From Duganella sp. OV510 (lineage in GTDB: Bacteria > Pseudomonadota > Gammaproteobacteria > Burkholderiales > Burkholderiaceae_D): DNA of 64,000 nt. Every line of letters starts with the position of its first letter. Within the stretch, counting starts at the first letter, position 1. The stretch is taken from positions 372,001-436,000 of the forward strand of contig NZ_FNEQ01000001.1 of NCBI RefSeq assembly GCF_900100205.1, given 5' to 3'. This document shows, piece by piece, positions 1 to 64,000 of this stretch. Made by a program: the position numbers and the translations under genes. The notes beneath the pieces are model-generated. The model searched no databases and was not told where the DNA came from. It saw only the letters and a list, made by a program, of their open reading frames with translations.

Positions 1-207
1 GTCGAAATGGTCTTCGATGGCGCGCTTGTTACGGCCGGTGATGAACACCATTTCGGTGATGCCGGCGGCGACCGCCTCCTCCACCGCATACTGGATCAGC
101 GGCTTGTCGACGATGGGCAGCATTTCTTTCGGTTGCGCCTTGGTCGCTGGCAGGAAGCGGCTGCCAAGACCGGCAACCGGGAATACGGCTTTTCTGATTT
201 TTGACAT
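1..207 (-). CDS. galU: UTP-glucose-1-phosphate uridylyltransferase, N-terminal part
   Basis: Only the first 69 codons are present; the rest lies beyond the left edge of the window. GalU makes UDP-glucose from UTP and glucose-1-phosphate in the cytoplasm, feeding polysaccharide and envelope synthesis. The visible part starts [20 protein letters not shown], with the nucleotide-binding G-x-G-[ST]-R-x-L-P signature and the following [10 protein letters not shown] block that is typical of GalU. It lies on the same strand as ligA, with its ATG immediately after the ligA stop. The family call is secure from the signature, but its C-terminal half cannot be checked here. Confidence 0.9.
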
Positions 208-209
208 GG

Positions 210-3747
<3,538 letters not shown>

Positions 3748-3751
<4 letters not shown>

Positions 3752-6700
3752 GCTGCTTGTGCCTCGGTAGCGAAGTTTGCGGCGGATTCCATATCCACCG
3801 CCACGATGCGCGATACACCCTGCTCTTGCATCGTCACACCGATCAGTTGATTGGCCATCTCCATCGCAATCTTGTTGTGCGAGATGAAGAGGAATTGTGT
3901 ATGTTCGGACATGCGCTTGACCATGCGGCAGAATCGTTCGGTATTGGCGTCGTCCAGTGGCGCGTCCACCTCGTCCAGCAGGCAGAATGGCGCCGGATTC
4001 AGGCGGAACATGGAGAACACCAGCGCGGTGGCGGTCAGCGCTTTCTCGCCACCGGATAGCAGGTGGATGGTGGCGTTCTTCTTGCCCGGCGGCTGGGCCA
4101 TCACCTGCACGCCGGAGTCGAGGATTTCGTCGCCGGTCATGATCAGCTTCGCCTGGCCGCCGCCGAACAGGATCGGGAACAGCTCGGAGAAGTGGCCGTT
4201 GACACGGTCGAAGGTATCCTGCAGCAGATCGCGCGTTTCCTTGTCGATCTTGGTGATGGCGTCTTCCAGCGTATTGATGGCTTCCGTCAGATCCGCGTTT
4301 TGCGAATCGAGGAAGTTCTTGCGCTCGGACGCAGTGGCCAGTTCGTCCAGCGCCGCCAGGTTGACGGCGCCCAGCATCGAAATGGCGTTGGTCAGGCGCG
4401 TCACCTCGCCTTGCAGGTAGGACGCCTTCATGTCCGGGTGCAGCTTCTCGGCCAGCGCCGCCTCGTCGGCCTGCACTTCGGCCAGCTGGGCGGCAAACTG
4501 TTCCTGATTCAAGCGCGCGGCCTGCTCCTTCAGCTGCATTTCCATGATCTTGTCGCGTTGCGGTTGCAACGCGCGCTCGGTCGACATGCGGCCTTCCTCG
4601 AACATGCGCAGCTGCTGCGCGATCTGATCGAGTTCGTGGCGCGCATCGGACAGCGCTTTTTCCTGGTCGGTGCGGCGGTCCAGCAGGTCCTGCAAGCCTT
4701 CGTTGGCCGTGCCCTGCTCCAGGCTTTCCAGTTCCATGCGGCCGGCCTCCATGCTTTCCGTCACCTGCGCCACCTGTGCGGTGGCGGTGGCAATAGTGCG
4801 GCGGAATTCCTCGATCTTGCTACGCTGCGTTTTTTCTGCGAACTGCACTTCCTGTGCGGCGCGTTCGAGGTCGCGCAGCGCTTCGCGCGCATCGGCCAGG
4901 CGCTGTTCCTTTTGCATGAATTCGGTCTGACCGTCTTCGTGCGTGCCTTGCAGCTCGCCCAGCTCCATGTCCAGCTGCTCGAACTTTTCCTCGGACTCCA
5001 GCTTGATCTGGGTCTGTTCCTCTTCCTGCGCGGTGATTTCGGACAGGTCGGTTTCGATCTGCGTGCTGCGCTGAGTGAAGCGCGCCTCGATCTCCGACAG
5101 CTTGACCACTTCCAGTTGCAGTGTGTGCACCGACTGCTGCAGGCTTTGCAGCTTGGCGCGGTACTCGGTCAGGCGGCGCGTCAGGTCGGTCACTGCGGCT
5201 TCCGCGCGCACCGAGCGCGAACGCGCTTCATCGGCCAGCATCTGCTGCGCGCGCAGCTGCTTGGTGATGTTGTCGATTTCCTGCTGACGCCCCAGCATGC
5301 CGTCCTGCTCCGAATCGGCGGCGTAGAAACGCACGCTGCCCTGCGTGACGATATGGCCCTGGCGCGTGATGATGCTGCCGCCTGCCGGCAATTTGGCGCG
5401 CTCATTGAACGCTACGGCGGTGTCTTCAGCGATGTAGACGTTGTGCAGCCAGTCCTGTAACAGCCCGCGCAGACCCGGATCGTTAATCTTCAGCAGATTC
5501 AGGAAAGGCTTCAGGCCCGGCGCTTCCACCGGCGCCGGCGGCACGGCGGTCGACGGCGCATACAGCGCCAGCTTGGCCGGCGGTGCATCGCTGAAGAAGG
5601 CCTTGGCCCACTCGATGTTCGACATCTGCAATGCCGACGTGCGCTCGCGCAGCACAGATTCCAGCGCCGGCTCCCAGCCGGTTTCGATATTCAGCTTTTG
5701 CCACAGGCGCGGCAGCGATTCCAGTTCATGCTTCTGCAACCACGGCGTGACCTTGCCCTGCGTTTGCACGCGTTCCTGCAACTGGCGCAGCGCGTTCAGG
5801 CGCGCTTCCAGCTGCGCGTTGGCGGCGGTTTCGGTATTCACCTGCTGCTGCGCTTCGTGCCGCTCCTGCTCCAGCTTCGGTTGCTGTTCCAGTGCTTCTT
5901 CCAGCACAAAGCTCTGCTCTTCCAGCGCCTGCTGCTTTTCTTCCAGTTGCAGGCGCAGGTTGGATAGATGCGCGCTATCCGGCAGCGCCAGGCCGGTCTT
6001 TTCCTGCATCAGGCGCTCGCGCCGCACGGCCAGGCCGTTGAGGATGTTGCTGGCATTGCGCTGGTGCGCGGATTCCAGCTCCAGCTGCTGCTGCGCCTGC
6101 ATGATGCGGGAGCGCGATTCAGTACTCCTGGTCTGCGCTTCTTTCCAGGCCTGTTCCAGCATCGGCAGCGACTCGGCCTTTTGCTCAGCCATCATCTGCG
6201 CTTCCTCGACCTTGGCGCCCAGTTCTTCCAGCGAGAATTCCGCTTCCTCGATCTGCTCGCCGGTTTCGCTGGCCTGACGCTGCCATTGATCGCGCTGCGC
6301 GGTCAGCGCCGCCAGTTGCGCCTGCAAGCGGCCACGCGACTCGACCACGAACTTGATCTGTGCCTCCAGGCTGCCGATTTCCGCATTGGTCTGGTACAGC
6401 GCGCCCTGTGCCGAATGCAGGCGGTCGCCGGCGGCAAAGTGCGACTGGCGCATCTGCTCCAGCGACAGCTCGACATTGCGTAGCTTGGCGGTCTGCTCTT
6501 CCAGATCGTTCTGTGCCTGCTCGACTTCACGGAAGTATTTTTTCTGCTCGTTCTCGGCTTCGATCTTGCGCAGCAGCCAAAGCAGCTTTTGCTTTTCTTC
6601 CTGGTCGGCTTGCAGCTGGTGGAACTTGGTCGCCACCGCAGCCTGTCCTTCCAGCTTCTCCAGGTTGGAATTCAGTTCGCGCAGGATGTCTTCCACGCGC

Positions 6701-7275
6701 AGCAGGTTTTCGCGCGTGTCGTGCAGGCGGTTTTCGGTTTCGCGACGGCGTTCCTTGTACTTCGATACGCCAGCGGCCTCCTCCAGGAACACGCGCAACT
6801 CTTCCGGCCGCGATTCGATAATCCGCGAAATCATGCCCTGGCCGATGATCGCATAGGCGCGCGGACCGAGGCCGGTGCCGAGGAAGATGTCCTGGATGTC
6901 GCGCCGGCGCACCGGCTGGCCGTTGATGTAATAGGTAGAGGTGCCGTCGCGCGTCAGCGTGCGCTTGACGGCGATCTCGGCATACTGGCCCCACTGGCCC
7001 GCCGCCTTGCCCGCATTGTTATCAAACACCAGCTCCACCGACGAGCGCCCAGCCGGCTTGCGGTGGGTAGAGCCGTTGAAGATCACGTCCTGCATGGACT
7101 CGCCGCGCAGTTCCGAAGCCTTGGATTCGCCCAGCACCCAGCGGACGGCGTCGATGATGTTCGACTTGCCGCAGCCGTTGGGACCCACCACGCCAACCAA
7201 CTGACCCGGTACCTGGAAATTGGTGGGATCAACGAAAGACTTAAATCCCGACAATTTGATGGAGGATAGACGCAC
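3748..7275 (-). CDS. smc: chromosome segregation ATPase SMC
   Basis: SMC is the long coiled-coil ATPase of the bacterial condensin complex and acts with ScpA and ScpB. The 1175-aa length is normal. The Walker A motif GPNGCGKS is at residues 31-38. Two long Gln/Glu/Leu-rich coiled coils flank a hinge at roughly residues 500-660. The ABC signature LSGGEKAL begins near 1073 and the Walker B DEVDAPLD near 1101, followed by an ISHNK switch. It is the first gene of a smc-zipA-ligA unit, and its stop overlaps the next ATG. No scpA or scpB gene is in the window. Confidence 0.96.
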
Positions 7276-7366
7276 GTTGTTATCTAGGTGTTTGGGCTGG
7301 AAAATTTCACAATAATACCATTTTGCGCATCATATCAGGCCGAAAAAGGATAGTGCTACACCGTTG

Positions 7367-7993
7367 TCAGCGCACCTGCGGTTTGGGCGCGCGCCACATG
7401 GCGCGGGTGTAGGGATGATCGCGGCCGGACAGGTAGGTTGCCACCTTGGCGATCCACATCTCCGCCGGAATCGGCTGCACGCGCGGCGCCACCAGCAGCA
7501 CAGGCAGGCATAGCGCCACCAATACCCGGCTCAGCGCCATCTGGCGTTCGGCGTTGGCGTACCAGATGAAGGCGGCGGCCACCAGCAGGCCGAGTATGCA
7601 GCCGGTCCAGGCTTCGGACGGCGAGTGGGCCTCGGTATGGATGCGCGACATGGCAATCAGCACCGACAGCAACACGCCAGCGGTACTGCCCAGTATCTGC
7701 GCCAGCGGCGGCAACGAGCGGGTAAGGAGGAAGGCGGCCACTGGATAAACGGCGGCGGCACGCATAGCATGGCCGCTGAAACCGGCAAATTCCACCGACT
7801 CGATGCCGATCGCCCAACCCATGAAAGCCAGCTTGGTCAGTACCACCAGCGCCATGCCGCCGCCGAACAGCAGCGCCCAAGTCCAGGTCAGCCGCCAGGA
7901 CTTGCCAGCCAGCAGCCAAACTGCGATGGCGACACCTATTGGTCCGGTCACCGCCAGACTGCCCGCCACACTTAACCAATGCCACCAAAACAT
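7367..7993 (-). CDS. PAP2-superfamily membrane protein
   Basis: A 208-aa integral membrane protein with about six hydrophobic segments. It carries two of the three lipid-phosphatase (PAP2) signatures: a SGH motif in FSGHAMRAA and SRIHTEAHSPSE, which fits SR-x5-H-x3-[D/E] with the acidic residue as Glu. The first KxxxxxxRP motif is not clear: a Lys sits in VVLTKLAFMG but no Arg-Pro follows. It may be a phosphatidic acid or undecaprenyl-pyrophosphate phosphatase-like enzyme; the substrate cannot be read from the sequence. GGAGA lies just upstream of the ATG. It is divergent from the GST gene. Confidence 0.7.
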   Translation of the reverse strand: MFWWHWLSVAGSLAVTGPIGVAIAVWLLAGKSWRLTWTWALLFGGGMALVVLTKLAFMGWAIGIESVEFAGFSGHAMRAAAVYPVAAFLLTRSLPPLAQILGSTAGVLLSVLIAMSRIHTEAHSPSEAWTGCILGLLVAAAFIWYANAERQMALSRVLVALCLPVLLVAPRVQPIPAEMWIAKVATYLSGRDHPYTRAMWRAPKPQVR

Positions 7994-8098
7994 CGTGCTC
8001 TCCTATTTCACCGTATGACAATATTTTAGCCTCTATTGCAGCGCAACAAAAGTTAAGTACGCGTTAAAGTACATACAATTAAACCGAATGTTTTGAAA

Positions 8099-8698
8099 AT
8101 GATCATACTTGGCAAGTCCACCTCCATCAATGTCCGCAAAGTGCTGTGGACCTGCGTCGAAATCGGCCTGCAGTATCAGCTGGAGCCATCTAGCGGGACC
8201 GATGTGCAGCAGCGCAATCCCAACGCCATGGTGCCAGTGCTGATCGACGATGGCCATGTGCTGTGGGAATCGAATACGATCTGCCGCTACCTCGCCGGCA
8301 AGCATGGCCGCCACGACTTGTTGCCGGCGGCGCCGATGGCACGTGCGCAGGTTGAAAAGTGGATGGACTGGCAGGCCACTGAATTGAACAGCGCATGGCG
8401 CTACGCCTTCCTGGCGCTGGTGCGGCGCAGCGAGACGCATGCCGATCCGGCAGCGGTCAATGCCAGCATCCAGCAGTGGAACCGCCTGATGGCGCTACTC
8501 GATGCGCAACTGGCGCAGACCGGCGCGTGGGTGGCCGGCGACATTTTCACGCTGGCCGATATCGTGCTGGGCCTGTCGTTCAATCGCTGGACGTCCACGC
8601 CAATGGCAAGGCCGCAACTGCCGTCGCTGGCGGCCTGGGCCGCGCGGTTGGGTGAGCGCGCCGGCTGGCTGCAACACGGCGCCAACGGTACGCCCTGA
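8099..8698 (+). CDS. glutathione S-transferase family protein
   Basis: A 199-aa cytosolic protein with the two-domain GST layout. The N-terminal thioredoxin-like half (MIILGKSTSINVRKVLWTC) contains the SxNVRKV pattern around helix 1, a cis-Pro segment (NAMVPVLIDD) and ESNTICRYLA, which binds the gamma-glutamyl moiety. The C-terminal half is all-helical with the conserved GDIFTLADIVLG, including the N-capping Asp. It probably conjugates glutathione to electrophiles or acts as a stress protein; the substrate is unknown. I chose the ATG at 8099 over an in-frame TTG two codons upstream. Its stop directly abuts the stop of the convergent LysR gene. Confidence 0.88.
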   Translation: MIILGKSTSINVRKVLWTCVEIGLQYQLEPSSGTDVQQRNPNAMVPVLIDDGHVLWESNTICRYLAGKHGRHDLLPAAPMARAQVEKWMDWQATELNSAWRYAFLALVRRSETHADPAAVNASIQQWNRLMALLDAQLAQTGAWVAGDIFTLADIVLGLSFNRWTSTPMARPQLPSLAAWAARLGERAGWLQHGANGTP

Positions 8699-9574
8699 TC
8701 AGGACAGGCCGAAATGCTCGACGACAAAGTCGACAAAGCTGCGCTGCTTCGGCGTGGCCTGCCGTCCACGCGGGTAAATCAGATGCAGCGGCCGCAGCGG
8801 CGGCAGATAGTCGGACAGCAGCGGCACCAGGCGGCCGTCGGCGATTTCTTCAGCGACGACGATTTCGGCCAGCATGGCCAGGCCGAAGCCGTTCAGCGCC
8901 ATCTGCTTCAGCGCCTGGCCATTGTTGGAGCGGAAGCGGCTAGGCTGCGGCGCGGCCTGGGCGTCCAGTTTCCAGCGCACCACGCGCCGCCAATGCAGGA
9001 AATCCAGGCATTGATGCCGCGCCAGGTCGGCGGGTGTCGCTGGCGCGCCGTATTGGGCCAGGTAGGCTGGCGCGGCGCAGATCACCATGCCGTACGGCTT
9101 CAGCGGGCGGGCAATCATGCTGGAATCCTCCAGCCGGCCGATGCGGATAGCCGCGTCCAGCCCTTCCTCCACCACATCAGAAATGCGTTCGCTGAGTTCC
9201 AGGTCGACACTGACCTCCGGATGGGCGGCCATGTAAATCGGCAGCCTGGGTGCCAGCAAGGCGCTGCCGAAGGCCACCGGAGCGCTGATCCGCAGATTGC
9301 CGCGCGCGCCGCTACGCATGGCCAGCGCGCCCGATTCAGCGCTTTGCACGTGCGCCAGTATCTGGCGGCATTGCTCACAGTATTGCTCGCCGATCTCGGT
9401 CAGGCTCTGACGGCGCGTGGTACGGTTCAGCAGACGCGCGCCCAGCCGCTGCTCCAGTTCGGCAATGTGCTTGCCGACCATGACCACCGAGAGGTCGAAG
9501 GCCCTGGCCGCCGCCGTAAAGCTGCCGGCGTCGGCGACACCGACAAACACTTCCATGCTGCGCAATTTATCCAT
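8699..9574 (-). CDS. LysR-family transcriptional regulator
   Basis: A 291-aa LTTR. The N-terminal winged helix-turn-helix starts MDKLRSMEVFVGVADAGSFT and runs through AARAFDLSVVMVGKHIAELE. The C-terminal periplasmic-binding-protein-like effector domain contains LRISAPVAFG. This resembles the CrgA/DmlR-like subgroup that is abundant in Burkholderiales. It is divergent from the LysE-type exporter at 9674, with about 100 bp between the starts, so it probably controls that exporter. The effector cannot be inferred. No strong ribosome binding site precedes the ATG. Confidence 0.9.
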   Translation of the reverse strand: MDKLRSMEVFVGVADAGSFTAAARAFDLSVVMVGKHIAELEQRLGARLLNRTTRRQSLTEIGEQYCEQCRQILAHVQSAESGALAMRSGARGNLRISAPVAFGSALLAPRLPIYMAAHPEVSVDLELSERISDVVEEGLDAAIRIGRLEDSSMIARPLKPYGMVICAAPAYLAQYGAPATPADLARHQCLDFLHWRRVVRWKLDAQAAPQPSRFRSNNGQALKQMALNGFGLAMLAEIVVAEEIADGRLVPLLSDYLPPLRPLHLIYPRGRQATPKQRSFVDFVVEHFGLS

Positions 9575-9673
9575 GATTGTGAATCACTGGTTAAAAATAT
9601 TATAAATAATAAAGCATTTATGTTTAACCAGTTTAAAACGATACTCGGTTTTTAATTCGACGGAGTGCGCAAG

Positions 9674-10297
9674 ATGAGTTTTTCGACCTGGCTGCTGTTT
9701 CTCTCCGTATCGCTGGCTGCGGCTTTTAGTCCGGGACCAGGCGTGCTGATGGCGATTTCCACCGCGTCCAGCCAGGGCGCGCGGCGGGCTTTTTATAGCT
9801 CGGCGGGTAATGCGTTGGGCGTATTCATTGTTGCCACCACGGCGGTGACCGGACTGGGGCTGCTGCTGAAGGCGTCGGAGCTGGCATTCGGGCTGCTGAA
9901 GCTGGCCGGTGCGGCCTATCTGGTGTATCTCGGCATCAAGGCCTGGCGCGGCGCAGGGCAGCAGACGGCGCAAGCAGCATCGCGCCCGGTGGAGGAAAGC
10001 CGCTTCAGCACCTTCCGTGCGGGACTGCTGGTGGCGATCAGCAATCCCAAGGCGATTCTGTTCTTTACTGCGGTATTCCCGCAATTTATGCCGCATGACC
10101 ACATTGATCCGCTGCGCTTTATGCTGCTGACTACGACCTTTACCGCCTGCACACTGCTGTCGCATTTCTTTTACGTCAGTTGCGCGGCCTGGCTGAAGCG
10201 CAATGTGGCAACCAGTGCCCGCCGCCGTCGCCTCGCTGGCCGCAGTACGGCAGTAGTGTTCATCGGCATGGGCGGCGCGCTGCTGACTGTGCGCTGA
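9674..10297 (+). CDS. LysE/RhtB-family amino-acid exporter
   Basis: A 207-aa inner-membrane protein with about six transmembrane segments. The N-terminal signature FSPGPGVLMAISTASSQG is typical of the LysE/RhtB/ArgO family, which exports amino acids or homoserine lactones by proton antiport. GGAG at 9662 lies 8 nt before the ATG at 9674, which favours this start over a GTG three codons earlier. It is divergent from a LysR gene that is its likely regulator. The last 12 codons and the stop form the first unit of a 39-bp repeat that continues downstream, so the C-terminus may be recently remodelled. Confidence 0.9.
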   Translation: MSFSTWLLFLSVSLAAAFSPGPGVLMAISTASSQGARRAFYSSAGNALGVFIVATTAVTGLGLLLKASELAFGLLKLAGAAYLVYLGIKAWRGAGQQTAQAASRPVEESRFSTFRAGLLVAISNPKAILFFTAVFPQFMPHDHIDPLRFMLLTTTFTACTLLSHFFYVSCAAWLKRNVATSARRRRLAGRSTAVVFIGMGGALLTVR

Positions 10298-10404
10298 GGT
10301 AATCGGCACGGCGCCGCGCTGCTGGCTGTGCGCTGAGGAAATCGGCATGGTGCCGCGCTGCTGGATCTGCGCTGAGGTAATCGGCACAGCGCCGCGCTGT
10401 TTGA
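10261..10404. repeat. 39-bp tandem repeat at the 3' end of the LysE-type gene
   Basis: Three full 39-bp units (10261-10299, 10300-10338, 10339-10377) and a partial fourth (from 10378) share an ATCGGCA...GCCGCGCTGCTG...TGCGCTGAGG pattern with a few substitutions. The first unit is the coding end of the exporter gene, including its TGA; the second and third each carry their own in-frame TGA. Because 39 is a multiple of three, the copies preserve the reading frame. This looks like local slippage or duplication of the gene end rather than a mobile element. Confidence 0.85.
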
Positions 10405-10422
10405 CCTTCCGCCGAACAGCGT

Positions 10423-12795
10423 TCAGCCAGCGGCCGGCTGATTGGTGCCGGCATCGCTGTGCGCGCCGCGCGAAAGCGCCTGCGATAGCGCGACAGCCAC
10501 CACGCCCTCTGCGTGCAGCACCTGCGCACTGCCAGCGCGCAAGCGGCGCAGCAACTCGTCGCCGGACAGCGAAAATGCTTCCTGCCGGGCTGCCGTGGAA
10601 AAAATATACAGCGTGCGCCGTGGACTGATCCACGCCAGCTTGACCTTGCGGCTCCCGCCATCTGCTTCCTCGAACGCTAGCCACATGCCCCGCGTCAGGC
10701 TGTCGACCTCGACGGCGGCCTCATCGCCCTCTTCCGCCACCGGCGCGATGGCAGCTGCCTGCGCCTGCAATGCAAGCCTGCGCTCGGCGGCCTGACGGGC
10801 GACCTGCATGGCAATCTCGACCTGACGCTCGGCAGACATTTCAATCGGCGCGCGGACGATGGACGCGTGGCATTCCGCCAGCTCGGCAAAAAACCGTAAG
10901 CGGTCGGCATCCTGCCACTTGATGACATCCAGCCACTTGTTCAGCGCGGACAGCATGCCCGGCAGCCGGGCGATCAGTTGCTTCCGGTCGTCGGCGCTGA
11001 ACTTGGGCCGCACGCTCCAGATCAGGTCGTCCATGGTTTTGGTGGCGTTGTTGACGGCGCCGGGCTTGTCGTCTTCCACGCTATAGGCAATGGTCAGCAC
11101 CGACACCCAGCGCTGCTCAAGAAAAGCTTCGATAATCGCGATCACTTCGCCGGTGCCGATGCGCAGGGCGACGGCGTTTTTTGCCAGCTTGTTCGATTCC
11201 GCCACTTTTTCCTGCTTGAGCGCGGCGGCAATCGGGGCGGCAATGGCGGCTGCTGCGGCTTTTTCTTCCGCCTGGATCTGGGCCTCCAGTTCGTTGACGG
11301 CTTCCGTGAAGACGGTCATTTCATTGTCGTAATCGCGGCCCACACGATCGACGCTGCGCTGCATCGCCTGAAATAGCGGGTCATCCGGGCCTTTGCGCTG
11401 CTCCCAGCCCATGCGCGACAGCAGTTCCAGCAGGCGGCGGGCCGGATGGGCTTCCTGGAAGAAGAAATTCTTGTCGACCAGCGCGGCCTTCAGGACCGGG
11501 ATTTGCAGGAAACGGATCAGCTCGCGAGTTTCAGGTGAAATGCTCTGGTCGCGAAATACGGTGTCGAACACGGCTGACAGCAGGTCAATGGTGGATTCAT
11601 CGGCACGTGACAGGCTGCCTTCCGGCATGGCTTGCTTGAGGTTGGGCAGGTAGAACACATTGCCGCCTCCCGCCACCGCTGCCAGGCTGCCGATGGATTC
11701 GTAGGGGACGGCTTTTTGCAGTTCGGCGAGATAGGTCAGCAAGGGCTGCCTGGCGTGCAGCTGGGCTTGGCGCTGAGCGTCCTCGTTGCTGATCGCCGCA
11801 CTGCTGAAGCCGCGCGCCGGACCTTGCGGCCAGCTGGCCTGCGCTGCCACGGCGGCGGCGCCGACTACTTGGCCATGCGTTGTCTGACCGGCATTCGGCG
11901 CCCAATTATTCCCCGCCGCCAGCGCTGATGCCGGCAAGTCGGGTATCGACAGGTCGACACCGCCGTCGGCGCCCAGCATGCCGCTGGCGATGCCGTCAAC
12001 GATCTCCCCGGCCGCCGATCCGGCCACATCGCTGGATGCAAAAAATTGCCGCAACTGCTGCGCCAGCACCTGCTGATTCGGCCTGGGTCGCGCGGCGGCG
12101 CCACCATCCGCCTTGCGCCGCTGATAGCCATCCACCGATCCCGGCAGCACGCCCTTGCTCTGCAAAGCCAAACTCAAGGCCTCCAGCATCGGCGCCAGTT
12201 CGATAAACATGCCAGGCTTGAGCCAGGGCTGCAATAACCCGTTCGACTCCTCCTCCGGATCGAACTCCAGCCACGCTTGCTGCAACGCCGCCAGGAATAC
12301 CGCCGGCCGGAAGGGATTCTGGCTCATCCGCAATATATCCCGCTCCAGCAGGAACGCCAGCCGCACATTCAAGGTCTGCAAGGCATCGGCATACAAACTC
12401 TCGAATGGCTTGCTGGCACCGCCGAGCGCAACCTTGTTGTCCATCTCCTCCAGCGACACCAGCGACAAAGCCTGCACCGGCGCGCGCGTGGCGGGCTTGG
12501 CGGTGGGCGCTAATTCGGCAATCTCGCGCCGCAGCGCTTTTCCCAGCGCGCTGGTCGCCAGATGCAGGAACGCGAAATTGCGGTTGCGCAGCAGATTACC
12601 GGCACGAATGCGCTGCTGGATCAACCGCGTGTCGCCATCGGTGGCGTCGATCAATGCGCCTGCCAACTTGTTGGCCAACTCCAGGTATTGATCCCCTGCA
12701 TGCCTGACCGCAATACCAATCAACTCCTCCAGCAAGGCATGACGCGACGACACCGTCTTCTTCTGCGTGGCTATGGTTGTCGAAGTTGCACTCAT
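10423..12795 (-). CDS. DUF1631 family protein
   Basis: A 790-aa cytoplasmic protein of the DUF1631 type found mainly in beta- and gammaproteobacteria; its function is not established. Recognisable blocks are SISPETRELIRFLQIPVLK, KNFFFQEAHPARRLLELLS and a C-terminal region with WLAFEEADGGSRKVKLAWIS and RRTLYIFSTA, which has the look of a PilZ-like beta-barrel. The middle is Ala/Gln-rich and probably disordered. It stands alone, between a LysE gene and a small stress-type gene. The family name is from recognised motifs (moderate confidence); a c-di-GMP link through the C-terminus is only inference. Confidence 0.75.
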   Translation of the reverse strand: MSATSTTIATQKKTVSSRHALLEELIGIAVRHAGDQYLELANKLAGALIDATDGDTRLIQQRIRAGNLLRNRNFAFLHLATSALGKALRREIAELAPTAKPATRAPVQALSLVSLEEMDNKVALGGASKPFESLYADALQTLNVRLAFLLERDILRMSQNPFRPAVFLAALQQAWLEFDPEEESNGLLQPWLKPGMFIELAPMLEALSLALQSKGVLPGSVDGYQRRKADGGAAARPRPNQQVLAQQLRQFFASSDVAGSAAGEIVDGIASGMLGADGGVDLSIPDLPASALAAGNNWAPNAGQTTHGQVVGAAAVAAQASWPQGPARGFSSAAISNEDAQRQAQLHARQPLLTYLAELQKAVPYESIGSLAAVAGGGNVFYLPNLKQAMPEGSLSRADESTIDLLSAVFDTVFRDQSISPETRELIRFLQIPVLKAALVDKNFFFQEAHPARRLLELLSRMGWEQRKGPDDPLFQAMQRSVDRVGRDYDNEMTVFTEAVNELEAQIQAEEKAAAAAIAAPIAAALKQEKVAESNKLAKNAVALRIGTGEVIAIIEAFLEQRWVSVLTIAYSVEDDKPGAVNNATKTMDDLIWSVRPKFSADDRKQLIARLPGMLSALNKWLDVIKWQDADRLRFFAELAECHASIVRAPIEMSAERQVEIAMQVARQAAERRLALQAQAAAIAPVAEEGDEAAVEVDSLTRGMWLAFEEADGGSRKVKLAWISPRRTLYIFSTAARQEAFSLSGDELLRRLRAGSAQVLHAEGVVAVALSQALSRGAHSDAGTNQPAAG

Positions 12796-13022
12796 GAAAA
12801 GATCTGCTCCGATTGATCAACTTATTGTGACACGCTTCCACAAAGCAATCATGATTTTCAGCGCGGCCCAACAAGCTTATCTCCTACAAGCCACAAGGAG
12901 GAACTCCGATAGCGATCAGAAGCGCCAGAACGCATCATGACGTCACCGGAAACGCCTCAGCTACCCAACAGCCGGGACGATTCTGGCGAGTACGTTCTTT
13001 TTTATTTTACAAAGGAATCAAA

Positions 13023-13220
13023 ATGAACTCGAACCAAAAAGGCAGCAGCAGCAATCAGGGCTCCAAACAGGGCTCGAACCAAGGTAGCAGCAAACAATCG
13101 GGCAGCGCAGGCTCGTCCAGCGGATCGCGTAGCGGCGGCACGCAAGGCGGCACCCATGAGCAACACGTCGAAGCTGGTCGTCAAAGCCACAAAAACGACA
13201 AGCAATCCGGCAACCGCTAA
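13023..13220 (+). CDS. small Gly/Ser/Asn/Gln-rich protein, possibly stress-induced
   Basis: A 65-aa hydrophilic, low-complexity protein that starts MNSNQKGSSSNQGSKQGSN and ends with GGTHEQHVEAGRQSHKN. The end loosely resembles the EAGRKGG repeat of KGG-type stress-induced proteins. There is no signal peptide or membrane segment, so it is probably intrinsically disordered. Translation looks real: AAAGGA lies 6 nt before the ATG and a stem-loop follows the stop. A hydrophobic frame on the opposite strand is best explained as the complement of this skewed composition. I do not recognise a defined family. Confidence 0.6.
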   Translation: MNSNQKGSSSNQGSKQGSNQGSSKQSGSAGSSSGSRSGGTQGGTHEQHVEAGRQSHKNDKQSGNR

Positions 13221-13238
13221 GTAGCACATCAGCGGTAA

Positions 13239-13261
13239 ATGCGGCGCCGCGCGCGCCGCAT
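13239..13261. terminator. GC-rich stem-loop between convergent genes
   Basis: ATGCGGCG (13239-13246) pairs with CGCCGCAT (13254-13261) around a 7-nt loop, just after the 65-aa gene and before the stop of the cytochrome c peroxidase. There is no U-run, so it may act as a 3'-end stabiliser or a weak bidirectional terminator. Confidence 0.45.
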
Positions 13262-13270
13262 CATTCACCT

Positions 13271-14266
13271 TCAGTTGAACGGCACCGGCCGCGGTGTCTC
13301 GTCACTCGATGGCGGCAGTATCGGCAGCACCAGCTGCGGCTGCTTGCCCGTCAGCGTTTTCAGGAAGGCAACCAGCTTGCGGTTTTCTTCACTGTCAAAT
13401 TGTCGTCCCAGCTGCAAACGTCCCATCACATCCACCGCCTGCTTCAACGTGGCCGCCTCACCATCGTGGAAGTACGGATAGGTCAGCTCGACATTGCGCA
13501 AGGTCGGCACCTTGAAGTTGAAACGGTCGCTATCCTTGCCGGTCACCGCTGAACGCCCTTCGGCCACGCTGGTCGCCTTGTAAGGCTCGACAATCCCCAT
13601 TTTCTGGAACGAATTCCCGCCCACCGCCGGGCCATTGTGACAGGCCACGCACCCACTGGACTTGAATAGCTGGTAGCCCGCCAGTTCATCCCTGGTCAGC
13701 GCGTTCTTTTTGCCTTTCAGCCATTGGTCAAACCGCGAGTCCGGCGTTACCAGCACTTCCTCGAAGGCGGCGATGGCGCGCGTGACCTGGTCGATATTGA
13801 TCTCGTCTTTCTTGAAGACTTTCTTGAACTCCGCGCGATAGGCGGGAATCGATGCCAGCACACCGATCGCCAGTTCGTGACTGAACGCCATCTCGCCCGG
13901 GTTGGCAATCGGGCCGCCAGCCTGCTCCTTCAGATCCTTGGCGCGGCCATCCCAGAACTGCGCCAGATTCATGCTGGAATTCAGCACCGTCGGTGAATTG
14001 ATCGGACCTTTTTGCCAGCGATCGCCAATCGACGACTTGATGTTGTCGGTGCCACCCATGCTCAGGTTGTGGCAGCTATTGCAGGAAATAAAGCCGGAAC
14101 GCGACAGGCGCGGGTCAAAGAACAGCTTCTTGCCCAATTCGACCATGGCCGGGTTGCTCACTTTGGCGGGCGGAATTGGCTGTATCGGTTCGCCGGCAAC
14201 AGCGCTGCCGACGGCGGCCACCCAGGCGAGCGCCAGGATGGAAAGGGGGACGAATTGACTGCGCAT
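13271..14266 (-). CDS. di-heme cytochrome c peroxidase (MauG/CcpA family)
   Basis: A 331-aa periplasmic protein. The Sec signal is MRSQFVPLSILALAWVAAVG...AVAG. Two covalent heme c motifs are visible: C62-NSC-H in the low-potential half and CVACH near residue 212. This fits bacterial cytochrome c peroxidases, which reduce H2O2 with electrons from cytochrome c. The QKMGIVEPY and PTLRNVELTYPYFHDG segments are family blocks. I chose the ATG at 14266 because GGGAG lies 8 nt upstream and the signal peptide begins there; longer in-frame starts at 14281 (ATG) and 14305 (GTG) lack a good site. It appears monocistronic. Confidence 0.9.
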   Translation of the reverse strand: MRSQFVPLSILALAWVAAVGSAVAGEPIQPIPPAKVSNPAMVELGKKLFFDPRLSRSGFISCNSCHNLSMGGTDNIKSSIGDRWQKGPINSPTVLNSSMNLAQFWDGRAKDLKEQAGGPIANPGEMAFSHELAIGVLASIPAYRAEFKKVFKKDEINIDQVTRAIAAFEEVLVTPDSRFDQWLKGKKNALTRDELAGYQLFKSSGCVACHNGPAVGGNSFQKMGIVEPYKATSVAEGRSAVTGKDSDRFNFKVPTLRNVELTYPYFHDGEAATLKQAVDVMGRLQLGRQFDSEENRKLVAFLKTLTGKQPQLVLPILPPSSDETPRPVPFN

Positions 14267-14399
14267 GATAGAAACTCCCATTGTAAATCGCTGCACAAAA
14301 CCCACACCGGCTGTTCCACCAGCACAGTGTTGATTTATCGTAACGTTTACCGGGAGTTGATGAATATGCCCTACATCAAGCGCCGCGAGAATACGGGCT

Positions 14400-14960
14400 T
14401 CAGATGTTGGTCACGCGCTGGCCTTCGGGCGGCACGAAATCTTCGACGCCGTTGATGACGCCGACTTTCAACGCTTCGCCAGCCGTCAGGTGCAGGTCCG
14501 AATATTCGTGCGTGCGCCAGTGTTCCTCGCTCAGCTCCACGTGCTTGCGCAGGATCTGCTCGGTGCGGGCATCGTCCGCCTGCAGGCCTTCGACAATGAT
14601 GCGCAGCGCATCCGGACGGGCGCCGTGCGGCGCGCTGGCGTGCGACTTGTGCACCATGAAGCGCGCGGTGTCGCTGGCATAGCGCTCGGCTCCGGCCAGG
14701 AACAGGATCACCGCGATCGACGCCACCGCGCCGGCATTGTAGGTGACGATCTTGATCGGCAGCTTGCTCAGGTAGTTGTACAGGCAGATGCCGTCACTGA
14801 CATAGCCGCCATTCGACTGGATCAGAATGTGGGCGGTGGTAATGCGGTCTTCGGTCATATCGGCCACCGCGTCGAACACGCGGCGCACCATATCACTGTT
14901 AACATCGCCGGACAGCGTAAACCACGCATGCCCGTCGTAATTGTTTTGGTCTTGGCTCAT
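14400..14960 (-). CDS. stand-alone ClpP-like serine protease
   Basis: A 186-aa protein of the ClpP/crotonase-fold protease family. All three catalytic positions can be aligned: Ser in NAGAVASIAV, His in FMVHKSH and Asp in YSDLHLTAGEA. The oligomer-forming ILIQSNGGYVSDG resembles the ClpP handle region. It differs from housekeeping ClpP in the MVHKSHASAPHGARPDA segment, and there is no clpX or trigger-factor neighbour, so it is a paralogue of unknown partner. It is divergent from the gcv locus. It may be a cytosolic peptidase used with a Clp ATPase or acting alone. Confidence 0.82.
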   Translation of the reverse strand: MSQDQNNYDGHAWFTLSGDVNSDMVRRVFDAVADMTEDRITTAHILIQSNGGYVSDGICLYNYLSKLPIKIVTYNAGAVASIAVILFLAGAERYASDTARFMVHKSHASAPHGARPDALRIIVEGLQADDARTEQILRKHVELSEEHWRTHEYSDLHLTAGEALKVGVINGVEDFVPPEGQRVTNI

Positions 14961-15049
14961 CTGTGGGCTCTCGAAATAATGTGATTTATTCTAGCAAATT
15001 GTTGCTTTTTAGGGTTTCCTTCCGTTCATTCGTGCGCGCGCAGGCAAGA

Positions 15050-15078
15050 TTGACATTCAGGCCCTTCTGACATATATT
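15050..15078 (+). promoter_or_regulatory. sigma70-type promoter of the gcv operon
   Basis: TTGACA (15050-15055) is followed after 17 bp by TATATT (15073-15078). This near-consensus promoter would start transcription near 15085, just before the glycine riboswitch. Confidence 0.8.
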
Positions 15079-15092
15079 TCCGAGTCTTGATC

Positions 15093-15272
15093 GGGAGAGG
15101 GCAAACTCGCGTTGCCGCCGAAGGGGCACTACCCAAAAACTCTCAGGCAAAAGGACCGGTCAAGGGGCCTGCAATATGGCTCAAACTCTGGAGAGAGGTT
15201 GCGGACGCAACCCACCGAAGGGGCGTGCGGAACCTGCTTCCGCTATCTCTCAGGTACCAAGGACAGAGGGGC
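15093..15272 (+). ncRNA. tandem glycine riboswitch (two aptamers)
   Basis: Two glycine aptamers lie in series upstream of gcvT. Aptamer I spans about 15093-15159 (GGGAGAGGG ... CCGAAGGGGC ... CTCTCAGGCAAAAGGACCG). Aptamer II spans about 15186-15272 (CTCTGGAGAGAGG ... CCGAAGGGGC ... CTCTCAGGTACCAAGGACAG). Each has the conserved CCGAAGGGGC and CTCTCAGG core. The class senses glycine and usually turns on the cleavage system. The closing stem of aptamer II pairs CTCTG (15186-15190) with CAGAG (15264-15268). The second strand overlaps the GAGGGG that would serve as the ribosome binding site for an ATG at 15278, which suggests translational control. Confidence 0.93.
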
Positions 15273-15328
15273 GCAACATGCTGGAATCATTGTATTCCCT
15301 GTTAACCTCTTTTCGTTCGGACCGTACC

Positions 15329-16441
15329 ATGACGCTCAAAGCTACCCCACTCAATAACGCACACCGCGCTGCCGGCGCCCGCATGGTCGATTTCGGCGGC
15401 TGGGACATGCCGGTCAACTACGGTTCGCAAATCGAAGAACACAACGCCGTGCGCACCGACGTCGGCATGTTCGACGTGGCGCACATGTGCGTGGTCGACA
15501 TCAAGGGCGACAATGTGCGCGCCTTCCTGCGCGGCCTGCTGGCCAACAACGTCGACAAGCTGCAAGTGTCGGGCAAGGCGCTCTACTCCTGCATGCTGAA
15601 TCCAGAGGGCACCGTCATCGACGACCTGATCGTCTACTTCATCAACGAGAACTGGTTCCGCCTGGTGGTCAACGCCGGCACCGCCGAGAAGGACGTGGCG
15701 TGGATGCAGCAGCAGAATACCGGCGGCCTGACCATCACCCAGCGCCGCGATGGCGATAACGCCATGGCGCTGATCGCCGTGCAAGGCCCGAACGCGCGCG
15801 CCAAGGTATGGGAAGTGATCCCGGAATCGAAAGCGTCCACCGCTGACATGAAGCCATTCAACGTCGCCTTCGCGCAAAGCGCAGCGTTTGGCGAGGCGAT
15901 GATCGCCCGCACCGGCTACACCGGCGAAGACGGTTTTGAAATCGGCGTCGCCGCCGACAAGGCCGAGCAGTTGTGGAATGCGCTGGCCGCCGCCGGCGTC
16001 AAGCCGGCAGGCCTGGGCGCACGCGACACGCTGCGCCTGGAAGCCGGCATGAACCTGTACGGCCAGGACATGGACGAAACCGTGAATCCGCTGGACGCCG
16101 GCCTGGCCTGGACCATCGACCTCGTGTCCGAGCGTGATTTCATCGGCAAGGCAGCGCTGCAGGCCAAGGGCCAGAACGCGCAATTCGTCGGCCTGATCCT
16201 GCGTGAAAAAGGCGGCGTGCTGCGCGCGCACCAGAAAGTCATCGTGGCCGGCAGCGAAGCCACCGGCGAAATCACCAGCGGCACCTTCAGCCCGACCATG
16301 CAGCAGGCGATCGCGCTGGCGCGCGTGCCGATGGGCGTCAATGTCGGCGACACCGTGCACGTGGAAATCCGCGACAAGAAACTGGCCGCGTCTGTGGTTA
16401 AATTGCCGTTCGTCCGCAACGGCAAAATCCTGGCTGTTTAA
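15329..16441 (+). CDS. gcvT: glycine cleavage system T protein (aminomethyltransferase)
   Basis: GcvT transfers the methylene carbon from the aminomethyl group on lipoylated GcvH to tetrahydrofolate and releases ammonia. Family blocks visible are [16 protein letters not shown] near the N-terminus, the folate-site [10 protein letters not shown] and [21 protein letters not shown]. The protein is 370 aa from [10 protein letters not shown], where family members normally start. An in-frame ATG at 15278 has a much better ribosome binding site (GAGGGG, 6 nt) and would add 17 residues ([17 protein letters not shown]), so the start is uncertain. It is the first gene of gcvT-gcvH-gcvP, under the glycine riboswitch. 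Confidence 0.93.
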
Positions 16442-16489
16442 TTTCTGGCTGTCTAAATTTATTACTCAATCCCTCTGGAGCATTAGCAC

Positions 16490-16870
16490 ATGAACATTCC
16501 TGCAGACCTGAAGTACACCGAATCCCACGAGTGGGTACGCGCTGAAGCTGACGGCACCGTCACTGTAGGCATTACCGAGTACGCACAGGACGCACTGGGC
16601 GATATCGTCTTCGTCGAACTGCCGAAAGTCGGCACCAGCTACACCGCCGGCGACGACGCCGCCGTGGTGGAGTCGGTAAAAGCCGCTTCCGACATCTACG
16701 CACCGGTATCGGGCGAAGTGGTTGCCGTCAACGACGACGTGGTCAATGCGCCAGAGTCGATCAACGCCGATGCTTACGCCAACTGGCTGTTCAAGATCAA
16801 GCCAGCCGACGCCGCCGCCATCAACGGCCTGCTGGACGCAGCCGGTTACAGCAAAAACATCGGCGCCTGA
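16490..16870 (+). CDS. gcvH: glycine cleavage system H protein
   Basis: A 126-aa lipoyl carrier that shuttles the aminomethyl group between GcvP, GcvT and the L protein. The lipoylated lysine is K64 in [17 protein letters not shown]. Other family marks are ESHEWV near the N-terminus and [12 protein letters not shown] ribosome binding site (CTGGAG) precedes the ATG. It lies 48 bp after gcvT in the same transcript, and a terminator hairpin follows it before gcvP. Confidence 0.96.
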
Positions 16871-16880
16871 TCGGCGCCAC

Positions 16881-16907
16881 AAGGCCAGCTCCGCGCTGGC
16901 CTTTTTG
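16881..16907 (+). terminator. intrinsic terminator between gcvH and gcvP
   Basis: AAGGCCAGC (16881-16889) pairs with GCTGGCCTT (16895-16903) around a 5-nt loop, followed by more T residues. It sits inside the gcv operon, 33 bp before the gcvP start, so it may reduce rather than block transcription into gcvP. Confidence 0.8.
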
Positions 16908-16939
16908 TCTATCCCTCCTCTAGCCAGCCCTGACAAACC

Positions 16940-19834
16940 ATGACCCGCACCAGCCTGACCCAACTCGAAGCGCGCGACGCTTTCATCGCCCGTCACATCG
17001 GCCCGGACGCCACCGAACAGCAGGAGATGCTGTCGGTACTCGGCTACGCCACGCGCGCCGCCCTGATTGACGCCATCGTGCCTGCCAACATCCGCAACAA
17101 GGCCGACCTGCCGCTGGGCGCCTACGCACAGCCGATGCCGGAAAACGAAGCGCTGAACAAGCTGAAAAAAATCGCGTCGAAAAACAAGGTACTGAAGTCG
17201 CTGATCGGCCAGGGCTACTACAACACGCTGACGCCCAACGTCGTCCTGCGTAACATCTTTGAAAACCCGGCCTGGTACACCGCCTACACGCCTTACCAGC
17301 CAGAGATTTCGCAAGGCCGCCTGGAAGCCATCCTGAACTTCCAGCAGACCATCACCGACCTGACCGGCATGGGCATCGCCAATGCCTCCATGCTGGACGA
17401 AGGCACTGCTGCCGCCGAGGCGATGACGCTGATACAGCGCGTCAGCAAATCAAAATCCAATGTGTTCTACGTCGCCGACGATGTGCTGCCGCAGACGCTG
17501 GAGGTGGTGCAGACCCGCGCCAGGCCGCTGGAGATCGAGGTCAAGCTGTTCCACCCGGCAGAGCTGGCCGGTGTCGGCGAATGCTTCGGCGTGCTGCTGC
17601 AATACCCTGGCGTGAACGGCAATGTGCGTGACTACAAGGCCGACGTGGAAGCCATCAAGGCCAAGGGCGCGATGGTGGTAGCCGCCGCCGACCTGCTGGC
17701 GCTGACCATGTTGACGCCACCTGGCGAATGGGGCGCCGACGTGGTGGTAGGTAACTCGCAGCGCTTCGGCGTACCGCTGGGCTTCGGCGGCCCGCACGCC
17801 GGCTACATGGCCACCCGCGACGAATTCAAACGCTCGATGCCTGGCCGCCTGGTTGGCGTCACCATCGACGCGCAGGGCAACAAGGCCTACCGCCTGGCGC
17901 TGCAAACCCGCGAGCAGCACATCCGCCGCGAAAAAGCCACTTCCAACATCTGCACCGCGCAGGTGCTGCTGGCGGTGATGGCGTCGATGTACGCCGTCTA
18001 CCACGGCCCGCAGGGCCTGCAGCAGATCGCTCAGCGCGTGCACCGCCTGACCGGCGTGCTGGCGTCCAACCTGAAAACGCTGGGCTACACCATCACCAAC
18101 GACAGCTGGTTCGACACCCTGACCGTCAATGTCAAAAACGCCGAGCAGTTGCATGCATCGGCCCACTCGCACGGCGTCAACCTGCGCGTGATCGACGCCA
18201 CCCACATCGGCGTGTCGCTGGACGAAACCGCCACCCGCGAAGACATCGCGCTGCTGTGGACCGTGTTCTCGCACCCGATTGGCGGCCCGGCCCATGGCCC
18301 GGACTTCGACACCGTCGAAGCCGCCGTCGCACAAGCATTCCCTGAAGCGCTGGCACGTTCGTCGGCCTACCTGACGCACCCGGTCTTCAACCGCTATCAC
18401 TCGGAAACCGAGATGCTGCGCTACCTGCGCTCGCTGGCCGACAAGGACCTGGCGCTGGACCGCACCATGATCCCGCTGGGCTCCTGCACCATGAAGCTGA
18501 ATGCCACCAGCGAAATGATCCCGGTGACGTGGCCGGAATTCTCGACCATCCACCCGTTCGCACCGGAAGCGCAAACCGTCGGCTACCGCGAAATGATCGC
18601 CTCGCTGGAAGAGATGCTGTGCGCAGTGACCGGCTACGCCGCCATTTCGCTGCAGCCTAACGCCGGTTCGCAGGGCGAATACGCCGGCCTGCTGGTGATC
18701 CAGGCTTACCACCAGTCGCGTGGCGAAGGCCACCGCAACATCTGCCTGATTCCATCGTCGGCGCACGGCACCAACCCGGCATCGGCGTCGATGGTCGGCA
18801 TGCAGGTGGTGGTGACCGCCTGCGACGCCAACGGCAACGTCGACCTGGCCGACCTGAAAGCCAAAGCAGAACAGCACTCCGCAAATCTGGCCTGCGTCAT
18901 GGTCACCTACCCTTCGACCCACGGCGTGTTTGAAGAAGGCATTCGCGAACTGTGCGACATCGTCCACAGCCACGGCGGCCAGGTGTACGTCGACGGCGCC
19001 AACATGAATGCACTGGTCGGCGTGGCCGCACCCGGCGCGTTCGGCGGCGACGTTTCGCACCTGAACCTGCACAAGACCTTCTGCATTCCACACGGCGGTG
19101 GTGGCCCGGGCGTCGGCCCGATCGGCGTTGGCGCACACCTGGCCAAGTTCCTGCCGAACCAGCGTTCGACCGGCTATATCCGCGACAACGCCGGCATCGG
19201 TTCGGTGTCGGCCGCGCCATACGGCTCGGCATCGATCCTGCCGATTTCGTGGATGTACATCGCCATGATGGGCGCGGAAGGCCTGACCGCTGCGACCGAA
19301 ACCGCGATCCTCAACGCCAACTACATCGCGCGCCGCCTGTCGCCGCACTTCCCTGTTCTGTACGCGGGCCACGACGGCCTGGTGGCGCATGAGTGCATTA
19401 TCGACCTGCGCCCGCTGCAGGACGCCACCGGCATCAGCAACGAAGACGTGGCCAAACGCCTGATGGACTTCGGCTTCCACGCACCGACCATGTCGTTCCC
19501 GGTGCCGGGCACGCTGATGATCGAGCCGACCGAATCGGAATCGAAAGCCGAGATGGACCGCTTCATCGACGCCATGATCGCCATCCGCAGCGAGATCGCC
19601 AAAGTGGAAAGCGGCGAGTTCGACAAGCTGAACAACCCGCTGAAGTTCGCGCCGCACACCGCTGAAGTGCTGACCGCCGACGTCTGGGACCGCAAGTACT
19701 CGCGTGAAGTGGCTGCCTATCCGCTGCCATCGCTGCGCAAGCAGAAGTACTGGCCGCCAGTCGGCCGCGCCGACAACGTCTACGGCGACCGCAACCTGTT
19801 CTGCGGCTGCGCGCCGATCAGCGACTACGAATAA
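16940..19834 (+). CDS. gcvP: glycine dehydrogenase (decarboxylating), P protein
   Basis: GcvP is the PLP-dependent enzyme that decarboxylates glycine and loads the aminomethyl group onto lipoylated GcvH. At 964 aa it is the full-length fused (alpha plus beta half) form. The PLP lysine is K712 in [18 protein letters not shown]. The N-terminal half begins with [20 protein letters not shown], typical of the family, and [15 protein letters not shown] marks the second half. It follows gcvH after a terminator hairpin and is closed by a second terminator. No separate promoter between gcvH and gcvP is obvious. Confidence 0.97.
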
Positions 19835-19855
19835 GCGCGTATCGCTCCACTGAAG

Positions 19856-19882
19856 TCCCGGCCACGCGCCGGGATTTTTTTT
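19856..19882 (+). terminator. intrinsic terminator after gcvP
   Basis: TCCCGGC (19856-19862) pairs with GCCGGGA (19868-19874) around CACGC, followed by eight T residues. It ends the gcv operon. Confidence 0.9.
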
Positions 19883-19919
19883 GCTTGCGTTGCTTACACC
19901 TGTCAGGTATTCTTTACAC

Positions 19920-20246
19920 ATGAAATCAAAACATCTCACAGGCGATCAGTTGCTGGCAGCGTTGGCGGCGCTGTCCAACCCGCACCGTTTGCGGGTGGTG
20001 GCGGCGCTGGCGTCCGGTGGGCGGAATTATGTCAGCCAGCTGGCGCGCGAGTTGAATATCAGCCGCCCCTTGCTGCATCTGCATTTGCAGAAACTGGAGG
20101 AAGCCGGGCTGGTGACCAGCCAGATGGAATTGTCGGAAGATGGCAAGGCGTTGAACTTTTTCGACACCACGCGCTTCGCCATCGACCTGACGCCCGCGAT
20201 GATCGCTGAAGCAGTGGCAACCCTGACCAACAACCCTGAAAAATAG
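19920..20246 (+). CDS. ArsR-type winged-helix regulator
   Basis: A 108-aa DNA-binding protein. The winged helix-turn-helix includes LLAALAALSNPHRLRVVAAL, then YVSQLARELNISRPLLHLHL and KLEEAGLVTSQMELSEDGKA, which is the ArsR/SmtB pattern. No ELCVCDL-type metal-binding cysteine motif is present (the protein has no Cys), so it is not an obvious metal sensor. It is the first gene of a three-gene unit with two small membrane proteins, which suggests it regulates them. Its ATG is close behind the gcvP terminator and lacks a good ribosome binding site, so a leaderless or very short leader is possible. Confidence 0.85.
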   Translation: MKSKHLTGDQLLAALAALSNPHRLRVVAALASGGRNYVSQLARELNISRPLLHLHLQKLEEAGLVTSQMELSEDGKALNFFDTTRFAIDLTPAMIAEAVATLTNNPEK

Positions 20247-20254
20247 AGGCGCAT

Positions 20255-20491
20255 ATGTCTGAACCCGTTTATCTGACCACCCTGGCCATCTTCTTCGGCA
20301 CCATCTTCATGATCTTCCTGGTGCGCGCACAGACCACCATCAAGAAGGCGCAGCTGCAAGCCGAGAACGAAGCCTCCTACCGCGCCATCGCCGAACGCGC
20401 GGTCGCCGCGCAGGAGCAGGCTGCCGCTGCGCTGGCCGACCTGCAAACGCGCATCATCGCCATCGAAAAAGTGCTGAAAGAAGTCGAATAA
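20255..20491 (+). CDS. small membrane protein with coiled coil
   Basis: A 78-aa protein with one N-terminal membrane helix (about residues 6-24, YLTTLAIFFGTIFMIFLV) and an Ala/Gln/Glu-rich helix predicted as a coiled coil to the C-terminus. It is probably tail-in-cytoplasm and oligomeric. An AGAGG site lies 5-6 nt before the ATG. It follows the ArsR gene by 8 nt and precedes another membrane protein, so the three are likely an operon. I do not recognise the family; the layout recalls PspB-like accessory proteins but there is no sequence signature for that. Confidence 0.75.
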   Translation: MSEPVYLTTLAIFFGTIFMIFLVRAQTTIKKAQLQAENEASYRAIAERAVAAQEQAAAALADLQTRIIAIEKVLKEVE

Positions 20492-20514
20492 TCCCAACCA
20501 CGGAGAGCTACGCC

Positions 20515-20928
20515 ATGCCACAAGTATCGCTGTTTCGCCTGTATTCGCTGAGAGCCGTCTATCTGATTATCGCGCTGGGACTGGCGCTGGTGGTATGGCC
20601 AGGTGTGCTCCAGCACGCCGAGCCGTGGGGCCTGGCGCAGGGTGTGGTCAAGTGCATGCTGACCGCGTTTAGCCTGCTGTGCATCATTGGCATCCGCTAT
20701 CCGCTGCAGATGCTGCCGGTGCTGTTCTGGGAGCTGATCTGGAAGTCGTTGTGGCTGCTGCTGGTCGCCATGCCGGCCTGGCAAAGCGGCACCATGGACG
20801 ACAGCATCGCCGGCACGGCGATCGAATGCGCGGTCGCCATCATCATCCCGCTGGCCATGCCGTGGCGCTACGTCTTCGCCCACTACATCCGCAAGGATGG
20901 CGACCGCTGGCGCGCCGTCGCCGCCTAA
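20515..20928 (+). CDS. integral membrane protein of unknown function
   Basis: A 137-aa protein with about four transmembrane segments (roughly residues 12-30, 45-62, 66-86, 98-117) and a short basic C-terminus (RKDGDRWRAVAA). The Trp-rich FWELIWKSLWLLL segment is notable. GGAGA precedes the ATG. It is the third gene of the ArsR unit. Its stop overlaps the stop region of the convergent chemoreceptor gene by four bases. Function is unknown. Confidence 0.78.
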   Translation: MPQVSLFRLYSLRAVYLIIALGLALVVWPGVLQHAEPWGLAQGVVKCMLTAFSLLCIIGIRYPLQMLPVLFWELIWKSLWLLLVAMPAWQSGTMDDSIAGTAIECAVAIIIPLAMPWRYVFAHYIRKDGDRWRAVAA

Positions 20929-22556
20929 TTCCGCACCGACGCCAGCCGCAGCCGCACCACGCGCTGGCTGCCGGCCGGGCGCGTATTATCCGGCGGTTCC
21001 GCCCCTTCATCCAGCTTGAAGGTGGCCACCGCTTCCGATAGATACAGCGCCTGCCGCTGCAAACTGCTGGCGGCAGCAGCGGCCTGCTGGACCAGCGCCA
21101 GATTCTGCTGCGTCACCTGATCCATGCTGACGACGGCCTGCTGCACCTCCTGCACGTCCTGCGCCTGCTGCACATTGCCGTTGCCGATCTGTTCCAGCAG
21201 CTTGCCGACCTGGCGTGCCGAATCGGCGATTTCCGCCATGCTGGCGCCGGCTTCCTCCACCGAGCGGGTGCCGTAATCGATGTCTGCCACGGCATCCGCC
21301 ACCGCCGCCTTGATGTCCAGCGCCGCCGACGCCGAGCGCTGCGCCAGCGTGCGCACCTCGCCGGCGACGATCGCAAAGCGCTGCCCATGCTCGCCGGCGC
21401 GGGCCGCCTCCATCGATGCGCTCAGCGCCAGCATATGCGTCTGCACCGCCAGGCCATCGATGATGCCGGCCACCTCCACCACGCGCCGCGAGCTGCCGCG
21501 CAGCGACGCCATCGTCACCACCAGCCGCTGCACCACACTGCCGCTGCGCGCGGCAAAGCTGTTGGTGCAGTGGGCCAGTTCGCCCGCCAGTTCAGCATCG
21601 CTGGCAAGCTGTGACACCCGCGTGCTGATCTGCTGCATGGTACTGCCGGCACTCCCCAGCGTGCCGACCTGCGCGTGGCCACGACGGGCCAGCAGCGCGT
21701 TGCCGTGGGCGATCTCGCGCGAGGCGCTGTCGATGGAATGCGCCGTCGCCAGAATGGTTTTCAAGGTGGTGTTGAGGTTGCGGATGCTGGTGTCCAGCGC
21801 GCGCGAGGTTTCGGCGATTTCGTCCTTGCCGTAGACGCGCTGGCGCACCGTCAGGTTGCCCTCGGCAAGGTCAAGCGCCGCCGCGCCGATCTCGCGCACC
21901 TCCTTCAGCATGGCGTTGCGCACCGCCATGCTGACCAGCAGCGAGAGCGCGATCGACAAGGCCACCACAATCGGCATCCAGGTCGACAGCACGCGAAAAT
22001 CGGTTTCGGCGTCGGCGTAGGCGCGCTCGCTCAGACTTTGCTCCAGCCGGCTGAGTTCCTGCAAGCGCTGCTCGACCACATCAAACGCCCGCCCTGCCTT
22101 GGCCATGGCGTTGGCCGCGATCGACTGATCGGCCATCGCCAGCTCGATCACCTCGCGCACCGCCTTGACGTAGACCGCGTGCGCGGCTTGTGACTGCGCC
22201 ACGAAGCGCCGCTCGGCCGGATCACCCTGGGTGGCGATTTCCAGCTGCGCGAACTGGCGGTCCAGCGCCGCGTGGTGCAGGTTGATCTCGCGCACCAGCG
22301 CATCCACCCGCGATGCCGAAAAGCTGCCGTTGACCCAGGTCAGCAGCTGGTAGATTTGCGTGTGCGCCTGGTGCGCGCTGGCCACCAGGTCGGCTGCCGC
22401 CTTCAGGCGCACGGCGCGTTGCTGTACCATGTTGTCGAGCGACTGGTTCTGCCGCAACAGGCCAAGGTAGGCGCCTGCCGACAACGCAATCAGCAAGATC
22501 AGCACCACGCCTGGCGCCAGCAGCAGCTTCGGCCCTATCCGCAGTTTACTGAGCAT
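20925..22556 (-). CDS. methyl-accepting chemotaxis protein with divergent hairpin tip
   Basis: A class of inner-membrane chemoreceptor. TM1 (LLLAPGVVLILLIALSAGAY) is followed by a four-helix periplasmic sensor with a predicted helical bundle, TM2 (STWMPIVVALSIALSLLVSM), a HAMP-like region (EIGAAALDLAEGNLTVRQRV) and a cytoplasmic signalling helix pair. The tip reads DGLAVQTHMLALSASMEAAR where most receptors have IAFQTNILALNAAVEAAR, so several usually invariant trimer-contact residues differ. The start is placed at MLSKLRIGPK as in related receptors. A GTG at 22619 preceded by GGGGGA would add 21 residues and cannot be excluded. No che genes are nearby. Confidence 0.88.
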   Translation of the reverse strand: MLSKLRIGPKLLLAPGVVLILLIALSAGAYLGLLRQNQSLDNMVQQRAVRLKAAADLVASAHQAHTQIYQLLTWVNGSFSASRVDALVREINLHHAALDRQFAQLEIATQGDPAERRFVAQSQAAHAVYVKAVREVIELAMADQSIAANAMAKAGRAFDVVEQRLQELSRLEQSLSERAYADAETDFRVLSTWMPIVVALSIALSLLVSMAVRNAMLKEVREIGAAALDLAEGNLTVRQRVYGKDEIAETSRALDTSIRNLNTTLKTILATAHSIDSASREIAHGNALLARRGHAQVGTLGSAGSTMQQISTRVSQLASDAELAGELAHCTNSFAARSGSVVQRLVVTMASLRGSSRRVVEVAGIIDGLAVQTHMLALSASMEAARAGEHGQRFAIVAGEVRTLAQRSASAALDIKAAVADAVADIDYGTRSVEEAGASMAEIADSARQVGKLLEQIGNGNVQQAQDVQEVQQAVVSMDQVTQQNLALVQQAAAAASSLQRQALYLSEAVATFKLDEGAEPPDNTRPAGSQRVVRLRLASVRN

Positions 22557-22720
22557 GGCCTGCACGACACGCGGCGTGCGCCACGCAAGTCGCCAGCACA
22601 GCGATAATAGTCGAAGCACGCATGATTCCCCCTCGCAGCCAAGATGTTGTAATCTACGCTCGCTGCCGATGAGCAATCTTGCGTTCGATCAATCGGCATA
22701 AAGTAACAACAGGAGCGATA

Positions 22721-23059
22721 TTGAAAGCATCAACGGCACCAGCACTCATTTCCGCCTTGCTGTTCCCCGGACTAGGCCATCTGGCGCTGCGGCCACGGCG
22801 CACAGTGCGCGGCATGCTGTTCCTGGTCCCTGCGGCGATTGCCGTGTTATACCTGCTGCGGACCGTATTGCAACTGGCCAGCCAGCTGGCGGACGAGATC
22901 ACCAGCGGCAAACTGGCTATCGATCCGTTCGTCATTCTGGAGCGCGTGCACGCCTCCGGTGTCGACAACGCCGCCACCAACCTCGCCTCGGCGGTGGTAT
23001 TCATCTGCTGGATCGGTGCGGCGGTGGATGTGTTGTGGCTCAGCCGTAAATTATCCTGA
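22721..23059 (+). CDS. small hydrophobic membrane protein
   Basis: A 112-aa protein with about three hydrophobic segments and an FPGLGHLALRPRRTVRG loop, which recalls small membrane proteins with an FPGxGqxYxGr-type motif. I chose TTG at 22721 because AGGAG lies 5 nt upstream; no ATG is suitably placed. It is divergent from the chemoreceptor gene. Function is unknown, and nothing in the neighbourhood indicates one. Confidence 0.6.
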   Translation: MKASTAPALISALLFPGLGHLALRPRRTVRGMLFLVPAAIAVLYLLRTVLQLASQLADEITSGKLAIDPFVILERVHASGVDNAATNLASAVVFICWIGAAVDVLWLSRKLS

Positions 23060-23139
23060 CTGTAATGTTACCCGCCGGCACGGACTGATAGAATCGGCCG
23101 CACTGTGATCCCGTCGCGATCCCTGCCCCTGATACCCTG

Positions 23140-23811
23140 ATGACCTTGCTGAACACCCTGACCCGGTCGCACCGCGCGATCGGCGCTGGCCTGCTGGCCT
23201 GCGCCTCCCTGCCCGCCCACGCCGGCCGCCCGCTGACGGTGGACGATGCCGCCATCGCCTCGCCTGGCCAATGCCAGTTGGAGACTTACGCCCAGCGCGC
23301 CGGCGAGACACGTGAATACTGGGCGACGCCCGCGTGCAACGTCGGCGGCGACTGGGAACTGGCGGTCGGCGGCGCCTGGATGGAGGATGACGCCAGCCGT
23401 ACCCACTATGCACGCCTGCAGGCCAAGACCGTGTTCAAGACGCTGGAAGCCGGCGGCTGGGGTATCGGCATGGTGCTGGCCAACCAGTTCCGCACCGGAC
23501 GCGGGCTGGACGGCGACCTGTCGCTGAATGTGCCACTCAGCTTTTCACTGCTTGCTGACAATGTGCTGCTGCACCTGAACGCCGGCGTGGTGCGCACGCA
23601 AGCCACGCGCAGCACCGATGCCACGTGGGGCATCGGCGCCGAGTTCAAACTCAACGAACGCAACTCGCTAACGGCAGAAGGCTATGGCCAGCAGCGCGGC
23701 CGGCCGCGTTTTCAGCTTGGCTACGCCCACGCGCTGCTTCCCGACCACCTGCAAATCGACTGCACTATGGGCAAGCGCATCGTGACGCTCGGGCTGGTGC
23801 TGCAAAACTGA
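23140..23811 (+). CDS. secreted protein, probable outer-membrane beta-rich protein
   Basis: A 223-aa protein with a Sec signal peptide (SHRAIGAGLLACASLPAHA, cleavage before GRPL). The mature part has alternating hydrophobic/polar strands with many aromatic and Gly residues (GDWELAVGGAWME, LLHLNAGVVRTQ, GIGAEFKLNERNSLTAEGYG), as in small outer-membrane barrels or transporter-like (MetA-pathway) proteins. It ends in a strand with Leu-Gln-Asn rather than Phe. The stop abuts the stop of the convergent ABC permease. I cannot assign a specific function. Confidence 0.65.
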   Translation: MTLLNTLTRSHRAIGAGLLACASLPAHAGRPLTVDDAAIASPGQCQLETYAQRAGETREYWATPACNVGGDWELAVGGAWMEDDASRTHYARLQAKTVFKTLEAGGWGIGMVLANQFRTGRGLDGDLSLNVPLSFSLLADNVLLHLNAGVVRTQATRSTDATWGIGAEFKLNERNSLTAEGYGQQRGRPRFQLGYAHALLPDHLQIDCTMGKRIVTLGLVLQN

Positions 23812-25239
23812 TCAAGCCGCCAGCCGGCCAGCAGGCAATACCGGTGGCATCGCCATCAGCTTGCGCCAGCGCATGGCCAGATTGATGGCGGCGGCGATGC
23901 CGGACGCCACACCAATTTCGTACCACGGAAAGGCTGGCGCCCGGTCCGCAACGGCCATGATGGCAAGAATGATCAACGTCACCAGCACGATGGCCACCAT
24001 ACCGTCGAGTCTGCCGCTGTCTGGCTGCATGGTGGCATAATCGCGCATCAGCGGCCTTGCAACCCACAACATTCCCATCGCCAGCGCAAAGCTGCTGCCA
24101 CGCAGGCCGAATCTACCCATGGCAACCGAATCCAGCACCACAGCGCAGACCAGCGTCACCAACCATACGCAGAAGAAGCGGCGCAGCAGCGTCTTGCCGA
24201 TCATACGGTTGATATCGGCAACGGCTGGCGCGGCCGGCGTCAGGAAATACATGCGTTGCTCGGCGCTGTAGCGTGGCACGTTGTCGACCACGCTGATGAC
24301 ATAAGCAAGCGCGGCGCTCAGTTGCAGGCAGCCTGCCGCCGCCAGCACGCCGCTGCGGTTGCCACCGTCCAGGCAGAGCATGCCAATTACCAACGCGCCC
24401 ACCGTCGTCAGCAGCGCATAGGCCATATAGCTGCCGCCGTACGCGGCCGGCCCCAGCACATGCATCATCCTGCGCGCCGGAGCGACGCCGGGCTGGCTAT
24501 CTTGGCGTAGCGCGCCAGCATACAGGCGCCCGATCCATCGCTGCCAACGCTGACCGCCCTGCACCGCCGATATTTTGGCGGTCTTGCCGGCCATGGCGTT
24601 CTGCTGGCGGGTAAACCTGGCGTGCCATGCCCAATGCCGTTCTCCGCCCCGAGGAAAAATCAGCTGCAAGCCGCAGGCGCCCAATGGCAGCATGATGAGC
24701 ACGCCGACGGCAGTAAGCAGCAGTTCCCGATCAATCGCGATCAGGACATGCGGCAGAACGTTGAACACCAGCGGTATGATCGCCGGAACCACGAAAGCCA
24801 TCACCCAGGCCAGCACATTAAATCGATGCATGAACATCGACAACGTGGAAATTGTCATGCCTGCCAACAGGCCGTAGCCGGGATGACCAAACACCACGCC
24901 GGTCAGCAGCCCCAGCAGCACGGAATTGGCGCAGTAAAGCGCGGCGGTCAGCACCATCAGACGCGAGCGCAAGTGCGGCACCAGGCAGGCGTATTCCGGA
25001 CGGTTCTGTAGCACGGCGCTGCTCATGAAGGAACCGCACCACGTTTGCAGCATGCCCCAGGGCACGGCAATCATCAGCAGCGGCAGCGGCGCCTCCGTAC
25101 CGGCGCTGTACAGACTGAGCAGAACAATTTCCGCCACCACCAGCAGCAGCGTGATGCGCTTCATCATCCGGAAGCTCGCCGTATTGTTGACCAGTTGCGC
25201 AAGCAGGATGCGATACCCGTGGCGGGTGGCGGCGTTCAT
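23812..25239 (-). CDS. ABC transporter permease
   Basis: A 475-aa membrane protein with about ten to twelve hydrophobic segments and no soluble domain. It lies directly downstream of an ABC ATPase gene (ATGA overlap) and a GntR/YtrA-type regulator. That is the standard layout for the two-component ABC exporters of the YtrB/BcrA kind, which often handle antimicrobial peptides or cell-envelope stress. The sequence itself has no substrate-specific motif. The GC content of this gene is somewhat lower than in the flanking housekeeping genes. Confidence 0.75.
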   Translation of the reverse strand: MNAATRHGYRILLAQLVNNTASFRMMKRITLLLVVAEIVLLSLYSAGTEAPLPLLMIAVPWGMLQTWCGSFMSSAVLQNRPEYACLVPHLRSRLMVLTAALYCANSVLLGLLTGVVFGHPGYGLLAGMTISTLSMFMHRFNVLAWVMAFVVPAIIPLVFNVLPHVLIAIDRELLLTAVGVLIMLPLGACGLQLIFPRGGERHWAWHARFTRQQNAMAGKTAKISAVQGGQRWQRWIGRLYAGALRQDSQPGVAPARRMMHVLGPAAYGGSYMAYALLTTVGALVIGMLCLDGGNRSGVLAAAGCLQLSAALAYVISVVDNVPRYSAEQRMYFLTPAAPAVADINRMIGKTLLRRFFCVWLVTLVCAVVLDSVAMGRFGLRGSSFALAMGMLWVARPLMRDYATMQPDSGRLDGMVAIVLVTLIILAIMAVADRAPAFPWYEIGVASGIAAAINLAMRWRKLMAMPPVLPAGRLAA

Positions 25240-25946
25240 TTGGTCACCTCAAAGAACAAATCCTCCAGGCTGAGATTTTTACCCTCAAGCAACTCATCCA
25301 TGGGGCCTTGCAGCACGATTTTGCCGCCTTGCAGGAACGCCACGTCCAGCGCCACCCGCTCCAGGTCGGACAGGATATGGGTGGAAAAGATGACAGTGGT
25401 GTCGCGTTCCACCACGCTGCTGATGAGTTCTTGCAAAAATTCCCGACGGCCGGCCGGGTCCAGGCTGGCGACTGGCTCGTCCAGCACCAGCAATTTCGGA
25501 TCGTGGGCCAAGGCGCGGATGATCGACAAGCGCTGCTTTTGCCCGCCTGATAGCTGACTGATCTGCTTGTCCTTGAGTTCGCCTCCGAAACCCCAGCGCT
25601 GGACCAGGGCGTCCACCTTGACCTGATTCCAGCGCGGGTACAAGGCCTTGAAATAGTCGAGAAGTTGCACTGGCGTCAACCACTCAAACAGCTCGGATTT
25701 TTGCGGAACGTAGCCAATATTCGCGCGGATTTCGTTGTCCATTGCCTTTTGGCCGAATAGCGCGATGCTGCCTGCGTCGGCTTCCCGCAGTCCCAGCAGG
25801 CATTCCAGAAGGGTTGACTTACCGGCGCCATTGCGGCCGAGCAAGCCAATGACCTTGCCTGGTTCAATATTCCAGTTAATTCCCTGCAATACCTGCTGCT
25901 TACCGAAAGCTTTATGCAGATTCGCAATGTCGACAATTGACTTCAT
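25236..25946 (-). CDS. ABC transporter ATP-binding protein
   Basis: A 236-aa ATPase with Walker A GLLGRNGAGKST, Q-loop YVPQKSELFEWLT, signature LSGGQKQRL, Walker B LLVLDEP and an H-loop His in FSTHILSD. This is the single-NBD form that pairs with a separate permease, here the 475-aa gene that overlaps it by four bases. The upstream GntR-family regulator also overlaps by four bases, so all three are translationally coupled. It resembles the YtrB group of the BcrA superfamily. Confidence 0.9.
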   Translation of the reverse strand: MKSIVDIANLHKAFGKQQVLQGINWNIEPGKVIGLLGRNGAGKSTLLECLLGLREADAGSIALFGQKAMDNEIRANIGYVPQKSELFEWLTPVQLLDYFKALYPRWNQVKVDALVQRWGFGGELKDKQISQLSGGQKQRLSIIRALAHDPKLLVLDEPVASLDPAGRREFLQELISSVVERDTTVIFSTHILSDLERVALDVAFLQGGKIVLQGPMDELLEGKNLSLEDLFFEVTK

Positions 25947-26329
25947 TTATTTTCTCCAAGAATTTTGGTGAACAGTGCGATAACGGTTTCCGCATCCAAT
26001 TCCAATTGCCTGGCTTCAGCGGCTGCTCGCTCCAGCGTTGGAATCAACAGCGTCTCGCGTCCCTGTGGCTTACTCCCTTCGGCTACCCGCATGCCGATAC
26101 CTCGTGCACGGCTTAATAAACCTTCGATTTCCAGCATGTTATAAGCTTTGGATACCGTCATTGGATTCACTGCCAATGCCACGGCCACATCACGCACCGA
26201 CGGTAAAATGTCACCGGGTTTCAATACAGCTGCGGCAATTAATCGCCGGACCTGTTCGATCAATTGGCGATAGATAGGATCGGACGATCCGGTCGCTATC
26301 GAGAACAGGCTGGAAGTATGCGGGGCCAT
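25943..26329 (-). CDS. GntR-family regulator (YtrA-like)
   Basis: A 128-aa short GntR protein. The winged helix includes IYRQLIEQVRRLIAAAVLKPGD, LPSVRDVAVALAVNPMTVSKA and YNMLEIEGLLSRARG; the C-terminal part is a short helical segment rather than a large effector domain, as in the YtrA subfamily. It is the first gene of a GntR-ATPase-permease unit. A palindrome (GTATTA-N6-TAATAC) over its promoter is a likely autoregulatory operator. No strong ribosome binding site precedes the ATG. Confidence 0.9.
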   Translation of the reverse strand: MAPHTSSLFSIATGSSDPIYRQLIEQVRRLIAAAVLKPGDILPSVRDVAVALAVNPMTVSKAYNMLEIEGLLSRARGIGMRVAEGSKPQGRETLLIPTLERAAAEARQLELDAETVIALFTKILGENK

Positions 26330-26344
26330 GATGGTTGTATTTGT

Positions 26345-26389
26345 GTATTAGTTGAATAATACAGTAATCTCAACCTGAGTAGATGTCAA
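26345..26389 (-). promoter_or_regulatory. promoter and palindromic operator of the GntR-ABC unit
   Basis: On the minus strand TTGACA (26389-26384) and TACTGT (26366-26361) are 17 bp apart. The perfect inverted repeat GTATTA gttgaa TAATAC (26345-26362) overlaps the -10 element and the expected start site. That fits repression by the GntR protein encoded just downstream. Confidence 0.7.
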
Positions 26390-26519
26390 GCTCCTTGTGT
26401 CGTCCGCTTGCCGGGACATGCCAGTGGTGAGCACGAACACGCCAACAACTGGCATGACTGCACGGTTTTTCGTGCGCTGGCGCACGTGCAACAGGGGCTG
26501 GGCAGCGCATACTTGTCTT

Positions 26520-27299
26520 ATGCGTATCGCCACCTTCAACGTCAACGGCATAGGTGCCCGCCTCCCTGCCCTGCTGCAATGGCTGGAAGAAACCCGGCCG
26601 GATGTCGTCTGCCTGCAAGAATTAAAAGCGCCACAGGAGAAATTCCCGGTGGATGCGATTAATGCGGCGGGTTATCAAGCTATCTGGCACGGTCAAAAGA
26701 GCTGGAACGGCGTAGCAATATTGGCACGTGGGCAGTTGCCTATCGAAACAGGACGACGCCTGCCCGGTGATCCGGAAGATAGCCAAAGCCGGTATATCGA
26801 AGCGGTGGTGGATGGGATATTAATCGGTGGTTTATATCTGCCTAATGGCAATCCCGCGTCAGGTCCAAAATTCGATTACAAATTAAAATGGTTCGAGCGG
26901 CTGATCGTGCATGCCGAAAAACTGCTGGATAGTCCTGCGATATTGGCCGGCGATTTTAATGTCATGCCAACAGAGCTGGATGTTTACAAGCCCGAGCGCT
27001 GGCTGGATGACGCATTATTTCGTCCCGAAGTCAGGGAAGCCTATCATCGCCTGCTGGCGCAAGGCTGGACTGATGCGCTCCGCACCATGCATCCGGGTGA
27101 AAAGATTTATACGTTCTGGGATTATTTCCGCAACGCATATGGCCGTGACGCGGGACTGCGCATTGATCACCTGCTGCTCAGCCCATCGCTGGCACCGGCG
27201 CTCGTCAAAGCCGAGGTCGACCGTGAAGTGCGCGGACGCGAGAAGCCCAGCGATCACACCCCGGTGTGGGTCGAACTCGATCTCAAAAGGATAGGCTAA
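26520..27299 (+). CDS. xth: exodeoxyribonuclease III
   Basis: A 259-aa AP endonuclease/3'-5' exonuclease of the ExoIII/APE1 family that repairs abasic sites. Family motifs are visible: MRIATFNVNGIGARL at the N-terminus, CLQELKAP with the metal-binding Glu, LPNGNP, GDFNVMP with the catalytic Asp and Asn, LRIDHLL and a C-terminal SDHTPVW with the catalytic His. I placed the start at the ATG that begins MRIATFN. The stop codon overlaps the next gene's start (TAATG), so the two are coupled. Confidence 0.93.
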   Translation: MRIATFNVNGIGARLPALLQWLEETRPDVVCLQELKAPQEKFPVDAINAAGYQAIWHGQKSWNGVAILARGQLPIETGRRLPGDPEDSQSRYIEAVVDGILIGGLYLPNGNPASGPKFDYKLKWFERLIVHAEKLLDSPAILAGDFNVMPTELDVYKPERWLDDALFRPEVREAYHRLLAQGWTDALRTMHPGEKIYTFWDYFRNAYGRDAGLRIDHLLLSPSLAPALVKAEVDREVRGREKPSDHTPVWVELDLKRIG

Positions 27300-28060
27300 T
27301 GGAACAGAAATGGCCGCAGCAACTCTGGCTGGTCCGGCATGGGCAAAGCGCCGGCAATGTCGCGCGCGATGCCGCTGAAGTGGGAAAACAATTCCTGATC
27401 GATATTGCCGACCGTGACGTCGACGTGCCGTTATCCAAACTGGGACAGCGTCAATCCGTCGCCATGAGCGCGTGGTTTCAGGCTCTCGGGCCCGAAGCGC
27501 AGCCGACTGTGGTGCTGTACTCCCCGTATGTGCGGGCACGCGCCACCGCCCAGGCGGTACTGGAACGGCTGGACCGCGAGCAGCTGACCATCGCCGTTGA
27601 CGAACGCCTGCGCGAAAAGGAATTCGGCATTCTCGACCGGCTGACGCCGCTGGGCATCCACGACAAATATCCCGAACTGGCCGAGCAGCGTGCCCACGTC
27701 GGAAAGTTTTACTTCCGGCCACCTGGCGGCGAAAGCTGGTGCGACGTCATTCTGCGGCTGCGCAGCGTAATAGACACGATCAGCCGGGAATACCGGGGCG
27801 AACGCGTGCTGATTGTCGCGCACCAGGTCATCGTCAACTGCTTCCGCTACCTGCTGGAGCGGCTGGATGAGGACGCCATTCTCGCCATCGATCGCGCCAG
27901 CGACGTGCCGAATTGCGGCATCACCGAATACCGTTTCGACCCGGAGGCAGGCAAGCATGGCAAGCTGATGCTGGTGCAAGCCAACTTTGTCGCCCCGCTG
28001 GAGCAATCCGGCACGCCGGTGACGCATGAAAAAGACCAGCCAGCGGCGGCCAACCCATGA
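27299..28060 (+). CDS. histidine phosphatase family protein
   Basis: A 253-aa member of the phosphoglycerate mutase-like branch-1 phosphatases. The phospho-accepting His is in LWLVRHGQSAGN (RHG motif). A second Arg is in SPYVRARATAQAVL, a catalytic Glu in LREKEFGIL and the C-terminal His in LIVAHQVIVNC. It may act on small phosphate esters; substrate cannot be told. It starts within the stop of the exonuclease III gene and its own stop overlaps the next ATG (ATGA). Confidence 0.87.
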   Translation: MEQKWPQQLWLVRHGQSAGNVARDAAEVGKQFLIDIADRDVDVPLSKLGQRQSVAMSAWFQALGPEAQPTVVLYSPYVRARATAQAVLERLDREQLTIAVDERLREKEFGILDRLTPLGIHDKYPELAEQRAHVGKFYFRPPGGESWCDVILRLRSVIDTISREYRGERVLIVAHQVIVNCFRYLLERLDEDAILAIDRASDVPNCGITEYRFDPEAGKHGKLMLVQANFVAPLEQSGTPVTHEKDQPAAANP

Positions 28061-28962
28061 ACGACACCATCAACGCCCGTCTGCTACGTGACTGGCCGCT
28101 GCCGATGCCGGAGGCCGATGCCGACAAAGATGCACGAGGATACGTGCTGATCATCGCCGGATCGAAGGAGATGCCGGGCGCCGTGCTGCTTGCCGCCAAC
28201 GCAGCCCTGCGTGCCGGCACCGGCAAGCTGGTAATTGCCACGGCGGCCAGCGTAGCGCCACAAATCGGCGTCGCCGTGCCGGAAGCACGCGTGATTGGCC
28301 TGCCAGAGACAGCAGAAGGCGGCCTGCGAGTCGACGATAGCGGCGCCGTGCAGCACGTTGCCGGCCAAGCCAGCGCCGTCCTGATCGGCCCCGGCATGCA
28401 AGACGACGCCGCTTGCTGCCAGCTGGTCCGCGCGCTGCTGCCCTGCTGTGCCGACAAACCACTGATACTTGATGCGGCTGGCATGAGCATCGCCGCGCGC
28501 GACGCCGACTGCAACGAAGCACAGACGCCGGGCGGCTTCCGCTTCACGAGTCCCGTGCTGCTGACGCCGCATGCAGGCGAACTCGCCGGCCTGACCGGCG
28601 CCGACAAGGCCGACATCCAGTCGCAGCCGGAAGCGGCCGCGCGGCTGGCGGCGCAGCGCTGGCACGCCACGGTAGTATTAAAAGGTGCACTAACGGTCAT
28701 CGCCGACGCCAGCGCGCAGCAGTGGCGCCACGAAGGCGGCAACACCGGCCTGGCGATCTCCGGCTCAGGAGACGTACTGGCCGGCATCATCACCGGCCTG
28801 GCCGCACGCGGCGCGCCGCTGGAACAAGCAGCCGCCTGGGGCGTCGCGTTACACGCGATGGCCGGCGAGCAGCTGACCCTGAAGCACGGCCCGCTAGGCT
28901 ACCTGGCGCGCGAAATCAGCACCGAAGTCCCCGCCCTCCTGCGCGCCCTCGCCACCAACTAA
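28057..28962 (+). CDS. nnrD: ADP/ATP-dependent NAD(P)H-hydrate dehydratase
   Basis: A 301-aa enzyme of the ribokinase-like YjeF C-terminal family, which repairs hydrated NADH and NADPH. Visible motifs are AGSKEMPGAVLLAANAALRAG (substrate glycine-rich loop), VLIGPGM, LTPHAGELAGL and GSGDVLAGIITGLAARG with the catalytic Asp. The N-terminal epimerase half of the bifunctional Nnr is absent, so this is the stand-alone dehydratase. It is the third gene of a coupled trio after xth and the phosphatase. An inverted repeat begins two bases after its stop codon. Confidence 0.9.
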   Translation: MNDTINARLLRDWPLPMPEADADKDARGYVLIIAGSKEMPGAVLLAANAALRAGTGKLVIATAASVAPQIGVAVPEARVIGLPETAEGGLRVDDSGAVQHVAGQASAVLIGPGMQDDAACCQLVRALLPCCADKPLILDAAGMSIAARDADCNEAQTPGGFRFTSPVLLTPHAGELAGLTGADKADIQSQPEAAARLAAQRWHATVVLKGALTVIADASAQQWRHEGGNTGLAISGSGDVLAGIITGLAARGAPLEQAAAWGVALHAMAGEQLTLKHGPLGYLAREISTEVPALLRALATN

Positions 28963-28964
28963 AT

Positions 28965-29045
28965 CCGGGGTCAGTTCTGCCAAACGTACACGGGCTCAAC
29001 AGCAACGCTGTTGAGCCCGTGTACGTTTGGCAGAACTGACCCCGG
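28965..29045. repeat. 39-bp perfect inverted repeat, copy 1 of an extragenic element
   Basis: The left arm (28965-29003) and right arm (29007-29045) are perfect complements of 39 bp around a 3-nt loop. The arms contain GGGGTCAGTTCTGCCAAACG and its complement. It lies between convergent nnrD and prfC and could act as a bidirectional terminator or REP-like element. A second, shorter copy is at 56460-56519. Confidence 0.9.
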
Positions 29046-29068
29046 AGTTTGAACTGACCCCGGAGTTT
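29033..29068. repeat. 18-bp tandem direct repeat at the 3' end of prfC
   Basis: GAACTGACCCCGGAGTTT occurs twice in succession (29033-29050 and 29051-29068). The first copy contains part of the right arm of the inverted repeat and the second touches the prfC stop codon. Confidence 0.85.
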
Positions 29069-30732
29069 TACAGCTTGGCGGAGTGTTCGCGGGTGGCGTG
29101 GAATTGCAGCTTCGGCCAGCGCTCTTGCGTCAGGCGCAGGTTGACGCTGGATGTGGCCAGGTAGGCCAGGTTGCCGGCGGCGTCGTAGGCGACGTTGTGG
29201 CCTAACTGGTCTTCGAAGTCCGACAGCGCTTTCCGGTCGTCGCTGGAGACCCAGCGCGCGCTGCTGATGCTGGTGCTTTCGAACACGGCGTCTACGCCGT
29301 ATTCGTTCAGCAGGCGGCTGGCGACTACTTCAAACTGCAGCACACCGACTGCGCCCAGCACCAGCTCGCCACCTTGCACCGGCTTGAAGACCTGTACCGC
29401 GCCTTCTTCGCCCAGCTGTTGCAGACCTTTGTGCAACTGCTTGATCTTCAGCGGGTTGCGGATGCGTACCTGGCGGAAGAAGTCCGGCGCGAAGAATGGA
29501 ATGCCGGTGAACGTCAGCTGTTCGCCTTCGGTGAACGAGTCGCCAATCTGCATATTGCCGTGGTTAGGCAGGCCGATGATGTCGCCGGCATACGCTTCTT
29601 CCACCTGTTCGCGCGTCGATGCCATGAAGGTCACCACCGACGACAGCTTGACTTCACGCCCCAGGCGCAGGTGCTTGACCTTCATGCCACGCTCGAAACG
29701 GCCCGAGCATACCCGCAGGAAGGCGATGCGGTCGCGGTGCGCCGGGTCCATATTGGCCTGGATTTTGAACACGAAGCCGGTGAACGGCTCTTCTTTCGGA
29801 TCGACCGAACGCACCGTGGCGTCACGCTCGCGCGGCGCCGGCGCCCAGTCGACCAGCGCCGACAGGATCTCGCGCACGCCGAAGTTGTTGATCGCTGAAC
29901 CGAAGAACACCGGCGTCTGCACGCCCGCCAGGAATTGCTCCAGGTTGAAGGGATTCGAGGCGCCGTGCACCAGCTCGACTTCCATGCGCAACTGATCCAT
30001 CTCCAGCGGGAACATTTCCTGCAGGCGCGGATTGTCGATGCCTTCGATCAGCTCGAAAGCGCCGTCAGCTTTTTCCTCACCAGCCTTGAACAGCATGATG
30101 GTGTCGTTCAGCAGGTGGTACACACCGCGGAAATTCTTGCCCATGCCGATCGGCCAGGTCACCGGCGCGCACTGGATCTTCAGCACCGATTCCAGCTCGT
30201 CCAGCAGTTCCAGCGGGTCGCGGGTTTCGCGGTCCAGCTTGTTCATGAAGGTGACGATCGGCGTATTGCGCATGCGGCAGACGTCCAGCAGCTTGATGGT
30301 CTGCGCTTCCACGCCCTTGGCGGCGTCGATCACCATCAGCGCCGAGTCGACGGCGGTCAGCACGCGGTAGGTATCTTCCGAGAAGTCCTGGTGGCCCGGC
30401 GTATCCAGCAGGTTGACCACGTGGTCGCGGAATTCAAACTGCATCACCGACGAGGCCACCGAAATGCCGCGCTGCTTCTCGATCTCCATCCAGTCCGAGG
30501 TCGCATGGCGGCCCGATTTACGCGCCTTGACCGTCCCGGCCATCTGGATCGCGCCCGAGAACAGCAGCAGCTTTTCGGTCAGCGTGGTTTTACCCGCATC
30601 CGGGTGGGAGATGATGCCGAAAGTACGGCGGCGCTGGACTTCACGGGCGATCAGCGCTGGCGTTTTGGCACCAGCGGCCGCAACGGCGTCGTCATTATTC
30701 TCGGGGATTGTGTTTTCGGTATCGTTGACCAT
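29068..30732 (-). CDS. prfC: peptide chain release factor 3
   Basis: RF3 is the translational GTPase that recycles RF1/RF2 from ribosomes. The 554-aa protein has the G1 motif [16 protein letters not shown], a G2/switch region with [14 protein letters not shown], the G3 motif [16 protein letters not shown] and the NKLD G4 motif ([12 protein letters not shown]). The N-terminal 25 residues are an acidic extension. It is monocistronic and convergent with nnrD, from which an inverted repeat separates it. It is divergent in sense from nothing, since the pilus operon is also on the minus strand and ends 58 bp upstream. Confidence 0.95.
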
Positions 30733-30789
30733 GTGTTCTGCGATCTGAGGCGGTTCTGCAAACCCTCGATTATACCGCCTCTTGCCCCT

Positions 30790-33700
30790 TTATTGTTGCC
30801 CCTTTATACGCCGCCAGCCGACCCGGTGCGCTTCGGCAGTGTCCAGCTCCTTGGCCGCACTGGTGATGTTGCTGCCGTCGGCCAGCGTGGTGATCAGCTT
30901 CAGCTGGCCGCTCGGCAAGCGGATGATGATGAAGCCGACCGCCGCCGAGGTATTCGACAGCGTGGCGCCGGCCGGATCGCCATTCACGCCCTGCCCGGTA
31001 CAAACGTCGATCTGGTACAGATTGCTGGTGCCGCCCACCGAGCAGGCCGACGACGACGACGGCACGTTGGTGATGACATTCGCCACGCCGCTGACGATCT
31101 GCGGGTCCAGGTTCATCCGCTCGCCGGCATTCAGGTTCCAGTTGAAGTACCAGCCATCTTTTTGCAACAGGTCGACCTGGTTGGCAGTCACCGCATAGGT
31201 CACCGTGTTGCTGGAAGAGCCGCGCACGCTGAGCACCTGCTGCACCATATTGCTGGTTGGCAGCGGCCCCAGCGCCGTGCCGCTGTCTTTGAGCGCGTAC
31301 AGACTCTGGACATCGGTATTGGACGTATCCGGCACATCCAGCAGGCGGCCGGTGCCGAACAGCACCACCCGCGACGCCGTGGTCCGCGTGCTGGTGACGC
31401 CGTTGGCGTCGGTGCTGGTCACCGGCACGCCGCACAGCGTTACGTCCGGCCGTGTGGTGATCGGCTTGGTGGCGCCGGCCGTGCCCATGCGCAGCACGCC
31501 GATCGGGCCGGTTTCGGTGGTCATGTCGAAGCGCCACATCTGCCCCAGCACGTCACCGCCGTAGATGTAGGTGACGGTCGGGTCGGACAGCGGATCGTTG
31601 CTGATGGCGGTGATGCGCGCCAGCCCGGATGGCGTGCCGGTATCGCCCGAGGTGGCGGCCTTGGCCAGCACTTCGCCAGTGGCGACGTCGACCACGAACA
31701 GCGTGCCAACGCCGGAGCCGCCGGACACGCCGTCGGTGCCCGACACATTGTTGTAGCCTGAAGTCAGGAACACCACCCACCGCCCCCGCCATTTGCCGAA
31801 CTGCGGATTACCGAAGCTCAGCCCGAGATCGACATCGTTGTGCTGCGGACAAACCACCGCGTCGGCGCACAACTCCCACAGCACCTTGGGACTATCCGGC
31901 TCGGTCACATCCAGCGCATAGTAGCCGCGCCCGCCAGCATTCAGGCCGGCCACCAGCACTGTGCGCCAGGCGCCGCCGATCTGCACGTCGGCGACTTCCG
32001 GCGAACCGTCGGCGCTGAACTGGTGGTTGGTGCCGTAGGTGATGCTGGACAGCGCCGCCAGCTTGCCCATGACGATGCGCGGCACATAGGCCCAGCGTTC
32101 GGCGCCGGTGCGGGCGTTGAAGGCGTGCAGCATGCCGTCGTTGGCGCCGACGAATACGGTGCCGGCCCGGCCGGCGTAGTCGGTCTTGTATTGCGTGTAG
32201 GACAGATCGGGATAGCTGTTATGCGGCTCGCGCACATAGGCCGGCTTGGACGAGGCGATGTCGCCAATGACGATGGGCACGATGTTGCCGTTGGCATCGG
32301 TGGTCGTGGTGTAGGCGCGGAAGATGTTGTCATCGGCATAGGTTTGCACGCCGCGCAGCCAGTTCACCATGTTGACGCCGTTGTTGACCGTCCCCTTGTC
32401 ACTGGCCGACAGCAGCGTGCATTGCGACAGGATGCTGCATTTGTTGGCAAACCAGCCCTTGGTGGTGGCGTCCATCAGCGCATCGCTGAACAGGAAATCG
32501 ACCGGATCGGTGCCGGGCAGCTGATCGGCCTTCATCATCTTGATGCGGCGCGTGCTGAGCGCCGCGCCCACGGTGGTGTTGGTGCTCCAGTCCGGCGTGT
32601 TGATGACCTGGCCGGTACTGGTGTCGATCTTGCGGTCGGTCAGCTCGCCGTACCAGTGCACGGTGGTGAAGGTGGCCGAGAAGATGTCGTTGTCGGTCAG
32701 CGTGATATTCGGCGTGGAGGTGGCCGCTGCGGCTGCCGCGCCGGTGCGCACCTGCATATTCGACAGCGCTTCGCGCAAGCCGTTGACCACATCTTTCGGA
32801 TCTTGCGCGCTGAAATATTTGCCGTGGCCGTTGATGGCCGCGTGCCACAGGTCATCCACCCGCTCCTGCACCGTGCTGGCGGTACTGGTCACGTCCGGAT
32901 TCGGCCAGACGTAGGCGCCGCCGCCGTTCCAGGGGCAGCCGCTGGGCGCCTGCGTGATCAGGTTGTAGAAGTCGCCGCCCGGCTTGGGCGCGGTGTCGTA
33001 GTTCGGCTCATAAGTCATGATACCGTCCACGCCCAGGCCCAGCGTGTAGGTGTTCATGTGCAAATGGGTGTTTTCGCCAGCCGCTGCCGGCACCGAGCCA
33101 GGCTTGCTCATATCGGGCTCCAGCGCCGGCCGCAGCGACACCGTACCGGTGCTGGAGCCGCCGTTGTACCAGTGCAGCGCCACGTCGGCGATCGACGGCT
33201 GGCTCTGCGCGCGCTTGTCGACGCAGCCGGAAGCGATGGTGCAGAAGCGCGCCGCGCTTTCCACGTTGTCGTTGTTGACCACGTTGTTGGTGGTGCTGCC
33301 GTTCCAGTAGCCGTCAGTGGTCAGTATCAGGAAATTCGGCTGGCACGGGTACTGCACCACTTCCTGGCCGCCGGCGTAGTTATATGGCGACAGGTTGGCA
33401 AACATGCGGCCGACATTGTCCATCGCGGTGCGGATCGGCGTCGAGCCGGAGGTGGTGGTGTTGTACAGCGTGGTGTACCAGGTGCTGCGCGCCGCGCCGG
33501 TGAATTCGGCCGGCTTCATGTCGATGGCGCCACCCGAGCCGGCCGCCGACAGCTTGACGTAGCCCACCTTGTAGTTGGCGGTGATCGGCGAGAAGGCGAT
33601 GCCCACCGACGTCTTCATCATTTGCAGCCGGCTCTTGTAATACACATACCAATTGGCGAAATTGGTCATTTCCTCGGTGTAGGTGCAGGTGGCGCCGGCG

Positions 33701-35367
33701 CAATCGACGCGCTCTGCCGACTTTGGATAGGACTGGCCGCTGATAATGTTGACCCGCACAAACGCATTCGGCGCCGCCAGGCCGGGCGTGATGGCGGCAT
33801 AGGTTAGCGGGATCGTGTCGACCACAGCGGCGGTGCTGTTCCAGCTCAGGCTGCCGCTATTGGTGATCGACAGCGCTATCGTGCCGCCGCTGGCGGTGCT
33901 GGTGGTGTCGATGATGCACACGCTGGTATTGCCCAGCGGCGCCGGGCAATTGCTGCTGCCGCCGATGTAGGCGCGGCCCGAGCTATTGCCGGTGCCGATG
34001 CCGCTGACCACCGAGGCGGCCACCTGCGCCGCCGAGCGGCCATTGCCCAGGCTGGCATTGCCGATCAAGGTGTTGCCGTTGAAACTGAGGGTGATGCGCG
34101 CCGAGTTGCCGGTGGTGCCGCTGAAGCTCACCGAGGCCGGCGACAGGCGCGAGACGCTCGACGTGGCCGACAAGCCCCAGCCCGAGCGCGTGCCATCGGT
34201 GTACGGCGTGCAGTTGAGCACAACAAAAGTGCCGGCGCAGCTCAGCATCGGCACCACCGCCACCACATTGTCCGCCGTCAGGTTGATGCCGAAGGTGCTG
34301 CAGGCCGGCACGCTGGCCTGCCCGGTCGGCGTGCGCACGCAGGCAAAGTACAGCCGCGCCGACGTGGGATTGTTGTTGAAAGTGGTGGTTGACGTGGCGA
34401 TGATGTTGGCGGCCAGCGCACTGGCCATGGTCTGCTGCTTGATCGCGCTATTGGTGCCGGTGCTGGCCGTCACCGTGCCGCTGCTGATCGTGACCACATT
34501 GTTGCTGGTGTCAGTCACTTGCACATTGCTGATGCCAAGCGAAGTGGCGGCGCTGGAAGCGCCGATGCCGATTGTGCCGTACGAGACGATGGCACCGATC
34601 GGCTGCGAATACGCCGGGTAGATATAGGCGCCAACGCGCTTGCCCTGGCACTGGGTCAGCGCGCGGTCGCTGCACCAGCGCACCTTGACCGGCACCGGGT
34701 AGCCGGCCGGCGCCGCCCCGCCGATGGTGGTCGACTTGCAGGTACGCATGGTGTCGTCGGTGCAGTACTGGCCGACGCCGATGGTGTAATAGTACGGCCC
34801 GGTGGTGATGTCGACCGGCGTGCGGTACAGCAGGTCCGGATAGGTATAGCTCGCGCTATTGAATGCGCACAGATTAAGCGCATTCACTACGCACCACTTC
34901 AGGTCGGGGAAGCCAGTCACCAGGTTGATGTTGTTGACGCCCGCGGTGCCGAACAGGTCGGCCCGGCGCGCGCCGAAGCCGTCATTGCTCACCACCGTCC
35001 AGTTGCTGGTGTTGGCGGCGTTCTGCTCCGGGTAGTAGCTGCCGTCGGCCTTGATCGGCACCATGTAGCGGATGGCCGGATTGTAATACTGCTTGTTGAA
35101 GTCCGGGCTCATGAACGGCGGATGGCCGACATTGCAGGCCATGGCGCCCAGCGCCAGCGTCAGGTTGCTGCGGCACAGGTTGTCATTGACATAGTCCGGC
35201 GTGTAGGTCTGGTCCATCGAGCCGGAGTTATCAAACAGCAGCATCAGGTTGGGCTTGACCGTGCCGGTGCCGGTGATGTTCAGCAGCGGCACCTGGGCGA
35301 TCTGTGTGGTGGCGGCCATGGCCGGCAAAGCCGCGAGCAAGGCCAGTAGTGCAAATAGCTTTTTCAT
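30790..35367 (-). CDS. pilY1: type IV pilus tip/assembly protein PilY1
   Basis: PilY1 is a large secreted factor at the pilus tip that supports pilus extension, adhesion and surface sensing. The 1525-aa protein has a Sec signal (MKKLFALLALLAALPAMA), then a von Willebrand factor A-type fold with a MIDAS-like LMLLFDNSGSMD (D46, S48, S50). A long Ser/Thr/Gly-rich region follows, and the C-terminal beta-propeller has PilY1 blocks such as VFVGANDGMLHAFNARTG and YIYGGDVLGQMWRFDM. The usual Asp/Asn-rich Ca2+ loop just before that last block is degenerate. It is the last gene of a coupled pilin operon, 10 bp after pilX. Confidence 0.93.
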   Translation of the reverse strand: MKKLFALLALLAALPAMAATTQIAQVPLLNITGTGTVKPNLMLLFDNSGSMDQTYTPDYVNDNLCRSNLTLALGAMACNVGHPPFMSPDFNKQYYNPAIRYMVPIKADGSYYPEQNAANTSNWTVVSNDGFGARRADLFGTAGVNNINLVTGFPDLKWCVVNALNLCAFNSASYTYPDLLYRTPVDITTGPYYYTIGVGQYCTDDTMRTCKSTTIGGAAPAGYPVPVKVRWCSDRALTQCQGKRVGAYIYPAYSQPIGAIVSYGTIGIGASSAATSLGISNVQVTDTSNNVVTISSGTVTASTGTNSAIKQQTMASALAANIIATSTTTFNNNPTSARLYFACVRTPTGQASVPACSTFGINLTADNVVAVVPMLSCAGTFVVLNCTPYTDGTRSGWGLSATSSVSRLSPASVSFSGTTGNSARITLSFNGNTLIGNASLGNGRSAAQVAASVVSGIGTGNSSGRAYIGGSSNCPAPLGNTSVCIIDTTSTASGGTIALSITNSGSLSWNSTAAVVDTIPLTYAAITPGLAAPNAFVRVNIISGQSYPKSAERVDCAGATCTYTEEMTNFANWYVYYKSRLQMMKTSVGIAFSPITANYKVGYVKLSAAGSGGAIDMKPAEFTGAARSTWYTTLYNTTTSGSTPIRTAMDNVGRMFANLSPYNYAGGQEVVQYPCQPNFLILTTDGYWNGSTTNNVVNNDNVESAARFCTIASGCVDKRAQSQPSIADVALHWYNGGSSTGTVSLRPALEPDMSKPGSVPAAAGENTHLHMNTYTLGLGVDGIMTYEPNYDTAPKPGGDFYNLITQAPSGCPWNGGGAYVWPNPDVTSTASTVQERVDDLWHAAINGHGKYFSAQDPKDVVNGLREALSNMQVRTGAAAAAATSTPNITLTDNDIFSATFTTVHWYGELTDRKIDTSTGQVINTPDWSTNTTVGAALSTRRIKMMKADQLPGTDPVDFLFSDALMDATTKGWFANKCSILSQCTLLSASDKGTVNNGVNMVNWLRGVQTYADDNIFRAYTTTTDANGNIVPIVIGDIASSKPAYVREPHNSYPDLSYTQYKTDYAGRAGTVFVGANDGMLHAFNARTGAERWAYVPRIVMGKLAALSSITYGTNHQFSADGSPEVADVQIGGAWRTVLVAGLNAGGRGYYALDVTEPDSPKVLWELCADAVVCPQHNDVDLGLSFGNPQFGKWRGRWVVFLTSGYNNVSGTDGVSGGSGVGTLFVVDVATGEVLAKAATSGDTGTPSGLARITAISNDPLSDPTVTYIYGGDVLGQMWRFDMTTETGPIGVLRMGTAGATKPITTRPDVTLCGVPVTSTDANGVTSTRTTASRVVLFGTGRLLDVPDTSNTDVQSLYALKDSGTALGPLPTSNMVQQVLSVRGSSSNTVTYAVTANQVDLLQKDGWYFNWNLNAGERMNLDPQIVSGVANVITNVPSSSSACSVGGTSNLYQIDVCTGQGVNGDPAGATLSNTSAAVGFIIIRLPSGQLKLITTLADGSNITSAAKELDTAEAHRVGWRRIKGQQ

Positions 35368-35377
35368 GATGATCTCC

Positions 35378-35956
35378 TCAAGGCCCCTTCATGATGACCG
35401 CCTGCGTCACCACATTGCCGCCGCGCGGCCCGAACACGCGCGCCGTGACCACGTAATGGATCTGCGCCGTGCTGGCCAGGTTGGGCGCATCGACCCGCAA
35501 GGTTTCGCCCAGCGCGCGCGGTCCGGTGGTGCCCGGACGCGGCGCCGTGGTCTGGCATTTGTTGTTGTTCGCGTCATAGGAACCAGCAAAATTGCACAGG
35601 CGGTGAATGACGTACTCGACCCGGTTGCCGTCTGCATCCGCTGGCAACGTCACCGAGCCCAGCCAGAAGTTGGGATTGCTGGCGGTCCAGGCCTGCGACA
35701 GCGTGGCGACATAGCCGGCCGACGGCTGGTCGGCCAGCAGGTCGGCCTTGGTGGCCAGATTGCGCAAGTAGGTGAAGCCGGCGTGCAGGCCGGCGTCGGC
35801 GGCCTTGGTCATGGCGGCGTCATAGGCCAGGTTGCTGGTGGTCAGCGTGGTCGAGGTGCTGGACTTCAGCAGGTAAATGCTGCTCACCATCATTACCGCC
35901 AGCATGATGAGCATGATGGGCAAGGCGATGCCGCGCTGGAAGGTCGAGGTAATCAT
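35378..35956 (-). CDS. pilX: minor pilin PilX
   Basis: A 192-aa prepilin-like protein. After the leader MITSTFQRG the hydrophobic helix is IALPIMLIMLAVMMVSS. As usual for PilX, position +5 lacks the Glu found in the other pilins. PilX primes pilus assembly together with PilV, PilW and the FimT/FimU-type pilin and links to PilY1. Its ATG overlaps the pilW stop by four bases. The PilX assignment rests on the position between pilW and pilY1 and on the missing Glu5. Confidence 0.83.
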   Translation of the reverse strand: MITSTFQRGIALPIMLIMLAVMMVSSIYLLKSSTSTTLTTSNLAYDAAMTKAADAGLHAGFTYLRNLATKADLLADQPSAGYVATLSQAWTASNPNFWLGSVTLPADADGNRVEYVIHRLCNFAGSYDANNNKCQTTAPRPGTTGPRALGETLRVDAPNLASTAQIHYVVTARVFGPRGGNVVTQAVIMKGP

Positions 35957-37167
35957 GGTCGGTACTGTGCATTCACAATGGGAACGATGGTTTCAAACAC
36001 ACGGTAGCGGTAGCACTTCCAGCTGAGTGTGTCGCCCGCCACCGCGACGTTGACCTGCACCGGCACCGCCTGCACGCCGGTCGGCACGCTGCTGGCAAAC
36101 ACGGTCGGCATGACAGCGGTGGCCGTGCATTCGGCGCCCGGACCCGGCCGCTCAACCGTCTTGCTGCGCGCCACCACGGCAATGCGCACGGCGGCGATGC
36201 GCTGATAGTCGCCCAGGCCGCCATTGGAGCCGTCGCTGTCGGCATCGATCATGGCACCGCTCCAGGCGCCGATCTGCATGCCGCCGTTGGCGGTCGGCAG
36301 CAGTTGCTTGCCGTTGTTGGCCGGGTTCGGATCGTAGCTGGCCAGTACCCGCGTGTCGAAGCCGTACTGCGCCTTGATCGAGACAATGTTGTCCGCCACC
36401 GAAACGCCAGCCGCCGCCGCGCCGGCCAGGTCGGTGGCGCGCAGCAGCAGCACGCCGTTGTCGACCGACCAGATGTGGAAATGCAACTGGTCCGGCTGGC
36501 CCAGGTTGTACATATACGTGACGTTCATCGCGTAGTTTTGCGCCATGCCGGCGATGGCGTTGTAGCGGTACTGGCTGCCGCCTTGCAGCTGCATCTCGGC
36601 GCCGCGCCCGGTGGCAGGGTTAAAGCCGGCGATCTGCATCACCGAGCAAGGCCGGTCCGGCGTCTGTGGCGCCACCACCAGCACGTCGCCAGGGTTGTAG
36701 CCGTAAGGCGTGCTCTCGGCGCCGACCACAAACGCCTCGCCGGTGTAGTTGGCCTTCATCAGCGTCGAGCCGACGCCAGCATTGGAGCTGCCGCTATTGA
36801 ACGAGATCACGTCGGGATTGGCGCCGTTGGACTGGATCACCACCGCCGCCAGCGGCGTGATGCTGTTGCCGTCGCGCTGCGCGGTCAGCAACTGGTAGCC
36901 GCGCTGGTCGCTGAAATTGGTGGCGCAGCCGTTGACGGTGCGGTCGTTCAGTCCCCAGCCGGCGATGGCGGCGTCGCCGCTCAGCTGGAACATGGCCAGC
37001 ATGCCGTTCTGCATCGAATCGCCACCGCCAACCGCTGCATCCTTGTTGGCCTCGCCGCTGATGACCAGCCGCGTGGCAAACAGCAGCGCCAGCAGGCCGA
37101 TCACCACGCTGACCATGAGCTCCACCAGCGAGAAACCGTGTGTGCGGCGTATGAGCAAGTTAACCAT
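35953..37167 (-). CDS. pilW: minor pilin PilW
   Basis: A 404-aa prepilin, long as is normal for PilW. The leader cleavage site is HG|FSLVEL (Glu at +5), followed by a typical hydrophobic helix. The large C-terminal globular part contains several Cys residues that may form disulfides. It works in the minor-pilin priming complex at the pilus tip. It starts 2 bp after the pilV stop and its stop overlaps pilX. The pilin fold is certain; the PilW name is from length and gene order. Confidence 0.87.
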   Translation of the reverse strand: MVNLLIRRTHGFSLVELMVSVVIGLLALLFATRLVISGEANKDAAVGGGDSMQNGMLAMFQLSGDAAIAGWGLNDRTVNGCATNFSDQRGYQLLTAQRDGNSITPLAAVVIQSNGANPDVISFNSGSSNAGVGSTLMKANYTGEAFVVGAESTPYGYNPGDVLVVAPQTPDRPCSVMQIAGFNPATGRGAEMQLQGGSQYRYNAIAGMAQNYAMNVTYMYNLGQPDQLHFHIWSVDNGVLLLRATDLAGAAAAGVSVADNIVSIKAQYGFDTRVLASYDPNPANNGKQLLPTANGGMQIGAWSGAMIDADSDGSNGGLGDYQRIAAVRIAVVARSKTVERPGPGAECTATAVMPTVFASSVPTGVQAVPVQVNVAVAGDTLSWKCYRYRVFETIVPIVNAQYRP

Positions 37168-37168
37168 G

Positions 37169-37594
37169 TCAGCGCGCGATATAGGAGGTGACGCGGTGCC
37201 GGTTGGCTTCGCTGCGCGCCTTGCGCTGCCAGCGGATCGAAATGTCCACCTGGTAGCGGTTCTGCGCCGGCTGGTCGGCCACCGCCACCGACAGCACGGC
37301 GCCGGGGATGGCCGCCCTGGTTTCCTGCACCCATGGCGTCAGCCGGGCATTCGGCGAGGCGTTCTCGGCCAGGTTGTACAGGCCGATGTTGGCGACGTCG
37401 GCGTTCATCACACCGATCAGTTTTTCAGTGGCCAGCGTCGCTTCGGCGCGCATGCCGGCATCCGACAACGCCGAATAGGCGCGCGCCTGCATGCCTACCG
37501 TGCCCAGCAGGCCAATGCCAAGGATCACGATGGCCAGCATCGCTTCCAGCAAGGCGATGCCGTCCTGGCAGCGTGGGCGCACGAGCGTTTTCAT
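37169..37594 (-). CDS. pilV: minor pilin PilV
   Basis: A 141-aa prepilin with the cleavage site DG|IALLEA (Glu +5) and a hydrophobic helix MLAIVILGIGLLG. The short C-terminal domain fits PilV. Its ATG overlaps the fimT stop (ATGA) and it is followed immediately by pilW. It belongs to the tip-priming minor pilin complex. The name is from order and length. Confidence 0.87.
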   Translation of the reverse strand: MKTLVRPRCQDGIALLEAMLAIVILGIGLLGTVGMQARAYSALSDAGMRAEATLATEKLIGVMNADVANIGLYNLAENASPNARLTPWVQETRAAIPGAVLSVAVADQPAQNRYQVDISIRWQRKARSEANRHRVTSYIAR

Positions 37595-38217
37595 GGCGGA
37601 CAGGCCCGGCTATCGTGGACGGTGACAGTCGGATCGCACTTGACCGCCATGCCGGCCAGCGTGATGTTCAAGGCGACCGTGGGCACTTCGCTGGCATACT
37701 TGCCGGCCGGTGTCAGCCGCAGCTGCGTCAGGCGTTCGGCAAACGTGGTGTTAACCCAGCCCAGCGCCGTGTAATACACCTGCGAACTGCCCTCCGGCTG
37801 CACACTCGGTTGCAGCACCTCACCCGATGGCAGGCCGCCGGCCAGGCGCCGCACCGAGCGGTAGCCGGTCGCGCCCAGCGGATCATTGGCCGAGGGCGTG
37901 TCGGTGGTCGACCAGCCGTCCTGGCCGGGCAGGCATTGGGTATCGGCGCCGACATAGCACAGGTCGATCTGCCAATCCATCTGGCCGTTATTCTCGTTGG
38001 GCGTCAGCGAAATGCGGCTGGCGGTGTTGTGCGCGATCGCCTCGCGCCGCGCCATGCCGAAGCCTTCAGCGTAAAACTCGCTGACGCTGCGCGCGCGGTT
38101 GGCCAGCAGCCAGCTGCCGGCGTTGGGAATGCCGATCGCCAGCATGACGCCGAAGATGGTGATCGTCACCAGCAACTCGATCAGCGTGAAGCCGGGCTGG
38201 AAGCTTATTCGGTACAT
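37591..38217 (-). CDS. fimT: GspH/FimT-type minor pilin
   Basis: A 208-aa prepilin with cleavage site PG|FTLIEL (Glu +5), hydrophobic helix LVTITIFGVMLAIGIP, then a GspH/FimT-like domain (RSVSEFYAEGFGMARREAIAHN). FimT/FimU-type pilins are part of the priming complex and in some bacteria bind DNA for uptake. A Cys pair is present near the C-terminus. Its start overlaps the pilE-type gene by 13 bp, so the whole operon is tightly coupled. Confidence 0.86.
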   Translation of the reverse strand: MYRISFQPGFTLIELLVTITIFGVMLAIGIPNAGSWLLANRARSVSEFYAEGFGMARREAIAHNTASRISLTPNENNGQMDWQIDLCYVGADTQCLPGQDGWSTTDTPSANDPLGATGYRSVRRLAGGLPSGEVLQPSVQPEGSSQVYYTALGWVNTTFAERLTQLRLTPAGKYASEVPTVALNITLAGMAVKCDPTVTVHDSRACPP

Positions 38218-38630
38218 GCGCCGCCCTTGTGGTCGACCCAGCAGTCGGCATTGGTGCCCCAGCCGGTCGGGCTGGCGGTGGTGGCGTGCGTGCCGCTCTC
38301 GTTGATGGTGTAGGCAAAGCCCGAGGTCTTGCTGCGGCCGGTGGCAGTGATGGTGTAGGTGGAGGCGGTGGCGTTGCTCAGCGCGTAGGTGAAGTTGGGC
38401 GATGCCTGCGGAAAGCCGGCCGAACCGTCAAAGCCGACATAGGTGCGGTTGTTGGCCCAGAACTGCTCGGCGGCCGGCTGCGCGCCGCCCAGGCCGGTGA
38501 ATGCCTCGTTCAGGCGGCCACGGGTCACATAGTCGCTGTAGGCCGGCACCGCGACCGCCAGCAGAATGCCGACAATCGCCACCGTGACCAGCACTTCGAT
38601 CAGTGTGAAACCCCGGTGAATGTGCTTCAT
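38205..38630 (-). CDS. pilE: type IV pilin PilE-like protein
   Basis: A 141-aa prepilin with leader MKHIHRG|FTLIEV (Glu +5) and PAYSDYVTRGRLNEAFTGL, the typical start of PilE/ComP-type pilins. A C-terminal Cys pair (ADCWVDHKGGAC) could form the D-region disulfide. It is the first gene of the operon pilE-fimT-pilV-pilW-pilX-pilY1, so it is probably a minor PilE-type subunit and not the major pilin. The upstream 100 bp contains the palindrome TTCCCTGAGGGAA (38688-38700). Confidence 0.85.
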   Translation of the reverse strand: MKHIHRGFTLIEVLVTVAIVGILLAVAVPAYSDYVTRGRLNEAFTGLGGAQPAAEQFWANNRTYVGFDGSAGFPQASPNFTYALSNATASTYTITATGRSKTSGFAYTINESGTHATTASPTGWGTNADCWVDHKGGACTE

Positions 38631-38730
38631 GGCCGTGCTCCCCGTCGCTTATCTGCTGGGGATCAGTGTACGCTTGCCGCCTTGCAATTCCCTGAGGGAA
38701 ACCTGACAAACCGCTGACGATCGCACAAAC

Positions 38731-39717
38731 TCAGCGGAATTTCACCGTGAACAAGGCGCCCCGCCCGCTTTTCGGTGCGGAAATGACCAGACCGGCGCCG
38801 TGCACTACGGCGATGTCGCGCACGATGGCCAGCCCGAGGCCGCTGCCGTGGCTCTTGTCATCCAGCCGCACGTAGCGGTTGAACACCTGTTCGCGCCGGG
38901 CCGGCGGGATGCCGGGGCCGTTATCTTCCACAGTCAGCAGGCCGGGGCGCACTGTCACCGTCACCGCGCCACGCGGCGGCGTGTAGCGGATGGCGTTATC
39001 GATCAGGTTGTCGATCAGGTCACGCAGCAGGAAACGATCACCGGTGATGGTGGCCGCTTGCAGGTCGAAGCCGATGTCGATCGACTTCAGCGTCGCCTGA
39101 TCGACAAACCCCTGCACCGCCTCGGCCACCAGCGCATCCAGCGCCAGCGGCTCCAGCCGGGCTTTCTCGAAGTGATGCGGTTCGGCGCGCGCCAGCGACA
39201 GCAACTGATTGGTCTGCCGTATCATGCGCTCGGTGGCGGACAGCATCAGCCGCACCGACTGCGCACTGTCCGGCTCCGCATGCCGCGCGCCCAGCCACTC
39301 CAGCTGTGTCTTCAGCCCCGCCAGCGGCGTACGCAGCTGGTGCGCGACGTTGGCGAGGAAATCCTGCCGTGCCTGCGCGCCCTCGCCCACCTTGGCCAGC
39401 AGGCCGTTGAAGGCCGACACCACCGGTTCCAGCTCATACGGCACATCATCGGCGGCGATGGCGGCAAGATCGTCGCCTTCGCGCTGGTTCAGTTCGGCGC
39501 GCAGCCGGTTCAGCGGCCGCAGCCCGCTGCTGACGGAGAACCAGATCAGCGCCACGCAAGCCAGCGCCAGCACGATTTCCAGTAGCACCAGCGTGCGCAG
39601 CACCGCTTCGCGCAATGGCGGCGGCGCCAGCACGTAAGCCAATGCGCCGGCGCCCAGGTTCATCAGCAGGATGGGCGGAATCAGCCACTTCAGCAGGCGC
39701 AGGCGGATGCTGCTCAT
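38731..39717 (-). CDS. sensor histidine kinase with almost no periplasmic domain
   Basis: A 328-aa inner-membrane kinase. Two transmembrane helices (about 8-30 and 42-62) are separated by only about ten residues, so there is almost no extracytoplasmic sensor. A HAMP-like linker leads to the H-box FLANVAHQLRTPLAG (H126), and the ATPase has N, G1 (DNGPGIP) and G2 (GSGLGLAI) boxes. The sequence is closest to QseC/TctE-type kinases, which normally have a large periplasmic domain. Its ATG overlaps the response regulator stop by four bases. It may sense membrane state or an accessory protein. Confidence 0.9.
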   Translation of the reverse strand: MSSIRLRLLKWLIPPILLMNLGAGALAYVLAPPPLREAVLRTLVLLEIVLALACVALIWFSVSSGLRPLNRLRAELNQREGDDLAAIAADDVPYELEPVVSAFNGLLAKVGEGAQARQDFLANVAHQLRTPLAGLKTQLEWLGARHAEPDSAQSVRLMLSATERMIRQTNQLLSLARAEPHHFEKARLEPLALDALVAEAVQGFVDQATLKSIDIGFDLQAATITGDRFLLRDLIDNLIDNAIRYTPPRGAVTVTVRPGLLTVEDNGPGIPPARREQVFNRYVRLDDKSHGSGLGLAIVRDIAVVHGAGLVISAPKSGRGALFTVKFR

Positions 39718-40382
39718 GCGGCCAGCTCCAGCAGGTAGCCGAAGCCGCGAATGGTGCGGATGGTGACGCCGGCGTCGGCCAGCTTCAGTCGCAGGCGCGA
39801 GATATACACCTCCACCGCGTTCAGGCTCAGGTCATCGCCCCAGGGCAGGATGGCATCGATGATCTGCTGCTTGGACACCACGCGCGCTGCGTGTTGCAGC
39901 AGATATTCCAGCACAGCCCACTCGCGTACCGACAGTTCGATCGCCTGGTCGCCGACACGCGCGCGCCTGGTGCACGTATCCAGCGACAAATCGCCCAGCG
40001 ACAGCGCAGCCGGCCTGGGCGTATGGCGCCGCGCCAGCGCCTTGATGCGTGCCACCAGCTCGGCCGTGGCGAACGGCTTCACCAGGTAGTCATCAGCGCC
40101 CTGTTCCAGGCCGCGCACGCGGTCCTCGATGGCGTCACGCGCCGTCAGCAGCAGCACCGGCACGCTGGCGCCCCGCGCGCGCAGGCGGCGCACGACCTCA
40201 AAACCGTCGATGCCGGGCAGGCCGATATCCAGCAGCACCACTTCCACCGTCGTCACGCGTTGCAGCAGCAGGTCGGCCTGGGCACCGTTGCCGACCACCT
40301 CGACCTGCATGCCATGACTGCCCAGCGCCCGGCTGAGGCCATCTGCCAACACTGCGTCGTCTTCGACCACCAGTACATGCAT
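39714..40382 (-). CDS. OmpR-family response regulator
   Basis: A 222-aa regulator with a receiver domain (acidic pocket VEDD, phospho-acceptor D52 in LLDIGLPG, K in VKPF) and a C-terminal winged helix of the OmpR/PhoB type (LSVREWAVLEYLL ... NAVEVYISRLR ... IRTIRGFGYLL). It is closest to TctD/QseB. I start it at MHVLVVEDD; in-frame ATGs at 40415 and 40433 would give unusual extensions. It is coupled to the downstream kinase. Confidence 0.92.
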   Translation of the reverse strand: MHVLVVEDDAVLADGLSRALGSHGMQVEVVGNGAQADLLLQRVTTVEVVLLDIGLPGIDGFEVVRRLRARGASVPVLLLTARDAIEDRVRGLEQGADDYLVKPFATAELVARIKALARRHTPRPAALSLGDLSLDTCTRRARVGDQAIELSVREWAVLEYLLQHAARVVSKQQIIDAILPWGDDLSLNAVEVYISRLRLKLADAGVTIRTIRGFGYLLELAA

Positions 40383-40453
40383 ATTCGTGCGCCCTGTTTT
40401 CGGGATGTATGCCATTATGCCGCTGCCTCCCATAGAAAGACAGTGGGCGCGTA

Positions 40454-40481
40454 GGATCAGGACTACAGACCTGCCTGATCC
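40454..40481. promoter_or_regulatory. inverted repeat between divergent regulators
   Basis: GGATCAGG (40454-40461) and CCTGATCC (40474-40481) form a perfect 8-bp dyad with a 12-nt spacer, between the response regulator and the Crp/Fnr gene. Nearby GTAGG/CCTAC extends the symmetry. It is a candidate operator for either regulator. Confidence 0.45.
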
Positions 40482-40574
40482 ATGCCTACACTCGTGCGTC
40501 CCCTGCTCTTATGTTCGCCAATTAACATTCCTCATAAAGTTACACCAACACGTAACTAGCTTGTGAGGAACTCC

Positions 40575-41354
40575 ATGAACAACACCCAAGTCAACGCAAT
40601 CACCAAGAACGCCTACAAGAATATTGCGGCCCGGCCTGTGGTCACTTACAGCGGTGCACAGCAGAATGAGTTGCTGGGCGCGCTGCCCCGCGAAGTCCTG
40701 GAATCCCTGTTTGAACACCTGGAACTGGTACAACTGCCCTTCGGCAAGGAGCTGTTTGAATTCGGCACCGCGATGGAGTATGTGCATTTTCCAACCAGCG
40801 CCATCGTTTCACTGCTGTATGTGATGGAAGACGGCGCCACCACCGAAATCGCCGTGGTCGGCCATGAAGGCGTGGTAGGCGTGTCGCTGTTCGAAGGCGA
40901 GCGCGCCATGTGCAGCGCCGTGGTACAAGCAGCCGGCTATGGCTACCGCATGAAGGCGGAACACCTGCGCGCCGCGTTTGCCAAAGGCGGTGCCCTGCCT
41001 GCGCTGCTGATGCGCTACAACACCGCGCTGTTCGCACAAATGGCGCAGAACGCCGTCGGCGGCCGCCACAGCTCGATCGAACAGAAACTGTGCCGCTGGC
41101 TGCTGGACCGTCTCGACCGTTCGCCATCGAATGCGCTGAAGGTCACCCAGGAAATGATTTCCATCATGCTGGGCGTGCGCCGCGAAAGCATCACCGCCGC
41201 CGCCGGCAAGCTGCAGGACGAGGGCCTTATTACCTACCGCCGTGGCAACATCACTGTGCTTGATCGGTCAGGTCTGGAGGCTTATGCGGGTGAGTGCTAT
41301 AAGGTGGCGAAGACGGAGTTTGATCGTCTGCGCCTGGATGTAGCGCGTTGCTGA
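40575..41354 (+). CDS. Crp/Fnr-family transcriptional regulator
   Basis: A 259-aa regulator with a cyclic-nucleotide-binding-like beta-barrel (EFGTAMEYVHFPTSAIVSLLYVMEDGATTEIAVVG) and a C-terminal helix-turn-helix (VTQEMISIMLGVRRESITAAAGKLQDEGLI). There is no FNR-type cysteine cluster and no clear cAMP phosphate-binding pattern, so the ligand is unknown. GAGGAA lies upstream of the ATG. Its 3' end overlaps the convergent histidine kinase gene by 104 bp, which is large for bacterial genes. Similar CRP-like proteins in Burkholderiales control stress or exopolysaccharide genes, but that is not proven here. Confidence 0.88.
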   Translation: MNNTQVNAITKNAYKNIAARPVVTYSGAQQNELLGALPREVLESLFEHLELVQLPFGKELFEFGTAMEYVHFPTSAIVSLLYVMEDGATTEIAVVGHEGVVGVSLFEGERAMCSAVVQAAGYGYRMKAEHLRAAFAKGGALPALLMRYNTALFAQMAQNAVGGRHSSIEQKLCRWLLDRLDRSPSNALKVTQEMISIMLGVRRESITAAAGKLQDEGLITYRRGNITVLDRSGLEAYAGECYKVAKTEFDRLRLDVARC

Positions 41355-42843
41355 TGACCTCGCTGATGGCGGGCGGCAGTATCGTCATCATTGGCGGCGC
41401 CTGCGGCGACACCCTGCGCTCGTGGTCCGGCGGTTCGTTGGACGGCGCCGCCCCATCGCGGCTGCGCAAGGGAATCGCTACCTCGATGCAGGTGCCGGCA
41501 TCGCTGCGGCCACGGCGGATATTCATCGTGCCGCCCAGCTGCAAGGCGCGTTCGCGCATGCCGAGCAAGCCGTGCGACATCGGCTTGATGATGGTGTCCG
41601 GCGCAATGCCGACGCCGTCGTCGATGATCCGCAGCATCAATCCTTCCTGATTGCGGTTCAGCGTGACCGTCACGCGGCTGGCCTGCGCATATTTGCGGAT
41701 ATTGGTCAGCGATTCCTGCACGATACGGAACAAAGCAATCGACAAATCCCCTGAATGACGGCTCAAGCCTTCAATTTCCGCTGCCACATTGCAGTCGCAG
41801 CGCACTTTCGACAGGCGGCTGAATTCCTGGCAATAGCTTTCGATGGCCGCGCACAGGCCCAGGTTATCCAGCAGGCTCGGGCGCAGATTCTCGACAATCC
41901 GGCGCTTCATTTCCACCGTTTCCACCAGCGTGCCGCGCGCCCGCTTCAGCTGCTCGGCGAGTTCCGGATGGGTGTTGCGCAGCTGCTGCGTGACGGCGGC
42001 GATGTCCATGCTGATCGACGTCAGGTTGGCGCCCAGTTCATCATGCAGCTCGCGCGACAGGCGCACCTTCTCTTCCTCGCTGACGCTGATGAGCCGGCGC
42101 GACAGCACCGACAGCTGCTCGGTACGCTGCTGCACGGTGGTTTCCAGGTTCTCGTTGGCGCTTTGCAGCGCATATTCCACCGCCGCGCGGTGCGCAAAGC
42201 TGCGCCGCACCAGCTGGTAAAACATGATCAGCACCATGATGGCCAGCGCATTGATGCTGACGCCCAGCCACACCGCCTTCTGGTACTCCTGATAGAACAT
42301 CGCGCTGCGCGTGTTCAGCGTTTCGTTCTGCTCCTGCTCCATGATGACCACCAGCAGGCGGATCTCGTCCATGCTGGCGCGGTCGTCACTGAGCTTGGCG
42401 ATGTTGACGATTTCCGCCAGGCCGCCGTCGCGATAGACGTCGATCGCCTGGTTCATGATGCTGAGGCGGCGGCGCACCAGCGTATGCAGCTGGACCAGGT
42501 TTTTCAGTTGCGAAGGATTATCGGCCAGCAGTTTTTCCAGCTCGCGGAACTCGGCTTCGCTGTCGGCCAGCACGGTGCGCGTTGGCCCCAGGTAGGAATC
42601 GCGACCGGAAAGGAAATAACTGCGCATGCTGCTCTCGGCATCCAGCACCAGCACGTTCAGGTATTGCAGGCGGTCGGCCACGCGCGCAGTCTGACCGAGC
42701 AGGACTTGCGCGCCGCGCAATGCTTGCAAATTATGAAACAGGCTAAAACCGTTGACGATCAGCAGCAACGCGCAGGTCACGCACAAGACAGTCTTGTACA
42801 GCGGCATGCGATGGTGCGGCGCTGTTTCTGCGGTGAAATACAT
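41251..42843 (-). CDS. NarX-type sensor histidine kinase with CHASE3-like sensor
   Basis: A 530-aa membrane kinase. TM1 (about 17-33) is followed by a helical extracytoplasmic region to about 187 that matches the CHASE3/four-helix pattern, then TM2 (192-209), a short coiled coil and a HisKA_3 domain with the phospho-His in LSRELHDELGANLTSI (H267), followed by a HATPase_c domain. The last 78 residues are a Pro/Ser-rich tail not part of the kinase fold. The last 34 codons are read antisense to the Crp/Fnr gene. The LuxR-type response regulator just upstream on the same strand is the likely partner. Confidence 0.9.
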   Translation of the reverse strand: MYFTAETAPHHRMPLYKTVLCVTCALLLIVNGFSLFHNLQALRGAQVLLGQTARVADRLQYLNVLVLDAESSMRSYFLSGRDSYLGPTRTVLADSEAEFRELEKLLADNPSQLKNLVQLHTLVRRRLSIMNQAIDVYRDGGLAEIVNIAKLSDDRASMDEIRLLVVIMEQEQNETLNTRSAMFYQEYQKAVWLGVSINALAIMVLIMFYQLVRRSFAHRAAVEYALQSANENLETTVQQRTEQLSVLSRRLISVSEEEKVRLSRELHDELGANLTSISMDIAAVTQQLRNTHPELAEQLKRARGTLVETVEMKRRIVENLRPSLLDNLGLCAAIESYCQEFSRLSKVRCDCNVAAEIEGLSRHSGDLSIALFRIVQESLTNIRKYAQASRVTVTLNRNQEGLMLRIIDDGVGIAPDTIIKPMSHGLLGMRERALQLGGTMNIRRGRSDAGTCIEVAIPLRSRDGAAPSNEPPDHERRVSPQAPPMMTILPPAISEVISNALHPGADDQTPSSPPYSTHPHKPPDLTDQAQ

Positions 42844-42951
42844 CTACTTCCTTCTCTATTGAGGCAAGGCAATGATATGCCAGGCTAACCAATTATAGAC
42901 CGGAAGAAAAATAGATGTGTCTGTGCGCACCCCAACAGTGCGCACATATTG

Positions 42952-43584
42952 CTAATCTAAAAGATTGTTCTTCATCGCGTAGTAGGTCAGGTCGGAATTC
43001 GACTGCATGCCCATCTTTTCCATGATGCGGGTGCGATAGGTACTGACGGTTTTGATACTCAGCGACAAAGCCACGCCGATGTCCGACACGGTGGCGCCAC
43101 GCGCCAGGCGCAGGAACACCTGGAACTCGCGGTCCGACAGCTCCGTGTGCGGGGCCTTGTTGGGGTCGCGGTCAAAGCTCTGCGCCAGCAACTCACCCAC
43201 TTGCGAACTGACGTAGCGACGGCCCTGGAAGACCGTGCGCACCGCAGTGATCAGCTCATCCGCTTCGCATTCCTTGTTCAGGTAGCCGTTGGCGCCCATC
43301 TTGAACAGGTTCAGCGCGTACTGCTGCGCCGGATAGCCGGACAAGATCAGCACCGGCAGGTCGGGCTGGCCCTGGCGTATGGTGCGCAAAGTGTCGATAC
43401 CGCTTTGATCCGGCATGGCGATATCGAGCAATAGCACATCGCAAATTTCGCGGCGGGCGATATCCAGCGCTTCGCGGCCGGTCCCGGCTTCCGCCACTAC
43501 CTCGAAGTCATCCGAGGACGAAAAAATCTGTTTAAAGCCTGCTCTTACAATTTGATGGTCGTCACAAATGGCAACGCGTATCAT
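42952..43584 (-). CDS. LuxR/NarL-family response regulator
   Basis: A 210-aa regulator with a receiver domain (MIRVAICDDHQIV, phospho-acceptor D54 in LLLDIAMPDQSG) and a C-terminal LuxR-type helix-turn-helix (LSDREFQVFLRLARGATVSDIGVALSLSIKTVSTYRTRI). I chose the ATG at 43584 because AGAGGA lies 5 nt upstream. It is 108 bp upstream of the NarX-type kinase and probably its partner. Confidence 0.92.
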   Translation of the reverse strand: MIRVAICDDHQIVRAGFKQIFSSSDDFEVVAEAGTGREALDIARREICDVLLLDIAMPDQSGIDTLRTIRQGQPDLPVLILSGYPAQQYALNLFKMGANGYLNKECEADELITAVRTVFQGRRYVSSQVGELLAQSFDRDPNKAPHTELSDREFQVFLRLARGATVSDIGVALSLSIKTVSTYRTRIMEKMGMQSNSDLTYYAMKNNLLD

Positions 43585-43726
43585 TGTTTCCTCTCGTCGT
43601 GTCCGGCATAGGCCCGGACTGTCCGCCACCGTGCATCAGCTTTCATCGCTGATAATCGAATAATATTGAAAGTATAGCAGCAATCATGCTGCCATCCGTG
43701 CTTTGCGCCAGTCGTGTGCGGGCCTT

Positions 43727-44137
43727 TCAGTCGACTTTAAGCAAGTCGATTATGGCCAGCAATTCGCTGCGGATGAAGTCACGGTCCAGTGGCGGAATAA
43801 CGGCCACGGGCGGCATGCCGTTGACAGCTGCACCGTCATCATACTCTGCGCTGCCGTTGCTGCGGTGGTCCAGTTTATTGCGGGCGCCGCTGATGGTAAA
43901 GCCCTGCTCGTACAGCAGCTCGCGGATGCGGCGTATCAGCAGCACCTCATGGTGCTGGTAATAGCGGCGGTTGCCACGGCGCTTGACCGGCTTCAGCTGG
44001 GTGAACTCCTGCTCCCAGTAACGCAGCACATGCGGCTTGACGCCACACAGCTCGCTGACTTCGCCGATGGTGAAGTAGCGCTTGGCCGGGATCGGCGGCA
44101 GGACCACCAGTTCGGACTTGGCGGGACGATCGTTCAT
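43727..44137 (-). CDS. MerR-family regulator
   Basis: A 136-aa protein with an N-terminal MerR helix-turn-helix (YFTIGEVSELCGVKPHVLRYWEQEF) and a short helical region, but no metal-binding cysteines at the C-terminus. This MerR gene sits downstream of ihfA in most Burkholderiales. It may be part of the same transcription unit as ihfA, 17 bp upstream. Its role is not known. Confidence 0.88.
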   Translation of the reverse strand: MNDRPAKSELVVLPPIPAKRYFTIGEVSELCGVKPHVLRYWEQEFTQLKPVKRRGNRRYYQHHEVLLIRRIRELLYEQGFTISGARNKLDHRSNGSAEYDDGAAVNGMPPVAVIPPLDRDFIRSELLAIIDLLKVD

Positions 44138-44154
44138 TGCGACTCAGCTCCGGC

Positions 44155-44502
44155 TCAGGCGGCGCGCGCCATCGGATTGCTCTCTTCCACCATGCCCTTG
44201 AGTTTCTGGCTGGCGTGGAAAGTCACGACGCGGCGCGCCGTGATCGGGATTTCTTCGCCGGTTTTCGGGTTGCGGCCTGGACGCTGCGGCTTGTCGCGCA
44301 GCTGGAAGTTGCCGAAACCGGACAGTTTGACGGCCTCGCCGCGCTCCAGCGCGTTGCGGATCTCGTCGAAGAAGGTCTCCACCATGTCCTTGGCCTCGCG
44401 CTTGTTCAGACCGACCTGTTCGAACAGCAGTTCGGCCAGTTCCGCCTTGGTCAGCGTAGGCAAATCCTTTTCCGCATCCTGGCGCACTCTGGCAACCTGC
44501 AT
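44155..44502 (-). CDS. ihfA: integration host factor subunit alpha
   Basis: IhfA binds and sharply bends DNA as a heterodimer with IhfB. The HU/IHF fold runs from [20 protein letters not shown] through the DNA-binding beta arm with [12 protein letters not shown] and [13 protein letters not shown]. From [12 protein letters not shown] the protein is 115 aa, about 15 longer than E. coli IhfA because of an N-terminal extension. An even longer start (GTG at 44610) would lie in the loop of a hairpin, so I reject it; 44502 is the best ATG but has no good ribosome binding site. It follows pheT. Confidence 0.93.
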
Positions 44503-44600
44503 GGCGCGGTGCAAATCGGCAGCCAATGCGGATTGGAGTACGGCGGAATCAACGTCGTTATTATTAATTTTCCAGCCCTGCCTTATAGTAAAAATGAACA

Positions 44601-44620
44601 AGTCCGGCACAGGCCGGACT
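44601..44620. terminator. hairpin between pheT and ihfA
   Basis: AGTCCGGC (44601-44608) and GCCGGACT (44613-44620) form a perfect 8-bp stem with a 4-nt loop, 28 bp after the pheT stop. The T-run behind it on the minus strand is interrupted, so termination would be partial; it could also be an RNA processing site. Confidence 0.5.
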
Positions 44621-44647
44621 CCCGATCAGTCAAGAATGCAACGCAAT

Positions 44648-47071
44648 TTAACGCAGGCGCGCACCGTGTTTTTGCGTGGCGGCGTCGCTGGCGGCAGCCA
44701 TCACGGCCTCCACCACGTCGTCTTGCAGCGTGTTTTGAGTATCTTGCAAGCTAAAGCGGAAAGCAAGTGATTTTTCGTCTGCCTCCAAACCTTTGCCGCG
44801 ATATTCATCAAACAAAACAATAGCTTGCACAATCTTGCCCTGTGGAATGTCTTGCACAGCTGCATTAAATGCATCCAGCAAGTCTTGCGCCGGGACCGCT
44901 TGTTTGACGACTACCGCCAGATCACGGGTCGCGCCCGGGAATTTGGAGATCTCATCATACTTTGGCACAGGTCGTTGCTGCAAGGCAAGCGCATCAAGTT
45001 CGAACACAATGGCTGCGTTCGGCAGTTCGTATTTCTGCAGCCAGCGCGGGTGCAGCTCACCGATGAAGCCGATGACCTTGCCGTCCAGCAGCACATGCGC
45101 CGAGCGGCCTGGGTGCAGCGCCGGGTGCTCGGCTTTGACAAAGCGCAGTTGCAACGGGGCGAACAGGTGCTCCAGGTCGGCCTTCAGGTCGAAGAAGTCG
45201 ACGGCGCGGGTGTCCAGGCCCCACTGCTCGTCTGCCACCGGGCCGTAGGCGATACCGGCCACGCGCTTCGGCTGGTGGTAACCGGCCACCGTCAGCGGAC
45301 CGTCAGTGACACTGTCGTCGCGCTGGTAGATGGCGCCGATCTCGAACGCGCGCACGCGGTTGGCTTTGCGGTTCAGGTTGTAGCGCACGTTGGCCACCAG
45401 ACTGCCGACCAGCGTCGAACGCATCACGCTCAGCTGGCTGGCGATCGGGTTTTGCAGCTTTATCGGATTGTCGTTACCGGCAAAGTCCTGCTCCCAGGCG
45501 GTTTCCACGAAGCTCATGTTGACCACTTCCTGGTAACCCAGGTCGGCCAGCTGGTGACGCACCGCGAACAGCGAGCGGGTGTTTTCCGGCGCGATGATCA
45601 TGGTGTTGGCAGCCACCGGCGCCACGGTCGGGATGTTCTCGAAACCGTAGACGCGCGCCACTTCCTCGATCAGGTCTTCTTCGATTTCGATGTCGAAGCG
45701 GTACGACGGCGAGGTGACCGAGAACACACCGTCCTCCAGCGTGAACGGCAGCGCCAGGCGGGTGAAGATGTCGGCAATGACTTGGTCGTCCAGCGCCACG
45801 CCGATGACTTTCTGCGCACGCGCGGTGCGCATCTTGACCGGCACGCGCTGTGGCACGTTGACGGTCTGGTCGTCAACCGGGCCGACCCTGGTGCTGGCCG
45901 TGCCGCAGATTTCGATCAGCAACGCGGTGATGCGCTCGATGTGCTCGACCGTGGTGGCGTAATCGACGCCGCGCTCGAAGCGGTGCGCCGCGTCGGTCGA
46001 GAAGTTGTACTTGCGGGCGCGGCCCTGGATGGCGCTTGGCCACCAGAATGCGGCTTCCAGGTAGATGTTTTCAGTGTCCAGCGACACGGCGGTCGCATCG
46101 CCACCCATGATGCCGGCCAGCGATTCGATTTCCTTGTCGTCGGCGATCACGCCCACCCATTCATCGACCGCCACGGTGTTACCGTTCAGCAGTTTCAGCG
46201 ATTCGCCCTTGCGGCCCCAGCGCACGTCCAGGCCGCCGTGGATCTTGTTCAGGTCGAACACGTGGCTCGGACGACCGAGTTCCAGCATGACATAGTTGGA
46301 GATGTCCACCAGCGCTGAGACCGAGCGCTGGCCGCTGCGCTCCAGGCGCTGCTTCATCCAGTCCGGCGTCGCGGCCCTGGCGTTCAGGCCACGGATCACA
46401 CGGCCGGAGAAACGGCCGCACAGGTCCGGCGCCGAGATTTTCACCGGCAGTTTTTCGTCGCTGTTGACGGCGACCGGGCGGAAGGTTGGCACGTTCAGCG
46501 CCACGCCGGTCAGCGCCGACACTTCACGCGCCACACCCAGCACCGACAGGCAGTCCGCCTTGTTCGGGGTCAGCTTGATGGTGAATTTGAGGTCGTTCAG
46601 CGCGTAGTAGTCGCGGAAGTTCTTGCCGATCGGTGCATCGTCCGGCAGTTCCAGCAGGCCGCTGCCCTCTTCCGACAGTTTCAGTTCCTTGGCCGAGCAC
46701 AGCATGCCTTGCGACTCGACGCCGCGCAGCTGGCCTACCTTGATTTCAAACGGCTTGCCATCGGCGCCAGGCGGCAGCACGGCGCCAGCCATGGCGCAGA
46801 CCACTTTCAGGCCCGGGCGCACGTTTGGCGCGCCGCAGACGATGGTCAGCAAGGTGCCGGTGCCGACGTCCACCTGGCAAACGTTCAGGCGGTCAGCGTT
46901 CGGGTGCTTGGCCATGTCGCGCACGTGGCCCACGACCACGTTGGAGAACGGCGGCGCGACCGGTTCGACTTCTTCCACTTCCAGGCCGGACATCGTCAGC
47001 AGATGGGCCAGTTCGTCCGACGTCATCTTCGGATCGACCATGGTACGCAGCCAATTTTCAGAGAATTGCAT
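44648..47071 (-). CDS. pheT: phenylalanine-tRNA ligase beta subunit
   Basis: The beta subunit of the alpha2-beta2 PheRS charges tRNA-Phe together with PheS. The 807-aa protein has the N-terminal OB-fold tRNA-binding domain ([24 protein letters not shown]), B3/B4 editing domain, B5 domain, a catalytic-like core and the C-terminal ferredoxin-like anticodon-binding domain ([18 protein letters not shown] ... LVDAF-type segment). Length is normal. It starts 32 bp after the pheS stop. Confidence 0.96.
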
Positions 47072-47103
47072 ATTCGTTCGACTTTCTTTTTATCGGTGCC
47101 GTA

Positions 47104-48123
47104 TTAGTTGAACTGCTTCAGGAAACGCAGGTCGCCTTCGTAGAACAGGCGCAGGTCGTTGATTCCGTAGCGCAGCATGGTCAGGCGCTCCAGGCCGGAG
47201 CCGAACGCGAAACCAATATACTTCTCAGGGTCGAGGCCGAAGTTGCGCACCACCGACGGATGCACCTGGCCCGAGCCGGACACTTCCAGCCAGCGGCCCT
47301 TCAGCGGACCGCTACCAAACGCGATGTCGATCTCGGCCGACGGTTCGGTGAACGGGAAATATGACGGACGGAAGCGCACTTGCAGGTCGTCGGTCTCAAA
47401 GAAGGCCTTGACGAAGTTCAGGTACACGCCCTTCAGGTCGGCGAAGCTGATGTTCTCGGCGATCCACAGGCCTTCAACCTGGTGGAACATCGGCGAGTGG
47501 GTCGCATCGCTGTCAACGCGGTAAGTGCGGCCCGGCGCGATCACCTTGATCGGTGGCTGGTTGTTGCGCGCATAACGCACCTGCATCGGCGAGGTGTGGG
47601 TGCGCAGCAGCAGCGGCTTGCCTTGCGTGTCGTTGCCTTCGATGTAGAAGGTGTCCTGCATCGAACGGGCAGGATGGTTTTCCGGGCTGTTCAGCGCGGT
47701 GAAATTGGTCCAGTCGTTTTCGATTTCCGGGCCATCGGCCACGTCGAAACCGATCGAGCGGAAGATCGCTTCGACACGTTCCCAGGTGCGCATCACCGGG
47801 TGGATGCCGCCGCCGGCGCGGCCGCGGCCTGGCAGCGAGACATCGATTGCTTCGGCGTTCAAACGGGCTTGCAGCTGGGCTTCGGCCAGCGCATCACGGC
47901 GCGCGGTCAGCGCGGCTTCGATCTGCTGCTTGGCGGCGTTGATCAGCGCGCCCTGCGCCTTCTTGGCGTCAGGATCGAGCTTGCCCAGGCCTTTCATCAA
48001 TTCGGTAATCTGGCCGGTCTTGCCCAGGTATTTTGCTTTGGCGTTTTCCAGTGCGGCGGCGTCATCTTTGACCGCGTCGAAATCCTGCACTGCTGAGGCG
48101 ACGAGTTGTTCCAGGGAGTACAT
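47104..48123 (-). CDS. pheS: phenylalanine-tRNA ligase alpha subunit
   Basis: The catalytic subunit of PheRS (class II). The 340-aa protein has an N-terminal coiled coil, motif 2 region ([12 protein letters not shown] ... [22 protein letters not shown]) and motif 3 ([19 protein letters not shown]). I chose MYSLEQLV at 48123 because the longer in-frame reading to 48144 begins inside the upstream leader without a good site. A terminator-like hairpin lies about 20 bp upstream, between rplT and pheS. Confidence 0.96.
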
Positions 48124-48142
48124 GCGTTTCTTATCCTCAATC

Positions 48143-48176
48143 AAAAACGGGGCACAGGTATGACCCTTGCCCCGTT
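48143..48176 (-). terminator. terminator/attenuator between rplT and pheS
   Basis: On the minus strand AACGGGGCA (48176-48168) pairs with TGCCCCGTT (48154-48146) around a 13-nt loop and is followed by a T-run. It sits directly before the pheS ribosome binding site, so it may attenuate expression of pheST, whose product level is controlled by attenuation in E. coli. Confidence 0.7.
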
Positions 48177-48201
48177 CTCTTGCGTAAATCAGCGCTTGAA
48201 A

Positions 48202-48561
48202 TTAAGCAGCGATTTTAGCTTTAACGACGTTGACAATCGCAGCGAACGCTGGCTTGTCCATCACTGCCATATCGGCCAGGACTTTACGGTCCAGTTCGAT
48301 TGCAGCTTTCTTCAGACCGTTCATGAATACGCTGTAGGTAACGCCGTGCTCACGGGAAGCAGCGTTAATACGGGCGATCCACAGGCGGCGGAAGACGCGC
48401 TTCTTGTTACGACGGTCACGGTATGCGTACTGACCAGCGCGCATCACTGCTTGCTTGGCGATACGGTATACCTTGCTACGACGACCGCGGTAGCCTTTGG
48501 CAAGATTCAGTACTTTTTTATGACGGGCACGCGCAGTAACCCCACGTTTTACTCGAGGCAT
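48202..48561 (-). CDS. rplT: 50S ribosomal protein L20
   Basis: A 119-aa basic protein required for early 50S assembly. It begins [20 protein letters not shown] and has the family block [20 protein letters not shown]. It lies 25 bp downstream of rpmI, as in the conserved infC-rpmI-rplT arrangement. In E. coli L20 represses rpmI-rplT translation; I cannot show that control here. Confidence 0.97.
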
Positions 48562-48586
48562 ATTAGCTCCTTAGATGAGTGTGAGA

Positions 48587-48784
48587 TTAAGCGGATGGCA
48601 TCATTGCATAGACGCGCTGGACGTCTGCTGCATCGATGTTACGGGTGCCGCGCAGTTGACGCTTGTTCTTCGTCGTCTTCTTGGTCAGGATGTGGCGTTT
48701 GAAAGCCATACCCGATTTAACGGTACCACCTGGACGCACGCGAAAACGTTTTTTCGCCGAGCTCTTGGTTTTCATTTTTGGCAT
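48587..48784 (-). CDS. rpmI: 50S ribosomal protein L35
   Basis: A 65-aa ribosomal protein starting [20 protein letters not shown], with the family C-terminus. It follows infC after a terminator and a gap of about 195 bp that must hold a promoter or allow readthrough. The gap contains TATAAT at 48920-48915 on the minus strand, but with no good -35 element. Confidence 0.97.
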
Positions 48785-48914
48785 AGATATTCTGCCCTCT
48801 CGGACAGCTCCTATTAAACAGGATTACAGGTGGCAACACTACGTCGCTCTTAGATGCCTGCTCTCACTTGTTTGTGCAGCGGATGCGAGTCCACTACATT
48901 TACTACAGCCGGCA

Positions 48915-48920
48915 ATTATA
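48915..48920 (-). promoter_or_regulatory. candidate -10 element for rpmI-rplT
   Basis: A TATAAT hexamer on the minus strand lies behind the infC terminator, about 130 bp upstream of rpmI. It could start the rpmI-rplT-pheST transcript, but I see no convincing -35 element. Confidence 0.35.
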
Positions 48921-48932
48921 GCCGAAAAAATG

Positions 48933-48959
48933 AAAAAGGGCACTATCCGTGCCCTTTTT
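48933..48959. terminator. terminator after infC
   Basis: AAAAAGGGCAC (48933-48943) and GTGCCCTTTTT (48949-48959) form an 11-bp hairpin with T-runs on both strands. It lies just after the infC stop and separates thrS-infC from rpmI-rplT-pheST. Confidence 0.85.
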
Positions 48960-48979
48960 ATCTGCCATTGACAGCAGGA

Positions 48980-49504
48980 TTACTTCTTTTTCTTCGGTGC
49001 CAGCACCATGATCATCTGACGGCCTTCCATTTTCGGGAATTGCTCGACCTGGCCATGCGGCTCCAGGTCGGCCTTCAGGCGTTCCAGCATACGGAAACCA
49101 ATATCCTGGTGCGCCATCTCGCGACCACGGAAACGCAGCGTGATCTTGGTCTTGTCACCGTCTTCCAGGAACTTGATCAGGTTACGCAGCTTGATATTGT
49201 AGTCGCCATCATCGGTGCCCGGACGGAATTTGACTTCCTTCACGGCGATGATTTTCTGCTTCAATTTCGCTTCGTGCGCCTTTTTCTGCTCCGAATACTT
49301 GAACTTGCCGTAGTCCATCAGACGGCAGACTGGCGGGACCGCGTTCGGCGCGATCTCGACCAGGTCGACGTTTGCCTCTTCCGCCAGGCGGAAGGCTTCG
49401 GCCAAACTCACGATGCCGAGCGGCTCGTTTTCGACCCCGGATAAGCGCATTTCAGGGGCAGTGATTTCGCCATTGATGCGATGCGACGACTTGTCAGTAG
49501 CTAT
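48980..49504 (-). CDS. infC: translation initiation factor IF-3
   Basis: IF-3 binds the 30S subunit, prevents subunit joining and rejects wrong initiator tRNAs and start codons. The protein is 174 aa when read from the ATA at 49504, which gives (M)[20 protein letters not shown], the N-terminal block conserved in betaproteobacterial IF-3. AAAAGGA lies 6 nt before that ATA. The next ATG (49450) would remove this conserved block. Non-AUG starts are the rule for infC, since IF-3 autoregulates by rejecting them, but ATA is rarer than ATT. It follows thrS by 38 bp. Confidence 0.93.
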
Positions 49505-49542
49505 GGTGATTCCTTTTAAAATCTAATGATATGCCAGTGCGA

Positions 49543-51450
49543 TCAGGCCTTGGTGGCGACGTCTTGTTGCAGTCGCTCTATCAGGGCATCGACGGACATG
49601 ACGCCCAGATCGACATTGCCCCGTGCCCGCACGGCGACGGTGTTGGCATCCCGCTCCTTGTCGCCCACCACGAGGATGTACGGCAGTTTTTGGACGGAAT
49701 GTTCACGTATTTTATAGTTTATTTTCTCATTGCGCAAATCGGTCTGCACACGGAACCCGCTGCGGCGCAGCTTTTCAGCCACTTGCTGCACGTATTCGGC
49801 CTGCGCATCCGAGATATTCAGCACCGAAACCTGCACCGGCGCCAGCCATGCCGGCAGCGCGCCCGCATAGTTTTCGATCAGGATGCCGATGAAGCGCTCC
49901 ATCGAACCGACGATCGCACGGTGCAGCATCACCGGCACCTGGCGGCTGTTGTCGGCCGCCACGTACTCGGCGCCCAGGCGCTCCGGCATGAAGAAGTCGA
50001 CCTGCATGGTGCCGACCTGCCATGGGCGGCCCAGCGAATCCTTCAGGTGGTATTCAATCTTCGGACCGTAGAACGCGCCCTCGCCCGGCAGCTCGGTCCA
50101 ACTCACGCCGCAGGCGCGCAGGCCGGCGCGCAATGCTTCCTCCGCCTCATCCCAGACTTCATCGGTACCGATGCGGTTGTCCGGACGCAGCGCCAGCTTG
50201 ACGTCGATATTATGGAAGTGGAAATCTTTATAGACTTCCATCGCTTGCGTATGGAAAGACACCACTTCCGGCTCGATCTGCTCGTGGGTGCAGAAAATGT
50301 GGCCGTCATCCTGGGTGAAGCCGCGCACGCGCATGATGCCGTGCAGCGCACCCGACGGCTCGTTGCGGTGGCACTGGCCGAACTCGCCGTAACGCAGCGG
50401 CAGGTCGCGGTACGAACGCATATTGCTGTTGAAGATCTGCACGTGGCCCGGGCAATTCATCGGCTTCAACGCGTACGAGCGGTTTTCCGACTCGGTGACA
50501 AACATGTTTTCGCGGTAGTTATCCCAGTGGCCGGTCTTGCCCCACAGGCTGGCGTCCAGAATCTGCGGCGCCTTCACTTCCTGATAGCCGTTGACCTGGT
50601 ACTTGTTGCGCATGTACTGCTCCACCTGCTGCCAGATGGTCCAGCCCTTCGGATGCCAGAACACCAGGCCCGGCGCCTCATCCTGGAAGTGGAAGAAGTC
50701 CAGCTGCTTGCCCAGCTTGCGGTGGTCGCGCTTTTCAGCCTCTTCCAGCATGTGCAGGTACTGCTCCTGGTCTTCTTTTTTCGCCCAGGCGGTGCCGTAG
50801 ACACGTTGCAGCATCTCGTTTTTGCTGTCGCCACGCCAGTAGGCGCCGGCCAGCTTCATCAGCTTGAAGACTTTCAGCTTGCCAGTGGACGGCACGTGCG
50901 GACCACGGCACAGATCGGTGAAATTGCCTTCGCTGTACAGCGACACATCCTGGTCGGCAGGAATCGATGCGATGATCTCGGCCTTGTAGGCTTCGCCGAT
51001 CGATTTGAAGTAGGCCACGGCCTCATCGCGCGGCAGCACCTTGCGGGTGACTGGCTCGTCTTTCTTGGCCAGCTCGGCCATTTTCTTTTCGATGGCGATC
51101 AGATCGTCCGGGGTGAACGGGCGCTTGTACGAGAAGTCGTAGTAGAAGCCGTTTTCGATGACCGGGCCAATGGTCACCTGCGCGTCCGGGAACAGCTCTT
51201 TGACGGCGTAGGCCAGCAAGTGGGCGGTTGAGTGACGGATGACATCCAGGCCTTCCGGATCTTTATCGGTAACGATGGCCAGGTCGACGTTCTTGTCGAT
51301 CAAATAGGAGGTATCGACGACTTTGCCGTCGACCTTGCCAGCCAGCGCGGCCTTGCCCAGGCTGGTAGCAATGCTGGACGCCACTTGTGCAACGGTGACC
51401 GGACCGTCAAATTCACGGGCAGAACCATCAGGAAGGCGAACTGAAATCAT
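49543..51450 (-). CDS. thrS: threonine-tRNA ligase
   Basis: ThrRS charges tRNA-Thr and edits mis-charged Ser-tRNA. The 635-aa protein has an N-terminal TGS domain ([20 protein letters not shown]), the editing domain with [20 protein letters not shown], the catalytic core with the zinc ligand Cys in [10 protein letters not shown] and motif 2/3 blocks [18 protein letters not shown], and a C-terminal anticodon-binding domain. I chose the ATG at 51450 because GGAG lies 6 nt upstream. A leader peptide rich in Thr and a terminator precede it. Confidence 0.97.
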
Positions 51451-51502
51451 TGTGATCTCCATGTCGGCGCGCGGGCCGGATTGAATTTAAAAAATGCGGA
51501 CG

Positions 51503-51529
51503 AAAAAAAACGCGGGCTAGCCGCGTTTT
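51503..51529 (-). terminator. intrinsic terminator/attenuator in the thrS leader
   Basis: AAAACGCGG (51529-51521) pairs with CCGCGTTTT (51515-51507) around CTAGC, with four more T residues. It lies between the Thr-rich leader peptide and thrS, 52 nt before the thrS ATG, so it acts on the transcript that enters thrS. Confidence 0.8.
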
Positions 51530-51569
51530 TCTCTCTTTTTTACAAGCAAAAGAATCCCGTTGACTAGCG

Positions 51570-51605
51570 TCACTCCCAAAGCTTGGTAGTAGTTCGCGGT
51601 GTCAT
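51570..51605 (-). CDS. putative threonine-rich leader peptide of thrS
   Basis: An 11-codon reading frame, MTPRTTTKLWE, ends at TGA (51572-51570). Four of the eleven residues are Thr, three of them consecutive (ACT ACT ACC). It lies 41 nt before an intrinsic terminator that precedes thrS. This is the layout of amino-acid-codon attenuators. The ribosome binding site is weak (AAAGG, 11 nt before ATG) and I could not find a strong antiterminator by eye: only GCTAG (51568-51564) matches the CTAGC loop of the terminator. I therefore call it a candidate. Confidence 0.6.
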   Translation of the reverse strand: MTPRTTTKLWE

Positions 51606-51639
51606 AACCGTGATTGCCTTTCTCGCTCTTACAGATGTC

Positions 51640-51716
51640 TGGTGGGCGGTGAGGAATTCGAATCCCCGACCCCTTGGATGTCGACCAAGTATTCTAACCA
51701 GCTGAACTAACCGCCC
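51640..51716 (-). tRNA. tRNA-Val (anticodon GAC), copy 2
   Basis: A 77-nt cloverleaf: acceptor GGGCGGT/ACCGCCC, D-arm GTTC/GAAT, anticodon stem CTTGG/CCAAG, loop TCGACAT with anticodon GAC (Val, GUC/GUU), variable loop GGGTC, T-arm with TTCGAAT and an encoded CCA end. Position 33 is C instead of the near-universal U. It is identical to the copy 31 nt upstream, with which it is co-transcribed. The next gene downstream is the thrS leader. Confidence 0.9.
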
Positions 51717-51747
51717 GTGGGTACTGCTTAAATTGTACTGCGTAATC

Positions 51748-51824
51748 TGGTGGGCGGTGAGGAATTCGAATCCCCGACCCCTTGGATGTCGACCAAGTAT
51801 TCTAACCAGCTGAACTAACCGCCC
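51748..51824 (-). tRNA. tRNA-Val (anticodon GAC), copy 1
   Basis: The first of two identical 77-nt tRNA genes, with the same anticodon loop TCGACAT (C33, anticodon GAC) and encoded CCA. It directly follows a sigma70-type promoter. Confidence 0.9.
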
Positions 51825-51834
51825 GAAGACCAGC

Positions 51835-51863
51835 ATTATAGAGAGCGATTCGAAGAAAAACAA
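51835..51863 (-). promoter_or_regulatory. promoter of the tRNA-Val operon
   Basis: On the minus strand TTGTTT (51863-51858) and a perfect TATAAT (51840-51835) are 17 bp apart, 10 bp upstream of the first tRNA. Transcripts from here could continue into the thrS leader. Confidence 0.75.
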
Positions 51864-51964
51864 GGGTAATCACGGGAAACATTTCTATTTCTCCTATGGC
51901 GACGTAAAAGCGTGGCGTTTCGGCTTACATTACACTGTCGCTATCCCTACTCAACCACAAACTC

Positions 51965-52903
51965 ATGCAAGCAGAAACCACCGCCACCTCCTCCGCCCAC
52001 CTGCACGAACACCGCGCCGGTGACGCGCACTATAAACACTACACGGCGCAGCGTAGCCAGTCCGTGCTGGCGTGGGCGCTGGTGCTGACGCTGGGCTTCG
52101 CGGTGGTCGAGGTGGTGACTGGCTTCATGTCGAATTCGCTGGCACTGATTTCTGACGCCGGCCACATGGTGACCGACGCTGCCGCGCTTGGCCTGGCGCT
52201 GCTGGCGCAACTGATCGCCAAGCGCCCGCCATCAGCGCGTCACTCATTCGGCTTCGGCCGTGCCGAGGCGCTGGCGGCCTTCGTCAACAGCCTGGTGCTG
52301 CTGTTGCTGGTCGGCTGGATTAGCTACGAGGCTTTGTCACGTTTCTCGCATCCGGAAGAAGTGCATGGCGCCACCGTGTTCATCGTCGCCGCGCTCGGCC
52401 TGCTGATTAATCTGGTGCTGGCCTGGCTGCTGTCGCGCGGCGATAGCAATATGAATACGCGCGCCGCGCTGGTCAACGTGCTGGGCGATTTATTGGGCTC
52501 GGTGGCGGCACTGGTATCGGGCGCGGTGATCTACTACACCGGCTGGATGCAAATCGATCCGCTGCTGTCGCTGTTTGTCGCGCTGCTGATCTTGAAATCC
52601 ACGGTGGGCGTGCTGCGCGAGTCCTACCACTTCCTGATGGGCGGCGTGCCCGAGGACATCAACTACCTCCATGTCGGCGCCGACCTGGAGCGCATTGACG
52701 GTGTCTGCTCAGTGCACGACCTGCACGTGTGGGATATGTCACCCGGACAGCCGGCGCTGATCGGCCACGTCGAAATTGTCGAACTGGAGCGCTGGCCCGA
52801 CATCCTGCACGCCATCAAGGCCATGCTGCTGGAAAAGCATGGCATCGACCACATCACGCTGCAAGCAGAAGTCGCCCCTCAAAGCGATGGCCATCCAGCG
52901 TAA
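51965..52903 (+). CDS. cation diffusion facilitator (zinc-type efflux transporter)
   Basis: A 312-aa membrane protein of the CDF family that exports Zn2+, Co2+ or similar divalent metals by proton antiport. It has six transmembrane segments. The metal-site motif is SLALISDAGHMVTDAAAL (HxxxD in TM2), with a second HxxxD-type pair expected in TM5 (NVLGDLLGSV). A His-rich N-terminus (SAHLHEHRAGDAHYKHY) fits a ZitB/CzcD-like role. The cytoplasmic C-terminal domain has HDLHVWDMSPGQPALIGHVE. The overlapping downstream AraC gene may regulate something else. Confidence 0.92.
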   Translation: MQAETTATSSAHLHEHRAGDAHYKHYTAQRSQSVLAWALVLTLGFAVVEVVTGFMSNSLALISDAGHMVTDAAALGLALLAQLIAKRPPSARHSFGFGRAEALAAFVNSLVLLLLVGWISYEALSRFSHPEEVHGATVFIVAALGLLINLVLAWLLSRGDSNMNTRAALVNVLGDLLGSVAALVSGAVIYYTGWMQIDPLLSLFVALLILKSTVGVLRESYHFLMGGVPEDINYLHVGADLERIDGVCSVHDLHVWDMSPGQPALIGHVEIVELERWPDILHAIKAMLLEKHGIDHITLQAEVAPQSDGHPA

Positions 52904-53711
52904 GCGGACCGACTTTTGGGGCTCCGGCCCGGCGCTGCGGCAGACCGCAGACTTCAGCTTTCATTTGCTGGCCGCGAATGCACCGGAAGAAGAAGTACAA
53001 CTGCATACGCACGAAGAAGCGCATTTCGTGCTGGTGCTGTCAGGCGGCTATATGTCCTCGGCCAAGAATGCGCCGGTGATTTCAAACACGCCGCTGCTGG
53101 TATTTAATCCACCGGGCACGACGCATCGCGACCGGTTCTATGGCGGGCGCGGGACATTTCTCGCGGTTTCAGGCGGCATCGACGCGCATGGCCACGGCTA
53201 CGCCATGTCGGTTGCCGATCCTTACGCCATCCAGACCGCGCGCCGGATCGCCACAGATTTCCATCACGCCTCCCTCAATCCCCTGCTGCTCGACGGCAGC
53301 GCGCAACAGTTGCTTGCCGCTTGCAGCCCGCTGACCTCGGACGAAAGCAAGCGTGCCACGCAGCCGCCATCGTGGCTGAAGACAGCGTTTGAAATGATCT
53401 ATGCCAGCGAAGACCCGGACCTGAGCGTAGCGCAAGTAGCTGCCTATGTCGGTGTGCATCCGGTGCATCTGGCGCGGGTATTCCGGCGTTACCTGCATTG
53501 CGCGCCGGGAGATTATCTGCGCGGCCGCAGGCTGGAACGCGCGGCGGCGGTCATCGGCAGCGCCGCCTCGCTGGCAGACGCCGCTTATGCCGCCGGCTTC
53601 GTTGACCAGGCCCACCTGACGCGCAGCTTCCGCAACGTCTACGGCATCACGCCCGGCGCATGGCGCAAGCGGATGAAGGTTTCATCGATACAATCCGATG
53701 AGCACATTTAG
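52887..53711 (+). CDS. AraC-family transcriptional regulator
   Basis: A 274-aa regulator with an N-terminal cupin-like sensing domain (VQLHTHEEAHFVLVLSGGYMS ... FNPPGTTHRDRFYGGRGTFL) and a C-terminal double helix-turn-helix (SVAQVAAYVGVHPVHLARVFRRYL ... LADAAYAAGFVDQAHLTRSFRNVYGITPGAWRK). It starts 17 bp before the CDF stop codon. The ligand is unknown. The next genes (serine hydrolase, secreted protein) are on the same strand and may be co-regulated. Confidence 0.88.
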   Translation: MAIQRKRTDFWGSGPALRQTADFSFHLLAANAPEEEVQLHTHEEAHFVLVLSGGYMSSAKNAPVISNTPLLVFNPPGTTHRDRFYGGRGTFLAVSGGIDAHGHGYAMSVADPYAIQTARRIATDFHHASLNPLLLDGSAQQLLAACSPLTSDESKRATQPPSWLKTAFEMIYASEDPDLSVAQVAAYVGVHPVHLARVFRRYLHCAPGDYLRGRRLERAAAVIGSAASLADAAYAAGFVDQAHLTRSFRNVYGITPGAWRKRMKVSSIQSDEHI

Positions 53712-53748
53712 CAGCATACTGGGCGGAACGTCACTCTTCAGGAATGTC

Positions 53749-54738
53749 ATGAAATATCTTGCGTGCATGCTGTTAATGGTGGCCGGCCAGGCGCTGGCGC
53801 ACCCGCTGGACGACGTACTGGCCCGCTGGGACCGCGACGAACATCGCGACCTGCGCAGCGTGCTGGTGCTGCGCGACGGCGCCATCGTTGCCGAACGCTA
53901 TTACAACGGCGAAACCGCCGACACGCTGCACGACATCCGCTCAGCCGGCAAAAGCATCACCGCATTGCTGGCAGGCGCTGCCGCCGACCGGGGCAAGCTC
54001 AACGCACAGGACCGCATCGGCCAGTTGTGGCCGGCAGCCCAAGGCACGGCGCTGGCCGGCGTCACGCTCGACCAGGCACTGACCATGCGCTCTGGCCTGG
54101 CCGCCTTCGACGAAGACCCCGCCTCGCCAGGCAACGAGGACAAGATGGACGAAGTCGCCGACCCGGTGGCCTTCGCGCTGGCCGTGCCGGCGGAGACCAC
54201 GCCCGGCACGCGCTACCGCTACAACTCCCTGACCGCCTACATCACCGGCATCACGGTAGAACAGGCGGCCGGCGCCGATCTGGAAGCATTCGCGCGCGCC
54301 GCGCTATTCGAGCCGCTCGGCATCCAGCGCTGGAAATGGCTGCGCGACGCCGCCCATCATCCCAAGGGCCAGGGCAACCTCTTCCTGCGCACACGCGACC
54401 TCGCCAAGATCGGCCAGATGGTGCTGGAGCGTGGCATGTATCAAGGGCGCCGCGTCATCAGCGCCAGCTGGCTGGACGCAGCGCTGGCGCCACGCGTACG
54501 CATCAGCGACGTCGATCCCTACGCCGACCACTACGGCTATTTCTGGTATCAGAAGACGCACCGTATTGGCGGCCGCGACATCGTCGTCCACTTCGCCTCC
54601 GGCAACGGCGGCAACAAGATCCACGTGATTCCGGCGCTGAAATCGGTCGTCATCATCACCTCTAGCGCCTACGGCAAAGGCTACGGCCAGCGGCGCTCTG
54701 CTGGCATACTGGCGGCCATACTTGAAGGCATCCAATGA
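53749..54738 (+). CDS. serine hydrolase of the beta-lactamase/penicillin-binding superfamily
   Basis: A 329-aa exported protein with a signal peptide (MKYLACMLLMVAGQALA). It has the class C/serine-DD-peptidase-like active site SAGK (S65, K68) and a Tyr-Asn motif in RYRYNSLTAY. The third element is a HFASGNGGN segment in place of KTG. Such proteins are periplasmic esterases, peptidases or beta-lactamases; activity cannot be told from the motifs alone. AGGA lies upstream of the chosen ATG. The next gene overlaps its stop (ATGA). Confidence 0.82.
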   Translation: MKYLACMLLMVAGQALAHPLDDVLARWDRDEHRDLRSVLVLRDGAIVAERYYNGETADTLHDIRSAGKSITALLAGAAADRGKLNAQDRIGQLWPAAQGTALAGVTLDQALTMRSGLAAFDEDPASPGNEDKMDEVADPVAFALAVPAETTPGTRYRYNSLTAYITGITVEQAAGADLEAFARAALFEPLGIQRWKWLRDAAHHPKGQGNLFLRTRDLAKIGQMVLERGMYQGRRVISASWLDAALAPRVRISDVDPYADHYGYFWYQKTHRIGGRDIVVHFASGNGGNKIHVIPALKSVVIITSSAYGKGYGQRRSAGILAAILEGIQ

Positions 54739-55778
54739 TCCGGGCAGCGTTTATCACATTAGCAGCACTCCTGTTTGCTGATACCGCCGTAGCATGCTCA
54801 TGCCCCTTCATTGAACCGGCAGGCTTTGTACATGCAAACTTAACGCGCTTACCAGCAAATGCGCGTGGCGCGCTATTCCTCACGCCACAAGGCGATCCTC
54901 CAGCGAATGTGAACGAAAAAGATTTCGTCATCACATCAAACAAGCACAAAGGTCAGCTGAATGTGACGCTTACTTACCCTGACTTCCGCATCCATGCGCA
55001 ACAACTGGTGCGCGTCGGGCCAACAGAAGGATTCAGGCCGGGCGCCCGTTACATCATTCGTTACGTGGGCAAGAGCGGCCAGTGGCACTACCCAACATCA
55101 GTCGCGTTTATCGTCGATGCCAACAAGATCGATGTGAAATCACTGTCATACCAGCTGAAGCTGGACGGGCCGCCAAATCGTAGATTGCTAGCCATGGGGG
55201 ACGGCGGAGGAAGCTGCGCGAGCAATCAGCCCGTAATCACTCAGAAATTCAGCTACGTCGTTCCTGAAGCGCTACGACCTTACCAGCAAGCGATGACATA
55301 CTTTTCCGAAGTTGGTGCAAAAGGCAAATTCAGGCATCGCATATTTCAGCCTGCATTGTGTTCGTCACCGACATTTGGCGCAACAGCCTACGGCAACGAG
55401 CAAGACCTGATACAAGTCGACTGTAGTGCGCCTGGCGACCTGACAGCAGTTCGCGGGCAAGTCGCCTTCCTGGAAATAGAGGACAAGCTGCAAGCCACGG
55501 CGCCGCTGCGCATCAATCTGCGCCGGGCTGAGGGCCAGGCCTGCTATGGCATGGGCATGCTGAAAGAGGCACTGGCGCGTGGGGATCATCAGCAAGCATT
55601 GGATCTTGTTTGCCAGCTGCCGCGCGAGGCAACATACGATGGCGCGTTCGATCCGCATGCGCCACTGCGCAAGATTCCCGTGAGCGCGCCACCATCCAGC
55701 GAAGCGCTAGCGCAGTTGGCCCGGCATGCAACCGAAGAACAGCGCTTATGCATAGTGAAAATTGGTAGAGAGCTATAA
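54735..55778 (+). CDS. secreted protein of unknown function
   Basis: A 347-aa protein with a Sec signal (MIRAAFITLAALLFADTAVA) whose mature form begins CSCP, a start also seen in some secreted or TIMP-like proteins. The middle has several strand-like stretches and the C-terminus is Leu/Ala-rich with a helical repeat-like segment (GDHQQALDLVCQL). I do not recognise the family. It overlaps the serine hydrolase gene, so the two are translationally coupled. Its base composition is lower in GC than the neighbouring genes, which may hint at a different origin. Confidence 0.7.
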   Translation: MIRAAFITLAALLFADTAVACSCPFIEPAGFVHANLTRLPANARGALFLTPQGDPPANVNEKDFVITSNKHKGQLNVTLTYPDFRIHAQQLVRVGPTEGFRPGARYIIRYVGKSGQWHYPTSVAFIVDANKIDVKSLSYQLKLDGPPNRRLLAMGDGGGSCASNQPVITQKFSYVVPEALRPYQQAMTYFSEVGAKGKFRHRIFQPALCSSPTFGATAYGNEQDLIQVDCSAPGDLTAVRGQVAFLEIEDKLQATAPLRINLRRAEGQACYGMGMLKEALARGDHQQALDLVCQLPREATYDGAFDPHAPLRKIPVSAPPSSEALAQLARHATEEQRLCIVKIGREL

Positions 55779-55810
55779 TGTCGGCGCCTCCAAAGTGAAC
55801 CGTTCAATTT

Positions 55811-56455
55811 ATGCAGAATTTTGAAAAACGCCGCGACCGATACAATGCCTTTGCGTCGTTCGAAAACCCGCTGGTCAATTTGAGTTTTGAGCTGGAAGTG
55901 CCGGATTTCCGGCCTTACTGCAAACAGCACAGGCTGCCAAGTTTCCATTTCTTCCTGTACCACGTGCTGCACGCGCTGAAGGGCATCGACAACTATCTGT
56001 ACCGCATCTACAAGGGTGAGGTCATCAAGATTGAGGATTTCTGGGCCTCCTACACCGTCATCAACCAGGACCAGAACCTCAACTTCGCGCGCTTCGTGAT
56101 GACGGACGACCTGCAGGAATTCATCGCCCGCAGTGTAGCGTCGGCCAAGGAAGCCGAGGCCAGCGTCAAACTGATCAACACCGCCGAAGACCTCGACGAA
56201 TACCAGCAGCGCCGCAACATCTACATCACCTGCATGCCGTGGCTGAAACTGTCCGCGATCGAGCATCCGATCTACGAGCACAAGTGCTACGACATCCCAT
56301 CACTGGCCTGGGGCCGCTACAGCGAACCGCGCGCCGACGGCAAGCTGACAATGACCATGGCGGTGCAAGCCCACCACGGCTTCATCGACGGCTACCACGT
56401 CCACCTGCTGGCCGAAGCCATCGCCCAGCGCATCGCCGAAACAATCACCGCATAA
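55811..56455 (+). CDS. CAT-like O-acetyltransferase
   Basis: A 214-aa protein of the chloramphenicol acetyltransferase fold. The catalytic block HHGFIDGYHV (HH at 188-189) matches HHxxxDG of CAT, and PSFHFFLYHVLHAL and NFARFVMTDDL fit the family's N-terminal half. Acetyl-CoA-dependent O-acetylation of an unknown alcohol is likely; the residues around the site do not establish that chloramphenicol is a substrate. It ends just before an inverted repeat. Confidence 0.82.
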   Translation: MQNFEKRRDRYNAFASFENPLVNLSFELEVPDFRPYCKQHRLPSFHFFLYHVLHALKGIDNYLYRIYKGEVIKIEDFWASYTVINQDQNLNFARFVMTDDLQEFIARSVASAKEAEASVKLINTAEDLDEYQQRRNIYITCMPWLKLSAIEHPIYEHKCYDIPSLAWGRYSEPRADGKLTMTMAVQAHHGFIDGYHVHLLAEAIAQRIAETITA

Positions 56456-56459
56456 AAAA

Positions 56460-56519
56460 CCGGTGTCAGTTCTGCCAAACGTACACGAGCTCATGTACAT
56501 TTGGCAGAACTGACCCCGG
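56460..56519. repeat. 26-bp inverted repeat, copy 2 of the extragenic element
   Basis: The arms 56460-56485 and 56494-56519 are complementary with two mismatches around an 8-nt loop. The core GTCAGTTCTGCCAAACGTAC is the same as in the element at 28965-29045. It lies between the convergent CAT-like gene and relA. Confidence 0.88.
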
Positions 56520-56526
56520 ATGTGGT

Positions 56527-58788
56527 TTAGGCGCGGCGGGCTTCCTGGACGCCGGTGACTTCGGCGATGGCGTTCAGCGCTTTTTGCAGCTGGGCGGTGG
56601 CGCCGATTTCGGCGGTGAAGGTCATGCGCGCGAAACCTTTTGCCGATTGCGTGTTCACGCCGATGACGTTGATCTTTTCACGCGAGAAGACTTCGGAAAT
56701 GTCGCGCAACAGGCCTTGACGGTCGTTCGCCAGGATGAAGATGTCGACCGGGTAGACGGTGTCGGAACCCGCACGCCCCCACTCCGTAAAAATCACCCGC
56801 TCCGGCGCCTTGGCGCGCATTTCGGCGAAGTTCTTGCACGTGGCGCGGTGGATCGAAACGCCTTTGCCACGCGTGACGAAGCCGACAATGCCGTCCGGCG
56901 GCGCCGGCTTGCAGCATTTCGCCAGCTGCGTCATCAAGCCGTCCGTCCCCACCACCAGCACGCCCGACTTGGCGCCCTGCTCCACGCTCGATGCGCGGCT
57001 CTTGCCGAGGAAGACTTCGTCCGCCGGCTCGGCCGGCTCGCCACTGTCGTGCAGCGCTTGCTCGATGTGGCGCAGGCTGAATTCGTCCTTGCCCACCGAC
57101 AGGAACAGGTCGTCCACCTTGGCGAAGCCGAGCTTGTTGGCCAGCGCTTCCAGATTGACCGCCGTCTTGCCTTCGCGCTGCAGCGTTTTCTCGACCATCG
57201 CGCGGCCGTGCGACAGCGTTTCCTGCATGTCGATGGCGTGGAACCAGGCGCGGATTTTCGAGCGCGTGCGCGTCGCCACCGTGTATTCGTCGCTGAGCCA
57301 GTCGCGCGATGGACCGGCCGTGCCCGGTGCACCCTTGGCGGTGATGATTTCGCAGGTCTGGCCGTTTTTCAGCGGCGTGTTCAGCGGCACCATGATGCCG
57401 TCCACCCGCGCGCCACGGCAGCGGTGGCCGACATCGCTGTGCAGGTGATAGGCGAAGTCGACCGGCGTGGCGCCGACCGGCAGTTCGATCACGCGCGCCT
57501 GCGGCGTCAGCACGAAGATGCGGTCGTCCAGCGCGGCAGCCTTGAGCTTTTCCACCCATTCGCGCTGCTGCTCTTCCTGGCCGACCACGGCGTCGGCGAC
57601 GTCGGTTTTCCACGCCAGCAGTTGACGCAGCCAGGCGATTTTTTCGTCGTACTTCTGGCCCTGGAAGTTGGAACCACCCTCTTCCTTGTAGCGCCAGTGC
57701 GCCGCCACGCCGTATTCGGCGAAGTTGTGCATTTCCTGGGTGCGGATCTGCACTTCCAGCGGCCGGCCATCTTCCGCCGTCACCACCGTGTGCAGCGAGC
57801 GGTAGCCGTTCGGCTTGGGACGCGAGATGTAGTCGTCGAATTCTTTCGGGATCGGCGTCCAGATATTGTGCACCACGCCCAGCACGGTGTAGCAGGTCTT
57901 GACGTCGGCGACGATGACGCGGAAGGCGCGCACATCGTACAGGTCGGTGAAGTCCAGCTCCTTGCCTTTCATCTTGCTCCAGATGGAGTAGATGTGCTTG
58001 GGCCGGCCAAACACTTCCGCCTCGATGCCGGCCGCCGCCATTTCCGATTGCAGCCGGGCGATCGCGTTGGTGACGAAGCCTTCGCGCATCATGCGCTTTT
58101 CTTCCAGCATCTTGGCGATGCGCTTGTAGGTATCCGGCTCGATGAAACGGAACGACAGGTCTTCCAGCTCCCATTTCAGCTGCCAGATGCCGAGGCGGTT
58201 GGCCAGCGGCGCGTACAGGTCCAGCGTTTCGCGCCCGTAGGCGCAGGTCATGTCGTTGAACAGCTTGATGTCGGCAAAGTAGCGCAGCGTGGTGACGCAG
58301 GACGCCAGCCGCACCAGCACCACCCGCATGTCGGAGGCCATGGCCAGCAGCATCTTGCGCAGTGTTTCCACTTGCGCGACCGCCATCTGCTGGGCGTTGC
58401 GGCCGCGGCCCGGTCCGGCGGCAGCAGCGCCGGTGTTCTGGTTTTGCGTCAGCTCGCGCAGGCGTATCAGCTGGCGCACGCCGGATACCAGTTCGTTGAC
58501 GTCGGTGCCGAAGCGCGGCTCGATCACGGCCGCCTGCTCGGTGTCAAGCACGGTCAGCTCGAACAGCAGTCCGGCGATGCGGGTTTCGACGTCGGTACTG
58601 AGGTAGGCCAGCGTGCTGGCCACGCCCACCGCGAACTCCAGCGCGGTCTGGCCGCTGCTGCATTGTTTGTCGGCGTAGATGGTGCTGGCGAATTCCAGCG
58701 CCGCCAGCATGCGGGCGCTTTCGTCAGGCGTGAGTCCCTGGACCAGTTGCTCGGAAGTGGCACTGGTCAGCGCAGTCGTGGATACCAT
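56527..58788 (-). CDS. relA: (p)ppGpp synthetase RelA
   Basis: RelA synthesises (p)ppGpp on stalled ribosomes in the stringent response. The 753-aa protein lacks the HD-type hydrolase signature in its N-terminus, so it is a synthetase only. The synthetase domain has IWSKMKGKELDFTDLYDVRAF and EFDDYISRPKPNGYRSLHT (EFDD near residue 316, the acidic EXDD form of monofunctional RelA). TGS (LTPQARVIELPVGATPVDFAY), zinc-finger and C-terminal ACT domains follow. I chose the ATG at 58788. It lies next to a RidA gene, and the inverted repeat is at its 3' end. Confidence 0.93.
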   Translation of the reverse strand: MVSTTALTSATSEQLVQGLTPDESARMLAALEFASTIYADKQCSSGQTALEFAVGVASTLAYLSTDVETRIAGLLFELTVLDTEQAAVIEPRFGTDVNELVSGVRQLIRLRELTQNQNTGAAAAGPGRGRNAQQMAVAQVETLRKMLLAMASDMRVVLVRLASCVTTLRYFADIKLFNDMTCAYGRETLDLYAPLANRLGIWQLKWELEDLSFRFIEPDTYKRIAKMLEEKRMMREGFVTNAIARLQSEMAAAGIEAEVFGRPKHIYSIWSKMKGKELDFTDLYDVRAFRVIVADVKTCYTVLGVVHNIWTPIPKEFDDYISRPKPNGYRSLHTVVTAEDGRPLEVQIRTQEMHNFAEYGVAAHWRYKEEGGSNFQGQKYDEKIAWLRQLLAWKTDVADAVVGQEEQQREWVEKLKAAALDDRIFVLTPQARVIELPVGATPVDFAYHLHSDVGHRCRGARVDGIMVPLNTPLKNGQTCEIITAKGAPGTAGPSRDWLSDEYTVATRTRSKIRAWFHAIDMQETLSHGRAMVEKTLQREGKTAVNLEALANKLGFAKVDDLFLSVGKDEFSLRHIEQALHDSGEPAEPADEVFLGKSRASSVEQGAKSGVLVVGTDGLMTQLAKCCKPAPPDGIVGFVTRGKGVSIHRATCKNFAEMRAKAPERVIFTEWGRAGSDTVYPVDIFILANDRQGLLRDISEVFSREKINVIGVNTQSAKGFARMTFTAEIGATAQLQKALNAIAEVTGVQEARRA

Positions 58789-58795
58789 GGTATTC

Positions 58796-59146
58796 CTAGC
58801 GCTGCGCGGCGACGACAACAATCTCCACCAGCCACTTCGGATCGGCCAGCCGCGCTTCGACGGTGGCGCGTGGCGGCGTGTGGCCTTGCGCCACCCAGGC
58901 GTCCCACTCTTCGTTCATGCCGGCGAAATCTGCCAGGTCCTTGATGAAGATATGGCAGCTGAGGATGCAGGTCTTGTCGCTGCCGGCTTCCGCCAGCAGA
59001 CGGTCGACATGTGCCAGCACTTCGCGCGTCTGGCCATGGATGTCGGCCGACGTGTCTTCCGCCACCTGGCCGGCCAGGTACACCGTGTTGTTGTGAATCG
59101 CTACCTCGGACAGGCGCTTGCCTACATACAGTCGTTTGATTTCCAT
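58796..59146 (-). CDS. RidA family protein (enamine/imine deaminase)
   Basis: A 116-aa YjgF/YER057c/UK114-family protein. RidA hydrolyses reactive enamines and imines produced by PLP enzymes. The family blocks VYLAGQVAED and a C-terminal PRATVEARLADPKWLVEI are present, with the Arg expected to bind the substrate carboxylate in that block. It begins 5 bp after the alpha/beta hydrolase and is 8 bp before relA, all on the minus strand. Confidence 0.88.
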   Translation of the reverse strand: MEIKRLYVGKRLSEVAIHNNTVYLAGQVAEDTSADIHGQTREVLAHVDRLLAEAGSDKTCILSCHIFIKDLADFAGMNEEWDAWVAQGHTPPRATVEARLADPKWLVEIVVVAAQR

Positions 59147-59151
59147 ACTTA

Positions 59152-60030
59152 TTAACCTAACAGGAATTGCTTTGCTATGTGAATCTGATCGTCGTGAATG
59201 AAGGTCGGCGCGTGGCCGACGTTCGGAATTTCCACCAGTTGTGCTTTCGGGCCGCGCTGGCTCATCTGTTGCGCCGTTTCGCGCGACAGCAGGTCGGAGT
59301 CGGCGCCGCGCACCAGCAAGGTCGGGCAGGTGATGGCGTCATACGCCGCCCACAGCATGGCCTGATCGGCTTCGGCGCGCTCCGGCGTGGCCGAGCGGAA
59401 TGGCAGCGCCAGCCCCATATCATAATGGCGTACCCATTTTCCGTCCTTGTCCTGGCGCAAAACATCGGCGGCCAGCTTGTGCCATTCGTCAGCAGTGTGC
59501 TCGCCAAACTGGGTGGAGACGTCGCGCACGAACTGCGCGCCCGCTTCAAAACTGTCGAAGCGCAGGTCCTGGCCGATGTAGTCACCGATGCGCTGCATCG
59601 CCATCGGCGCCAGCACCGGGCCGATATCGTTCAGCACCAGCTTGCGGATCGGGTTGCCCGGCAGCGAAGCCAGGCCCATGCCGATCAGGCCGCCCATCGA
59701 GGTGCCGAACCAGTCGACCTTCTGACTTTCGGCGTCTGGCAGCACGCGCGCCAGCAAGGTTACGATATCGCTGACATACTGCGGGATGACGTACAGCTGT
59801 GGATTCTTCAGCCAGTCGGAGCGGCCGCGGCCGACGATGTCGGGGGCAATCACGCGGTAATCCTTGGCCAGCGCGCGCGCCATGTAGTCGAAGTCATCGC
59901 CGACGCGGGTCACGCCGTGCACGCACAGCAGCACATTGGGATTGGCCTCATCGCCCCACTCTTTGTAGGACATGCGATGCAAGCCTGCCAGCGACAGGCA
60001 TTGAACAGACTTTATTTTGGCTTCGAGCAT
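59152..60030 (-). CDS. alpha/beta hydrolase
   Basis: A 292-aa alpha/beta-fold hydrolase. The oxyanion loop is VHGVTRVGDDFD, the nucleophile elbow is GTSMGG (S111) and the acid is in RGADSDLLS; the catalytic His is in NVGHAPTF near residue 276. It resembles the haloperoxidase/esterase-like group. The substrate is unknown. It probably shares an operon with the RidA and relA genes. Confidence 0.87.
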   Translation of the reverse strand: MLEAKIKSVQCLSLAGLHRMSYKEWGDEANPNVLLCVHGVTRVGDDFDYMARALAKDYRVIAPDIVGRGRSDWLKNPQLYVIPQYVSDIVTLLARVLPDAESQKVDWFGTSMGGLIGMGLASLPGNPIRKLVLNDIGPVLAPMAMQRIGDYIGQDLRFDSFEAGAQFVRDVSTQFGEHTADEWHKLAADVLRQDKDGKWVRHYDMGLALPFRSATPERAEADQAMLWAAYDAITCPTLLVRGADSDLLSRETAQQMSQRGPKAQLVEIPNVGHAPTFIHDDQIHIAKQFLLG

Positions 60031-60134
60031 GCGGCTTCCTTAATGTTCAGAAACACCATTTTACCGCGTTGTGGTTAAAATCCTATTAAAGTGTAGCGCA
60101 GCGCACCCCAATCTCCAACCCTGTAGAGGACAGT

Positions 60135-60929
60135 ATGGCAAACAAGACTTTGAGCGGTAAAACCGCGTTGGTTACCGGTTCCACCTCCGGCATCGGTTTG
60201 GGCATCGCCCGTTCGTTGGCGGCGGAAGGCGCCAACGTGCTGCTGAACGGCTTTGGCGACGCCAAGGAAATCGCGCAACTGCAGGTCGACCTGGCCAAGG
60301 AATTCGGCGTGCAGGTCGCGTATCACAATGCCGACATGACCAAGCCGGCGGAAATCGAGGCGATGATCAAGTTTGCCGGCGACAAGTTCGGCGGCGTCGA
60401 CGTGCTGGTGAATAACGCCGGCATCCAGTTCGTCGCCAATGTCGAGGAATTCCCGGTGGAGAAATGGGATGCCATCATCGCCATCAACCTGACCTCGGCC
60501 TTCCACACCTCGCGCCTGGTGCTGCCGCGCATGCGCGAACAGAACTGGGGCCGCATCATCAATCTGGCGTCGACCCACGGCCTGGTGGCGTCGGCCGGCA
60601 AGTCGGCTTACGTCGCTGCCAAGCATGGCCTGATCGGCCTGACCAAGGCGAATGCGCTGGAAACCGCCACCACCGGCGTCACCGTCAACGCCATCTGCCC
60701 CGGCTTCGTGCTGACGCCACTGGTGCAGAAGCAGGTCGACGACCGCGCCACGCGCGACGGCATCTCCAACGAGCAGGCGAAACAAGCCCTGCTGGCGGAC
60801 AAGCAGCCATCCGGCGAGTTTGTCACGCCGGAAGAGCTGGGCGCGCTGGCGGTGTTCCTGTGCTCGGATGCCGCCAAGCAGGTGCGCGGGGTGGCCTGGA
60901 ATATGGACGGCGGCTGGGTCGCGCAGTAA
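60135..60929 (+). CDS. bdhA: 3-hydroxybutyrate dehydrogenase
   Basis: A 264-aa NAD+-dependent short-chain dehydrogenase of the SDR type. The cofactor loop is TGSTSGIGLGIARSL, NNAGIQF marks strand 4, and the catalytic Ser-Tyr-Lys is in ASTHGLVASAGKSAYVAAKH. The insert QVDDRATRDGISNEQAKQAL and the ending EFVTPEELGALAVFL are characteristic of 3-hydroxybutyrate dehydrogenase, which links PHB or butyrate breakdown to acetoacetate. It is followed by dctA in the same direction. Confidence 0.93.
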   Translation: MANKTLSGKTALVTGSTSGIGLGIARSLAAEGANVLLNGFGDAKEIAQLQVDLAKEFGVQVAYHNADMTKPAEIEAMIKFAGDKFGGVDVLVNNAGIQFVANVEEFPVEKWDAIIAINLTSAFHTSRLVLPRMREQNWGRIINLASTHGLVASAGKSAYVAAKHGLIGLTKANALETATTGVTVNAICPGFVLTPLVQKQVDDRATRDGISNEQAKQALLADKQPSGEFVTPEELGALAVFLCSDAAKQVRGVAWNMDGGWVAQ

Positions 60930-60945
60930 GTAGTATCCCTTACTC

Positions 60946-61001
60946 CGGGCAGATATCACTGGCGCGTATTTGCGGTTTTCCACAATAGTGATATCTGCCC
61001 G
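60946..61001. promoter_or_regulatory. 15-bp perfect inverted repeat upstream of dctA
   Basis: CGGGCAGATATCACT (60946-60960) and AGTGATATCTGCCCG (60987-61001) are perfect complements with a 26-nt spacer. The spacer contains a sigma54-like TGGCGCG...TTGCG element with one base less than the usual spacing. It could be an operator for dctA or a 3' hairpin of bdhA. Confidence 0.55.
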
Positions 61002-61045
61002 CTTGCGAGATGATGCACTCCTCACACGAACCACGAGGAGACCCC

Positions 61046-62350
61046 GTGAAAAAACCATTCTATAAAGTCCTGTACATACAGGTACTCTTCGCCATCGTCT
61101 GCGGCGTGTTGCTGGGTGTTTACCTGCCAACCGACGCAGTCGCCATGAAACCACTGGGTGACGGCTTCATCAAGCTGATCAAAATGATCATCGCCCCTGT
61201 GATCTTCTGCACCGTCGTCTCCGGCATCGCCGGCATGCAGGACGTGAAAAAAATCGGCCGCGTCGGCGGCAAAGCGCTGATTTACTTCGAAGTCGTGTCG
61301 ACCTTCGCTCTGGCGATCGGCCTGATCGTCGCCAACGTGCTGAAACCAGGCGCCGGCTTCAACGCCGATCCAGCCCACCTGGATACCAAGGCCATCGCGC
61401 AATACACGCACGCGGAAGGTCTGACCACCACCGATTTCCTCATGAACATCATTCCAAAGACGTTCGTCGATGCTTTCGCCAAGGGTGACATCCTGCAAGT
61501 GCTGCTGATCGCCATCCTGTTCGGTTTCTCGCTGTCGCTGCTGGGCGAGCGCGGCCGTGCGATCACCAAGTTCATCGATGACATCTCGCACGTCATCTTC
61601 GGTGTCGTGAACATCATCATGAAAGCCGCGCCGATCGGTGCCTTCGGCGCGATGGCCTTCACCATCGGCAAATACGGCCTGGCGTCGCTGATCCCGCTGG
61701 CCAAGCTGATGGGTTCGTTCTACCTGACCTGCTTCCTGTTCGTGTTTGTGGTGCTGGGCATTATCGCCAAGTACACCGGCTTCTCGATCATCAAGTTCAT
61801 CAAGTACATCAAGGAAGAACTGCTGATCGTGCTGGGCACCAGCTCGTCGGAATCGGCCCTGCCTTCGCTGATGACCAAGCTGGAACGCCTGGGCTGCTCG
61901 AAACCAGTGGTTGGCCTGGTGGTTCCTACCGGTTACTCGTTCAACCTGGACGGCACCAATATCTACATGACCATGGCGGCACTGTTCGTGGCCCAGGCCA
62001 CCAACACCGACCTGACGCTGATGCAGGAACTGACCATCCTCGGCGTGGCGATGCTGACCTCGAAAGGCGCATCGGGCATCACCGGCGCCGGCTTCATCAC
62101 GCTGGCGGCAACGCTGGCCGTGGTGCCGACGATTCCGGTGGCCGGCATGGCGCTGATCCTGGGTATCGACCGCTTCATGAGCGAATGCCGCGCGCTGACC
62201 AACTTCGTCGGCAACGGCGTCGCCACCGTGGTGGTGTCCAGCTGGGAAAAAGAACTGGACCGCGACACCCTGAACGCCGAGCTGAACAATCCAGGCTCAA
62301 CCGTCAAACCGGAAGTCGTCCTGCCAGCGACCGCGAGCGCAGCGCACTAA
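61046..62350 (+). CDS. dctA: C4-dicarboxylate transporter DctA
   Basis: A 434-aa inner-membrane symporter of the dicarboxylate/amino acid:cation (DAACS) family that takes up succinate, fumarate and malate. Visible family motifs are the hairpin motif [14 protein letters not shown], the [15 protein letters not shown] segment and [22 protein letters not shown] chose the GTG at 61046 because GAGGAG lies 5-6 nt upstream. A terminator follows. It is probably co-regulated with bdhA upstream, but the 15-bp dyad between them suggests separate control. Confidence 0.95.
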
Positions 62351-62368
62351 GCGCCCCGCCTGCCAACA

Positions 62369-62402
62369 AAGCCCCGCGCAGCGATGCCCGGGGCTTTTTT
62401 TG
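62369..62402 (+). terminator. intrinsic terminator after dctA
   Basis: AAGCCCCG (62369-62376) pairs with CGGGGCTT (62389-62396) around a 12-nt loop, followed by a T-run. It ends the dctA transcript. Confidence 0.88.
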
Positions 62403-62474
62403 TAGCACAAACGCGCTACATACAAGGATGAGCACGCATGTGAAAATGATATTTTTAATATTAACGGTGATCAC

Positions 62475-63026
62475 ATGAACAAGTTCCTCCGCGCCCTGGC
62501 CTGCACCGCGCTGCTGGCCTCGGCCGGCGTTGCCCACGCCGGCCTGTACGAATACCAGTACACCTTCAGCGACGGTAGCCTGGTCAGCGGCAAGTTCCAG
62601 GGCACGGCCAACGGCAACCTGATTACTGGTCTTAGCAATTTTTCCGCCTACGTCAATGGCGAAGCGTTCGCCAACAATGGCAATCTGGAGATCCGCGATG
62701 CCACCGGCAACGGCGCTGGCGTGCTGTCTTTCGACGGCAAGCAGACCAGCCTGCTGGTGTTGAACAGTTTCCAGTCCGGCAGCCACGTACTGCTGCTTGG
62801 CGCCTTCCTGGGCAGCCCTGTCACCAACGTCATCAATTACTGGACGCCGACCCAGGGCAACGCCGAAGGACCGGATATGACGCCCTATTCCAGCTTCAGC
62901 TGGCGCGTGAGCGCCGTACCCGAACCTTCCACCAGCGCCATGCTGCTGGCCGGACTGGCGCTGGTGGGCGTCGCCGCCCGCCGCCGCAAGACCGCGCGCC
63001 TGTGTTCCGGGCCGATTGTCCGGTAG
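62475..63026 (+). CDS. PEP-CTERM sorting domain protein
   Basis: A 183-aa exported protein with an N-terminal signal peptide (MNKFLRALACTALLASAGVAHA) and a C-terminal PEP-CTERM signal: VPEPSTSAML, a hydrophobic helix LLAGLALVGVAA and a basic cluster RRRK. Such proteins are processed by the exosortase system and usually associated with exopolysaccharide or biofilm. The PEP-CTERM tripartite signal is followed by an unusual extra tail (TARLCSGPIVR) after the arginines. The mature part is beta-rich with no known domain. No exosortase gene is in the window. Confidence 0.87.
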   Translation: MNKFLRALACTALLASAGVAHAGLYEYQYTFSDGSLVSGKFQGTANGNLITGLSNFSAYVNGEAFANNGNLEIRDATGNGAGVLSFDGKQTSLLVLNSFQSGSHVLLLGAFLGSPVTNVINYWTPTQGNAEGPDMTPYSSFSWRVSAVPEPSTSAMLLAGLALVGVAARRRKTARLCSGPIVR

Positions 63027-63132
63027 CGGACATCGACAGCGTTCATTTCCGCACACTGCGACGGCGCCAGCCCGCAGAAACGCGTGGCACGGGAGTTGCT
63101 GTAAGCCTTGCATGACAAGACAAGGAGACAGC

Positions 63133-64000
63133 ATGGCGGATCTGACATTGGGCGCGCACGGCAAAGAAGAGAGCATCGCCGTCGACATCAACGCACGCGG
63201 CCAGATGGCCGGCATCATCGTTGAAGACAGCGGCCGCCAGCGCGCGGTGCTATACGACCAGCGCCCGATCGAACTGGCCACGCTGGGCGGCAGCGACAGC
63301 TACACCCGCGACATCAATCAGCGGGGCGACGTGGCCGGCACCGCACAGAATGCCGCCGGCTACTGGCGCGCCTTTGTCGTCCCGCACGGCGGCACCATGC
63401 GCGACGTCGGCACGCTGGGCGGCAACAGCAGCTACGGCGCTGCGATCAACGACCACGGCCAGGTGGCCGGCTACGCCGACACCAGCGACGGCTATTACCG
63501 CGCATTCCGCAGCGATGGCAGCGGCGAACCGGTCGACCTCGGCACGCTGGGCGGCAAGATCAGCTATGCGGCCGGCATCAACACGCATGGCGACATTGTC
63601 GGCACCGCCGCCCTGCCCGACGGCTATCGCCACGCCTTTCTGTACCGCGGCGGCGCCATGCAGGACCTTGGCACGCTGGGCGGGCGGCTGAGCAGCGCCA
63701 CCGCCGTCAACGACCATGGCGTGGTGGTCGGCGCATCGGAAACCACCGGCCGGCGATGGCATGCGTTTGTATGGGAGCGCGGCCGCATGACCGACCTCGG
63801 CGCGCTGGTGGGCTACGGCGACAGTTTCGCCACCGCCGTCAACAACGCCGGCCACGTGGTCGGCAGCATCCGTGTCGGCGACGAGCGGCGTTCATTTGTC
63901 TACCGCGATGGCAAGATGACCGTGCATCCCGGCGGCTACGGCCTGTACCTGGTCAACGCCATCAATAATGAGGAACTGGTGATCGGCGCGCGCTACGCCG
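63133..64000 (+). CDS. HAF-repeat protein, C-terminus beyond window
   Basis: Only the first 289 codons are present. The sequence has at least six repeats of about 40-45 residues that carry DLGTLGG and AxxIN..G.VVG-type motifs, each with a WRAF- or RHAF-like segment, typical of HAF-repeat beta-propeller-like proteins. There is no signal peptide: the protein starts MADLTLGAHGKEE behind an AAGGAGA site. Function is unknown; most HAF proteins are secreted, so a cytosolic start is notable. Confidence 0.85.
   Translation, partial: MADLTLGAHGKEESIAVDINARGQMAGIIVEDSGRQRAVLYDQRPIELATLGGSDSYTRDINQRGDVAGTAQNAAGYWRAFVVPHGGTMRDVGTLGGNSSYGAAINDHGQVAGYADTSDGYYRAFRSDGSGEPVDLGTLGGKISYAAGINTHGDIVGTAALPDGYRHAFLYRGGAMQDLGTLGGRLSSATAVNDHGVVVGASETTGRRWHAFVWERGRMTDLGALVGYGDSFATAVNNAGHVVGSIRVGDERRSFVYRDGKMTVHPGGYGLYLVNAINNEELVIGARYA

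Follow-up and report, generated by a model that had tools for sequence, protein, structure and literature searches.

The trp, his and thr operons of enterobacteria are controlled by ribosome-mediated attenuators, and the E. coli synthetase genes pheST by a leader peptide attenuator. E. coli thrS is the textbook case of translational autoregulation, with neither a leader frame nor a terminator known to take part. The conserved leader that precedes thrS in Duganella sp. OV510 is, judged from sequence comparison, very likely a classic ribosome-mediated transcription attenuator. This reading, proposed in a preliminary description of the locus, is supported by conservation of leader and terminator, by retention of the Thr codons and by an antiterminator that excludes the terminator. 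At the level of sequence, the leader consists of a frame, selection acting on its Thr codons, a terminator, and conserved complementary strands of an antiterminator and of a helix that we call P1. It resembles the enterobacterial trp, his and thr attenuators in having a frame of cognate codons, a putative protector, an antiterminator and a terminator in the same order; it differs from them in sequence, in that it would control an aminoacyl-tRNA synthetase gene, in that it usually follows tRNA-Val, and in that its Shine-Dalgarno sequence lies inside a helix enclosing the whole frame. With pheST it would share the attenuation of a synthetase gene by codons of its own amino acid, which is Phe there and Thr here; the operon position differs, and the likeness is one of description, not of sequence. 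The E. coli thrS operator controls the same gene, but there ThrRS blocks translation.

A Thr leader peptide adjoining thrS on its upstream side has been proposed in Streptomyces lividans: thrL (MKRVRPFLETTPGFVPAR) has two Thr, a leaderless start and, in its authors' view, no clear terminator (PMC8079986). Both are proposed Thr leader peptides at thrS, thrL being actinobacterial, and the two are compared by description, not by alignment. In Rhodobacterales, cysS is preceded by the uORFC-8-2 motif, which has features of ribosome-mediated attenuation (PMC8632094). Its frame likewise contains codons for the synthetase's amino acid, in that case Cys and in Alphaproteobacteria, and the motif is likened to our leader by description, not structure. 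The part of PMC2965389 at hand names E. coli ThrRS as self-regulating and names no proteobacterial thrS attenuator; thrS is absent from the corresponding part of PMC4833913, and that of PMC1262725 reports no conserved structure ahead of threonine operons in Actinobacteria. Among the matches listed in our literature search, no thrS leader in Betaproteobacteria was recognised. The article of Lopatovskaya et al. 2010 (Mol Biol 44:128), whose title announces a survey of how amino acid and aminoacyl-tRNA operons are attenuated, may include one, and a Vibrio fischeri paper is said to include both thrS and a leader peptide. At gathering scores, Rfam yielded no family at the leader and tRNAs only at eight related loci. 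The best sub-threshold score was that of Thr_leader RF00506, which we take to be the threonine operon leader; at 18.8 bits against a gathering score of 55, it leaves our leader outside that family. The T-box model had zero matches at the locus and at related loci.

The window, i.e., the whole stretch of 64,000 nucleotides that was analysed, contains the following features on the minus strand, where the order is tRNA-Val pair, Thr-rich frame, terminator and thrS.

51858..51863, minus strand: putative -35-like TTGTTT, 17 nt 5' of the -10-like element
51835..51840, minus strand: putative -10-like TATAAT, 5' of the tRNA pair, read by eye
51748..51824, minus strand: tRNA-Val(GAC), copy 1 (ARAGORN)
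51640..51716, minus strand: tRNA-Val(GAC), copy 2 (ARAGORN)
51597..51610, minus strand: start-codon hairpin CGGU[UAUGAC]ACCG (RNAalifold, 37 leaders)
51570..51605, minus strand: leader frame MTPRTTTKLWE* (sequence reading; conserved in relatives)
51585..51593, minus strand: putative regulatory Thr codons 5-7, ACT ACT ACC (codon-position entropies)
51503..51530, minus strand: intrinsic terminator, stem 51530-51521 / 51515-51506, U-run to 51503 (sequence; stem pair changes)
49543..51450, minus strand: thrS, threonyl-tRNA synthetase (TIGR00418, 725.8 bits, cut-off 383.65)

The two tRNA-Val genes placed upstream of the leader in the preliminary description were recovered by ARAGORN, both as tRNA-Val(GAC), and are identical across 77 bases. 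The promoter listing for 51400-52000 has zero entries by its own criteria; the TTGTTT element is absent from it because it has only 3/6 consensus bases. The longest thrS frame begins at 51462, and the second ATG, at 51450, is the more likely start. Two further observations concern the surroundings. On the minus strand, infC apparently starts at a rare ATA codon (49502-49504) with AAAGGA 6 nt before it, and the listed ATG frame appears too short; this reading leans on a comparison with E. coli IF3. On the plus strand, a tandem glycine riboswitch with two RF00504 aptamers (61.1 and 46.7 bits) occupies 15082-15276.

The frame MTPRTTTKLWE, announced with four Thr in eleven codons, three of them consecutive, is indeed encoded on the minus strand (ATG ACA CCG CGA ACT ACT ACC AAG CTT TGG GAG TGA), with the ATG at 51605-51603 and the stop codon at 51572-51570. 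The TGA stop appears to reflect a single base change in a longer form, ...ERR*, that relatives have. Of 70 nonredundant thrS-upstream windows, drawn from 188 such windows, 63 contain a putatively translated ATG frame of 8-25 codons, compared to a mean of 21.6 (maximum 32 in 200) in dinucleotide shuffles and to 17 on the opposite strand. The highest Thr count per upstream window averages 2.97, versus 0.96 in the shuffles and 0.71 on the opposite strand; frames with at least 4 Thr were found in 21 upstream windows, versus a shuffle mean of 0.43 (maximum 5) and none on the opposite strand. It should be noted that many of these upstream windows were retrieved by a model containing the leader core, and some by ThrRS alone.

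The cleanest test of the selection for Thr is codon 6 in Oxalobacteraceae. It encodes Thr in 42/45 distinct frames, with base entropies of 0.31, 0.15 and 1.99 bits at its three positions and nearly even use of ACG (12), ACC (11), ACA (10) and ACT (9). Similarly, codon 9 is Thr in 11/12 distinct frames of the Burkholderia group, with a third-base entropy of 1.46. A check of the Thr codons in relatives had been suggested beforehand, and its outcome is that Thr is retained while the synonymous third base is free to vary. Across 56 nonredundant leaders, Thr occupies codon 5 in all 56, partly because the leaders were selected on the core, and accounts for 95/459 residues past codon 5; 14 leaders have 2 Thr, 9 have 3, 21 have 4, 10 have 5, and 2 have 6. 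The 14/56 leaders with just two Thr count against the attenuation model.

These same leaders favour another explanation, namely that ThrRS binds a conserved leader structure and controls termination, as a transcriptional counterpart of the E. coli thrS operator. ThrRS of E. coli autoregulates thrS, and conservation of the core, like that of the start-codon hairpin, extends to the base level, beyond what a leader peptide requires; the hairpin may explain the base-level fixation of codons 2-3. The free synonymous change at the Thr codons, however, favours decoding over the binding of an RNA shape, no anticodon loop resembling that of tRNA-Thr was seen by eye, and Thr-rich frames occur in clades without the core. 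We consider binding by ThrRS very unlikely as the basis of control. The core (at most 6/19 mismatches) is present in 145/165 thrS regions (96/110 retrieved via ThrRS alone, 49/55 via a model match), and the 20 regions lacking it include both diverged Thr frames and places without a visible frame (e.g., L076 and L156). Among the Thr frames without the core are MARRTLTETTSERR (L079, L086), MLRTTTSVVG (L140), MLKTDTTTLMISG (L162) and MSFRTTTTGTLYLG (L168); the last two, along with MFRTTTTTGK and MAVRTTTTHP, are among the Thr-rich frames found at the same place in several diverged clades, where other frames are Thr-poor. As a separate observation, Arg-Thr at leader codons 4-5 (CGA ACT) recurs in otherwise dissimilar leaders such as those beginning MFRT, MSFRT, MNFRT and MAVRT; it is not universal, as seen in MRPPT, MVPPT, MTPLT and MAAQT.

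An intrinsic terminator does lie between the leader frame and thrS, as previously claimed, at a spacing of 39 nt past the stop codon rather than 41. Its sequence is AAAAACGCGG-CTAGC-CCGCGTTTTT (51530-51506), and two of its stem pairs have changes on both sides. The stretch 51506-51530 is nearly symmetric, and a terminator is called there on the plus strand too. The strands that would compete with the terminator or enclose the frame are listed below.

51562..51568, minus strand: antiterminator 5' strand GCUAGUC, segment 2 (RNAalifold, pair counts, swap test)
51516..51522, minus strand: antiterminator 3' strand GGCUAGC, segment 3, formed by the end of the terminator 5' arm and the loop
51561..51572, minus strand: putative protector hairpin UGAC[GCUA]GUCA at the stop codon (37-leader pair counts)
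51612..51626, minus strand: P1 5' strand with the leader Shine-Dalgarno sequence, GCGAGAAAGG.C.AATC (swap test 0/5000)
51542..51556, minus strand: P1 3' strand GAUUCUUUUGCUUGU (folding, swap tests)

In the protector hairpin, 90.5% of cells are paired across 37 leaders, and 2/4 pairs have changed on both sides; together with the terminator stem, it has 10 cells changed on both sides (0/500 shuffles). The antiterminator had been described as a mere 5-bp match (GCTAG with CTAGC). It is longer than that: GCUAGUC pairs with GGCUAGC over 7 bp here, and the pairing reaches 8 bp in relatives. RNAalifold on the alignment of 37 leaders predicted, unprompted, six antiterminator pairs (GCUAGUCG x CGGCUAGC) in place of the terminator, and 93.9% of 295 antiterminator cells are paired, compared to 4.8-48.9% in slid controls. 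Within Oxalobacteraceae, where the form is GCUAGUC(G) x (C)GGCUAGC, the pairing is conserved with zero pairs changed on both sides. Some Massilia carry GCUAGACGCG x CGCGCCUGGU instead, the Burkholderia group has GUCGAGG x CCUCGA, and both GUUCGCGC x GCGCGGAC and GUCGCGC x GCGCGGC occur elsewhere.

When first swap-tested with a narrow strand, the antiterminator gave no significant signal (386/2000, n = 31; 1729/2000 within Oxalobacteraceae, n = 20). With more clades and a wider strand that ran from codon 10 up to the terminator, the leaders' own strands paired better than swapped ones (2/5000, n = 55), and two control strands gave no signal (4583/5000 and 4182/5000). A second set, made up of 27 loci not used in that test, gave the same result (13/5000); 23/27 loci beat shuffled arms, and 4/27 did no better. 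When Oxalobacteraceae and the Burkholderia group are removed, the antiterminator test weakens to 469/5000 (n = 32) and the corresponding P1 test to 78/5000 (n = 32); some of the signal therefore comes from differences between clades. The swap tests ignore phylogeny, so that kinship may inflate them; they exclude L051, which has a long insert, and the second set excludes L194-L196. In this genome, the antiterminator does not stand out by its strength, in that 6/43 other terminators pair with the leader equally well or better. Among 85 leaders, the share of other terminators doing as well has a median of 7% and a maximum of 88%; arms with CGGCTAG or CGGCTGG, the type of the relatives' thrS terminator, were excluded from these controls.

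The antiterminator pairing has a median start of nt 41, counted from the A of AUG; it begins within nt 36-46 in 48/55 leaders (41% of shuffled arms start there), and lies at most 15 nt from the stop codon in 51/55. That it starts beyond nt 28 in 55/55 is meaningless, the tested stretch itself beginning at nt 28. We folded the leaders to the end of the terminator loop, with ribosome footprints of textbook size and any upstream pairing counted. At least 6 nt of the terminator 5' side are predicted to pair upstream in 55/55 leaders with a ribosome at the early Thr codons, in 24/55 with a ribosome at the stop codon and in 34/55 folds with no ribosome; the values for this genome are 9 nt with the ribosome at the early Thr codons versus 0 at the stop. 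In these folds, the segment 2 strand is free when the ribosome is at the early Thr codons and mostly covered when it is at the stop. The predicted antiterminator and the terminator exclude each other. Segment 1:2 pairs are conserved, covariation being absent by swap test (945/5000), and the Thr-codon strand has no covariation either (2424/5000). The lack of a 1:2 signal, the mixed ribosome-free folds, the non-significant first swap test, the absence of antiterminator covariation inside Oxalobacteraceae and the ordinary rank of the pairing in this genome all count against the attenuator reading. CGCGAAC is complementary to GUUCGCG past the stop codon in several clades, with a pairing test that is not significant.

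The ribosome binding site had been called weak. A Shine-Dalgarno sequence was found, the likely ribosome site AGAAAGG (51623-51617, 11 nt before the leader ATG), and it proved to be part of one strand of the conserved helix P1, which pairs the Shine-Dalgarno strand with a strand past the stop codon. For most of 29 leaders, RNAfold predicts one long imperfect hairpin, with UGAC:GUCG, GCG:CGC and a hairpin across the Thr codons inside P1. Swap tests of P1 gave 0/2000 (n = 31) and, for Oxalobacteraceae, 1/2000 (n = 20); in the larger set, the own strands again exceeded swapped ones (0/5000, n = 55). A link of this kind between the Shine-Dalgarno strand and the strand past the stop, as well as the retention of Arg-Thr across many otherwise dissimilar frames, would suit a leader that acts on translation, P1 hiding the leader ribosome site and the frame serving as a general translation sensor. 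We find this barely credible, given that a terminator with a U-run and a matching antiterminator strand precede thrS and that the thrS ribosome site lies outside the structure.

The distribution of the attenuator candidate was examined with a genus set of 74 genomes, by ThrRS search, and with 80 named loci obtained via ThrRS alone. Covariance model R1 is based on alignment A1, i.e., 37 leaders from Oxalobacteraceae with one Cupriavidus among them; R2, a wider model, is based on 54 loci, L103 excluded. Of the 66 leader references, A1 draws on 37 and A2 on 15. The best R1 match adjoins thrS in 72/74 genus genomes including the window's own (71/73 relatives), coordinates of the 72 matches relative to thrS having been compared by eye. 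The genomes without a match are G056, which is 60% complete with thrS at a contig end, and G008, one contig called complete, with no full thrS match; because G008 lacks a pheS match as well, the thrS stretch is taken as missing from the sequence data used. The suggested check in relatives thus found leader and terminator conserved upstream of thrS.

Order-wide, R1 matched 64/300 genomes and R2 96/300. R1 matches outside the family with E of at most 1e-5 are at thrS in 32/32 cases and span eight other families (f8, f20, f21, f30, f33, f37, f45, f48). Among 100 matched regions retrieved, 84 contain thrS (55/60, a count excluding L170 with its 29% match, and 29/40); the 5 inspected of the 16 regions without thrS are centred on a terminator only, and bare terminators are more frequent among the weaker matches. 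The R1 search gave 66 match rows, with G000, G282 and G144 left out of the retrieved regions and G317, G169 and G175, absent from the first retrieval, added later; from the R2 search, G091, G151 and some second matches were left out. Class-wide, 13/232 genomes matched, 3 of them within the order (G000, G121, G163) and 10 outside it, the latter with at most 38.3 bits and E of 4.1e-6 or worse. Since the matches beyond the order are only weak, the leader family seems to be confined to this order, which in GTDB holds the Betaproteobacteria. Searches spanning more than 40 genomes used stricter filters, by which weak matches were lost. The plasmid search for the leader gave zero matches.

In the thrS regions, with 600-700 nt upstream examined, tRNA-Val(gac) is present in 129/165; for the 116 leaders with this tRNA, the median distance from its 3' end to the leader ATG is 45 nt. 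The terminator could therefore be taken merely to end the tRNA-Val transcript, the frame being incidental and thrS having its own promoter. Several genomes (L102, L156, L194-L196) fit this explanation, with tRNA-Val, terminator and thrS and no visible leader; in these, the terminator may predate the switch, or the leader may have been lost. Conversely, 29/145 leaders have no tRNA in the stretch examined, the Thr codons are under selection, and the complementary strands of two pairings are kept; a simple tRNA terminator is a very unlikely explanation. The empty promoter listing between tRNA and thrS is a weak argument against a separate thrS promoter, since the listing misses the tRNA promoter as well.

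Co-transcription, stalling and switching, like a response to threonine, are what we infer from these parts under the attenuator reading. A transcript would probably run from the tRNA-Val promoter through both tRNAs into the leader. With ample Thr-tRNA, the ribosome would translate as far as the stop codon and mask segment 2 (GCUAGUC), which would allow the terminator to form and stop transcription. With scarce Thr-tRNA, stalling of the ribosome at Thr codons 5-7 would leave segment 2 free to pair with GGCUAGC (terminator 5' arm and loop), and the polymerase would continue into thrS. P1 would re-close the leader once it is free of ribosomes.

A broader scenario strikes us as possible, albeit rather doubtful: a thrS attenuator family across much of Betaproteobacteria, derived from the tRNA-Val terminator, in which tRNA-Val supply and Thr charging share one transcript and P1 buries the leader ribosome site, so that about one ribosome samples each transcript before closure. 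A broad bacterial group appears to control thrS, the gene that is translationally autoregulated in E. coli, through the decoding of Thr codons ahead of a terminator. The leaders offer many natural variants of one switch, in which antiterminators differ by clade together with their terminators, so that rules of attenuation could be tested by swapping parts. They also suggest a route by which a plain tRNA terminator may have become a regulatory element.
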